Source: Pirellulales bacterium
Lineage (GTDB): Bacteria > Planctomycetota > Planctomycetia > Pirellulales > JAEUIK01
Assembly (NCBI GenBank): GCA_019745975.1
Contig: JAIESQ010000185.1
Span: forward strand, 1-43,594
DNA: 43,594 bases
Reading direction: 5' to 3'
Shown here: in pieces, positions 1-43,594 of the stretch
Layout: every line of letters starts with the position of its first letter
How positions within the stretch are numbered: the first letter of the stretch is position 1
Made by a program: the position numbers and the translations under genes
The notes under the pieces: model-generated
The model's database searches: none
The model's input: only the letters and a program-made list of their open reading frames with translations
What the model was told of the DNA's origin: nothing

Positions 1-70
1 AGTTGTCTTTCATTAACAACTTCAACCCCGCAGGAGGCCTTCTTGTTTCACATGCCATGAATAATCCGGG
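1..70. other. 3' flank of the first hydrolase gene, possible repeat edge
   Basis: No gene is visible here. On the minus strand the hydrolase stop codon TAG runs directly into CCCGGATTATTCATG and a further 50 bp. I recall similar sequence as a dispersed element in planctomycete genomes, but only one copy is in this window, so the repeat nature cannot be shown. Confidence 0.25.
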
Positions 71-1249
71 CTAGCGCGAGGGCACGGCCACGGGCCCGCC
101 GAGCCAGCGATCGAACCAGGCATAGGCCCGACGGCGCTCTGCCGGCGGGAAGTCGTGCTTGCAGTCGGGATAGCTCACGGCGAGCCGGTCGGCGGCGCCA
201 AATAGCTCGTAGACTGGCCGGGCGGCCACCTGGCACTCGCGCACTCCTTCGACGGCGAAATTCAAGTCGTGTAGTGGCGCGATCGTTAAGCAGGGCCGAG
301 GAGCCAGCGCGGCGAGCACTTCGGTGAAGTCGAACGGCATCTTCGCCGGATTGAGCTCGTACACATCATGAATGCGCGGCATGTACCCTTTGTGGCTCCA
401 GCCGGCCAGACGCCCGTCGTAGTAGCGCGGGAAGCTGCAGTATCCGCAGCTCGACACAACCGCGCGGATGCGTTCGTCGAAAACGGCGACGAACAGGCTG
501 TTGTGGCCGCCCAGCGAGTGGCCGATGACGCCGATTCGCTGGGGGTCGACCTCGTCGAGCGAGGTTAAGAGGTCGATCGCGCGGATGTGGTTCCAGATGC
601 CCTTCATCGTGGCGCTCGTGTAGCCATGCGCGTAGGGATCGAATTGGTATTCGCCGAAGTTCGGATAGTCGACGGCCAGGGTGACGTAGCCGCGCTGGGC
701 GAGTTCCAGGGCGTACTTCTTGTTGGGGTTGTCGCCTAGGCCGGCGGGCTCGCCCTTGCCCAGCGGGTGAGTCTGATGGAGACACAAGACGGCCGGGCGG
801 CGGCGCGCTTCACCCTTGGGGAGAAGCAAATAGGCCGGGACGCGGTCACCCGCCTCGGGGGCGAAGGAGAGTTTCCGCCGCGTGTGGCCGTCGCCGGCGA
901 TCTCCTCGACGACCTGCACATCGAGCGGGCAGCGGCGCTCGGCCCCAGGGAGCGGGCCCATCACCTGTTGCATGTTGGCGAGAATGTGGTTGCGGCGCTT
1001 CGCCCATTCTTGCTTCGTGCGAACCGGCTGCTCGCGCGCCTGGGCGTCGAGCACCACGAGCAGCCGAGTTTTATCGGCATAGAACGGCGGCGGGGCATCG
1101 TTTGCCGGCGGCGGCTCTGCGGAAAACGCGATGCGCGATCTGCCCGCGGCCACCAGCGCCGAAACACATCCTGCTATGCCAAGAACGACCAATAAGCGCC
1201 AGATCAAGGCGCGATGACCAGGTGCGAAAGCTCGGTTGCCAGGCGACAT
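71..1249 (-). CDS. Secreted alpha/beta hydrolase (dienelactone hydrolase / acetylxylan esterase type)
   Basis: About 392 aa. The N-terminus has a basic stretch followed by a hydrophobic run (about residues 13-35), which reads as a signal peptide, so the enzyme probably acts in the periplasm or outside the cell. A nucleophile elbow GHSLGG, a later Asp region (APLHDLN) and a C-terminal His (CKHDFPP) fit the Ser-Asp-His triad of alpha/beta hydrolases. The start at 1249 is chosen because GGGAG lies 6 nt upstream; a start two codons earlier (1255) is also possible. The frame stays open further upstream, but only by reading through repeat copy A, so that extension is rejected. The substrate is unknown; carbohydrate esters or lactones are typical for the family. 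It faces the same way as the HdeD gene, with the repeat between them. Confidence 0.85.
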   Translation of the reverse strand: MSPGNRAFAPGHRALIWRLLVVLGIAGCVSALVAAGRSRIAFSAEPPPANDAPPPFYADKTRLLVVLDAQAREQPVRTKQEWAKRRNHILANMQQVMGPLPGAERRCPLDVQVVEEIAGDGHTRRKLSFAPEAGDRVPAYLLLPKGEARRRPAVLCLHQTHPLGKGEPAGLGDNPNKKYALELAQRGYVTLAVDYPNFGEYQFDPYAHGYTSATMKGIWNHIRAIDLLTSLDEVDPQRIGVIGHSLGGHNSLFVAVFDERIRAVVSSCGYCSFPRYYDGRLAGWSHKGYMPRIHDVYELNPAKMPFDFTEVLAALAPRPCLTIAPLHDLNFAVEGVRECQVAARPVYELFGAADRLAVSYPDCKHDFPPAERRRAYAWFDRWLGGPVAVPSR

Positions 1250-1324
1250 GACCATCTCCCGCGAGGGATCAATATCTTCGCGAGCATAAGGTCGACAATG
1301 GCCGCCGGGCAACCAAGAGGCTGT

Positions 1325-1457
1325 AGAAGCAGTTTCAAAACCCGGTTTGGGTGCCACTGCTGGCTTGCCCGGCAGTGTAAAGTTCGACACAGCACTGCTA
1401 GACGAGCTAGCAGTGGCACCCGACGTCGGTTCATCGCCGGTTTTGAAACTGCCTCTA
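1325..1457. repeat. Family 1 MITE-like repeat, copy A (complete)
   Basis: A 133-bp element bounded by TA on both sides, with terminal inverted repeats GAAGCAGTTTCAAAACC and its near complement. Inside are two hairpins with CACTGCTGG-type and CACTGCTAG/CTAGCAGTG arms. GGGTGCCACTGCT and AGCAGTGGCACCC can also pair as one long stem. The right-hand terminal TA forms part of the TAG stop codon of the HdeD gene (1455-1457). No transposase is encoded. TA flanks with inverted termini resemble IS630/Tc1-type MITEs. Confidence 0.8.
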
Positions 1458-2036
1458 GCCACGCGCGGGGAGGCCGCGCAAGCCAAACGCCAGCATCACC
1501 CAGACCCAGCCGTGCACGATCAGATCGACGCCGATCAGGGTGCCGATCACCCACAGGCTCGAGCCGGGCCATTCGCCGAGGACCAACAAGCCGAGCAGCG
1601 CGGTAACGGCGCCATTCAAGAGCAGCCAGCCGAAGTGATGCACGCGGAGCGCCAGCGCCGCGATCATGCGGAACAAGCCGCCGACCAGGAAGAAGGAGCC
1701 GACCAACAGGGTGAGCGCTTCGCCGGCGACGATCGGGCGCGCGATCAGCATTGCGCCCACAACGAGGTGCAGGATCGCCGCCAACACCGACAGCAGGAAA
1801 CCGCTCCAGTTGCCTGCCCAGAACGCGGCCACGAGCTGAGCCCCACCGGCCATCACCAGCAGCACGCCGATAAACGCCACGGCCATCACGGTCGCCAACA
1901 CCGAGTAGGAGATGGCGATAGTGCCGGCGACGATCAGCAAAATCCCCAAAAGGAGGAACCACCACCACTGGGCGCGCAGGGCTTCGAGCTCATGGCGAAT
2001 CGCTTCGACCGGCCCGGTACGAAAATCGTTGGACAT
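1455..2036 (-). CDS. HdeD-like (DUF308) membrane protein
   Basis: A 193-aa protein made mostly of hydrophobic helices, about six membrane segments from residue 24 to the C-terminus, preceded by a short polar N-terminus with a WWWF entry to the first helix. Repeated two-helix units with Gly-rich turns fit the HdeD/DUF308 family, whose E. coli member is linked to acid resistance; function here is inferred only. AGGAGAGAG lies just upstream of the ATG at 2036 as a strong ribosome binding site. The stop codon TAG is formed at the edge of repeat copy A, so the insertion may have changed the original C-terminus. Confidence 0.85.
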   Translation of the reverse strand: MSNDFRTGPVEAIRHELEALRAQWWWFLLLGILLIVAGTIAISYSVLATVMAVAFIGVLLVMAGGAQLVAAFWAGNWSGFLLSVLAAILHLVVGAMLIARPIVAGEALTLLVGSFFLVGGLFRMIAALALRVHHFGWLLLNGAVTALLGLLVLGEWPGSSLWVIGTLIGVDLIVHGWVWVMLAFGLRGLPARG

Positions 2037-2206
2037 GGCGCTCTCTCCTGCGGCGTCGATCGCCGCGAAAGCAAGTTCGATGACACTCCATCAAACAAGT
2101 AGGTGGCCGCCGATGGGCTGTCAAATCGTCTCGGACGGACTAACCGAGTAGGTGCCCTGCATGCGGGACAACCGCTACGACCCGCGACTCTCGAACTGAG
2201 ATGAGT

Positions 2207-3670
2207 TTACCGCCGCCGGCGTTTGCGGCCTGGCATGGAGCCAAAGATCCCGCGCACAATCTGGCGGCCGATCTGGGTTCCCAGCGAGCGCGCGGTGCTG
2301 GTGAGCATGGCTTCCAACGGCGATTGGCGCCGCGAACGGCCCTTGGGTGGCGTAGATGCATCGTCGTCGTTGGCGTCCGTCGCGCGGACTTCGTCGTCGG
2401 CGCGCGCTTTCAACAGTTCGTAGGCCGACTCGCGGTCGATCGTGCGGGCGTAGCGCGCGGCCAGTGGCGAGGCGTCGATCCGGGCGCGGCGCTCGGCCGG
2501 CGTGATCGTGCCCAAGCGGCTGGCTGGCGGCACGATCTTCGCGCGGTCGACAGGCATCGGCACACCCTGCTCATCGAGCAGCGACACGAGGGCTTCACCC
2601 ACGGCCAGCTCGCTAATCGCTTGCTCGACGTCGAAAGTGCCGTCGCTGCGAAAGGTTTCGGCGGCCGCGCGCAGGCGTTTCTGATCCTTGGGGGTGAAGG
2701 CCCGCAGCGCGTGCTGCACGCGATTGCCGAGTTGCCCCAGCACGTCGTCGGGGACATCGAGCGGATTCTGCGTGACGAAATAGACGCCGACCCCTTTCGA
2801 GCGAATCAGGCGCACCACTTGTTCGATTTTGTCGAGCACCACCTTGGGGGCTTCGTCGAACAAGAGATGCGCTTCATCGAAAAAGAAGACGAGTTTGGGC
2901 TGCTCGGGGTCGCCGACTTCGGGGAGCTGCTCGAAGAGCTCGGCCAGCAGCCACAAGAGAAACGTCGCGTAGAGCTTCGGGGTCGTCATCAGGCGATCAG
3001 CCGCCAGAATGTTGACGACGCCGTGCCCGGCCGAGTCGACGCGGAGAAAGTCGTCGATGTCGAGGGCCGGTTCGCCCAGGAAGATGGCGAGCCCTTGCTC
3101 TTCGAGCGCCAGCAAGGCACGTTGGATCGCGGCGATGCTGGCCCCCGAGACATTTCCGTAGGTGGTCGAGTATTCGCGAGCGTTTTCGCCGACGTGTTTG
3201 AGCACGGCTTGCAGGTCCTTGAGATCCAGGAGCAGCAGCCCTCCCTGGTCGGCGGCTTTGAAGGCCACGTTCAAGACGCCGGTTTGGGTCTCATTCAGAT
3301 TCAAGAGGCGCGCTAGCAGCAGCGGCCCGATCTCGGAGACCGTCGCGCGTACCGGGTGTCCCTGCTGGCCGAAGAGATCCCAGTATTCGACCGGCACCGC
3401 GCGCGGGGCGTAGTCGGCGACTCCCAGCTCGGTGGCACGCTGGTTGAACTTTTCGTTCGGCTCACCCGACAGCGACAGGCCGGCCAGGTCTCCTTTTACG
3501 TCGGCGAGAAAGACCGGCACGCCGAGCCGGCTAAAGCCTTCGGCCAGCACGCGCAAGGTGATGGTTTTGCCGGTTCCCGTGGCGCCGGCCACCAGGCCGT
3601 GGCGATTAGCCATGCGGGCCAAGAGCTGGCAGGTGCTGGCACCCTTGCCTACGACGATCGACGGCGACAT
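2207..3670 (-). CDS. HerA-like helicase/ATPase, DUF853 (YjgR-type)
   Basis: A 487-aa cytoplasmic P-loop ATPase. Walker A is GATGTGKT (residues 29-36) and Walker B is FFFDEAH (around residue 270), followed by an arginine-containing segment and a VTQNP sensor-like motif. This order and the length match the DUF853/YjgR group of HerA-FtsK superfamily proteins, whose exact role is unsettled although DNA translocation is suspected. The C-terminus ends in a strongly basic tail (RKRRRR) that could contact nucleic acid. It starts at 3670, divergent from the DUF1559 gene, with only about 106 bp shared between the two starts. No NurA nuclease or Mre11/Rad50 partner is adjacent. Confidence 0.9.
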   Translation of the reverse strand: MSPSIVVGKGASTCQLLARMANRHGLVAGATGTGKTITLRVLAEGFSRLGVPVFLADVKGDLAGLSLSGEPNEKFNQRATELGVADYAPRAVPVEYWDLFGQQGHPVRATVSEIGPLLLARLLNLNETQTGVLNVAFKAADQGGLLLLDLKDLQAVLKHVGENAREYSTTYGNVSGASIAAIQRALLALEEQGLAIFLGEPALDIDDFLRVDSAGHGVVNILAADRLMTTPKLYATFLLWLLAELFEQLPEVGDPEQPKLVFFFDEAHLLFDEAPKVVLDKIEQVVRLIRSKGVGVYFVTQNPLDVPDDVLGQLGNRVQHALRAFTPKDQKRLRAAAETFRSDGTFDVEQAISELAVGEALVSLLDEQGVPMPVDRAKIVPPASRLGTITPAERRARIDASPLAARYARTIDRESAYELLKARADDEVRATDANDDDASTPPKGRSRRQSPLEAMLTSTARSLGTQIGRQIVRGIFGSMPGRKRRRR

Positions 3671-3712
3671 GGTACGAGGTTCCGAGAGTTTTAGGCTTCC
3701 AAAAACTTTTAT

Positions 3713-3740
3713 TTGACCAACCGAAAACGTCTAGTATAAT
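3713..3740 (+). promoter_or_regulatory. Sigma70-type promoter of the DUF1559 gene
   Basis: TTGACC (3713-3718), a 16-bp spacer, then a perfect TATAAT (3735-3740). The predicted transcript starts about 30 nt before the ATG at 3777 and carries AAAGG six bases before it. The region is AT-rich compared with its surroundings. Confidence 0.75.
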
Positions 3741-3776
3741 ACCGCCGTCTCAACCGGAAACCTTGAAAGGCAAAGT

Positions 3777-4763
3777 ATGTTGCGGCGGCGGGCGTTTACG
3801 TTAGTCGAACTGCTGGTGGTGATCGCCATTATTGGCGTCTTAATCAGTCTCCTTCTGCCGGCCGTCCAAGCTGCGCGGGAGGCCGCGCGACGGGCGCAAT
3901 GCACGAACAATCTCAAGCAAATTGGCCTGGCAGTGGCCAATTACGAGGTTTCGCTAGGCTGCTACCCTTCCGGTTATATCAGCTCGAAAAACAGCGCGGC
4001 GGCTGATCCTGAAACGGGCGACGCGCCGCCGGGCTGGGGCTGGCTGGCGCTACTCCTGCCGCAGATCGAACAGTCGAGTCTGTACGCCACGCTCAAGATG
4101 AATCTTCCTTGCTGGGATCCGGCCAACAAGGTCGCAGTGCAGACTGTGATTCCCACCTTTCTCTGCCCTTCCGCTGGGAACCAGGATCCGCTCGTTGGCG
4201 TCACGGACATTGATCAGAAGATCCTCAACGACGCCGTGTTCGCGCGCGCCAACTACGTTCATAATGTCGGCTGGAATGATATTTGGACTGCGCCGCCGAA
4301 CACAAACTACGAGATGCCGGGTAGAGGGTGCAATGGCGTGATGTACCGCAACAGTCGAGTGCGTCCACGCGATATCACCGACGGCCTGTCAAATACGGTC
4401 TTTGGTGGTGAGCGGACTGGCTATTTGGCGGACGCCGTCTGGGCGGGTGTCGTACCCGGCGCAAAACACTTCTCGTATAACGAATTCGCCAGTTCTGGCA
4501 CCGGCGGAGCCGGCATCAACTACGACAATGCAGGCAGCTACGTCGGCGCCAACAGTGGGCCGTCCCTCTACGAATCGCCGCAGTTGATCCATCCGCCGAA
4601 CTGGCCTGGTGGCCACACCGACCAGATGCATAGCGATCATCCGAACGGCGCGATGGTCCTGTTTGGCGACGGGTCCGTCCGCTTCATCCCGGAGAGCATC
4701 CAGCTCTCGGTCTTCCAGGCCCTCTCAAGCCGCAATGGCCGCGAAGCCCTGGCGGAGTTCTAA
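3777..4763 (+). CDS. DUF1559 domain protein with prepilin-type N-terminus
   Basis: A 328-aa protein. It begins with a short basic leader and the class III signal AFTLVELLVVIAIIGVL, then a hydrophobic helix, then AAREAARR as is usual for the planctomycete DUF1559 family. The C-terminal part carries the family's FGDGSVRFI motif. Proteins of this kind resemble type IV pilins or pseudopilins (type II secretion) and are heavily expanded in planctomycetes; their role is not established. The residue before the cleavage site is Ala6 rather than the usual Gly, while Glu at +5 is kept. The promoter is at 3713-3740. The stop codon overlaps the next gene's ATG by one base (TAATG), indicating translational coupling. 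Confidence 0.95.
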   Translation: MLRRRAFTLVELLVVIAIIGVLISLLLPAVQAAREAARRAQCTNNLKQIGLAVANYEVSLGCYPSGYISSKNSAAADPETGDAPPGWGWLALLLPQIEQSSLYATLKMNLPCWDPANKVAVQTVIPTFLCPSAGNQDPLVGVTDIDQKILNDAVFARANYVHNVGWNDIWTAPPNTNYEMPGRGCNGVMYRNSRVRPRDITDGLSNTVFGGERTGYLADAVWAGVVPGAKHFSYNEFASSGTGGAGINYDNAGSYVGANSGPSLYESPQLIHPPNWPGGHTDQMHSDHPNGAMVLFGDGSVRFIPESIQLSVFQALSSRNGREALAEF

Positions 4764-5092
4764 TGTACCCACAAGCGAGTTCGCCAACGAAACGTCTCGT
4801 GCCCGCGATGATATGTCTTCTGGTCGCGCTTCCGGGTTGCGGCAAACCTTCGGAAACCGCGCGTGATAACCGGCGGCTGTACGATGCGATTCTGACGGCT
4901 GTAACGCTCAAGAATCCGACCGAACTTGCCAAGGACGAAAAGCTGCTCGAAGCGCGTCACGCTGACGGATCGTTGAGCGACTCGGCGTATCAAGCCGTCA
5001 CTGCCGCGATTGCCAAGGCCCGCGGCGGATTGTGGACCGAGGCTGAGAAGGATTTGTACAAGTTTCGTGACGAGAATCCGTTTCCGCGTTGA
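4763..5092 (+). CDS. Small lipoprotein coupled to the DUF1559 gene
   Basis: A 109-aa protein whose start codon shares a base with the upstream stop. The N-terminus (basic, then AMICLLVALPGC) has a lipobox ending at Cys26, so it should be a lipoprotein. The mature part is polar and predicted helical, with no catalytic motif I recognise. Small lipoproteins directly after DUF1559 genes are a recurrent arrangement in planctomycetes, which suggests they work with the pilin-like protein; the actual role is unknown. Confidence 0.8.
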   Translation: MYPQASSPTKRLVPAMICLLVALPGCGKPSETARDNRRLYDAILTAVTLKNPTELAKDEKLLEARHADGSLSDSAYQAVTAAIAKARGGLWTEAEKDLYKFRDENPFPR

Positions 5093-5416
5093 ATGCCGGC
5101 ATCGAAACACCTGCATAGCTAACGTGCGCGTGAGACAAACTAAATCAACAGCTAGCCAAATGCCGATAAAGTAGATTCAATGGGAGTGCATGCGACTCAC
5201 TCCGTGCGTAGCGCGCCAAAATGCTTCCCAACACCAGCACCGCGCGAAGCAGAACATTGCTTCGGGCTGACGATGTAAGCTTCAATGCGGTAGCGTTTTA
5301 GGAAAAAAAGACAGGCCCGGCCTGCGCCTACTCTGTGTTTGATTCTCAGTGAACGCGCAAAGAAGACCTTGATCGGTTGGTCGATCGCCGCAATGATACT
5401 GTGAGAAGGTCACCGT
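5093..5416. other. Intergenic region before the metal efflux operon
   Basis: 324 bp without a supported gene. The only structure I see is a small inverted repeat GGAGTG/CACTCC (5183-5203) with a 9-base loop and no T-run, so it is not a convincing terminator. A TTGATC...TGATAC pair near 5370-5400 has a 19-bp spacer and is too weak to call a promoter. Confidence 0.4.
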
Positions 5417-5815
5417 ATGCATGCGGTAATTTCCAGCTTGATCGCGGCCTTGCTGCTGTGGTACGCCCTTTTGGGGTGTTGCCGGCACCACGCGCACAAT
5501 CCGACGGTCTCGACCGTCGGTGCAGCCGCGGACCGCGACTGTTGCCACGACCACCAAGGTTGCGGCGACCATCACACGCCGGCAAATCCCTGTCCCGGTA
5601 AGTCCGACTGCCAGGGCGTCTGCACGTATTTGCCCACGCAAAAGACCCAAGTCGAGCTTCCGCTCCTTCCAGCCCCTTGGGCTGTGGTCTCTCGGCCAGG
5701 CGCGCTGGCCGACGGCAATATCGCAGCTTCGCCCGCGTGGCTCGACGCGCTGTTCTGTACTGCGGCGCCGCCACACGTGCGGCTCCATCTTGCGCAGCTA
5801 GTTCTCGTCATTTGA
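5417..5815 (+). CDS. Cys/His-rich lipoprotein at the head of the metal RND operon
   Basis: A 132-aa protein that I do not recognise as a named family. The N-terminus is hydrophobic and ends in ALLGC (Cys21), a probable lipobox. The next 50 residues are dense in metal ligands: HHAH at 24-27, CCHDHQGCGDHH at 42-53, and Cys59, Cys65 and Cys69. The C-terminal half is hydrophobic and Pro-rich without ligands. AGAAGG sits about 7 nt upstream of the ATG. It precedes the adaptor gene by 153 bp on the same strand, so a role in sensing or binding periplasmic metal for the pump is a reasonable inference. It may occupy the place that an outer-membrane factor would take in a cus/czc operon. Confidence 0.65.
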   Translation: MHAVISSLIAALLLWYALLGCCRHHAHNPTVSTVGAAADRDCCHDHQGCGDHHTPANPCPGKSDCQGVCTYLPTQKTQVELPLLPAPWAVVSRPGALADGNIAASPAWLDALFCTAAPPHVRLHLAQLVLVI

Positions 5816-5968
5816 GCTTGCGCTCTTTTTGCGCGCGCTACGTCTACGCTCAGTCGTTGCGCGCGTGGCTCGCATCGTCATTGCGAGCCGCTGGCACCGG
5901 TTTACTCGGTTTCCGCGCTTTGTCGTTGAACCACGTCTGACCTGGATTCCGTTCACGGGATACGACTC

Positions 5969-7624
5969 ATGTCCGCAGCCACGCACGCTCACGATGCGAT
6001 GAAGTTAACTACCTCGGCGGATGGCGCTGTTGAGAGGCCGACGCCGCAGCAAAGCACTCGCCAGCGATTCGTGGCAGTTCTGCCTACCTTGGCGGTGATC
6101 TGCACGCTGGCTGGTTTGGGTGTGTGGGGGCATTTCACACATTGGAGCCTCCCCAAATTCTCGGCCTTGTTTGGAGGCTCGGCTCCTGACGCGACCGAAT
6201 GGTGCAAGGCGCACAACGTGCCGGAAGCCGAGTGCATCGAGTGCAATCCGCAGCTCGTGAAGCGCGGCCCCGACTACGGCTGGTGCAAGGTGCACGGTGT
6301 CGCGCAATGCCCGTTTGAACATCCCGAAGTCGCCGAGTTGGCCAGCGCGCCGGTTGTTTCGTCCGATACGCTGGCGCGGGCCGAACAGGCTTTAGCGCTG
6401 CGGCCGCGCCCCGAGAACGATCGCCGCTGCACGCTGCACACGCACCGCATTCAATTCGCGTCGAACGAAGCGCTGGAGAAGGCGGGCGTGGATATCAACG
6501 TCGTGCGCCAGCGGGCGCTGGTCGAAGCCGTGGTGGCCAATGGCGAAGTCGTCTACGACGAAACGCGCATGGCCCATCTCTCGACGCGCGTGCCGGGGAC
6601 GGTGTGGCGCGTCGACCGGCAGGTCGGCGATCGCGTCAAAGCGGGGGACGTTTTGGCGTTGATCGACGCCGCCGAGGTGGGGCGGCTCAAGAGCGAGTTC
6701 TTGCAGGCCATCGCGCAATATCGGCTCCGGCAGACGAACTACGAACGGCTGGCACCGCTGGCCGCCGATGGTTCGATTCCCGGACGCCAGGCGCGAGAAG
6801 CCAACTCGGCATTCCAGGAAGGGCAGATTCGCCTGTTGGGAGCACAGCAGGCCCTGGTGAATCTCGGGCTGGCGGTCGAGTACCACGAGCTCGCCGAACT
6901 GCCCACGGACGAAATCGCGCGGCGCATCCAGTTTCTGGGCTTGCCCGACTCGATGTCGAGCGAGTTTGCCACCCACTCGACGACGTCGAACTTGCTGCTG
7001 CCGATTGTCGCTCCGCTGGATGGCGTGGTGGTGCAACGCGAACCAGTTCCGGGCGAAGTCGTGGCGACAACCACCGTGCTGTTTACAGTCGCCGACATCG
7101 ACCGGCTCTGGCTGATCCTCAATGTCCGGCAGGAAGACGCCGCGTACGTCAAATTGGGACAAGCGGTGAAATTCCAGCCAGATGATCGGGAGAATGCCGC
7201 CGCGCTCGAGGGGAACGTGGCTTGGATCAGCACCGCGGCCGACGATGAAACGCGCACCGTGAAAGTCCGCGTCGATCTGCCCAACCCGGGTTTGTCGATG
7301 CGGGTGAATACGTTTGGCACGGGTCGGATCATCTTGCGCAATGAGCCAGCGGCGATCGTCGTGCCCAGCGAAGCGGTGCACCGCGACGGCGCTTGTTCGA
7401 TTGTCTTCGTGCGCGACCGCAACTACTTGCAGCCGCAGTCGCCCAAGTTCTTCCATGTCCGCACGGTGCGGGTGGGGGTGCAGGATGGCGGCGACACCGA
7501 GATCATTGCCGGGCTGCTCCCCGGTGAAGTCATCGCCAGCAAGAACAGCGTGGTGCTCGAAGCGCAGCTTCTCAAGAGCAAACTCGGCGCCGGCTGCGGT
7601 TGTTGCGCGCCAGGTCACGAGTAG
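5969..7624 (+). CDS. Heavy-metal RND efflux periplasmic adaptor (CusB/CzcB-like)
   Basis: A 551-aa membrane fusion protein linking an inner-membrane RND pump to the outer membrane. Residues about 35-55 form a membrane anchor. Residues 78-118 carry two Cys/His modules: W78-C79-x2-H82-x6-C89-x2-C92, and W105-C106-x2-H109-x4-C114-x3-H118. The adaptor core follows: a barrel-sandwich half (VPGTVWRVDRQVGDRVKAGD), a helical hairpin, then the second half (APLDGVVVQREPVPGEVV), the beta-barrel and a membrane-proximal domain. The extreme C-terminus adds C543, C545 and C546. The Cys modules are extra to the standard adaptor fold and recur in the lipoprotein at 10934. The TAG stop coincides with the edge of repeat copy D. 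The permease gene starts 145 bp downstream. Confidence 0.92.
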   Translation: MSAATHAHDAMKLTTSADGAVERPTPQQSTRQRFVAVLPTLAVICTLAGLGVWGHFTHWSLPKFSALFGGSAPDATEWCKAHNVPEAECIECNPQLVKRGPDYGWCKVHGVAQCPFEHPEVAELASAPVVSSDTLARAEQALALRPRPENDRRCTLHTHRIQFASNEALEKAGVDINVVRQRALVEAVVANGEVVYDETRMAHLSTRVPGTVWRVDRQVGDRVKAGDVLALIDAAEVGRLKSEFLQAIAQYRLRQTNYERLAPLAADGSIPGRQAREANSAFQEGQIRLLGAQQALVNLGLAVEYHELAELPTDEIARRIQFLGLPDSMSSEFATHSTTSNLLLPIVAPLDGVVVQREPVPGEVVATTTVLFTVADIDRLWLILNVRQEDAAYVKLGQAVKFQPDDRENAAALEGNVAWISTAADDETRTVKVRVDLPNPGLSMRVNTFGTGRIILRNEPAAIVVPSEAVHRDGACSIVFVRDRNYLQPQSPKFFHVRTVRVGVQDGGDTEIIAGLLPGEVIASKNSVVLEAQLLKSKLGAGCGCCAPGHE

Positions 7625-7755
7625 TCGTCTCAAAACCAGCAGGGAACCGACGTCGAGTACCAAGGCGCGAAGCGTCTAGCAGTGTTGTGTTGAATCTTGC
7701 ACTGCTGGGCAAGCCAGCAGTGGCACCCAGAATGGGTTTCGCCGCCACAACTGAA
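7622..7755. repeat. Family 1 MITE-like repeat, copy D (degenerate)
   Basis: Begins with the TAG stop codon of the adaptor gene, followed by a decayed terminus (TCAAAACC retained). It keeps the GTCTAGCAGTG arm and the CACTGCTGGGCAAGCCAGCAGTG hairpin (about 7709-7731), and has a decayed right end. It fills the adaptor-permease gap, so the hairpin would lie inside a polycistronic mRNA. Confidence 0.7.
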
Positions 7756-7769
7756 GCCAATCGCCGCCG

Positions 7770-10700
7770 ATGCTGAACTGGATCATCAACTTCTCGTTGC
7801 ATCACCGCGCGGCGGTGATTCTCGCCACCGTGGCGCTGGCCATCGTCGGGGGGCTTTCGCTGCGCTACCTGGATATCGACGCGTTTCCCGATACGACGCC
7901 GGTGCAGGTGCAGATCAACACGATCGCGCCGGCGCTAGGCCCCGAAGAGGTCGAGCGCCGCATTACCTTTCCGATCGAACAGTCGATCGGCGGCCTGCCG
8001 GGGCTCGAAGCGATGCGCTCGGTGTCGAAGTTCGGCTTCTCGCAAGTCGTGGTCACCTTCGTCGACGGAACTGACATCTATTTCGCGCGGCAGCTTATCA
8101 ACGAGCGGCTGGCGGCGGTCGAATTGGCCGAGGGAATCGGCCGGCCGAAGATGGGGCCAGTGGCGACCGGGCTGGGCGAAGTCCTGCACTACGTCGTCAC
8201 CGGCGCCGGCAACGACGTGACCGAGCTACGGACCATTCACGATTGGTATGTGCGGCCGAAGATGCGCACCGTGCGCGGCGCCGCGGAGATCAATAGCTGG
8301 GGAGGCTACGAGAAGCAATTCCAGGTGCGGATCGATCCCAACCTGCTAATCAAATTCCATCTCACCTTCGACCAGGTGATGCAGGCCGTGCGCGACAACA
8401 ATCGCAACGTCGGCGCGGGGAATGTTCGCGAAGGAACGCAAGCCGTTCTGGTGCAGGGCGTCGGCCGCACCACCACCGCCGAACAGGTCGCGAAGATCGT
8501 CATCACGGCTCGCGATGGCGTGCCAATTCGCGTGGCGGACGTGGCCGAGGTGACGATCGGCTCCGAGATTCGCCGCGGCGCCGTTACGGCCGACGGGCGC
8601 GGTGAAGTCGTGATGGGGCTCGGCTTCATGTTGATGGGCGAAAACACCCACGAGATCACTTGGGCGATGAAGCGCCGCCTCGACGAAATCCGCCCCACGC
8701 TGCCAGCCAACATCGAAGTCGAGCCGCTGTACGACCGCACCGAGCTGGTCGATCACGTCATCGGCACCGTCAGAAACAATCTGTTCGAGGGGGGCTTGCT
8801 CGTCGTTGCCGTGTTGTTCGCATTTCTGGGGAATCTGCGGGCGGCGCTGATCGTCGCGCTGGCCATTCCACTATCGATGCTGTTCGCGTTCGTCGGCATG
8901 CTGCGGTTTGGCATTTCGGCCAGCCTGCTGAGCCTGGGAGCGATCGACTTCGGCATGATCGTCGATAGTTCGGTGGTGATGGTCGAGAACTGCGTGCGAC
9001 ACATCGCGCACGGCGACCATCGCCGGCAATCGATGGTCGACATGGTCCGCGACGCCGCGGTCGAAGTGCGCAAGCCGACCATGTTCGGCGAACTGATCAT
9101 CATGATCGTCTACTTGCCGATCCTGACGCTCGAAGGGACCGAGGGGAAGCTGTTCCGGCCGATGGCGTTGACGGTCATCTTTGCCCTGCTGGGCTCGATG
9201 GTGCTGTCGCTGACCTTGATGCCGGTGCTGGCGAGCATACTCCTGCCCCGCAAGATTCAGGAGCGCGAGCCCTTGCTGATGCGTGTGGCGCATCGCATTC
9301 ACGCGCCGATCTTGCGGTTCTCGATGAATCACAAGGTGTTGGTCATTGGGTTCGCGTTGGTGGTCATGTTCGTGGCGTTCGTGATGATCGCCCCGAACCT
9401 GGGCTCGGAGTTCGTGCCGCGGCTCTCCGAAGGAGCGATCGCCATCAGCGTGGTGCGGCTGACCGGCACGGACCTCGAAGATTCGATCAAGTACAACACG
9501 CAGATGGAAAAGGTCGTGCTCCAGAAGTTCCCCGACGAGGTGCGGCACGTTTGGAGCCGCATTGGCACGGCCGAGATCGCCACCGACCCGATGGGCATCG
9601 AACTGACGGACATGTTCATTTCGCTCAAGCCGCGCGACGAGTGGCAGCGTGCCAGAACGCAGGAAGAGCTCACCACGCTGATCGAAGCGCAGTTGCGCGA
9701 CTTGCCTGGTCAGCGGCTGGTGTTCTTGCAGCCGATCGAAATGCGCATGAACGAAATGGTCAGCGGAGTTCGCGCCGACGTGGCCGTGCAACTGTATGGC
9801 GACGATCTCGACGTGCTGGCTGCCAAAGGGCGCGAAGTCGAAGCGATTCTCAATCGCATTCCGGGTAACGCCGACGTGAATGTCGAGCAGATCACCGGGC
9901 AGCCCGTGCTAGAGATCAAGCTCGATCAGGATCAGCTCGCCCGCTACGGCGTGCCAGCCAAAGTGGTGACCGACATCATCGAGTCGCTGGGGAGCTTGCC
10001 GCTAGGAGAAGTGATCGAAGGGCAACTGCGGTTTCCGCTGGTGGCGCGGCTGCCCGAGCCTTTGCGTGCCGGTACCGCCGGGATCGGCGCGATTCAGATT
10101 CCGACAGCCACGGGGGAGCGGCTCCCGCTATCGCGGCTGGCCGAAATTCGCATCGTGCAGGGTCCGGCGACGATCACGCGCGAGTGGGGGCAGCGCCGCA
10201 TCACGATCTCGTGCAACGTGCGCGGGCGCGACCTGGGGAGCTTCGTCGCCGACGCGCAGCGGCGACTCAAGGCCGAATTCACACTCCCCCCCGGTCGCTA
10301 TTTCTACGAATTCGCCGGGCAGTTCGAGCATCTGGCGCGGGCTCGCGAGCGGCTGTTGATCGTCGTGCCGGTCGCCGCGGCCCTGATCTTCACGCTCTTG
10401 TATTTCACCTACAACAACATTGTCGACGCGCTGCGCGTGTTTACGGGCGTGCCGTTCGGCTGGGTGGGGGGAATCTTCGCCCTCTGGCTGCGCGACATGC
10501 CGTTTTCGATATCGGCCGCCATCGGCTTCATCGCGCTGTCGGGCGTGGCCGTGCTCGACGACATGATTCTGGTATCGTATGTCCGCCAACTGCGGCAACG
10601 CGGCCTGCCGCTCGACCAGGCGGTGGTGCAGGCGGCGGTCACGCGCTTGCGTCCCGTGTTGATGACCACGCTGGTGGCCAGCTTGGGATTCTTGCCGATG

Positions 10701-10898
10701 GCCTTCAGCACGGGCATGGGGGCCGAAGTACAGCGACCGCTGGCGACCGTGGTCATTGGCGGCGTGATCGGGGCGATGATCATGTCGCTGTTGGTGCTGC
10801 GGGTGTTGTACCTGGTGTTCAGTTCGCCGTTTGCCAGACGGGACAAGGACCGACCGCAGCTTGATGCGCGCGACTTGCTGACGGCGAGTTCAACTTGA
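7770..10898 (+). CDS. Heavy-metal efflux RND permease (CzcA/CusA family)
   Basis: A 1042-aa proton-driven inner-membrane pump. It opens with MLNWIINFSLHHRAAVI, typical of HME-RND proteins, and has the two-fold pattern of one helix, a large periplasmic loop and then six helices. TM4 reads IDFGMIVDSSVVMVEN, with the Asp-Asp-Glu triad of CzcA-type divalent-cation exporters; CusA-type Cu(I)/Ag(I) pumps keep fewer of these acids. I therefore favour Zn, Co, Cd or Ni over copper as substrate, from family knowledge only. There is no obvious Shine-Dalgarno sequence before the ATG; the family 1 hairpin lies just upstream. The partners are the adaptor before it and the Cys/His lipoprotein 35 bp after it. 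Confidence 0.95.
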   Translation: MLNWIINFSLHHRAAVILATVALAIVGGLSLRYLDIDAFPDTTPVQVQINTIAPALGPEEVERRITFPIEQSIGGLPGLEAMRSVSKFGFSQVVVTFVDGTDIYFARQLINERLAAVELAEGIGRPKMGPVATGLGEVLHYVVTGAGNDVTELRTIHDWYVRPKMRTVRGAAEINSWGGYEKQFQVRIDPNLLIKFHLTFDQVMQAVRDNNRNVGAGNVREGTQAVLVQGVGRTTTAEQVAKIVITARDGVPIRVADVAEVTIGSEIRRGAVTADGRGEVVMGLGFMLMGENTHEITWAMKRRLDEIRPTLPANIEVEPLYDRTELVDHVIGTVRNNLFEGGLLVVAVLFAFLGNLRAALIVALAIPLSMLFAFVGMLRFGISASLLSLGAIDFGMIVDSSVVMVENCVRHIAHGDHRRQSMVDMVRDAAVEVRKPTMFGELIIMIVYLPILTLEGTEGKLFRPMALTVIFALLGSMVLSLTLMPVLASILLPRKIQEREPLLMRVAHRIHAPILRFSMNHKVLVIGFALVVMFVAFVMIAPNLGSEFVPRLSEGAIAISVVRLTGTDLEDSIKYNTQMEKVVLQKFPDEVRHVWSRIGTAEIATDPMGIELTDMFISLKPRDEWQRARTQEELTTLIEAQLRDLPGQRLVFLQPIEMRMNEMVSGVRADVAVQLYGDDLDVLAAKGREVEAILNRIPGNADVNVEQITGQPVLEIKLDQDQLARYGVPAKVVTDIIESLGSLPLGEVIEGQLRFPLVARLPEPLRAGTAGIGAIQIPTATGERLPLSRLAEIRIVQGPATITREWGQRRITISCNVRGRDLGSFVADAQRRLKAEFTLPPGRYFYEFAGQFEHLARARERLLIVVPVAAALIFTLLYFTYNNIVDALRVFTGVPFGWVGGIFALWLRDMPFSISAAIGFIALSGVAVLDDMILVSYVRQLRQRGLPLDQAVVQAAVTRLRPVLMTTLVASLGFLPMAFSTGMGAEVQRPLATVVIGGVIGAMIMSLLVLRVLYLVFSSPFARRDKDRPQLDARDLLTASST

Positions 10899-10933
10899 CG
10901 CTTTGCGAAAGTTAACCTCGGAAGGAGTTAGCC

Positions 10934-11290
10934 ATGTTGACGCGTAACTTGATGCTGGTAGCGGGTCTTCTGGGCACGGTGGTTTGGGCCGGCGGCTGCC
11001 ATCGGCCAACGGCGGAGGAGAACGTCGACGCGACTTCGGCCGCGCAGACAAGCTCGGGCCACACGCACGGCGCTTGGTGGTGCGACGAGCACGGCGTGCC
11101 GGAGGAAGTGTGCGGGCAGTGCAGCAAGAAGGCGGCCGACGAGATGAAAGCCAAGGGGGACTGGTGCAAGCAGCACGACCGCCCCGACTCGCAGTGCTTC
11201 GTCTGCCATCCGGAATACGAGGCTCAGTTCGCCGCGCAGTATGAAGCGAAGTACGGCAAGAAGCCGCCGAAACCGAACACCAACGGCTAA
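10934..11290 (+). CDS. Small lipoprotein with duplicated Cys/His module
   Basis: A 118-aa protein. The signal peptide ends in WAGGC (Cys22), so it is a probable lipoprotein. The mature part holds two modules of identical spacing: W49-C50-x2-H53-x6-C60-x2-C63 and W77-C78-x2-H81-x6-C88-x2-C91. The first module of the adaptor at 5969 has the same spacing. A Lys/Pro-rich tail follows. AAGGAG lies six bases before the ATG, a strong ribosome binding site. Operon position and shared modules suggest a periplasmic metal chaperone or buffer that hands ions to the adaptor; that is inference, and no characterised homologue is known to me. Confidence 0.75.
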   Translation: MLTRNLMLVAGLLGTVVWAGGCHRPTAEENVDATSAAQTSSGHTHGAWWCDEHGVPEEVCGQCSKKAADEMKAKGDWCKQHDRPDSQCFVCHPEYEAQFAAQYEAKYGKKPPKPNTNG

Positions 11291-11315
11291 CGGGTAGTGC
11301 ACTGCATTGAAGCGC

Positions 11316-11380
11316 TGTAGCCGGCCTCTGTGAGGCCGGCGCGTCGTCGTGAACCTCCGGGGTCACTGACCCCGGCTACA
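11316..11380. repeat. Family 2 double-hairpin repeat, copy 1
   Basis: Starts TGTAGCC and ends GGCTACA (outer inverted repeat). Inside are hairpin GCCGGCCTC-TGT-GAGGCCGGC and hairpin CCGGGGTC-ACT-GACCCCGG. It lies between the convergent ends of the metal operon and the HAE1 cluster, so it could serve as a two-way terminator, though no T-run follows. The stop codon of the permease (11376-11378) lies inside it. A further GGGTCTG/CAGACCC inverted repeat (about 11386-11405) extends into the gene end. Confidence 0.8.
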
Positions 11381-14300
11381 GAAGCGGGTCTGTGTTCGCA
11401 GACCCCGGATGCAGATCGATGGGCTGCGTCTCGCTCGGCTCGTCGCTGGCGAAGCGTCGGCCGAGCCAATCGATCACGAAGTAGAACACCGGCGTCAGGA
11501 AGATGCCGAACAGGGTCACGCCAAGCATGCCGCCGAAGACCGCGGTCCCCAAGGTGCGTCGCATTTCGGCGCCGGCGCCCGCGGAGAGCATCAGCGGCAC
11601 GACGCCGAGGATGAACGCCAGCGAAGTCATCACGATCGGCCGCAATCGCAACTGGCAGGCCGCCAAGGTCGCATCGCGCCCCGATGCTCCCTGCTCGCGC
11701 TGGGCCTTGGCGAATTCGACGATCAGAATCGCGTTTTTGCAAGCCAGACCGATCAGCACCACGAAGCCGACCTGCGTGAAAATGTTTACGTCCAGCCGGC
11801 CGACCAGCACGGCCGCGACGGAGCAGAGCAGGCACATCGGTACGACGAGAATTACGGCCAAGGGCAGCGACCAGCTTTCGTATTGCGCCGCCAGGACGAG
11901 AAACACCAGCACCACGGCCAAGGCGAAGACGAGCATCGCCGTGTTGCCGGTCTGCAATTGCAACAGCGCCAGCTCGGTCCATTCGACACGCATCGCGCGT
12001 GGCAGTTCCGCTCGGGCGATGCGTTCCATCGTCGTCAACGCCTGGCCAGAGCTGACTCCGGGTGCGACGCTCAAGTTGATCGGCGCGGCACGATACAGGT
12101 TGTAGCGCGTGATCATCGTGGGGCCCTCGACGTCGCGCACTTCGCTGATCGCCGATAGTGGGACCATCAGGCCGCGGTTGTTGCGGATCTTGAGCTGTTT
12201 GAGATCGTCGACCTGGTTACGGAAGTCGGCCCCCGCCTGCAGATTCACCTGCCAGGTGCGGCCAAAGCGATTGAAGTCGTTGACGTACAGCGAACCCAGA
12301 TAGACTTGCAGGGTATTGAACACGTCGGCCATGTTCAGGCCCATGCGCTTGGCCGCGACGCGGTCGATATCGAGAAACAGCCAGGGGCTGTTGGCGCGAA
12401 AACTGGAGAACAGCTCGCGCAGCTCGGCAGTTTGATTGCCGTCGTGGACGATGCGGTCGGAGACCGCCTGCAAGGCGTCGGTCCCCAAGTCGCCGCGGTC
12501 TTCGACGACGAGCTTGAAGCCGCCGGCGGTCCCCAGCCCGTCGACCGGCGGAGCGCCAAACACGTGAATGACTCCCTCGCCGACGTGGCCCTCCAGCGCG
12601 TGCTGAAGATGGGCGGCGATCACTTCACCGGTCAGCCCGCGCTCGACGCGGTGGTCGAATTCGTCGAGCATCACGTAGAGCGCGCCGAAGTTTGGCGCGG
12701 CGGCGTTCAAGAGGATCGACTGGCCGGCGATCGCCACGGTATGGTGCACGCCATCGATTTTCGCCGCCGCTTGTTCGATTTCGCGCACGGTTTGCTGCGT
12801 GCGGGCCAGCGAAGCCGAGTCGGGCAATTGCACGTTGACCAGCAGATAGCCTTTGTCCTGCGATGGAATGAATCCCTTGGGGGCGGCGACAAAGCTCCCG
12901 TAAGCCAAGGCCAGCAATCCGCCATAGACCAGTAGCACCACGACGCTCACGCGCAGGAGGCCACCCACGGCGCGGGCATAAAAGCCTGTCGCGCGGTCAA
13001 AGCCCCGGTTGAACGCCGCAAAAGCGACACGCAGTAGGGCGTTAATGCGCCGGCCGGCGATCCCGCCCAAGAGCGCCATTCCGGCGGCCGCTAATGCCGG
13101 CGCGAGCCAAGGGATTTCTTGCACCAAGCCGGCGAGCGGCGCTTCGGGGCGCCCCTTGAGTGCGGTGGCCACCCAAGGTCCCGTGAAGGCCCAGCCAATC
13201 CAACCGGCCGCTAGCGGCACCATGAACCAGGGCAATGGCGGGGCAGCCCCTTTCTCGCGCGGCCGCAACAAGAGTGCGGTGAGCGCCGGGCTGAGCGTCA
13301 GGCTGTTGAATGCCGAGATCACGGTCGACACGGCGATCGTCAGCGCGAATTGCCGGAAGAACTGCCCGGTGATCCCCGTGATGAACGCGCACGGAATGAA
13401 TACGGCGCTGAGGACCAGGCCCACGGCGATCACCGGACCGGAGACTTGTTGCATCGCCTTGAGCGTGGCGTCGCGTGGCGACAGGCCGCGTTCGATGTGG
13501 TGTTCGACCGCCTCGACCACGACGATGGCATCGTCGACGACGATGCCGATGGCCAGCACCAGGCCGAACAGCGTGAGGTTGTTCAAGCTGAAGCCGATGG
13601 CCGCCATCGCCGCGAACGTGCCGACGATCGCCACCGGCACGGCCACCAGCGGAATAATGGCCGAACGCCAGTTCTGCAAGAAGACGAGCACGACGATGGC
13701 CACCAAAATGACGGCGTCGCGCAGTGTCTGAAACACCTCGCGGATCGACTCTTCGATGAACGGCGTGGTGTCGTAGACGATCGCGTAGTCGATGCCCTTG
13801 GGGAAGCGGTCGCGCAGCTCGGCCATCTTGGCGCGCACCTCGCGCGCGACTTCGAGCGCATTCGAGCCGGGCAACTGATAGACCGAGAGCGCGACGGACG
13901 GCTGGCCATCGAGCGTGCAGAGCTGGTTGTAGACCAGCGCGCCGAGTTCGATATTGCCGACATCTTTGAGCCGGACGAAGCGCCCTTCGGCATCGGCCTT
14001 GAGGATGATCTCGCCAAATTGGTCGACATCGATCAGCCGCCCCATGGTGCTCATGGTGAACTGAAAGACCTGGCCGGTGGCGATCGGCGGCTGGCCGATT
14101 TGGCCCGCCGCGACTTGCATGTTCTGCTGTTCGATGGCCAGCACGACGTCGGCGGTGCTCAGGCCGCGGTAGGCCATTTTCTCGGGATCGAGCCAGAAGC
14201 GCATGCTGTAGTCGCGCTGGCCGATATAGGAGATATCGCCAACGCCTTCGAGACGCGAGAGCTCGTCCTTGAGCTGAATCGTCGCGTAGTTGCTCAAGTA

Positions 14301-14759
14301 CAAGTCGTCGCGCGAGCTGTCGGGCGAAAACAGATTGACGATCAAGAGCACGCTCGGCGATTTCTTCTTCACCGAAATGCCGCGACGCTGCACCAAGGGG
14401 GGCAGCGTGGGCTGCGCCAGCGACACGCGGTTTTGCACCAGCACCTGCGCCATATTCAGGTCGACGCCGTGCTTGAACGTGACCGTGAGCGTGTAGGTGC
14501 CATCGTTGGTGCATTGCGACGACATGTAGAGCATCTTTTCGACGCCGTTGACGTACTGCTCGATCGGCGCCGCGACGGTGTCGGCCAGCACCTGCGCATT
14601 CGCGCCGGGATAGACGGCCGACACTTCGACCGTCGGGGGCGTGATCTCGGGATACTGCGCGATCGGCAGCGTCAACAGCGACACGCCCCCCGCCAGCGTG
14701 ACGATGATCGACAGCACCGAGGCAAAGATCGGTCGGTTAATGAAGAACTGCGAGAACAC
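11376..14759 (-). CDS. HAE1-type RND multidrug efflux permease (second of a tandem pair)
   Basis: About 1127 aa, AcrB-like. The GTG at 14759 gives FSQFFINRPIFASVLS, the usual N-terminus of the family; a TTG two codons earlier (14765) is also open. The proton relay is intact: VVDDAIVVVEAVEHH in TM4 and a Lys in GLACKNAILIVEFAK in TM10. Between the two halves an enlarged linker (about 13050-13260) carries two extra hydrophobic stretches that AcrB lacks. Compounds such as drugs or solvents are typical HAE1 substrates; the true substrate is unknown. It starts a few bases after the upstream permease stop, so the two are co-transcribed. The last ten or so residues and the TAG stop are encoded by repeat DNA (family 2), implying a replaced C-terminus. 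Confidence 0.93.
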   Translation of the reverse strand: MFSQFFINRPIFASVLSIIVTLAGGVSLLTLPIAQYPEITPPTVEVSAVYPGANAQVLADTVAAPIEQYVNGVEKMLYMSSQCTNDGTYTLTVTFKHGVDLNMAQVLVQNRVSLAQPTLPPLVQRRGISVKKKSPSVLLIVNLFSPDSSRDDLYLSNYATIQLKDELSRLEGVGDISYIGQRDYSMRFWLDPEKMAYRGLSTADVVLAIEQQNMQVAAGQIGQPPIATGQVFQFTMSTMGRLIDVDQFGEIILKADAEGRFVRLKDVGNIELGALVYNQLCTLDGQPSVALSVYQLPGSNALEVAREVRAKMAELRDRFPKGIDYAIVYDTTPFIEESIREVFQTLRDAVILVAIVVLVFLQNWRSAIIPLVAVPVAIVGTFAAMAAIGFSLNNLTLFGLVLAIGIVVDDAIVVVEAVEHHIERGLSPRDATLKAMQQVSGPVIAVGLVLSAVFIPCAFITGITGQFFRQFALTIAVSTVISAFNSLTLSPALTALLLRPREKGAAPPLPWFMVPLAAGWIGWAFTGPWVATALKGRPEAPLAGLVQEIPWLAPALAAAGMALLGGIAGRRINALLRVAFAAFNRGFDRATGFYARAVGGLLRVSVVVLLVYGGLLALAYGSFVAAPKGFIPSQDKGYLLVNVQLPDSASLARTQQTVREIEQAAAKIDGVHHTVAIAGQSILLNAAAPNFGALYVMLDEFDHRVERGLTGEVIAAHLQHALEGHVGEGVIHVFGAPPVDGLGTAGGFKLVVEDRGDLGTDALQAVSDRIVHDGNQTAELRELFSSFRANSPWLFLDIDRVAAKRMGLNMADVFNTLQVYLGSLYVNDFNRFGRTWQVNLQAGADFRNQVDDLKQLKIRNNRGLMVPLSAISEVRDVEGPTMITRYNLYRAAPINLSVAPGVSSGQALTTMERIARAELPRAMRVEWTELALLQLQTGNTAMLVFALAVVLVFLVLAAQYESWSLPLAVILVVPMCLLCSVAAVLVGRLDVNIFTQVGFVVLIGLACKNAILIVEFAKAQREQGASGRDATLAACQLRLRPIVMTSLAFILGVVPLMLSAGAGAEMRRTLGTAVFGGMLGVTLFGIFLTPVFYFVIDWLGRRFASDEPSETQPIDLHPGSANTDPLL

Positions 14760-14768
14760 GCACAACGC

Positions 14769-17700
14769 TCACTTGATTTGCTGTTCGGGCCTTGGATTGT
14801 CGGCTGGTGACGACACCTGGTGGAGGTCTGCCGATGCTGGCCACGGGATTGTCGGATCGCTAGTTTCAGCTCGCTCGTCCGGGGGCGAGCGCCGCGCGCG
14901 CCGCACGGCAGCCGCGCCCGCCAGGCGGAGCGGCCGCAGGCTCAACGCGCCCAGCACCAGGTCGCTGGCATGTCGCAGCCTCCGCGAGGAGAGCAGCGTG
15001 GCTTCGCCCAGGCGGTCGATCGTGTAGAAAAAGACGGGAGTGAGCGCCAAACCGAACAGCGTCACGCCCAGCATGCCGCTAAACACGGCCACGCCCAGCG
15101 CGCGGCGCATTTCGGCCCCCGCGCCATGCGAAGCGATCAGCGGCACGACTCCCAAGATGAACGCCAGCGAGGTCATGACGATCGGCCGCAAGCGCAGGCG
15201 GCAGGCTGCCAGCGTCGCTTCGCGGCGCGTCGCGCCCGTGGCGCGCTGCTGCTTGGCGAATTCGACGATCAGAATCGCATTCTTGCTGGCCAGGCCGACC
15301 AGCACCACGAAGCCGATGCGCGTGAAAATATTGACGTCCATGCGGGCGATGCTCACTCCGGCCAGCGCGCTGAGAATGCACATCGGCACGACCAGAATCA
15401 CGGCCAGCGGCAGCGACCAGCTTTCGTACTGCGCCGCCAGCACGAGAAACACCATCACCACGGCAAAGCCAAAGATGATTGTCGCCGTGTTGCCCGCCAA
15501 CAGTTCGAGATACGACATGTCGGTCCACTCGAAGCCCATGTTGTGCGGCAAGTTCTCGTGCGCGAGGTGCTCCATGATTTCGATCGCCCGATGCGAGCTG
15601 GTGCCCGGGGCGGCCATGCCGTTGATCGAGGCCGCGGGGCGCATGTTGTAGCGCGTGAGCACGAGCGGCCCGTTCACTTCCTGGACGCTGGCGATCGAGC
15701 CCAGCGGCACCATCATCCCCTCGGCGTTGCGCACCTTGAGGCGCGAAATGTACTCCGGTTGATTGCGAAACTCGGGTTTGGCCTGAATGATCACCTGCCA
15801 GGTGCGGCCGAAGCGGTTGAAGTCGTTGACGTAGAGCGAGCCCTGGTACATGCGCAGGGTGTCGGCGTAGTCTTGCGAGGGGACTTTGCGCAGCACGCTC
15901 TGCCGGCCATTGTGGCGCACGTACAACTGCGGAACGTTGGCCCGAAATGGCGACGACAGCGTCATCAGCCCGGGAGTTTCGTTCCCCAGGGCCATGAGCC
16001 GCTCGGTTTCTTGCTGCAAGACTTGCGGGCCGAGATCGCCGCGATCTTCGATCATGATCATGAAGCCGCCGGCGCGCCCCACGCCGCGGATCGGCGGCGG
16101 CGGAAAGACCTGCACGTTGGCTTCCTTGATCTGCTGGCCAAACGCGGCACGCAAGTCGTTCGCCACGCGCTCGCTGCGCAATTCAGCGGTGCGTCGCAAG
16201 CGGTATTCCTTCAAGTTCACGAAGAGCGAACCGAAATTGGAACCGGCCGCGTTGAGCACGAACGACTGCCCCGTGATGCCCGAGCAATGCTTGACGGCCG
16301 GGTGCGCGATCGCGATCCGCACGATCCGGTCGATCACCGCTTGCGTGCGCTCAAGCGACGCCGAATCGGGGAGTTGCACGCTCACCATCAAGTAGCCCAT
16401 GTCCTGCGCGGGAATGAATCCCTTGGGCGTGACCACGAACCGCCAGTAGGTCAGTCCCAACAATCCTCCGTAAACGACCAGCACTAGCAGGCTCACGCGC
16501 ACCAGTCCGCCCACGACGCGCGTATAGGTGCCGGTCAATTTCTGAAAGCCCCGATTGAAGAGCCCGAACAGCGTGCCCAAGGCGAGATTCAACCATTTAC
16601 CCAGCAATCCGCCGGCGATCGCGCCGAGCATGGCGGCCAGCACGGGCGCGCCCCAGGGGCCAAGCGTGGCCCAACCATCGAGCGCCGGCGCGAGCTTGTC
16701 GGCCGCCAGCAGCCACGCCAGCCAGGCGCCAAGCAGCGGAAACGCCAACCAAGGGAGAGGCGGGGCGAGCGTTTTGTCGTGCTTGCGCAACAGGAGCGCG
16801 GTGAGCGCGGGGCTTAACGTCAGGCTGTTGAAGGCCGAGATGATCGTCGAGACGGCGATCGTCATCGCGAATTGTCGGAAGAATTGCCCGGTCAAACCGC
16901 TGATGAACGCGCACGGCACAAACACCGCGCTGAGCACGAGGCCAACCGCGATCACGGCGCCGGAAACTTGTTGCATCGCGCGGATCGTGGCTTCGCGCGG
17001 CGCCAGTCCCTCTTCGATATGATGCTCGACCGCCTCGACGACGACGATTGCGTCGTCGACGACGATGCCGATCGCCAGCACCAGGCCGAACAGCGTCAGG
17101 TTGTTGAGGCTGAAGCCGAACAAAGCCATGGCCGCGAAGGTACCGATAATCGCCACCGGCACGGCGACCAGTGGAATCACCGCCGACCGCCAGTTTTGCA
17201 AGAAGAGGAGCACGACAATCGCCACCAGCACGATGGCGTCGCGCAGAGTCTTGAACACCTCTTTGATCGATTCACGCGTGTAGGGAATCGTCGTGAAGCC
17301 GACATCGTACGAGAGCCCTTCGGGAAAGCTCACAGACAACTCGGCCATCTTGGCCATGACGCGGTCGTGGGTTTCCAGGGCGTTGGCGTCGGGCAATTGA
17401 AAGATCGCCATGAACACGGCCGGCTGCCCATCGAGGCTGTTGTTGACATCCATGCTCTTGGCGCCCAATTCGACGCGGGCGACGTCGCCCAGGCGCACGA
17501 TCCGGCCATCGGGCGTGGCCTTGAGCACGATTTGCTCGAATTGCTCGACCTCTTCGAGTCGCCCGAGGGTACCCAAGGTGTATTGCAGGGGCTGGCCGTC
17601 GAGCATCGGCGATTGCCCCAGGCCGCCGCTGGCAACCGGCGCGTTTTGTTCGCGAATTGCCCTGGCCACGTCGGCCGGCGTCAGGCCGCGCGCCGCCAGC

Positions 17701-18281
17701 AGGTCGGGCTCGATCCAGACGCGCATGCTGTAGTCGCGCTGGCCGAAGACGTTCACGTCGCCGACGCCTTCGAGCCGCGCCAGCTCGTCCTTCACCTGCA
17801 GCACGCCGAAGTTGCTCAGATAGAGCTGGTCGTAGCGGCGATCGGGCGAGATCAGGGCCACGCCCATCAGAATGTCGGGCGAGCGCTTCCGCGTGCTAAC
17901 GCCCGTTTGCTTGATGACATCGGGCAGCGAGGGGACCGCCAGGCTGACGCGGTTCTGCACGAGCACCTGCGCCATGTCGACGTCGACGCCGTGATGAAAC
18001 GTCACCGACAGGCTGTACTGTCCGTCGTTAGTGCACGACGACGACATGTACATCATGCCTTCGACGCCGTTGACGCACTGTTCGATCGGCGCGGCGACGG
18101 CCTGAGCGACGTCTTTGGCGCTGGCGCCGGGATAGATGCAGTTGACCGATACGGTCGGCGGCGAAACCTGCGGATACTGCGCGATCGGCAGCGTCCAGCC
18201 GGCCACACCGCCAGCCAGCGTGATGACGATCGACAATACCGCCGCGAAGATCGGGCGATCGATAAAGAACTTCGAGATCAC
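14769..18281 (-). CDS. HAE1-type RND multidrug efflux permease (first of a tandem pair)
   Basis: 1170 aa, starting with ISKFFIDRPIFAAVLS. TM4 has VVDDAIVVVEAVEHH and TM10 has GLASKNAILIVEFAK, so the Asp-Asp/Lys proton relay is complete. The linker between the halves (about 16590-16770) is enlarged and hydrophobic, as in its neighbour. After the last membrane helix there is a long polar, Arg/Pro-rich tail of about 70 residues. The start overlaps the adaptor's stop by four bases. A tandem pair of permeases behind one adaptor resembles MdtABC, where the two permeases form a mixed trimer; whether that occurs here is unknown. It is clearly paralogous to the next gene, sharing long identical motifs throughout. 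Confidence 0.93.
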   Translation of the reverse strand: MISKFFIDRPIFAAVLSIVITLAGGVAGWTLPIAQYPQVSPPTVSVNCIYPGASAKDVAQAVAAPIEQCVNGVEGMMYMSSSCTNDGQYSLSVTFHHGVDVDMAQVLVQNRVSLAVPSLPDVIKQTGVSTRKRSPDILMGVALISPDRRYDQLYLSNFGVLQVKDELARLEGVGDVNVFGQRDYSMRVWIEPDLLAARGLTPADVARAIREQNAPVASGGLGQSPMLDGQPLQYTLGTLGRLEEVEQFEQIVLKATPDGRIVRLGDVARVELGAKSMDVNNSLDGQPAVFMAIFQLPDANALETHDRVMAKMAELSVSFPEGLSYDVGFTTIPYTRESIKEVFKTLRDAIVLVAIVVLLFLQNWRSAVIPLVAVPVAIIGTFAAMALFGFSLNNLTLFGLVLAIGIVVDDAIVVVEAVEHHIEEGLAPREATIRAMQQVSGAVIAVGLVLSAVFVPCAFISGLTGQFFRQFAMTIAVSTIISAFNSLTLSPALTALLLRKHDKTLAPPLPWLAFPLLGAWLAWLLAADKLAPALDGWATLGPWGAPVLAAMLGAIAGGLLGKWLNLALGTLFGLFNRGFQKLTGTYTRVVGGLVRVSLLVLVVYGGLLGLTYWRFVVTPKGFIPAQDMGYLMVSVQLPDSASLERTQAVIDRIVRIAIAHPAVKHCSGITGQSFVLNAAGSNFGSLFVNLKEYRLRRTAELRSERVANDLRAAFGQQIKEANVQVFPPPPIRGVGRAGGFMIMIEDRGDLGPQVLQQETERLMALGNETPGLMTLSSPFRANVPQLYVRHNGRQSVLRKVPSQDYADTLRMYQGSLYVNDFNRFGRTWQVIIQAKPEFRNQPEYISRLKVRNAEGMMVPLGSIASVQEVNGPLVLTRYNMRPAASINGMAAPGTSSHRAIEIMEHLAHENLPHNMGFEWTDMSYLELLAGNTATIIFGFAVVMVFLVLAAQYESWSLPLAVILVVPMCILSALAGVSIARMDVNIFTRIGFVVLVGLASKNAILIVEFAKQQRATGATRREATLAACRLRLRPIVMTSLAFILGVVPLIASHGAGAEMRRALGVAVFSGMLGVTLFGLALTPVFFYTIDRLGEATLLSSRRLRHASDLVLGALSLRPLRLAGAAAVRRARRSPPDERAETSDPTIPWPASADLHQVSSPADNPRPEQQIK

Positions 18282-19648
18282 AGAGAACCTGTCGAGGCCG
18301 AGGCCACGTTGGGTATCTCGATCAATTTGGCTTCCACCTTGTTGCCGGGAATTACGCGCTGCAGGCCGGTGACCACGACGCGCTCGTGGGGCTCAAGCCC
18401 GGCCGTGATCACGCGCCGCCCCTCGTGCAACTTACCGACCGTCACCCGGCGGTACGAGACATTGCTCTGGTCGTCCACGACATAAACGAACCGCTGCCCC
18501 TGGTCGGTCCCCAGGGCCGCTTCGGGCACGAGCAGCGCGCGGTAGGGCTCGCCCACGGGGATGCGAATCCGCACAAACAAGCCGGGGGAAAGCAGGCGAT
18601 CGGCGTTCGAAAATACGGCTCGCACGCGCAGCGTGCCGGTGCTGGGGTCGACGCGGTTGTCCTCGAAATCGAGCGTGCCGCGGCGCGTGTAGCCGCGTTC
18701 GTCGGCCAGGCCCATGAACACCTCGGCCGCGTCATCGACCGACGAGAATGCCGCCGAGGACGACGTGGCACTCACGTGATCGTCGATGGCCGGCGCGGCA
18801 GGCTCGTGAGATTCATCACCGGGGGAAGCTTCGCGCGGCGGCGCGCGCAGCTCGCCTGGATCTTCGGCTTCGGCGCGATCGAAGACCGCCGGCGCTTCGG
18901 CGTGCGCCGTCGTAATCACATTGTGTCCATCGACGCCGTGGGAATTGCCCTGCGCATGCAAGCGCCGCAAGCGCAGCAGCGTCCGTTCGTCGAGATCGAA
19001 GTAAACCCACATGGGGTCCTGGGCGACGACGCGCGTGAGAATGGTGTCGTCGGCCTTGACCAGGTTGCCGGGGTCGATAAACGGCCGGCTCACGCGCCCC
19101 GAGATTGGCGCCTTGACCTTGGTGTAACCGAAATTGACCTGCGCGATCTTGAGCAATGCACGGGCGGCCTTGAGCGTCCCCTCGGCCTCGTTGACGTCGC
19201 TGGTCGCCAGGTCGAACTGCGCCTGGGTGATCACGTTCTGCTTGTGCAGCGTGACGGTGCGTTCGTAGTCGGCGCGCAAGCGGTTCAAGCGCGATTCGGC
19301 TTGCGCCACGCCAGCTTCGGCGCGGGCCAATTCGGCCTCGTAATACGGGGGATCAATTTCAAACAGGACATCCCCTTCCTTGACTTCCGCGCCATGCTCG
19401 AAATGGACCGCACTCAAGTAGCCGGTCACCCGCGCGCGGATGTCGATGCTGGCCACCGCTTCGGTCTGGCCGGAGAATTCCTCGTAGTCGCGAATCTCCT
19501 GTTGCACGGGGAGACAGACTTCGACCTGCGCAGGACCGCTCGGCGGCAGCGCTGGCGGCTTCTGCGCACAGCCGGGCGCATACAGCAACCAGGCGGCAAC
19601 TGCGATGGCCGTCGTGCGCCCCACGCACCGTGGCTGTGACTTGCTCAC
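18278..19648 (-). CDS. RND efflux periplasmic adaptor, lipoprotein type (AcrA/MexE-like)
   Basis: 456 aa, starting with GTG. The signal peptide ends at a lipobox-like APGC (about Cys27), so the protein is anchored in the inner membrane by lipid. Then come the first lipoyl-like half (VTGYLSAVHFEHGAEVKEGD), a helical hairpin, the second half (VKAPISGRVSRPFIDPGNLV), the beta-barrel and the membrane-proximal domain. The usual GLADERGYTRRGTLDF segment is preceded by an unusual insertion of about 80 residues, acidic, Ser/Ala/Pro-rich and probably disordered (encoded around 18720-18960). It overlaps the following permease gene by four bases, giving an operon adaptor-permease-permease. No outer-membrane channel gene is adjacent. 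Confidence 0.9.
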   Translation of the reverse strand: MSKSQPRCVGRTTAIAVAAWLLYAPGCAQKPPALPPSGPAQVEVCLPVQQEIRDYEEFSGQTEAVASIDIRARVTGYLSAVHFEHGAEVKEGDVLFEIDPPYYEAELARAEAGVAQAESRLNRLRADYERTVTLHKQNVITQAQFDLATSDVNEAEGTLKAARALLKIAQVNFGYTKVKAPISGRVSRPFIDPGNLVKADDTILTRVVAQDPMWVYFDLDERTLLRLRRLHAQGNSHGVDGHNVITTAHAEAPAVFDRAEAEDPGELRAPPREASPGDESHEPAAPAIDDHVSATSSSAAFSSVDDAAEVFMGLADERGYTRRGTLDFEDNRVDPSTGTLRVRAVFSNADRLLSPGLFVRIRIPVGEPYRALLVPEAALGTDQGQRFVYVVDDQSNVSYRRVTVGKLHEGRRVITAGLEPHERVVVTGLQRVIPGNKVEAKLIEIPNVASASTGSL

Positions 19649-19738
19649 TGCGATTGAATCCCTACCGGTCGCCGAGTTGGTCGGCGGCGGCGATCACACG
19701 AAGCTGTCTGGTTCGTCAACGATTGAAGCCGCGTTCTT

Positions 19739-19873
19739 TAGAAGCAGTTTCAAAACCGGCGATGAACCGGCGTCGGGTGCCACTGCAAGAAGCGTCTAGC
19801 AGTGCCCTATCGAACGTTGCACTGCTGGGCAAGCCAGCAGTGGCACCCAATCCAGGTTTTCAAACTGCTTCTA
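19739..19873. repeat. Family 1 MITE-like repeat, copy B (complete)
   Basis: 135 bp, TA-flanked, with GAAGCAGTTTCAAAACC at the left end and the near-complement at the right end. The internal order is reversed relative to copy A. The hairpin CACTGCTGGGCAAGCCAGCAGTG is intact. Its right-hand TA is part of the TAG stop codon of the tetR gene (19871-19873). It separates tetR from the adaptor gene that tetR probably controls. Confidence 0.8.
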
Positions 19874-20533
19874 TTGCTCTTTTGGCGGATTGCGCTCCCG
19901 CCCCTGGTCGCTCAAGATCCCATGAAATACCACGTCGATGATGTCCTGGGCCTGCGATTCGACCGATACCTGGCGCTGCGAAAAGTGGTTTGTGAACATC
20001 GTGCCGTACATCAGGTCGCCGAGCACGTCGAGGATGCGGTCGACCGGCATGTCGCGGATTTGCCCCTCGTCGATGTACCCTCGATAGAGCAAGCGGAGCC
20101 GCTCGCGGTTCGCCTCGCGATGCTCAAAGTAGGTCGGCTTCTTGCGATCCTTGAACAGGGCGCGTTCGCTAATCAGCAGTTCGCAGAGCTGGGGGTGGTC
20201 GGCGAAGAACTTCAAATATGAGCGCACGACCTGGGCAATTCGCGTGGGCGGGTCCTCGATGTCGGCGATGCTGGCGTCGATGGTTTCGACGAGCATCCGC
20301 ATGCCGCGATCGGTCGCGGCCAGGAACAGTTCGCGCTTGCTGGGGAAGTAGCGATAGAGTGTCCCTTTGCCGATTCCCAATTCGTCGGCCAAGCGCTGCG
20401 TGTCGGTATTGGCGAAGCCATGCTCGGCGAACAGCCTGGTGGCGGCCAGCAGGATCTGCTCGCGGCGCTCGGCGGCCGTTGTGCTAGCGGTGTCGAGCTT
20501 GGGCGCTGCGGCGGCCGTGCGGCGAGGCGACAT
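19871..20533 (-). CDS. TetR/AcrR-family transcriptional regulator
   Basis: About 220 aa from the ATG at 20533. The DNA-binding domain lies at residues about 20-68 (REQILLAATRLFAEHG, then DELGIGKGTLYRYFPSKREL), the classic TetR helix-turn-helix. The remaining helical part would bind the inducer and form the dimer. The frame is open upstream to 20698, but that would start before the promoter and operator at 20610-20668, so the shorter form is preferred. It lies directly upstream of the HAE1 efflux genes on the same strand, the usual place for a local repressor of such a pump. The stop codon is supplied by the edge of repeat copy B. Confidence 0.92.
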   Translation of the reverse strand: MSPRRTAAAAPKLDTASTTAAERREQILLAATRLFAEHGFANTDTQRLADELGIGKGTLYRYFPSKRELFLAATDRGMRMLVETIDASIADIEDPPTRIAQVVRSYLKFFADHPQLCELLISERALFKDRKKPTYFEHREANRERLRLLYRGYIDEGQIRDMPVDRILDVLGDLMYGTMFTNHFSQRQVSVESQAQDIIDVVFHGILSDQGRERNPPKEQ

Positions 20534-20609
20534 GCTCAAGGGTGTGGTTGCCAAGGGCGTGGCTTCGTTAGGCGGGAAATCAAAGCGAGGAATGCGGGCC
20601 AAACTGTCG

Positions 20610-20635
20610 CGGACTGACCAGTCCGTCCGGACCAG
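20610..20635. promoter_or_regulatory. Probable TetR operator
   Basis: CGGACTGACCAGTCCG (20610-20625) is an inverted repeat with six-base arms around GACC. It is followed by GTCCGGAC (20626-20632 region), and GACCAG occurs twice, 14 bp apart (20616 and 20630). It sits just downstream of the predicted -10 box of tetR, the right place for autorepression. Confidence 0.65.
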
Positions 20636-20639
20636 ATCG

Positions 20640-20668
20640 ATCCTAGACCGCCCCCAACCACGTGTCAA
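20640..20668 (-). promoter_or_regulatory. Sigma70-type promoter of tetR and the efflux cluster
   Basis: On the minus strand a perfect TTGACA (20668-20663), a 17-bp spacer and TAGGAT (20645-20640). The predicted transcript would start near 20633, about 100 nt before the ATG at 20533, with the operator covering its first bases. Confidence 0.7.
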
Positions 20669-20906
20669 CGCACTGTCGCCTTCAAAGCGAATCCACAAAA
20701 CGGATTACGTGACGCCCGACGCAAAGCGCCGGGGGGGCCCAAGCCGAGGGGCCCTGGCCGCTTGAGCCTGCGGCGGCCATCTCCTAAATTTGGCGTTCTT
20801 GCCGCAACTCGAGGCCGACGACAAGGGTACTGTCCGCGCTGCGGGTACGACAGCGATACGTCCTGGCGCCCGCGGCGCCGCCCGCCATTCTGGAGAACTG
20901 GATTCC

Positions 20907-21368
20907 ATGGAGCGCACGCTCATTCTGCTCAAGCCCGACTGCGTTCAGCGCCGTTTGATCGGTCGCATTCTCACCCGCTTCGAAGACAAGGGTTTCAACA
21001 TCGTCGCCCTGCGGCTGATGAAGATCACGCCCGAACTCTCTAAGCAGCACTATGCCGAGCATGTCAGTAAGCCGTTCTACCCGAACCTCGAGAAGTTCAT
21101 CACGGGCGGACCGATCGTGGCCGCAATTGTCGAAGGGCTCGAAGTGATCCGCGTCGTCCGCGAAATGCTAGGCGCCACGAGTGGCCTCAAGGCGCAGCCC
21201 GGCACGATCCGCGGCGACTTCAGCTCGAGCCGGCAGATGAACCTCGTGCACGCCTCGGATGGGCCGGAGGCCGCCGCCCGCGAGATCGCGTTGTACTTCA
21301 AGCCGGAGCAGATCATCTCGAGCGAGCCGACGTTGACGCCGTGGCTGCGGGCATCGGACGAAAGCTAG
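20907..21368 (+). CDS. ndk: Nucleoside diphosphate kinase
   Basis: A 153-aa cytoplasmic enzyme that moves the gamma-phosphate of ATP to other nucleoside diphosphates through a phospho-histidine. The start MERTLILLKPD is the typical family N-terminus, with GGAGA about ten bases upstream. The active-site histidine is His115 in NLVHASD; other family motifs include KPFYPNLEKFITGGP and PGTIRGDF. The length is normal. It is transcribed divergently from tetR with about 240 bp between them that hold no other gene. It is followed by family 2 repeat copy 2. Confidence 0.96.
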   Translation: MERTLILLKPDCVQRRLIGRILTRFEDKGFNIVALRLMKITPELSKQHYAEHVSKPFYPNLEKFITGGPIVAAIVEGLEVIRVVREMLGATSGLKAQPGTIRGDFSSSRQMNLVHASDGPEAAAREIALYFKPEQIISSEPTLTPWLRASDES

Positions 21369-21385
21369 TGAATTCGTTGAAACAA

Positions 21386-21449
21386 TGTAGCCGGCCTCTG
21401 CGAGGCCGGAGCCTCGTTGTGATTTCCGGGGTCGCAGACCCCGGCTACA
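21386..21449. repeat. Family 2 double-hairpin repeat, copy 2
   Basis: Same plan and orientation as the copy at 11316: TGTAGCCGG... and ...CCGGCTACA ends, hairpin CCGGCCTC-TGC-GAGGCCGG and hairpin CCGGGGTC-GCA-GACCCCGG. It lies between ndk and the sulfatase gene. The loops have changed while the stems are kept, which indicates that the structure matters. Confidence 0.8.
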
Positions 21450-21531
21450 GAATACGGCAGTGCGCTGTTAAACGGGTGGCAGCGCATCGACGCAGCGCCG
21501 CACGGCCGCCAACCAATCGAGAACGAATTCA

Positions 21532-23187
21532 ATGCGACGCATCGGGTCGATTGGCTGTTGGGCGATAGTCGTAATGTGTTCGCTGGCGCAGGGGGCGGCC
21601 GCCGATCGCGCGCCGGCGCGACCGAACATCGTGCTCGTTCTGGCCGATGACTTGGGCTTCAGCGATCTCGGCTGCTATGGATCGCGGATCGCCACACCGA
21701 ACCTCGATCGCCTGGCGGCCGGCGGACTGCGCTTCACGCAGTTCTATAACGCGGCGCGTTGTTGCCCCACACGCGCGGCCCTGCTCACCGGGCTCTATCC
21801 GCACGAGGCGGGCGTCGGGCACATGCTCGGCGAGTGGGGGCGCCCCGCCTACAGCGGCGGATTGAACGAACATTGCGCCACCTTCGCCGAACTGCTGCAC
21901 GCGGCCGGCTATCGCACCTACCACGTCGGTAAGTGGCACGTCGGCGGTGTCGGCGGACGCAAGGAAGGCGCGGCGCTTGGCAGCAATCACCCCTTGCGAC
22001 GCGGCTTCGACCGCACGTTCGGCACGGCGGGTGGCGGCGATTTCTTCAAGCTGCGACCGTTGTATCTCGATGACGCCGCGGTCGAGCCCGACGACAAGTT
22101 CTACGCGACCGATGCTTTCAGCGACTGGGGCGAGCGCTTCGTGCGCGAGCATGGCCGTGATCACGCCGGCCAGCCGTTTCTGCTCAACCTGTGCTACACG
22201 GCGCCGCATTTTCCCCTGCAGGCCAAGCCCGAGGATATCGCCAAATACCGTGGGAAGTTTCGCGATGGTTGGGACGCCGAACGTGCCCGACGCTTTGCGC
22301 GGCAGAAGGAGCTGGGCATCGTTTCGGCCGATTGCCCGCTTTCGCCGCGCGATCCGATGGCGCGCGCCTGGGATGACGTGCCTGAAACCGAGCGCGACGA
22401 GTGGGACCTGCGGATGGCGGTGCACGCGGCGATGGTCGATTGCCTGGATCAGGGAGTCGGCCGCGTGCTGGCGGCGGTGCGCGACATCGGCGCCGAGAGA
22501 AACACGCTGGTGCTGTTTCTCTCGGACAACGGCGCGAGTGCCGAGTTTCTCGATAGCTGGCCCGACCCGGCGCGCGGCCATCGCCCTGGCAGCGAGACCG
22601 GCACGCCCGACTCGCACCGCTGCCTGGAAATCGGCTGGGCGAACGCCGCCACTACGCCCTTTCGCGAGAACAAAATGTGGGCGCACGAAGGTGGCATCGC
22701 CACGCCGCTCATCGCGTGTTGGCCGGCTGGCATCACCTCGCGCGGTGGCCTGACGAACCAGGTGGGGCACATCATCGATATCGTGCCGACGCTGCTGGAG
22801 CTGGCCGGCGTCAAGTATCCCGCGATACTCGACGGGCGCGAGCTGCGGCCGCTGGCAGGGCTCAGTCTGGCGCCGGTATTCGCCGGCGGTTCGCTCCCGG
22901 AGCGCACCCTGGGCTGGGAACACGAAGGGAATCGCGCGATCCGCGTCGGCGATTGGAAACTGGTCGCGGCGTATCGCGGCCCTTGGGAGCTGTACGACCT
23001 AGCGCACGACCGCAGCGAAACGCGCGACCTGGCCGCGGCCGAACCCGAGCGCGCCGGGCAACTAGCCGCCGCCTGGCAGGCGTGGGCCGACCGTGTCGGC
23101 GTCGTCCCCTGGGAGCAACTGCCAGGCGCCAACTACAAGCCGACGGCCAAGTATCGCAAGAAGTCGGAACCAGTCGCCGCGGAATAG
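21532..23187 (+). CDS. Secreted sulfatase (arylsulfatase family, formylglycine-dependent)
   Basis: 551 aa with an N-terminal signal peptide (residues about 1-25, ending in GAAA). The catalytic core follows immediately: PNIVLVLADDLGFSDLGCYG holds the metal-binding Asp39-Asp40, and AARCCPTRAALLTG contains the C-x-P-x-R signature with Cys77 as the residue converted to formylglycine. GKWHVGG and later FLSDNGA are further alkaline-phosphatase-superfamily metal and substrate motifs. Planctomycetes carry many such enzymes for desulfating algal polysaccharides; the individual substrate cannot be read from sequence. Conversion requires a formylglycine-generating enzyme, which is not in this window. 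Confidence 0.95.
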   Translation: MRRIGSIGCWAIVVMCSLAQGAAADRAPARPNIVLVLADDLGFSDLGCYGSRIATPNLDRLAAGGLRFTQFYNAARCCPTRAALLTGLYPHEAGVGHMLGEWGRPAYSGGLNEHCATFAELLHAAGYRTYHVGKWHVGGVGGRKEGAALGSNHPLRRGFDRTFGTAGGGDFFKLRPLYLDDAAVEPDDKFYATDAFSDWGERFVREHGRDHAGQPFLLNLCYTAPHFPLQAKPEDIAKYRGKFRDGWDAERARRFARQKELGIVSADCPLSPRDPMARAWDDVPETERDEWDLRMAVHAAMVDCLDQGVGRVLAAVRDIGAERNTLVLFLSDNGASAEFLDSWPDPARGHRPGSETGTPDSHRCLEIGWANAATTPFRENKMWAHEGGIATPLIACWPAGITSRGGLTNQVGHIIDIVPTLLELAGVKYPAILDGRELRPLAGLSLAPVFAGGSLPERTLGWEHEGNRAIRVGDWKLVAAYRGPWELYDLAHDRSETRDLAAAEPERAGQLAAAWQAWADRVGVVPWEQLPGANYKPTAKYRKKSEPVAAE

Positions 23188-23222
23188 CCGTTCGACCGGC
23201 CACGGAGCGATGATGCGATGAC

Positions 23223-23356
23223 TAGAAGCAGTTTCAAAACCTGGTATGGGTGCCACTGCTGGCTTGCCCAGCAGTGCAAACTTCGACACAGCACTGCTAG
23301 ACGAGCTAGCAGTGGCACCCGACGTCGGTTCAGTGCGGGTTTTGAAACTGCCCTTG
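23223..23356. repeat. Family 1 MITE-like repeat, copy C
   Basis: About 134 bp in the same orientation as copy A. The left end is TAGAAGCAGTTTCAAAACC; the right end GGGTTTTGAAACTGC is intact, but the final bases and TA have decayed. Both internal hairpins are present (CACTGCTGG.../CACTGCTAG-ACGAG-CTAGCAGTG). It starts two codons after an ATG (23218) preceded by GGAG, and reads through without a stop into a signal-peptide-like sequence. Confidence 0.8.
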
Positions 23357-23398
23357 AGCATTCGCGATCATTTGCCGTGCTTGCCGTGTTGATGGTGT

Positions 23399-24247
23399 GT
23401 GTTTGTGGCTGTGGTAGCGCGGCAAGCCGCCACGGCCGAGCCCGCCGACGATAGCGCGAATTCGCCCGATACAGCCGAGCTGTGCGTGATGACGTTCAAC
23501 TTGCGGTACGCCAGCGCGTCGCCGCCCAATGCCTGGAGCGCGCGGCGGCCCGCCGCCAAGGCGCTGTGGGATCGCGCGCGCCCCGACGTCGTGGGGACTC
23601 AAGAAGGGCTGTATCAGCAGATCAAGAACCTCGCCGCCGACCAGCCCGATTTCGCCTGGATCGGCCTGGGGCGTGAGGGGGGGAGCCGCGGCGAGTTCAT
23701 GGCGATCTTCTATCGGCGCGAGCGGCTCACGCCGCTGGAGTTCAATCATTTCTGGCTCTCCGACACGCCCGACGTGATCGGTTCGACGACGTGGGGCAAC
23801 AGCAACCGCCGGATGGTCACTTGGGTCAAGTTTCGCGACGGCACGAGCGGCCGCGATTTCTATTTGTTCAACACGCATTTCGATCACGAGGTGCAGGCGG
23901 CGCGCGAGAAGAGCGCCGAACTACTGTGGTCGCGCATCGAGGCGCTACGGACGCGCCAGCCGGTGATCGTGACGGGCGACTTCAACGCGCCGGCGGGGCG
24001 CGGAGCGGTGTACGAAACCCTCGTTGGTCCACAGCGGCTGAGCGATACCTGGACGGCGGCGCGCGAGCGCGGTCCGGCGATCGGCACGTTTCACAACTAT
24101 CGCGGCCCGCGCGACGGGGGCGAGCGGATCGACTGGATCCTGTCGCGCGGCGCGGTCGCCGTCGAGAGCAGCGAAGTCGTCACCGATAAGCTGGGTGAGC
24201 AGTACCCGAGCGATCACTTTCCGGTGCTGGTGCGGCTGCGGATGTAG
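23399..24247 (+). CDS. Endonuclease/exonuclease/phosphatase-family protein with disrupted 5' end
   Basis: 282 aa if it starts at the GTG at 23399. The core has the family motifs in order: MTFNLRYASA near the start, TQEG with the metal-binding Glu, NTHFDH, VTGDFNAP and the C-terminal SDHFPV. These enzymes cut phosphodiester or phosphomonoester bonds; secreted planctomycete members are of unknown substrate. The 5' end is odd. A TGA lies immediately upstream in this frame, and the start gives only a weak, uncharged hydrophobic N-terminus ending ATA. A much better signal peptide (RSFAVLAVLMVCV) lies in another frame and would join on by adding one GT unit to a (GT)4 run at 23395-23402. The original start may be the ATG at 23218, before repeat copy C. 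It may be a pseudogene or an assembly error. Confidence 0.8.
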   Translation: MFVAVVARQAATAEPADDSANSPDTAELCVMTFNLRYASASPPNAWSARRPAAKALWDRARPDVVGTQEGLYQQIKNLAADQPDFAWIGLGREGGSRGEFMAIFYRRERLTPLEFNHFWLSDTPDVIGSTTWGNSNRRMVTWVKFRDGTSGRDFYLFNTHFDHEVQAAREKSAELLWSRIEALRTRQPVIVTGDFNAPAGRGAVYETLVGPQRLSDTWTAARERGPAIGTFHNYRGPRDGGERIDWILSRGAVAVESSEVVTDKLGEQYPSDHFPVLVRLRM

Positions 24248-24292
24248 GCGCTTCCTGGCGCGGCGAGTCCCCAGCGTGCGGACTACAGAGAA

Positions 24293-25045
24293 CTATACCC
24301 GGCGGCGTTCTTGTTCGAGCCGCGCGGCGAGGAACCCGATTGCCGCGGGGGCCATGTGGTTGTAATAGGCGAAGCCGTGACCGCCGCCGCTGGTTTCCAG
24401 GTCGTATTCGTGCGGAATGCCCAACGCCGCGAGCTTCATGTGCAGCTTTGAGGTGCTCTCGTGCCAGGGTTCATCCGCTGGATCGCAGGCGAGCCAGAGA
24501 TTGCGCGGCCAGTTGAGCGGATGCACGTGCAAGGTGGCCGTGTCCTGGCGAGCCGCCTCGGCGTCGGCATACATCTGCCGCATCGGCTCGTAGTCGTCGC
24601 GCGGGTCGTCGTAGCGCCACTGGAAGTCGATGGCCGGCGAAATCGCGGCCACGATCGGAAAGGTGTTGGGATGTCGAAACGCCAGCCGCAGCGCGCCTTG
24701 CCCCCCCATGCTCGTGCCCAAGAGCGCGATCGCCGGTGGTCGCGTCCCCCAGGTTTGCGCGATGAAGTTCACCACGTCTTGCTGCACAAAGCGAAACGGG
24801 GTGAGTTGCGGATCGAACTCGGGGCAAAGTCGATCGGCCCACCAGCAGCGTCCGGCGCGGGGGGCTACGACGCGCAGGCCGAAGCGATCAAACTGGTCGC
24901 CAAATGCCGCATGATCGGCCAGACGGCTGAGATGCACGCCGTGCAGGTAGATCACGGTGTCGCCGTGCCCGCTGGGGCGCGGCGGCTCGTAGATTTCGCA
25001 CTCGTGTCCCGCGATGCTGACACTGCCCCAGCGACCTGCGGACAT
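24293..25045 (-). CDS. Alpha/beta hydrolase (esterase-like)
   Basis: About 250 aa, no signal peptide, so cytoplasmic. It shows an oxyanion-type VIYLHGVHLSR near the start, the nucleophile elbow GTSMGGQGA with the active Ser, and a late GGGHGF that should hold the catalytic His. The start at 25045 (MSAGRWGS) follows GGGGA; the frame is open for 21 more codons upstream, which would overlap the preceding gene. It is the last of three closely packed minus-strand genes (11 bp after DUF2293, which itself is 13 bp after the FAD oxidoreductase). The substrate is unknown. Confidence 0.85.
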   Translation of the reverse strand: MSAGRWGSVSIAGHECEIYEPPRPSGHGDTVIYLHGVHLSRLADHAAFGDQFDRFGLRVVAPRAGRCWWADRLCPEFDPQLTPFRFVQQDVVNFIAQTWGTRPPAIALLGTSMGGQGALRLAFRHPNTFPIVAAISPAIDFQWRYDDPRDDYEPMRQMYADAEAARQDTATLHVHPLNWPRNLWLACDPADEPWHESTSKLHMKLAALGIPHEYDLETSGGGHGFAYYNHMAPAAIGFLAARLEQERRRV

Positions 25046-25056
25046 CGGCGATTCCC

Positions 25057-25791
25057 CTAGGACTCGTCTTCGTCGATGGAGTGCGCGTCGGGCGCGGGAG
25101 CGCTCCACAGCGCGAGAATCTTCGCCACGCGATCGCCGACTTCAAAACGTGCCATGTCGCGGTCGTCCAGCTTGCCGATCCGCTCGTCGTAGTCGGTATG
25201 CACGTGGCGAATGTGGGCGACGACCGCCGAGCGGATTGCCGTCGGTTCGAAGTCGCGGGCCGCTTGCTTGCGGCCGACGCGGCCGCTGTTTCGCGCGCAC
25301 GCGTGCCGAGCGATTGTGAATTCTTCTTGCGGCGGACAGCTTGGATACTGCGCGCGAATCGCGGCGGCGAACTGTCGCAAATATGCGTCGTCGTCACGCT
25401 CGCGGCGCGCGGCGCCACGCTGGCGCTGCCGCTTGCGCCGGTCGGCGTCGTCTTGCGATTCATCTTCGGCGCGGCCGATCGCCTGCGGCTCGACCAAGAG
25501 TCCCTGACGCTCGAAGCGTTTGCGGGCAGTGGACCAGCGCACCACCACCGCGTAGCGCTGGGAGTACTTCTTGGCCCGGCGCGTGATGGCGGTGTCGCCG
25601 CTGGGCAGGAATTCGAGATCGCCCAAGCCCGCGCAGGCGAGGCAATAAGCCTTTTCGTCGATGAGCCGAATCATGCCGCCCTGGCCGGTGGCGACGCCAC
25701 AGCCATCACAACTTCCTGCGCGGCGGGCCATGAACACAACGATTTCTTCGGGCTGGTCGCTGGACGAGTGTTGACGTTGTCGCGCCGACAT
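25057..25791 (-). CDS. DUF2293 domain protein
   Basis: About 244 aa. The N-terminal third has CDGCG and CLACAG, a four-Cys zinc-binding pair, then a basic segment. The C-terminal third carries a conserved HIRHVHTDYDERIG...RFEVGDRVAKIL region that I match to DUF2293 by recall. The middle is highly charged. The function of the family is unknown; a nucleic-acid-binding role is possible given the zinc ribbon and basic charge. The start at 25791 (MSARQRQ) leaves 13 bp to the preceding gene; the longer open frame overlaps it. Confidence 0.75.
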   Translation of the reverse strand: MSARQRQHSSSDQPEEIVVFMARRAGSCDGCGVATGQGGMIRLIDEKAYCLACAGLGDLEFLPSGDTAITRRAKKYSQRYAVVVRWSTARKRFERQGLLVEPQAIGRAEDESQDDADRRKRQRQRGAARRERDDDAYLRQFAAAIRAQYPSCPPQEEFTIARHACARNSGRVGRKQAARDFEPTAIRSAVVAHIRHVHTDYDERIGKLDDRDMARFEVGDRVAKILALWSAPAPDAHSIDEDES

Positions 25792-25804
25792 GGGATGTGC
25801 AGCT

Positions 25805-27067
25805 TCAGGTCTTAGCGGCGTCGGTCGTGGCCACCTTGCCATAGTAATTCGAGTAGGTGCGATAGCTGGCCGCCTTGATCGCCGGCCGATCGGCCAGGTC
25901 GATCAAGTCGTCGAAGCGACCGGCGGCCAATGCTTGCACGTCGTAGGTCGAGCGTCCGTCGAGAATCAGTTGGCTCATCACCAGACCGATCGCCGGGCTT
26001 TGCACAATGCCGTGGCCACAAAAGCCCGCGCAATGGAACAAGCCCTCGATTTCGCTCGAGGGGCCGCAACAAGGCTGACCGTCGGGCGTGAAGGTCATGA
26101 TGCCGGTGGTGATGGACATCGCGGTGCGTTCGTTGATGAACGGGAAGCGCCGGCTGGCAGCGTCGATCAAAATGGCCACGTTCAGCTCGTCGCGGCGGGC
26201 CCGCATCTGCGACATATCGAAGTCGGGGGGGAGCCGCTCCATGTCGTATTCGACCGGCTCGGCTTCGTACATGCCCACCAGCAGTCCGCCCGCCTCGGGG
26301 CGCGTGTAGATGCGATTCGCACGGTCGCGCACCGCGGGGCTGTGGCGATCGACGGGCACCTCGGGCGAAGGCGTGGTCGTCAGGTAGTAGTGGCCGATGG
26401 CGGCGGTGGCCAGGCGGGTTTCGGCTTTCTCGGCGACGAGATACGACCACGGCCCCGTGCAATTGACGACGACTGGCGCGTGATATTCGACACCGCCGGC
26501 GACGACACCTTGCACCCGACCGCCCGTGACGATCGCACGCTCGACTGGGGTTTGCGTTTGAAATGTGGCGCCGTGATCGCGGGCGACCCGTACGTAGCCG
26601 GCTAAGAGTTCGGCGGGTTGCAGGTGGCCGTCGGTGGGGCAGTAGCAGGCGGCCAGGAGGTCGTCGGTCTTCATATAAGGAAGGCACCGGGCGACTTCGG
26701 CCCGGTCGAGCTCTTCAATGGGCAGGTCGACTTCGTGGGCGAGGCGCACATGCTCTTCGATTTCGCGCACACGGTCGGGCGTGGCGGCGATCCGCATGGA
26801 CCCGGTCTGCACGAAGATCTCAGTGCCGGTGCGGCGCTCGATGTCGCGGACGATGCCCAGCCCATCGCGCAGCAGGGTGACGGCCGCCTTGGTCGAGCGC
26901 AACTGTCCGAGCAAGCCGGCGGCGCGGCCCGTCGAGCCGGCGCCGAGCATCTGCCGCTCGAGCACGAGCACGCGCGATCCGCGCAAGGCCAATTGCATGG
27001 CGGTGCTGGCTCCGGCGACCCCGCCGCCGACAATGATGACATCGAACGCTGCGCCGCGCTGGGGCAT
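25805..27067 (-). CDS. FAD-dependent oxidoreductase (DAO / sarcosine oxidase beta type)
   Basis: 420 aa. The N-terminal dinucleotide-binding fold is clear: DVIIVGGGVAGASTAMQLALRG (GxGxxG) followed by VLVLER. GSTGRAAGLLGQLRS fits the flavin-site segment of the DAO family, and the C-terminal GLFHCAGFCGHGIVQSPAIG is the second FAD contact. Enzymes of this group oxidise amines such as sarcosine, dimethylglycine or D-amino acids with FAD; the exact substrate cannot be read. It leads a three-gene minus-strand run with DUF2293 and an esterase. There is no strong ribosome binding site at 27067. Confidence 0.9.
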   Translation of the reverse strand: MPQRGAAFDVIIVGGGVAGASTAMQLALRGSRVLVLERQMLGAGSTGRAAGLLGQLRSTKAAVTLLRDGLGIVRDIERRTGTEIFVQTGSMRIAATPDRVREIEEHVRLAHEVDLPIEELDRAEVARCLPYMKTDDLLAACYCPTDGHLQPAELLAGYVRVARDHGATFQTQTPVERAIVTGGRVQGVVAGGVEYHAPVVVNCTGPWSYLVAEKAETRLATAAIGHYYLTTTPSPEVPVDRHSPAVRDRANRIYTRPEAGGLLVGMYEAEPVEYDMERLPPDFDMSQMRARRDELNVAILIDAASRRFPFINERTAMSITTGIMTFTPDGQPCCGPSSEIEGLFHCAGFCGHGIVQSPAIGLVMSQLILDGRSTYDVQALAAGRFDDLIDLADRPAIKAASYRTYSNYYGKVATTDAAKT

Positions 27068-27097
27068 AACAATTGCCTGTCAAGAAATGTAAGTACC

Positions 27098-27202
27098 AAC
27101 CGAGAAATACGAGGGGGACAGGTACATGTTTTCGGCCGACGTGAGTTGGCAACGAGTGACTTCGGTGAGCCGAAAAATGTACCAGTCCCCTACGCTGCGG
27201 TT
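27098..27202. repeat. Family 4 REP-like palindrome, copy 1
   Basis: 105 bp between the FAD oxidoreductase and lpd. An inner inverted repeat pairs GGGGACAGGTACATGTTTTC with its imperfect complement ending CCAGTCCCC, closed by short AACCG/CGGTT ends. It is the same family and orientation as the copy at 28801. It resembles the large imperfect palindromes associated with REP-type (RAYT) transposases; no such transposase is in the window. Confidence 0.75.
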
Positions 27203-27216
27203 CCCCTGCGCGCGCC

Positions 27217-28647
27217 TCACGCGCCGCGGGCTTCGCGCTTCGGGCGATAAACCTCCGTGGCGATCCCCAACTGCACCTCGGCCGCGAAGCTCAAGGTTTC
27301 GCTGAGCGTCGGGTGGGGGTGAATCGAATCGGCCAGGTCGCGGGCGGTCGCCCCCATTTCGATGGCCAACACTCCTTCGGCGATCAGCTCGCCGGCGCCC
27401 GAGCCGACGATCCCCAGGCCCAACACCTGCTCGGTTTCGGGATCGACGATCAGCTTAGTCAGGCCGTCGGTGCGCAAGACGGCCTGAGCGCGGCCGCTGG
27501 CGGCCCAGGGATAACGCACGACTTCGACCGGTCGCCCCTCGCGCTTCGCCTGCTCTTCGGTCAGGCCGGCCCAGGCGATCTCGGGATCGGTGAAGACGAC
27601 CGCGGGGATGGCGCGCGGATCAAACATGGCCGGCCCTTCGTCGATCGCTTCGACGGCCACCTTGGCCTCGTGCGAGGCCTTGTGCGCGAGCATCGGCTCG
27701 CCCGCCACGTCGCCGATCGCCAGGATGTGCGGATCGGCCGTGTGCTGCCGTTGGTCGGCGATCACGAAGCCATGCTCGTTGAGCTCGACCGAAGTGTTCT
27801 CGAGGCCGATTCCCTTGGTATTCGGGCGGCGACCGACGGAGACGAGCACGCGATCGAAAGTGGCCGATGTCTTGCCGTCGGGCCCTTCGAGCGTCGCTTC
27901 GATGGCAGAACCTTTGTCGACCAGCGCGGCGACCTTGGTCTTGAGATGAATGCCGGCGAATTGCTTCTCGAGCCGCGCGCTCAAGGGGCGGACCAGATCG
28001 CGATCGACGCCCGGCAGCAAGCCATCGGTGAGCTCGACGACAGTCACCGTGCTCCCCAGCGCGCTATAGACCGTACCCATCTCCAGCCCGATGTAGCCGC
28101 CGCCGATCACCAGCAAACTGCCGGGAATATCGGGGAGCGCCAGCGCCTGCGTCGAATCCATGACGCGATCGGTCGGCAGATTGAAAGCCGGGATGCGCGT
28201 CGGGCTCGAACCGACGGCGAGGATGCAGTGGTCGAAGGTCAGTTGCGTGTCCTCGAGCGCGGCGCCGTCGACCGGCTCCAGCGCGAGAGTCGTCGAGTCG
28301 ACGAACGAGCCGCGGGCGCGAATCAAGCGCACCTTGCGCTGTTTGGCCATTTGCTGCAAGCCGCCGGAAAGCGTGGCCACGACCTTCTCGGCGCGGGCAC
28401 GCACTGCGTCGACGTCGATCCGCGGCGACTGAAAATGAATGCCCCACTGATCGAGCTCGCGCACTTCGTTGAGCACCTTGGCTACGTGCAGCAGGGCCTT
28501 TGACGGGATGCAACCGCGGAGCAGGCAGGTGCCGCCGGGGCGCGGCTCGGCGTCGACAAGCGTGACCTCCATGCCGAGATCGGCCGCGAAAAATGCCGCG
28601 GTGTATCCGCCCGGCCCGGCTCCCAACACGACCAACTGACTGTGCAT
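27217..28647 (-). CDS. lpd: Dihydrolipoyl dehydrogenase (E3)
   Basis: 476 aa. E3 reoxidises the lipoyl groups of 2-oxoacid dehydrogenase complexes and reduces NAD. FAD binding is at the N-terminus ([19 protein letters not shown]); the redox disulfide is Cys41-Cys46 in [16 protein letters not shown] binding is at [13 protein letters not shown]; the second FAD motif is [20 protein letters not shown]; and the dimer-interface HPHPTLSE supplies the catalytic His. The start has GGGAG about six bases upstream. aceE and aceF lie 6 kb away on the other strand, so this is probably the E3 of pyruvate dehydrogenase, though sharing with other complexes is possible. The gene is bracketed by two same-orientation family 4 repeats. 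Confidence 0.96.
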
Positions 28648-28948
28648 GACGACTCCCAGGCGATCGAAATTCGGGAAAGGGACTCAGACGCGGGGGCGTG
28701 CGTTCCGACGGCGTCCGTCGGAGTGAATGCGTGGCGGCCAGAGAGCGATTTTATCGGCGCAGCGCGGCTCCGCAAAGCGGAACCGGCGAGCTCGGGAGCG
28801 AACTGCAAAGTCAAAAACACGAGGGGGACAGGCACATGTTTTCGGTCGACGTGAGTGAGCAAGGAATATGTTTGGCGAGCCGAAAAATGTACCAGTCCCC
28901 GACTTTGCAGTTCTTCTGGCGTGCGCAGGCGTGTTCTACTCGGCTCGC
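28648..28948. other. Intergenic region upstream of lpd
   Basis: 301 bp with no gene. About a third is family 4 repeat copy 2 (28801-28912). I could not find a convincing lpd promoter in the remaining sequence. Confidence 0.4.
28801..28912. repeat. Family 4 REP-like palindrome, copy 2
   Basis: 112 bp closed by a perfect 12-bp outer inverted repeat (AACTGCAAAGTC at 28801-28812, GACTTTGCAGTT at 28901-28912). The inner imperfect stem starts GGGGGACAGGCACATG and ends TGTACCAGTCCCC. The central loop differs from copy 1 while the stems are kept. Confidence 0.8.
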
Positions 28949-29704
28949 TCAGCCGCGACCGACCAGCGGCATCTTTGTGGCCATGATCGTCACGAACTGG
29001 ACATTGGCCTCCAGAGGCAGGCTGGCCATGTGCACGATCATTTGGGCGACGTGCTCGACGTCCATCGTCGGCTCGACCTTAATCGTGCCGTCGGCCTGAG
29101 GCACGCCGGTCGTCATCTTCGCGACCATTTCGGTCAGCGCGTTGCCGATATCGATCTGCCCACAGGCGATGTTGTACTTGCGGCCGTCGAGCGACGTGGA
29201 CTTGGTCAACCCGGTGATGGCATGCTTGGTGGCCGTGTAGGGGGCCGAATTGGGTCGCGGGCTGGTGGCCGAGATCGAGCCATTGTTGATGATGCGCCCG
29301 CCCATCGGCTGCTGAGCTTTCATAGTCCGAAAGGCCTGCTGCGTGCAGAGGAACGCGGCCGTCAGGTTCACGTCGACGACCGACTTCCACTGGTCGAAGG
29401 TCAAATCTTCGAGCGGCACGGCCGGCGCGCTGGCGCCGGCGTTGTTAAAGAGCACATCAAGCCGGCCGAAGCGCTCGATCGCGGCGGCGAAGAGCGCCCG
29501 CACCGCGTTGGGATCGGTGACGTCGGCCGGAAACGTCATCACGCGCGCTCCGGCGACCGCTTGGGCCGCGGTCTCTTCAAGCGAGGCCGGGCGTCGACCG
29601 TTCAAGACAACGTGATAGCCGGCGCGCACGAGCGCCAGGGCGCTAGCGCGCCCGATGCCGGAGCCTGCGCCGGTGACCAGCGCGACACGAATTTCAGACG
29701 TCAT
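28949..29704 (-). CDS. Short-chain dehydrogenase/reductase
   Basis: About 251 aa from the ATG at 29704 ([21 protein letters not shown]). The cofactor motif TGAGSGIG lies at residues about 11-18, NNAGA in the middle, and the catalytic Ser...YTATK set near residue 150, as in classical NAD(P)-dependent SDR enzymes. The frame is open for 47 codons upstream, but these are not SDR-like. GGAGG lies 11 bases before the start, slightly far. The substrate is unknown. It is a separate unit from lpd, with the repeat-containing gap between them. Confidence 0.88.
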
Positions 29705-29970
29705 GGGCCGTGGCCTCCACGTAGCTTGCTGTGCGTTCAGCGCGGCATGATACTCCAGGTGCGGCGCGTTCGACACTCGTGCACCCTGGACAGTCGCCGA
29801 CTCCTCGGCATAATCGCTTTGATTGTGCGCCACGCGAGAAATCACGCTTTCACGCTGCGGTCGCCCGTGGCGCTAAAAAGTCGAGCACTAGCGCCAAAAT
29901 GCTAGTTTTGCACAGCGCCCAATCTGACGGCACGAAATCGGCAACTACTTCACTTGATGAGGGTACGGTG

Positions 29971-30912
29971 ATGAAACGGTCATTGATCCACGGCCTGGTA
30001 CTGTCGCTGACACTGGTCTACTGCGGAGCAATTGTTTGGGCACGCGGCGGCCACGGCGGTGGGCACGGCGGGCATCATGGCGGGCACCATAGCGGCCATC
30101 ACGGTCACGCTGGACACCATGGTCATCCGAATCATCACCCCAGTCATCATGCCAACCATCACGCGCACTGGGCGCACCACAATCGACCGTTTTCACGCGG
30201 CTGGTATGCCGGTCATCGCGGAGCGTGGGGAGGCGGTTGGGGATGGGGTAATCCCTGGGCAGTCGCCGGCTGGGGCCCGACAGCCGCCTGGCTGGGGCTG
30301 AATGCCGCCGCGGGCCCAGCCTGGGGTGGTTACGGTCCCACAAACACGACGATCTACGACACCGACAACGAAGCCCTCAATCAGCCTGGCGCCGAGTTCG
30401 CGGGGGGCCAGAATCTCTCGCCCGACGCGCTGGCTGCCGAATCGGCCGCGGCCGGGCAGTTGGCCGCGCAGGGAGCCACGGAGCCGGGGCAGAACGAAAA
30501 GTTCATGCCGTTGGGAGTGTTCACCTTGGCCCCTGAAAATCAAACCGAAGCCACGGCCATGTTACAGTTGGCCGTCAGCAAGCAGGGGGTGGTGCGAGGC
30601 ACTTACTTTGACTTGCTGAGCGACACCGATCACCCGGTGCGTGGCGCCGTCGACAAGCAAACGCAGCGTGTGGCCTGGATCATCGGTCCCCAAGGGAAGG
30701 TGACTTTCCAAACGGGGCTTGCCGTTTTGACGGAGCCTTCGGGCCCGGTTTCGGTCCACTATCAAAACGGCCAGACCCGCCAATGGGTGCTCGCGCGGTA
30801 TGAGAAGGAGCCGTCGGAGACCGACCCGGCTGAAGACGAGTCGGGCGAAGCTGGTGATGCGGCGGACGCTGGTGACGACAAGAACGGCGACGATCAGGCT
30901 GACGATAAGTGA
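29971..30912 (+). CDS. Secreted histidine-rich protein
   Basis: 313 aa, not a family I can name. Residues 1-25 form a signal peptide (MKRSLIHGLVLSLTLVYCGAIVWA). Residues about 26-72 hold roughly 21 histidines, mostly HH pairs separated by Gly, Ala, Pro or Asn. A Gly/Trp-rich stretch follows (WGGGWGWGNPW), then a folded-looking domain of about 150 residues (FMPLGVFTLAPENQTEATAMLQLAVSK...) and an acidic tail of about 35 residues with many Asp and Glu. The His region would bind Ni, Zn or Cu; the acidic tail may bind Ca. A role in periplasmic metal storage or surface attachment is only a guess. It stands alone on the plus strand. The frame is open 80 codons upstream, but the signal peptide fixes the start. 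Confidence 0.75.
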   Translation: MKRSLIHGLVLSLTLVYCGAIVWARGGHGGGHGGHHGGHHSGHHGHAGHHGHPNHHPSHHANHHAHWAHHNRPFSRGWYAGHRGAWGGGWGWGNPWAVAGWGPTAAWLGLNAAAGPAWGGYGPTNTTIYDTDNEALNQPGAEFAGGQNLSPDALAAESAAAGQLAAQGATEPGQNEKFMPLGVFTLAPENQTEATAMLQLAVSKQGVVRGTYFDLLSDTDHPVRGAVDKQTQRVAWIIGPQGKVTFQTGLAVLTEPSGPVSVHYQNGQTRQWVLARYEKEPSETDPAEDESGEAGDAADAGDDKNGDDQADDK

Positions 30913-30932
30913 CCGAGGCTTGAATATCGCTC

Positions 30933-31060
30933 GGGTGGCACGGACTCCGTCCGTGTCGTGTAGCGACAAGAGGCTCTCGTGTTGCGTCGCGATGCGAGCC
31001 AGGTCGGTTTCACATCAGGCCTCTTGTGCCTGCGGCACCCCGATCGGATCGGGGCCACCC
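30933..31060. repeat. Family 3 multi-hairpin repeat, copy 1
   Basis: 128 bp starting GGGTGGC and ending GGCCACCC. Inside are ACGGAC-TCC-GTCCGT, an ACAAGAGG/CCTCTTGT long-range pair, and the terminal hairpin CCCCGATC-G-GATCGGGG. It lies just downstream of the His-rich gene and near the 3' end of the HEAT gene. Confidence 0.8.
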
Positions 31061-31095
31061 TGCGAACCAATAGATCATCGCGCGTTGAGTCTGGG

Positions 31096-31863
31096 TCAAC
31101 CAGGATTGCTTGACGCCGGCGGGCAGTAGAGGGATGCTGCGGCCGTGCCAGCGATCAGCTCGGCTGCCTCGGCGGCGAAATCGCTGTGCGGATTCAGGCG
31201 CAGCTCGCGCTCGACGGCCGCCGGGGCGCGCGGATCGCGGCGGCGCGCCAGGCCAATCATCGCCTCGCCGCAGCAGTCTTCGTAAGGATCGTCGAGCCGG
31301 GCGGCCAAGCCGGCGCGAATTTCGGGCGTGTCGGAATCAAGCTGCTGGGCCAGGGCGAAGGTGGCCCAATCGCGCACCTGGTCGGCCTTGTCGGTCGAGA
31401 GTTCGATCAGTGATTCGACGGCGAGTGGGTGGTCGTAGCCGGTCAGCGCGGCCACCACGGCATAGCGCACGTCTTCGTCCGCGTGGCGCAGGAAGCGGAC
31501 GGCCGGATGGATCGACTGTGGGGCCTCGTGATGCGACAGCGCTATGAGCACGGAGTGCAACAAGGCGGGCTCTTCGTCGGCCCGCAGCATGGATAGCAGC
31601 AGTGCAATGCACTCCGCAGGCAAGGTTCGCTCCGGCACGCCTAACTGCGCGAGGACATCGGCGCCGATGCGGCGCTCGATGGCGCAGTGGCTACGACACA
31701 GCGCGGCGCCGCGCTCGAAAACCTCGCGAGTGCCGCGGAAGTTCAGCGCGGATATCGCGTCCCAGTAGGCGTCGTCTTCGTCGTCGGGTTGCTCGGTTAG
31801 CGCCGCGCAAAACAGTTCGTCGACGCTGCGCGGATCGTGCCGGGGATCGGGGAGCTGATTCAT
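31096..31863 (-). CDS. HEAT-repeat protein
   Basis: About 255 aa from the ATG at 31863, no signal peptide. Residues about 70-240 contain repeated helical pairs with conserved Asp/Arg/Ala positions (for example AVRFLRHADEDVRYAVVAALTGYDHPLAVESLIEL and KADQVRDWATFALAQQL). These are PBS-lyase-type HEAT repeats, a scaffold for protein contact. A ligand is not predictable. The open frame extends 71 codons upstream only through repeat family 3 sequence and is rejected. The gene sits exactly between two same-orientation family 3 repeats. Confidence 0.85.
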   Translation of the reverse strand: MNQLPDPRHDPRSVDELFCAALTEQPDDEDDAYWDAISALNFRGTREVFERGAALCRSHCAIERRIGADVLAQLGVPERTLPAECIALLLSMLRADEEPALLHSVLIALSHHEAPQSIHPAVRFLRHADEDVRYAVVAALTGYDHPLAVESLIELSTDKADQVRDWATFALAQQLDSDTPEIRAGLAARLDDPYEDCCGEAMIGLARRRDPRAPAAVERELRLNPHSDFAAEAAELIAGTAAASLYCPPASSNPG

Positions 31864-31950
31864 GAGTAAGCCGGTTGGTTCGCCAGCCAGGAATGTGCCG
31901 TGGTATGGCGCAAAGGATAGAGAGCGGCTTGAGTCAGGCGAGGTTCGCCA

Positions 31951-32079
31951 GGGTGGCATGTACCCCGTCCGTGTCACGTAGCGACAAGAGGCTCTCGTGT
32001 TGCGCAGTGCTGCGAGGCAGGTCGGTTTCACATCAGGCCTCTTGTGCCTGCGGCACCCCGATCGGATCGGGGCCACCCC
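31951..32079. repeat. Family 3 multi-hairpin repeat, copy 2
   Basis: 129 bp, same orientation and plan as the copy at 30933: GGGTGGC start, long identical central block (AGGTCGGTTTCACATCAGG), CCCCGATC-G-GATCGGGG hairpin, GGCCACCCC end. It ends about 20 bp from the stop codon of the DUF1080 gene. Confidence 0.8.
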
Positions 32080-32097
32080 GCGCCGCCAACGGCAATC

Positions 32098-32856
32098 CTA
32101 GTCGAGCACCTTGACGCGGATGTGGCGATAGCGCACGAAGTGCTTCGTGGTGTCGCCGCCGCCATGGACCTGCAGCGCGATGCCGCCGGTATCCGTGTGC
32201 CGCTTCTCGGTGTCGGTGAATTCCATGAAGCGAACGCCGTTGATCCAAGTGGTGATCCGCGGGGGATTGCCTTCAATCCGCGCGCGCAATTCATTCCAGC
32301 GACCGTGCTGCCAGAGCTTGGGCCAATCGGCTGGTGCGATCGGCAAGGGAAAGGGGCAGTCGCGGGCTCGGATCTCGGTGACCTTGTCGGTGAAGTCGAA
32401 GTTGCGCGCGTGCACGCCGCCAGAGAGGCCTTCGCCGTAGATGCCTGCCAGGTTGCCGTCGGCGTGGTAGTCGATCATGTACTGATAGGCCTGACCTTGT
32501 TCGGAGCTGCGGAGGAAGAGACCGCTGTCTGGAACGAAGTCGTTGTTCATCTCGAGCGCAACTTCGAAGTTGCCGTAGGGCTTGTCGGTAATGATGATGC
32601 CGCCGTTGCCCGGCGTATCCTGGCTGCCGACGATGGCGCCATCTTGAACCACCCAGCGACCGCCGGTCTTGTGGCCACTGGCGCCGCTGTGCCCGGTTTT
32701 GGCACTCACGTGCCAGCCGGTGAGAGTCTTCCCATCAAAGATGGAGACAAAGCCGGAGTCGTCGAATTTCTCGCGAGGGAAGTCGGCGGCCGCGACGGGC
32801 AACCCGCCTGCCAGACCGCCGGCGACGAGCGCAACGGCAAGGTTAATCGTTCGCAT
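32098..32856 (-). CDS. Secreted DUF1080 (3-keto-disaccharide hydrolase-type) protein
   Basis: 252 aa with a signal peptide (residues 1-24, ending VAAA). The mature protein begins FDDSGFVSIFDGKTLTGWHVS, the typical DUF1080 opening, and continues with YGNFEVALEMN, DSGLFLRSSEQGQAYQYMIDYHADGNLAGIYGEG and ITTWINGVRFMEFTDTEKRH, all strands of a concanavalin-like beta-sandwich. Some members of the family hydrolyse 3-keto-glycosides; sugar binding or cleavage in the periplasm is therefore likely but not shown. The length is normal. No oxidoreductase partner is adjacent. The gene appears monocistronic. Confidence 0.9.
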   Translation of the reverse strand: MRTINLAVALVAGGLAGGLPVAAADFPREKFDDSGFVSIFDGKTLTGWHVSAKTGHSGASGHKTGGRWVVQDGAIVGSQDTPGNGGIIITDKPYGNFEVALEMNNDFVPDSGLFLRSSEQGQAYQYMIDYHADGNLAGIYGEGLSGGVHARNFDFTDKVTEIRARDCPFPLPIAPADWPKLWQHGRWNELRARIEGNPPRITTWINGVRFMEFTDTEKRHTDTGGIALQVHGGGDTTKHFVRYRHIRVKVLD

Positions 32857-33052
32857 GTGAGAGCGCTCCCTTAGGACGGCAGTGGGGCAGGGGACCGATT
32901 CATCGAGAGTGCGGTCGCCCGAAGCGGCCCGCGCGATTCTACCGTAGGCGGCGACAGTTGTAACGCTTTTCCATGCCGCACAAGTCTGACGGAGCCGCGC
33001 AGCACGCGGCAGATGCGCGTCAGCGACCAGGCGAATTCAATCGTTGCGATGA

Positions 33053-33841
33053 CTAAGGCGCTCCGTCGGTTGATTTCTCAGTCACGCCCAGCGCGCGAAA
33101 AGCGCCGAGCCAGATCAATCCCGCACAGCCGATAGTGACGCCATAAACCGCAAGATACCCTGCTGGCCGCCAATCCCAGCGGACGTAAACGATCGCCGGC
33201 ATGACCAACAGTGCGCTGGTCACGGCGATTCGCCAGACGCGACACTTCGGGGGCATCAGGATACCCAGAATTCCCAAGGCGAGTGCGGCCAGCACAACTT
33301 GCACGATCCAGGCGCGAGGTAGGTCAGGCACTTGGAGGTTGAACCACCGTCCCGCAGCCATAACGACCGCCAGTAGCGTCGCCATCACGAACAACTCTTT
33401 TAGCGAAATTTGATTGCGGCGCGCCGTTTGGTCGGATGCGGCCGCATCTTGCGAACGGACCAACCTCGGCGCGACCCGCAGTCGTGCGAGTGCGAAATAA
33501 ACCACGACCAGCGCGACTTGATGCACCAGGGCCGTGGCCAGCAGCATGACCGCGTTATTGCGCCCCCCGACGACACCAGCGTAGAGCAAGTCAGCGCCAG
33601 CCAGCACTATGAGGCGGGTGAACAATCGCGCATCGGCCGCAACGAACCAGCAAGCGGCGAGCGTAATGTGGACGAATGCCAGGTTCCAACGTAATTCCCC
33701 GATAGAACCCTCAAATCCTGTAAGCGCAATGCTCCCCCACAAGGCGCCGTCGAGCAGCATCGCCACGAAGACCAGGATCGTGAGTCGATTCGACTTCGCC
33801 GAAGTGACTTCGTCGAGCCGAGGTTGCCTGGATGAGGTCAT
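33053..33841 (-). CDS. Integral membrane protein, unknown function
   Basis: 262 aa with about seven hydrophobic segments. After a polar N-terminus and four membrane segments there is a hydrophilic loop (RSQDAAASDQTARR), then NQISLKELFVMATLLAVVMAAGRW, a motif I recall as common in planctomycete membrane proteins, and three further segments. There are no catalytic residues I can identify. The start at 33841 lies 36 bp after the small gene upstream, so the two may be co-transcribed. There is no strong ribosome binding site. Confidence 0.7.
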   Translation of the reverse strand: MTSSRQPRLDEVTSAKSNRLTILVFVAMLLDGALWGSIALTGFEGSIGELRWNLAFVHITLAACWFVAADARLFTRLIVLAGADLLYAGVVGGRNNAVMLLATALVHQVALVVVYFALARLRVAPRLVRSQDAAASDQTARRNQISLKELFVMATLLAVVMAAGRWFNLQVPDLPRAWIVQVVLAALALGILGILMPPKCRVWRIAVTSALLVMPAIVYVRWDWRPAGYLAVYGVTIGCAGLIWLGAFRALGVTEKSTDGAP

Positions 33842-33877
33842 CGGTCAAGGTGCGAGCGAACACTACGCCGGGAGCGA

Positions 33878-34147
33878 TCAATTCGCCAGCGAGAGCCGGG
33901 CCTTGGCCTGAACGAGATTGAGAAACTGGCCCACGCGCAGGTACTTGTCCAGTTCGGCCCGTTCGGATGGCGCGAGTTCTCCGAGGCGGTTTCGTTCCGC
34001 CAGCGCATTCATGCGGTCGACCGCTTGCGGACGGAAATGCAGTGTCAGCAGGGAGCGAGCAGCTTCGGCAGGCAGGTCGCCATCGTTGTCGGCGACCACG
34101 GCCGAGAGAATGTCGGCTTCGCTGATGTTGTCGCTGGTACTGCTCAT
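33878..34147 (-). CDS. Small conserved planctomycete-type protein
   Basis: About 89 aa from the ATG at 34147. It shows a pattern that I recall from many planctomycete genomes: a short acidic N-terminus, DLPAEAARSLLTLHF, RMNALAERNRLGELAPSERAELDKYLRVGQFLNLVQAKARLSL. It is predicted to be all-helical and cytoplasmic. In other genomes such proteins are often next to an HNH-type small gene; none is seen here. The function is unknown. The frame is open 22 codons further upstream without a better start. Confidence 0.75.
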   Translation of the reverse strand: MSSTSDNISEADILSAVVADNDGDLPAEAARSLLTLHFRPQAVDRMNALAERNRLGELAPSERAELDKYLRVGQFLNLVQAKARLSLAN

Positions 34148-34464
34148 GAAGGTAGTATAACGCATGCCTGGAGCCGTCGTTGTGCGCTTGCTCATCCAGT
34201 TGAGTGACGCCACGCATTGCAGCGAATCTCCGCACCGTTGCGTATTTCGCCGGCAGGGTGGGGCGAGGTGACTGCGCGGCTCTCGAAAACTTCATCCGCG
34301 TTTTGGGGCACCGGCGGTTGGCTGGCCTTTACGCCCCCAGCCGACGGCCCGATAATTGCTACACGGTAACGGTTTGCGCCCCGCCGCGGGTGGCGGCCGA
34401 TTGACCGGTCGCCACGTCCGCCCCCGGGCAATTCAAATCTCGAATCTCGACAAGGTCGTGCCAC
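34148..34464. other. Intergenic region between the divergent small gene and aceE
   Basis: 317 bp. It holds the aceE promoter (34328-34356) and a leader of about 100 nt. I see no gene and no recognisable riboswitch. Confidence 0.5.
34328..34356 (+). promoter_or_regulatory. Sigma70-type promoter of aceE
   Basis: TTTACG (34328-34333; four of six matches to the -35 consensus), a 17-bp spacer and GATAAT (34351-34356; five of six matches to -10). The transcript would start near 34363. Confidence 0.6.
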
Positions 34465-37185
34465 GTGAGCATTAAAGAACGCCCCCCCGCCCCCGTGACG
34501 CAAGCCGACATCATCCGCACGGGAGAGGACGTCGACCCGGCCGAGACGAGCGAATGGCTCGAATCGCTGCAGTATGTGCTCGACACCAAGGGGCCCGAGC
34601 GGGTGAAGTACCTGCTGTCGATCCTCGACGAAGTGGCCTACCGCCAGGGGGTCGATCTGCCGTTCACGGCCAACACGCCCTATGTAAACACGATCCCGGC
34701 CGACAAGCAGCCGATCTTCCCTGGCAATCGCGACATCGAGCGGCGCATCAAAAGCATCCTGCGCTGGAACGCCATGGCGATGGTCGTGCGGGCCAACCGC
34801 ATGAGCCCCGGGATCGGCGGGCACATCTCGACCTATGCTTCGGCGGCCACGCTTTACGAGATTGGCTTCAACCATTTCTTCCGCGGCAAGAGCAACGACT
34901 ACTCGGGCGACCAGGTCTACTTTCAGGGGCACGCCTCGCCGGGGATTTACGCGAGAGCGTTTCTCGAAGGCCGGCTCAGCGAAGAGCAGCTCGAGTATTT
35001 CCGTCGCGAGCTGGCGCCCGACGGTGGGCTGTCGAGCTATCCGCACCCCTGGCTAATGCCAGGGTTCTGGGAATTCCCCACGGTGTCGATGGGGCTGGGG
35101 CCGATCATGGCCATTTACCAGGCGCGGTTCAACAAGTACCTGACCGATCGCAAGCTGAAGGATTGCAGCCGCTCGCACGTCTGGTGCTTCATGGGCGATG
35201 GCGAGACCGACGAGCCCGAGTCGCTGGGCGCGATCACGCTGGCGTCGCGCGAGAAGCTCGACAATTTGATCTTCGTGATCAACTGCAATCTGCAGCGGCT
35301 CGACGGCCCGGTGCGCGGCAACGGCAAGATCATCCAGGAGCTCGAGGCGATCTTCCGCGGCGCCGGCTGGAACGTGATCAAGGTGATTTGGGGAGACGAG
35401 TGGGACGCGCTGTTGGCCCGCGACAAGACCGGCATTCTCGTGCAACGGATGGGGGAAGTCGTCGACGGCGAGTATCAGAAGTACGTGGTCAGCTCGGGCG
35501 AGTACATTCGCGAACATTTCTTCGGCGTACACCCGGCGCTGCGGGCGCTGGCGGCGCCGTTGTCGGACGAAAAGATCAAGCGGATGCGCCGCGGCGGCCA
35601 TGAGCCGGAGAAGGTCTATGCAGCTTACAAGGCCGCCGTCGAATGCCAGGGCAAGCCGACGGTGATCCTGGCCAAGACGATCAAAGGATACGGCCTGGGC
35701 GAAGTCGGCGAAGGGCGCAACGTCACACATCAGCAGAAGAAGCTGAACGAAGACGAGCTGCGCGAGTTTCGCACGCGGTTCGGCATTCCGATTTCGGATG
35801 AAGAAGTAGCCGACGCGCCGTTCTATCGCCCGCCCGACGACAGCCCCGAGATGAAGTATCTGCGGGCCCGCCGCGAAGAATTGGGGGGTTACGTGCCGGG
35901 ACGGCCGATGGTGCCAATGCCGATCGAAGTGCCTGAACTGGCCGAATACAAGGAGTTTCTCGAAGCCAGTGGCGATCGCGAAGTGTCGACGACAATGGCC
36001 TTCGTGCGGCTGTTCAGCAAACTCTTGAAGGACAAAAAGATCGGCAAGCTGATCGTGCCGATCGTGCCTGACGAGTCGCGCACATTTGGCATGGAGGCCT
36101 TGTTCCGGCAATGCGGCATCTACGCGGCGACCGGGCAGCTTTACGAGCCGGTTGATTCGGACCAGTTGCTTTACTATCGCGAAGCCAAGGACGGCCAGAT
36201 TCTCGAAGAGGGGATCACCGAGGCGGGCTCGATGTCGTCGTTCATCGCCGCTGGCACGGCCTACGCCACGCATGGCATCGAGATGATTCCGTTCTTCATC
36301 TATTACTCGATGTTCGGTTTTCAGCGCGTGGGGGATTTGATCTGGGCCGCCGGCGACTCGAGGGCCAAGGGCTTTTTGCTCGGTGGCACCGCCGGCCGCA
36401 CGACGCTCAACGGCGAAGGCTTGCAGCACCAGGACGGCCACAGCCACCTGATCGCCATGGGCTTTCCGCACGTACGGGCGTACGATCCGGCTTTCTCCTA
36501 CGAAACGACCGCCATCGTCATGGATGGCTTGCAGCGGATGTACCACCGCGGCGAAGACTGCATCTACTACATCACGCTGCAGAATGAAAACTACAAAATG
36601 CCGGCGATGCCGCCGGGGGTCGAGCAAGGGATCGTCGAAGGGATGTACAAGCTGTCGACAACCGACTGCGGGGCGCACCGGCCGCGCGTGCAGTTGCTGG
36701 GGAGCGCCGCGATCCTGCGCGAGGCGTTGCGGGCCCAGGAGATCCTGGCCACGAAGTACGAAGTTTCGAGCAACGTGTGGAGCGTCACCAGCTACAAGGA
36801 GCTGCGCCGCTCGGCCCAGGCAGCGCGCCATTTCAATCTGCTGCATCCGCAGGAAACGCCGCGGAAGAGTTACCTCGAACAGGTGCTCGAAGGCGAAAGC
36901 GGGCCGTTCATCGCCGCCAGCGACAACGTGCAGCAAGTGCCCGAGGCGATCGACGCCTGGGTGCCGGGAGGATTGTTCGTGCTGGGGACCGACGGCTTCG
37001 GCCGCAGCGACACGCGCGAGGGGTTGCGGCGGTTGTTCGAGGTCGACGCCGAGTGCATCACCGTGGCCGCGTTGTGGCAGTTGGTGCCGACCGGGCAGTT
37101 CGACCGGGCCCAGGTCGCCCGCGCGATTCGCGATTTGCGGATCGATCCGGAGAAGCTCGACCCCGCGGCGCTCCGCGAACAGTAA
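34465..37185 (+). CDS. aceE: Pyruvate dehydrogenase E1, homodimeric type
   Basis: 906 aa, starting with GTG. E1 decarboxylates pyruvate with thiamine diphosphate and passes the acetyl group to the lipoyl arm of E2. The long single-chain form (about 900 aa) is the gammaproteobacterial AceE type rather than the alpha/beta type. The thiamine diphosphate and Mg motif is GDGETDEPES (about residues 245-254) with NCNLQRLDGPVRGNGK following; the N-terminal DIERRIKSILRWNAMAMVVRAN and later EGLQHQDGHSHL are family landmarks. aceF follows after 173 bp containing a family 1 hairpin. A promoter is at 34328-34356. Confidence 0.96.
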   Translation: MSIKERPPAPVTQADIIRTGEDVDPAETSEWLESLQYVLDTKGPERVKYLLSILDEVAYRQGVDLPFTANTPYVNTIPADKQPIFPGNRDIERRIKSILRWNAMAMVVRANRMSPGIGGHISTYASAATLYEIGFNHFFRGKSNDYSGDQVYFQGHASPGIYARAFLEGRLSEEQLEYFRRELAPDGGLSSYPHPWLMPGFWEFPTVSMGLGPIMAIYQARFNKYLTDRKLKDCSRSHVWCFMGDGETDEPESLGAITLASREKLDNLIFVINCNLQRLDGPVRGNGKIIQELEAIFRGAGWNVIKVIWGDEWDALLARDKTGILVQRMGEVVDGEYQKYVVSSGEYIREHFFGVHPALRALAAPLSDEKIKRMRRGGHEPEKVYAAYKAAVECQGKPTVILAKTIKGYGLGEVGEGRNVTHQQKKLNEDELREFRTRFGIPISDEEVADAPFYRPPDDSPEMKYLRARREELGGYVPGRPMVPMPIEVPELAEYKEFLEASGDREVSTTMAFVRLFSKLLKDKKIGKLIVPIVPDESRTFGMEALFRQCGIYAATGQLYEPVDSDQLLYYREAKDGQILEEGITEAGSMSSFIAAGTAYATHGIEMIPFFIYYSMFGFQRVGDLIWAAGDSRAKGFLLGGTAGRTTLNGEGLQHQDGHSHLIAMGFPHVRAYDPAFSYETTAIVMDGLQRMYHRGEDCIYYITLQNENYKMPAMPPGVEQGIVEGMYKLSTTDCGAHRPRVQLLGSAAILREALRAQEILATKYEVSSNVWSVTSYKELRRSAQAARHFNLLHPQETPRKSYLEQVLEGESGPFIAASDNVQQVPEAIDAWVPGGLFVLGTDGFGRSDTREGLRRLFEVDAECITVAALWQLVPTGQFDRAQVARAIRDLRIDPEKLDPAALREQ

Positions 37186-37223
37186 AGCTAGAATCAATTC
37201 GAGATGCGAACTTGACCGGATGC

Positions 37224-37299
<76 letters not shown>

Positions 37300-37358
37300 G
37301 CGCGAACCGTAAAGCTTGCCAAGAACCACGCGAATCACCGACAAGGAATGCGACCGGT

Positions 37359-38912
37359 ATGGCGACTGATTTCAAACTTCCGGATTTGGGCGAGAACATC
37401 GAATCGGGGGACGTGCTCAACGTGCTCGTCGCCGAAGGGGATGTGATCGAGCCCGAGCAGAACGTCGTTGAGATCGAAACCGACAAGGCGACGGTCGAAG
37501 TGCCATGCCCGGTAGGCGGGCGCGTCACCAAGATCCACGTGCAGCCGGGAGACACGATCGAAGTCGGTGGCGTGATCCTGTCGGTCGACGAGTCGGGGGG
37601 TGGCGGCTCGGGTTCGGCGGCGCCGGCAGAGAAGACGTCGGGCGCGGCGGCGGGATCGAGCGGACAGTCGAACAAACCAGCGGGCAAGCCGGCGGCCACG
37701 AAGAGTGAATCGAAGCGCGGCGGTTCTCAAGCCTCAAACGGGCGGAAAGCTGCCTTCGGGGAGGACGAAACCCGCGATGACGATGATGCCGGCGATGAGC
37801 CGGCGCCGGCGCGCCGCGCCCCCGTCGAGGCGAAGCGCCCCGCGGCGCCGCGCGCGGATGGCCACAAGCGCGAGGACGAACATGAAGAGCCGGCGCCGCG
37901 CGCTGTTTCGCGCCCCACGGGCCCGGCCCGACCGGCCGTGCCGGCGCTCGAAGGTCAGGACGATCCGCAGGCCGATCTGGTGCCGCATGCCGCGGCCAGC
38001 CCAATGATTCGCCGTTTTGCGCGCGAGTTGGGGGTCGATCTCAATCATGTGACGGGCACCGGCCCTGGCGGGCGCATTCAGCGCGAAGACGTGGTGGCGG
38101 CGGTTCGCCAGGCGCATGCGGCGCCGACTGCCGCGGCTGTGCCGGCGCGCCCCAAGCCGCGGCCGAAGCCGCCTGGCGGTGTCGAGGATGAAGACAAGTT
38201 CGGCGCTATCCGCCGTGAACGGCTCACGAAAATCCGCAAGACGATCGCCACGAACATGGCGCGGTCGTCGGAAACGATTCCGCATGTCACGAACTTCGAC
38301 GACGCCGACATCACCGAGCTGGATCAGATCCGCCGCGAGAGCATCGCCGATTACGTCGGCGCGAACTTGAAGCTGACGATGATGCCCTTCGTGATGAAGG
38401 CGGTCGCCCATGCGTTGAAGCTGCACCCAATGCTCAATGCCATGCTCGACCTGGAAAACGAGGAGATCGTCTACAAGCAGTATGTGAACCTGGGGGTGGC
38501 GGTCGACACCGATCGTGGGCTGGTCGTGCCGGTGGTGCGCAACATCGAACTGATGGGCATTCCGCAGTTGGCGCAGGCACTCGGTAAAGTGTCGGAGAAG
38601 GCGCGGACCAACACGTTCACGCTCGACGACCTGCGCGGCGGGACGTTCACGATCAGCAACCTGGGGGCGGTCGGCGGCACCTACTCGACGCCGATCATCA
38701 ACTGGCCCGAGGTGGCGGTGCTGTTGTTGGGCCGCTCGCGCAAGCTGCCGGTGGTGGTCGACGACGAGGTCAAGATTCGGCTGATGATGCCGCTGTCGAT
38801 CTCGTACGATCACCGCTTGATCGACGGGGCGACGGCCGCGCGGTTCTTGAACGAGGTGATTTCGTTCTTGCAGAACCCGGGGCGGCTGCTGCTGGCGCCG
38901 GTGGTGGGGTAG
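37359..38912 (+). CDS. aceF: Dihydrolipoamide acetyltransferase (E2)
   Basis: 517 aa from the ATG at 37359. It has one lipoyl domain (residues 1-78) with the lipoylated Lys43 in ETDKATVEVP. A long Ala/Pro/Arg/Glu-rich swinging linker follows (about 80-205), then the E1/E3-binding domain (about 210-250: ASPMIRRFARELGVDLNHV, GPGGRIQREDV), a second linker and the catalytic core ending in SYDHRLIDGATAARF with the active His near residue 485. E2 forms the complex core. E. coli AceF has three lipoyl domains; one is common elsewhere. The frame is open far upstream into aceE, but the lipoyl N-terminus fixes the start. Confidence 0.95.
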   Translation: MATDFKLPDLGENIESGDVLNVLVAEGDVIEPEQNVVEIETDKATVEVPCPVGGRVTKIHVQPGDTIEVGGVILSVDESGGGGSGSAAPAEKTSGAAAGSSGQSNKPAGKPAATKSESKRGGSQASNGRKAAFGEDETRDDDDAGDEPAPARRAPVEAKRPAAPRADGHKREDEHEEPAPRAVSRPTGPARPAVPALEGQDDPQADLVPHAAASPMIRRFARELGVDLNHVTGTGPGGRIQREDVVAAVRQAHAAPTAAAVPARPKPRPKPPGGVEDEDKFGAIRRERLTKIRKTIATNMARSSETIPHVTNFDDADITELDQIRRESIADYVGANLKLTMMPFVMKAVAHALKLHPMLNAMLDLENEEIVYKQYVNLGVAVDTDRGLVVPVVRNIELMGIPQLAQALGKVSEKARTNTFTLDDLRGGTFTISNLGAVGGTYSTPIINWPEVAVLLLGRSRKLPVVVDDEVKIRLMMPLSISYDHRLIDGATAARFLNEVISFLQNPGRLLLAPVVG

Positions 38913-38924
38913 GGGGGTGTAGGA

Positions 38925-39093
38925 ATGTCCAATCCGCTTGCTGCCTGCCCTAGCGGCACTGTCGCTTGACGACAAGTATGCGGCTTTCGAGGCGAGGAAC
39001 GGGGGCACGGTCATTGATGGGAACGATGAGACCGTGATTGATTGGATTCTGCGCTCGCATCCACGGACGCCTCCCGTGCCGCTTATCCGCTGA
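38925..39093 (+). pseudogene. Possible remnant of a small coding sequence
   Basis: A frame without ATG or GTG reads LLPALAALSLDDKYAAFEA and then ARNGGTVIDGNDETVIDWIL, ending in TGA at about 39093. The codon pattern looks coding, yet there is no good start apart from a TTG near 38936. It may be the tail of a gene lost when aceF and the ATPase became neighbours, or chance. Confidence 0.25.
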
Positions 39094-39100
39094 ATAACTA

Positions 39101-40597
39101 CTAGAAAAGCAGCATTTGGCCGTCGGCTTCTTTGCTCACCGCCCGCGCGAGCCGATTCTGAAGCGCTTTTTGAGTTTGGCATCCGACGGCGAGGAAAAAC
39201 GCATCGAGCGGAACTCGTCCGGGGGCATCGAGAGTAGGCTGTTCAATGTAGTCGAAGTCCCCGATCACGTAACAACAACCGCGAAATCGAGGGTGTTCCT
39301 CCTGAAATACCTCAATGGCCTTCTGGGAGTGCGTTCGAGACACGGTTATCTCAAACGCCAACGGGTCATCCGGGTGATCGTAGATTAAATCGACCTCGCA
39401 CTTCTTCGCGTTTCGCCAATGGTAAAGGCGTACCTGCTCTTGATACGCCAGTGCCCGAAGATGGCTAGCCGCCATGTTCTCAACAAGAGCGCCCATTTCC
39501 GCCGTGTCACTTAGGGGTGAAATCCCGCGAAGCAGCGCGGCATCGCGAACGGCGCCATCGACGAAGTACAGCCGTTTTCCGCGGCGTTGAATAGCTTCTT
39601 CGGATGACGAGTAATTCGACAACGTAAATACAATGAATGCTCGTTCCAGGAAATCGACGTACCGATCAACCGTGGGGGCTCCCATTTCTAGGCTCTTGCC
39701 AACGTTGTTCGGTGACAGAACTCCGGTCATTTGGCCAGCAAGGACGTACAGTAATCGTTCAAGCTTCGCCGGATCCTGAATCGAAAACGCTTGTGGAATG
39801 TCCTTGTAAAGTGCCTTTTCAATCGCGTCTGTTCTGAGAACTCGCTGCGATCGCAGTAGTTCAGATGCTTCATCGGTGGGGCGCTCGTGTAGCAGAAGCT
39901 CCGGAAACCCTCCCGTCAGCAAGAAATGTCGCCGGCTTTCGCGTAAATCGGGTAGCGGTTCTTTTCTTTCGATCCAGTTGTGAAGCGTTTGCCCAAGCGA
40001 ATCGGCACAGGGCATCGAATAAGGCACCTTCTTTAGATCGAGATACTCGGTGAGCAAATAGGGAGCTAGATACTGCTCGTCCCAGCGGCCGACCCCGCTT
40101 TCCGTCCCGCGCTGGCGGATGGTCGCCGTCGCGCTCGACGTTCCGACAATTCGAACCGGCCAGCGCTCATCAAAGAAGGTCTTTAGCCATAGGTCCCAGT
40201 TGTCCGCGTAGGTGAGCTCGTCCAAAAAGACGTAGGCTGGCCTTTCGAGTGTTGCCGGCGACGCAGCCATGATTTGGCGGACCAAGTCGCCCAGCGGCCA
40301 ATCGAGAAGTAACGGATGGTCTAGCCGGAGCCACCAAAGCCTCCTCGGGTTCTTTTGTCGGTCGAGCAGTTGCTTGACCGTTTGATACATCACGGTTGTC
40401 TTGCCGACACGGCGCGGCCCAAGAATGATCTGGTGCCGACGGAGCCCCGTGTCCAGGAGCGTTTCCCACAACATATTGGCAAGCGGCCGCAAAACGGGGG
40501 GAGCGAGCTCCTCAGAAACCGTCCCCATTGTTTGCCACGGGTTCTGATCGCGAACCAGGTTGTTGTAGTCCGTCGGTTTCGGGCGCCATTTCGTCAT
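39101..40597 (-). CDS. AAA ATPase with DUF4143 domain
   Basis: 498 aa. The N-terminal AAA_14-type module has Walker A ILGPRRVGKTT (Gly60-Thr67) and Walker B AYVFLDELTYADNWD (Asp126-Glu127), then a sensor-like VGTSSATATI. The C-terminal half fits DUF4143: a winged-helix-like segment (NNVGKSLEMGAPTVDRYVDFLERAFIVFTL) and a nuclease-like fold (KCEVDLIYDH...AFEITVS). Such proteins are frequent in mobile or accessory DNA and their role is unsettled. The base composition is clearly lower in GC than the genes on either side, a sign of acquisition. An 11-bp perfect inverted repeat lies 24 bp upstream of the start. Confidence 0.88.
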   Translation of the reverse strand: MTKWRPKPTDYNNLVRDQNPWQTMGTVSEELAPPVLRPLANMLWETLLDTGLRRHQIILGPRRVGKTTVMYQTVKQLLDRQKNPRRLWWLRLDHPLLLDWPLGDLVRQIMAASPATLERPAYVFLDELTYADNWDLWLKTFFDERWPVRIVGTSSATATIRQRGTESGVGRWDEQYLAPYLLTEYLDLKKVPYSMPCADSLGQTLHNWIERKEPLPDLRESRRHFLLTGGFPELLLHERPTDEASELLRSQRVLRTDAIEKALYKDIPQAFSIQDPAKLERLLYVLAGQMTGVLSPNNVGKSLEMGAPTVDRYVDFLERAFIVFTLSNYSSSEEAIQRRGKRLYFVDGAVRDAALLRGISPLSDTAEMGALVENMAASHLRALAYQEQVRLYHWRNAKKCEVDLIYDHPDDPLAFEITVSRTHSQKAIEVFQEEHPRFRGCCYVIGDFDYIEQPTLDAPGRVPLDAFFLAVGCQTQKALQNRLARAVSKEADGQMLLF

Positions 40598-40620
40598 ACA
40601 GCTAGCTTACGCCAGCATCC

Positions 40621-40651
40621 AAGATAAGCAACATATAAGTTTGCTTATCTT
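40621..40651. promoter_or_regulatory. Operator-like perfect inverted repeat before the AAA/DUF4143 gene
   Basis: AAGATAAGCAA (40621-40631), a nine-base centre, then TTGCTTATCTT (40641-40651). A third half-site TTAAGCAAC follows at about 40659-40667. The block is AT-rich in a GC-rich setting and spans the likely -10 region of the minus-strand promoter (TTATAT in the centre). Confidence 0.65.
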
Positions 40652-40967
40652 CCATAATTAAGCAACAATCGACGCGGGATAGTTGGCTTAAATCCTGCTA
40701 GTGCCCGTTTGGCCAGACTTCGGCGGCCGTGATCGATTCCCCCCTCGCCGCGAGGAAGGGTGCATCGTGCGCTCGCTTGCGCAAGATCGACGGATAGCCC
40801 AGCAAGCTTTGAGCAAAGCGCGAGAGGGAAGCGGTGGCGTGCGGCTAGCAGTCGACTATCTTGGGCGGGATTGCGCGGCGAAATCTTGCTGCCGCGGTTT
40901 CCACTACCTGCCCCCCGAGATAGCGATCAAACATGCTCCGAGAACGTCCGCTTTTCTTTCGTAACGC
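40652..40967. other. Intergenic region between the ATPase and the GH31 gene
   Basis: About 316 bp. Apart from a third operator half-site near 40660 I see no gene, terminator or repeat. Open frames here lack ribosome binding sites and family motifs. Confidence 0.4.
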
Positions 40968-42858
<1,891 letters not shown>

Positions 42859-42875
42859 GGCAGGGGGGAGCGGGC

Positions 42876-43199
42876 ATGTCGGACGGATCGAATCTCTTTG
42901 CCGGCTTGCCTGCGGAGTTGCCCGAGGAGTTACTCGAGACGCTGATCGAAGCCGAGGGTGCGCGGATTGAGCGGATCGTGTCGCGGGGGCATGCTTCGCC
43001 AGCGGGGTTCTGGTACGACCAGCCGCAAAATGAATGGGTGCTGGTGCTGCAAGGGGCCGCGCGGCTGCTGATTGAAGGGGGCGAACCGTTGGAGCTCGGC
43101 GCCGGGTCTTACGTCAACATTCCGGCGCACACGCGGCATCGGGTGGAATGGACCGACCCCGCGCAGCCGACGATCTGGTTGGCGGTGCATTATGGGTAG
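42876..43199 (+). CDS. Cupin-domain protein
   Basis: A 107-aa single-domain protein. ENEWVLVLQ-type first cupin motif (QNEWVLVLQGAARLLIEGGEPLELGAGSYVNIPAHTRHRVEW) and HTRHRV as the second, so the two-motif small beta-barrel is complete, though the first motif lacks the usual His pair. GGGGGGAG lies six bases before the ATG, a strong ribosome binding site. It follows the GH31 gene closely and is probably co-transcribed. Sugar or metal binding is possible; the ligand is unknown. Confidence 0.88.
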   Translation: MSDGSNLFAGLPAELPEELLETLIEAEGARIERIVSRGHASPAGFWYDQPQNEWVLVLQGAARLLIEGGEPLELGAGSYVNIPAHTRHRVEWTDPAQPTIWLAVHYG

Positions 43200-43300
43200 C
43201 TCACGCGGAGGCGCGGAGAACGCGGAGCAAGTGATGGTGCTCCGCATGACCACGTGACCGAATAATCCCTCGCTGCGCTTCGGGCTGGTGTGTCGCCGCG

Positions 43301-43483
43301 TCACTCCCCTTCGGCCCAGACGCTCGCTTGCCCGTCTTCGTCGAATTCGACATGCACCACGTTCGGGCGGCAGCAGACCGGGCAGTCCTCGACGTATTCC
43401 TGGCTCGAACCGGCCGAGAGGTCCAAAGGCACGACGATCTCCTCGCCGCAGGCATCACAGACGTAACTGGCTTCGTCGTGCAT
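43301..43483 (-). CDS. CPXCG-motif cysteine-rich protein
   Basis: A 60-aa protein. Two Cys pairs, CDACGE near the start and CPVCCRPN in the middle, make a small zinc ribbon; an acidic C-terminus follows (VEFDEDGQASVWAEGE). It matches the CPXCG family of short conserved proteins with unknown function. The start at 43483 (MHDEASYVC) is preferred over an open extension of 20 codons that lacks the motif. The proposed group II intron end lies 38 bp upstream. Confidence 0.85.
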   Translation of the reverse strand: MHDEASYVCDACGEEIVVPLDLSAGSSQEYVEDCPVCCRPNVVHVEFDEDGQASVWAEGE

Positions 43484-43520
43484 GGGAAAACCACGGATCA
43501 ATTGGTTACCACGGATTACA

Positions 43521-43594
43521 GTCGAGTAGGAGAGGGGCAGCACGTTGCTGCCGCCTCTCCCCTCCTCAAACCGGACGTGCGGAGCTACCGCATC
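43521..43594 (-). mobile_element. 3' end of a group II intron (domains V and VI), cut by the window edge
   Basis: Read on the minus strand, the right edge gives GATGCGG-TAGCT-CCGC-ACGTCCGGTT. This fits a domain V hairpin whose first bases (expected GAGCCG) lie outside the window. It is followed by a domain VI stem GGAGAGG-C-GGCAGC / GCTGCC-CCTCTCC with a short loop and the tail CTACTCGAC, which matches usual intron 3' ends. The body and reverse transcriptase would lie to the right of the window. Confidence 0.6.

Follow-up and report, generated by a model that had tools for sequence, protein, structure and literature searches.

Organization of the gene cluster

The window, that is, the whole stretch of Pirellulales DNA analysed here (43,594 nucleotides), contains a minus-strand gene cluster whose first gene (19871..20698) codes for a TetR-family regulator (PF00440 above cut-off). 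A tetR homologue was also found beside the adaptor gene at nine of the ten other window-type pair loci, and was not found at L049, where the contig ends beside the adaptor. Between tetR and the adaptor gene lies a palindromic dispersed repeat of ∼135 bp (19735..19875), recognized by its inverted repeats and present in at least 39 further copies in the genome at 87–95% identity. The adaptor gene (18278..19648, minus strand) specifies a periplasmic protein of the RND_mfp family (TIGR01730 above cut-off). Among the adaptor families MexE scored as its best relative, yet below the MexE model's own cut-off, and this MexE-like protein is the only adaptor adjoining the permease pair.

Permease A (P0002, 1170 aa; 14769..18281, minus strand) is transcribed first, with its start overlapping the adaptor stop in GTGA, and is followed by permease B (P0001, 1129 aa; 11376..14765, minus strand). 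Both HAE1 permeases score above the cut-offs of TIGR00915 and NF000282, reaching 1110.6 bits (B) and 1101.6 bits (A) with TIGR00915, for which the curated cut-off is 940.35. The frame of B was called from a TTG at 14765; judging from comparison with relatives, the GTG at 14759 is likely to be the true start. Past TM12, A has an Arg-rich C-terminal tail (14772..15002, minus strand), seen in the sequence, at a position where Gemmata-type A proteins have hydrophobic segments.

All five proton-relay residues (Asp407, Asp408, Lys940, Arg971 and Thr978 in AcrB numbering, hereafter DDKRT) are kept in A and in B. An intact relay in A and B, and in 59 of 60 proteins across the 30 pairs considered below (29/30 A and 30/30 B, window included), means that neither copy is a dead paralogue, as the first-pass annotation of this DNA had held. 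Judged by sequence, each gene codes for a complete HAE1 permease in which the proton relay is preserved. One stretch of A reads VRHNGRQS where B has LDIDR, and a compensated frameshift was considered at this point. It was rejected since the same place is altered in seven other insert-bearing window-type A proteins (L048–L052, L054 and L055), and we regard the stretch as real divergence.

Both permeases carry an insert between TM6 and Iα

The tandem permeases had been annotated as having enlarged hydrophobic linkers, and this was borne out by alignment: the stretch equivalent to AcrB residues 496–540 measures 45 aa in AcrB, 41 in MdtB and 40 in MdtC, versus 103 aa for A and 111 aa for B. In each permease, the segment joining TM6 to Iα is longer by 65–70 residues. 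When aligned with AcrB and relatives, A has its insert at residues ∼503–565 (16587..16775, minus strand) and B at residues ∼505–575 (13041..13253, minus strand), in agreement with the linker positions noted before (∼16590–16770 and ∼13050–13260). As a known domain the insert was rejected, a Pfam comparison with 36 members giving nothing better than E 0.0062; a PDB sequence search with the insert gave nothing better than E 0.2.

AlphaFold2 was run on an input of 55 rows, made up of A, B and 53 proteins from related loci (68 were usable), and returned models with a mean pLDDT of 84.2 for both A (pTM 0.79) and B (pTM 0.78). In both models, porter and docking domains accompany a core of 12 TMs, and the extra helices are predicted additions to that core. 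Model A superimposed on CmeB with Z 58.9 (rmsd 1.9, 1010 residues aligned) and model B on BpeB with Z 58.2 (rmsd 2.4, 1000 residues aligned). The two hydrophobic linker segments, annotated earlier as missing from AcrB, were found to be non-amphipathic and are modelled as a helical hairpin with a mean pLDDT of 75–91 per ten-residue block in both models. The hairpin comprises helices 513–533 and 538–595 in A, and 515–537 and 554–605 in B, the second helix passing into the Iα region without a DSSP break as far as residue 595 or 605, respectively. Taking secondary structure and hydrophobicity together, the extra helices proper are residues 513–533 (16683..16745, minus strand) and 538–565 (16587..16670, minus strand) of A, and residues 515–537 (13155..13223, minus strand) and 554–575 (13041..13106, minus strand) of B.

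Membrane character was assessed in 95 insert-bearing proteins, three of 98 rows being left out for a missing motif or window. The Kyte–Doolittle, Eisenberg and Wimley–White values and the AcrB TM ranges and subdomain boundaries used here are those we take to be standard. Mean helical moments were 0.09 and 0.11 for the two segments versus 0.54 for Iα, and mean KD19 values were 1.38 and 1.83. Segment 1 is moderately hydrophobic, with a Kyte–Doolittle value of at least 1.6 in 28% of the 95. Its Wimley–White octanol score resembles that of a TM helix, but the score of a periplasmic control stretch also exceeds zero in 93/95 proteins, and the scale was dropped as a discriminator at that threshold. 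The loop between the segments, which ranges from 4 to 33 residues, is net negative in 77/95 and the stretch after the segments net positive in 94/95, as would be expected of a hairpin whose loop is outside. Ahead of segment 1 there is no clear positive charge (net charge positive in 49/95, negative in 24/95), and the positive-inside bias of this hydrophobic, non-amphipathic helix pair is clear for the loop and the following stretch only. Considering hydrophobicity, low amphipathicity and charge bias, each permease probably has 14 TMs, with the insert forming two predicted transmembrane helices.

The insert is a conserved lineage trait

Hits with frames no longer than 850 aa (13 of 158) were removed before tree building, and merging of one duplicate row took the set from 130 to 129. 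A linker of at least 85 aa was present in 98 of the 129 HAE1-type rows, nearly all of them from planctomycete relatives, a share that is not a frequency, the compared regions having been chosen by eye in favour of adjacent matches and long frames. The annotation had proposed looking for the segments in other planctomycete HAE1 proteins, and there they are conserved. An alignment of 36 of 37 inserts (the longest, L061, was excluded) has one invariant Pro and one invariant Asn; given these residues and the 98 long linkers, the insert is not a chance feature. The REALPWW form of the insert occurred at 58 loci among the genomes of 84,980 species, 55 of them titled Planctomycetota, while at least 16 of 392 genomes, counting that of the window, were returned by a phylum search, a lower bound with 13 candidates scored per genome.

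In 13 hand-chosen close pairs, some from common genomes, dN/dS of the insert was below 1 in all 13 and in all 13 exceeded that of the rest of the protein (0.06–0.43 versus 0.04–0.17), several dS values being near or above 1. These ratios indicate that the insert is under purifying selection, weaker than that on the remaining protein. Eight gains or losses of the insert were counted on the tree. Within the 30 pairs, it is present in 29/30 B proteins and absent from 13/30 A proteins, 12 pairs lacking it in A only and one in both; thus it is not required for pairing. It is also found in many single planctomycete permeases. On these sequence comparisons, the insert is a lineage trait that is not tied to pairing.

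The pair is conserved and diverges in the porter domain

The tandem pair of the window was compared with those of 29 further loci, a non-random sample with regions picked by eye. Gene order was adaptor-A-B in 29 of these 30 pairs, the upstream side of the remaining one being cut by a contig end, and in many pairs A and B are separated by a few bases or overlap. At L095, a 2539-aa open frame resembling a fused pair was taken, from frame and coordinates, for an artefact of upstream extension that runs into B, and its genes were re-labelled as two in the pair count. One genome has kept both genes at unlinked positions, and the 7.8 kb upstream of its B (L117) revealed no adaptor. Mirror trees of A and B correlated with r 0.960, a value reached in 0 of 5000 permutations, which speaks of co-inheritance and not of contact.

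A and B are 0.55–0.66 identical across the pairs. Sites were called A/B-specific when a residue occurred in at least 90% of B and at most 5% of A proteins, a definition that 8 of 958 columns satisfy when all 30 pairs are taken together. Among window-type pairs, such sites made up 16 of 105 columns in PN2 (p 2.3e-7, uncorrected, with eight regions in three sets tested) and 1 of 389 in the TMD. In sequence, then, A and B diverge mainly in the porter domain and rarely in the membrane domain. The inter-protomer arm (AcrB 210–240) showed no enrichment of A/B-specific sites (1/31 in each lineage). An arm difference had been apparent by eye, and was dropped as an argument since the fixed definition showed no enrichment.

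The pair is not descended from the MdtBC duplication

Both E. coli MdtBC and the planctomycete locus have tandem permeases behind one adaptor. A quick tree with some long branches put the pair beside the Acr and MexF/AdeF rows (support 97) and away from MdtB/MdtC, not as a descendant of the MdtBC duplication. Since the pair groups with MexF/AdeF/Acr-type permeases, the two-permease arrangement arose separately and is, on this phylogeny, independent of MdtBC. Of the annotated resemblance to MdtBC, the gene arrangement therefore stood and the kinship did not. Within the pairs, three trees separated window-type A from Gemmata-type A, uniting the latter with B at support values of 94, 93 and 97; a single A clade was not rejected (p-AU 0.149).

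The closest solved structures to A by Foldseek E-value were BpeF (49% identity), AdeG (49%) and OqxB (46%). The MexEF/OqxAB/AdeFGH/BpeEF pumps are also near in the tree, and their MexE family scores the adaptor best, but the three plasmid-borne representatives compared have linkers of 50–51 aa without the hairpin, and the one MexEF-type representative on a plasmid with an annotated neighbourhood has one adaptor and one permease.

Discussion

We propose that the cluster encodes what would be, from its genes, a TetR-regulated tripartite RND efflux pump, with two HAE1 permeases of ancient divergence in the inner membrane, a single adaptor serving both, and an outer-membrane channel presumably encoded elsewhere. 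The usual description of RND permeases gives them 12 TMs, and pumps with two permeases are commonly traced to a single proteobacterial duplication. Here, each permease is predicted to combine a proton-driven 12-TM core with a two-helix transmembrane hairpin between TM6 and cytoplasmic Iα, giving 14 TMs and leaving both termini cytoplasmic, and both subunits would be proton-competent. The working form may be a mixed A/B trimer in which a single adaptor ring serves substrate pockets of two kinds. The probable place of the hairpin is the lipid-facing side, close to TM6/TM7 and Iα, and by analogy it could tune the pump from the membrane as a built-in counterpart of AcrZ. That the cluster encodes such a pump and that its permeases bear the hairpin is, jointly, highly probable. 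We infer the membrane insertion of the hairpin, the mixed trimer and the tuning role, taking for each step the best reading available, and the explanation as a whole then falls slightly on the probable side.

The mixed trimer, suggested since A and B differ in the porter (substrate) domain, has in our estimate an even chance. Two homotrimeric pumps with different substrates, sharing the adaptor and the outer-membrane channel so that the pair extends dosage and range, are a somewhat doubtful alternative. They would accord with a complete relay in each copy, with pockets that diverge over a membrane domain that barely does, with the unremarkable inter-protomer arm, and with the one genome whose A and B lie apart, an arrangement open to independent pumps. 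Yet gene order is constant in the 30 pairs, many with overlapping or nearly abutting genes; B is kept along with A even when unlinked, where no adaptor lies in the 7.8 kb upstream of it; and for MdtBC, MdtB2C is active while the MdtB homotrimer is inactive, as reported in PMC12802153.

Similar weighing applies to the insert. Its segments would very improbably be a membrane-surface or re-entrant hairpin extending Iα on the cytoplasmic side: the moderate hydrophobicity of segment 1, the indistinct charge of its leading flank and the continuity of the second helix with Iα in both models would fit, but low helical moments, segment 1 helices of 21–23 residues, 22–28 residues of segment 2 before the conserved Asn, and the charges of the loop and following stretch all argue for the transmembrane hairpin. 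A tuning role for that hairpin is somewhat short of an even bet. It is unlikely that the insert is instead a tolerated lineage decoration lacking a function of its own, hydrophobic since a polar insert would disturb the membrane domain. Such a decoration would explain why dN/dS of the insert lies above that of the rest in every pair (up to 0.43), the eight gains or losses and the variable loop, but sits poorly with ratios below 1 throughout, the invariant Pro and Asn in 36 rows, and retention by 29/30 paired B proteins.

Of known systems, the Clade B heterotrimeric MdtABC/MuxABC pumps resemble the planctomycete pair in having two tandem permeases of long-standing divergence, a single adaptor ahead of them and both relays intact, but differ in the shorter linkers and the phylogenetic position given above. 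A survey of 6205 permeases reports 203 tandem repeats 'exclusively in Clade B' (PMC10872679). No paper on a planctomycete two-permease lineage with extra helices was found among the matches listed in the open-access literature. A separate lineage of this kind would be a natural replicate for why a pump needs two permeases, and its extra helices would show where the RND membrane domain tolerates additions. AcrB with AcrZ shares the fold and likewise has an added transmembrane helix, and AcrZ is reported to tune AcrB allosterically (PMC7267776); the planctomycete helices differ in being two, inside the permease and after TM6, with a tuning role suggested by analogy. More broadly, though this is rather unlikely, planctomycetes may have a second mixed-subunit RND pump class that evolved independently of MdtBC, with 14-TM permeases and with hairpins at the ends of both six-helix repeats in the role of AcrZ-like small proteins, Gemmata-type A, with two further C-terminal segments, reaching up to 16.

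Organization of the gene cluster

Both tandem HAE1 permeases in the window, A (14769-18281) and B (11376-14765), passed the HAE1 models TIGR00915 and NF000282. They are preceded on the minus strand by tetR (19871-20698) and by an adaptor gene (18278-19648) whose product passed TIGR01730 and has MexE as its best-scoring relative. The adaptor stop overlaps the start of A (GTGA), and the gap between the A stop and the B start is 3 or 9 bases, depending on whether B starts at TTG (14765) or at GTG (14759), the latter being more likely. The first-pass annotation held that the proton relay is kept in both permeases, and all five relay residues (DDKRT: Asp407, Asp408, Lys940, Arg971 and Thr978 in AcrB numbering) were indeed found in each. 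The OEP outer-membrane-factor family has 21 matches in the genome, none of which lies on this contig as available.

The adaptor is 456 aa long, compared with ~393 aa in L048, the nearest relative compared, and contains an acidic low-complexity stretch at about residues 240-310. A MITE-like palindromic repeat of ~135 bp (19735-19875) separates tetR from the adaptor; it has at least 39 further copies in the genome (87-95% identity), one of them at 1324-1457. Convergent with the pair, on the plus strand (5969-10898), are genes for an adaptor resembling CzcB and for a heavy-metal permease of the CusA/CzcA family.

A predicted hairpin between TM6 and Iα

Alignment with AcrB bore out the enlarged linker described earlier in both permeases, with 65 (A) and 70 (B) extra residues after position 511. 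Across 95 proteins, the second of the two hydrophobic segments in this insert roughly matches TM6 and TM7 in hydrophobicity, the first is somewhat less hydrophobic, and mean helical moments are 0.09 (segment 1) and 0.11 (segment 2) versus 0.54 for Iα. The loop between the segments is net negative in 77 of the 95 and the stretch after segment 2 net positive in 94; no consistent net charge was seen ahead of segment 1, where the stretch is positive in 49 and negative in 24. When the inserts of 36 relatives were aligned, two residues were invariant, a Pro close to where segment 1 starts and an Asn after segment 2. AlphaFold2 models (mean pLDDT 84.2 for each) place the insert in helices at 513-533 and 538-595 in A and at 515-537 and 554-605 in B, and elsewhere resemble an ordinary RND permease. 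Together these results uphold the proposal of two hydrophobic segments absent from AcrB. The insert is most likely a transmembrane hairpin, which would bring the permeases to 14 TMs; we infer its membrane placement from these predictions. Its best precedent is AcrZ, described as tuning AcrB (PMC7267776), although AcrZ is a separate helix; by analogy, the hairpin would tune the pump to which it belongs.

Distribution and evolution of the insert

Among 40 genomes (the window's own and 39 relatives), 32 contain a homologue of A with an E-value no higher than 1e-100, and an insert profile search across the phylum matched at least 16 of 392 genomes. The REALPWW form of the insert was found at 58 loci, at times several per genome, in the genomes of 84,980 species by a scan blind to the PPLPW form, which is that of the window's own inserts; for other phyla the scan therefore speaks to REALPWW inserts only. 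Record titles name Planctomycetota for 55 of these loci, in line with conservation of the extra segments among planctomycete permeases; L114 and L137 are titled 'bacterium' and L122 Deltaproteobacteria. The L122 permease, insert included, is nested among planctomycete rows in a 129-row tree, reflecting either transfer or mis-binning. With B as the tblastn query, plasmids gave 829 records, every one below 60% identity, and three fetched plasmid permeases have linkers of 50-51 aa.

On the same tree, built with the linker columns left out, presence or absence of the insert changes state eight times. Separate gains are possible, but the motif common to the inserts suggests a single origin followed by losses. 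The insert is under relaxed purifying selection: its dN/dS (0.06-0.43) exceeds that of the remainder (0.04-0.17) in all 13 comparisons, several of which have dS close to or above 1.

Among 17 other permease ORFs of the window's genome (16 fetched plus the CusA-like permease of the window), a long hydrophobic linker occurs only in L002, an HAE1 permease, and in L004 and L005, both of the CusA/CzcA family. In the permeases of L004 (871-4419, contig C189) and L005 (898-4404, contig C121), which have the relay variant DMDRT, the linkers are 94-95 aa long, hydrophobic and at the same place, suggesting that a hairpin after TM6 was gained separately.

Conservation and ancestry of the A-B pair

From the fetched loci we assembled 30 pairs, 11 window-type and 19 Gemmata-type, which differ in A lineage. 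An adaptor lies upstream of A in 29; the thirtieth, L113, begins at a contig end. Both proteins have a long linker in 17 pairs; in 12 the linker of A is short and that of B long, and in one both linkers are short. A-B identity within pairs is 0.55-0.66, and the A and B distance matrices are correlated (r 0.960; none of 5000 permutations as high). Twelve further A- or B-type genes are single in their locus. Six have a whole or partial partner beside them (L097, L065, L110, L058, L103 and L108) and three are cut by contig ends (L112, L090 and L115). L104 (A) and L117 (B) lie on different contigs of one genome, unlinked but both present, and no adaptor was found within the available 7.8 kb upstream of the L117 B gene. 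L145 is an A gene whose genome has, besides another tandem elsewhere, a B gene (L115) at the end of a contig.

The B proteins form one clade in three trees (support 95, 96 and 97). The A proteins form two clades that are unjoined in all three, with opposing branch support of 94, 93 and 97; constraining them to one clade was not rejected (p-AU 0.149). In a loose alignment, A proteins of both groups carry an addition of 32-33 residues at AcrB position 1031, where 15-27 residues are present in three B proteins. These trees and this alignment would fit either a single duplication or a later event in which one lineage replaced its A.

When HME permeases serve as outgroup, the pair clusters with Acr and MexF/AdeF rows, away from MdtB/MdtC, whose duplication is described as predating the divergence of the Alpha-, Beta- and Gammaproteobacteria (PMC7015380). 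A survey of 6205 permeases from 920 proteomes gives tandem permeases as exclusive to Clade B, and the word planctomycetes is absent from its main text (PMC10872679).

Divergence between A and B

The membrane domain has few sites at which a residue is conserved in B but missing from A (1 of 389 columns in window-type and 7 of 389 in Gemmata-type pairs); such sites are concentrated in the porter domain, in PN2 (16/105, p 2.3e-7) and PN1 (8/96, p 0.024) of window-type pairs and in PN1 (10/96, p 0.0028) and PN2 (7/105, p 0.11) of Gemmata-type pairs (p values uncorrected). Several fall at positions 277, 610, 617 and 628, which we take to belong to the AcrB drug pocket. This distribution points to a common proton machine with different likely substrate contacts in A and B. 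A mixed A/B trimer that combines two types of pocket would fit, with MdtB2C, whose MdtB homotrimer is reported as inactive (PMC12802153), as precedent; two homotrimers sharing the one adaptor fit nearly as well.

Gemmata-type A proteins have additions of their own. All 19 from the pairs carry at least one hydrophobic segment in the C-terminal tail, and 16 carry two (for example L088, 8477-12061, and L063, 2517-6329), compared with one of 11 window-type A proteins and none of the 30 paired B proteins. In RND permeases, TM12 ends at a position that is pseudo-symmetric with the end of TM6, and thus the additions seem to occupy equivalent places in the two repeats. Among Gemmata-type A proteins, 11 of 12 with a short linker and 7 of 13 with a long one also have large insertions, up to ~210 aa in total, that align at AcrB positions 252 and 258, presumably in the docking domain (for example L098, 4377-8378, and L062, 6328-10203).
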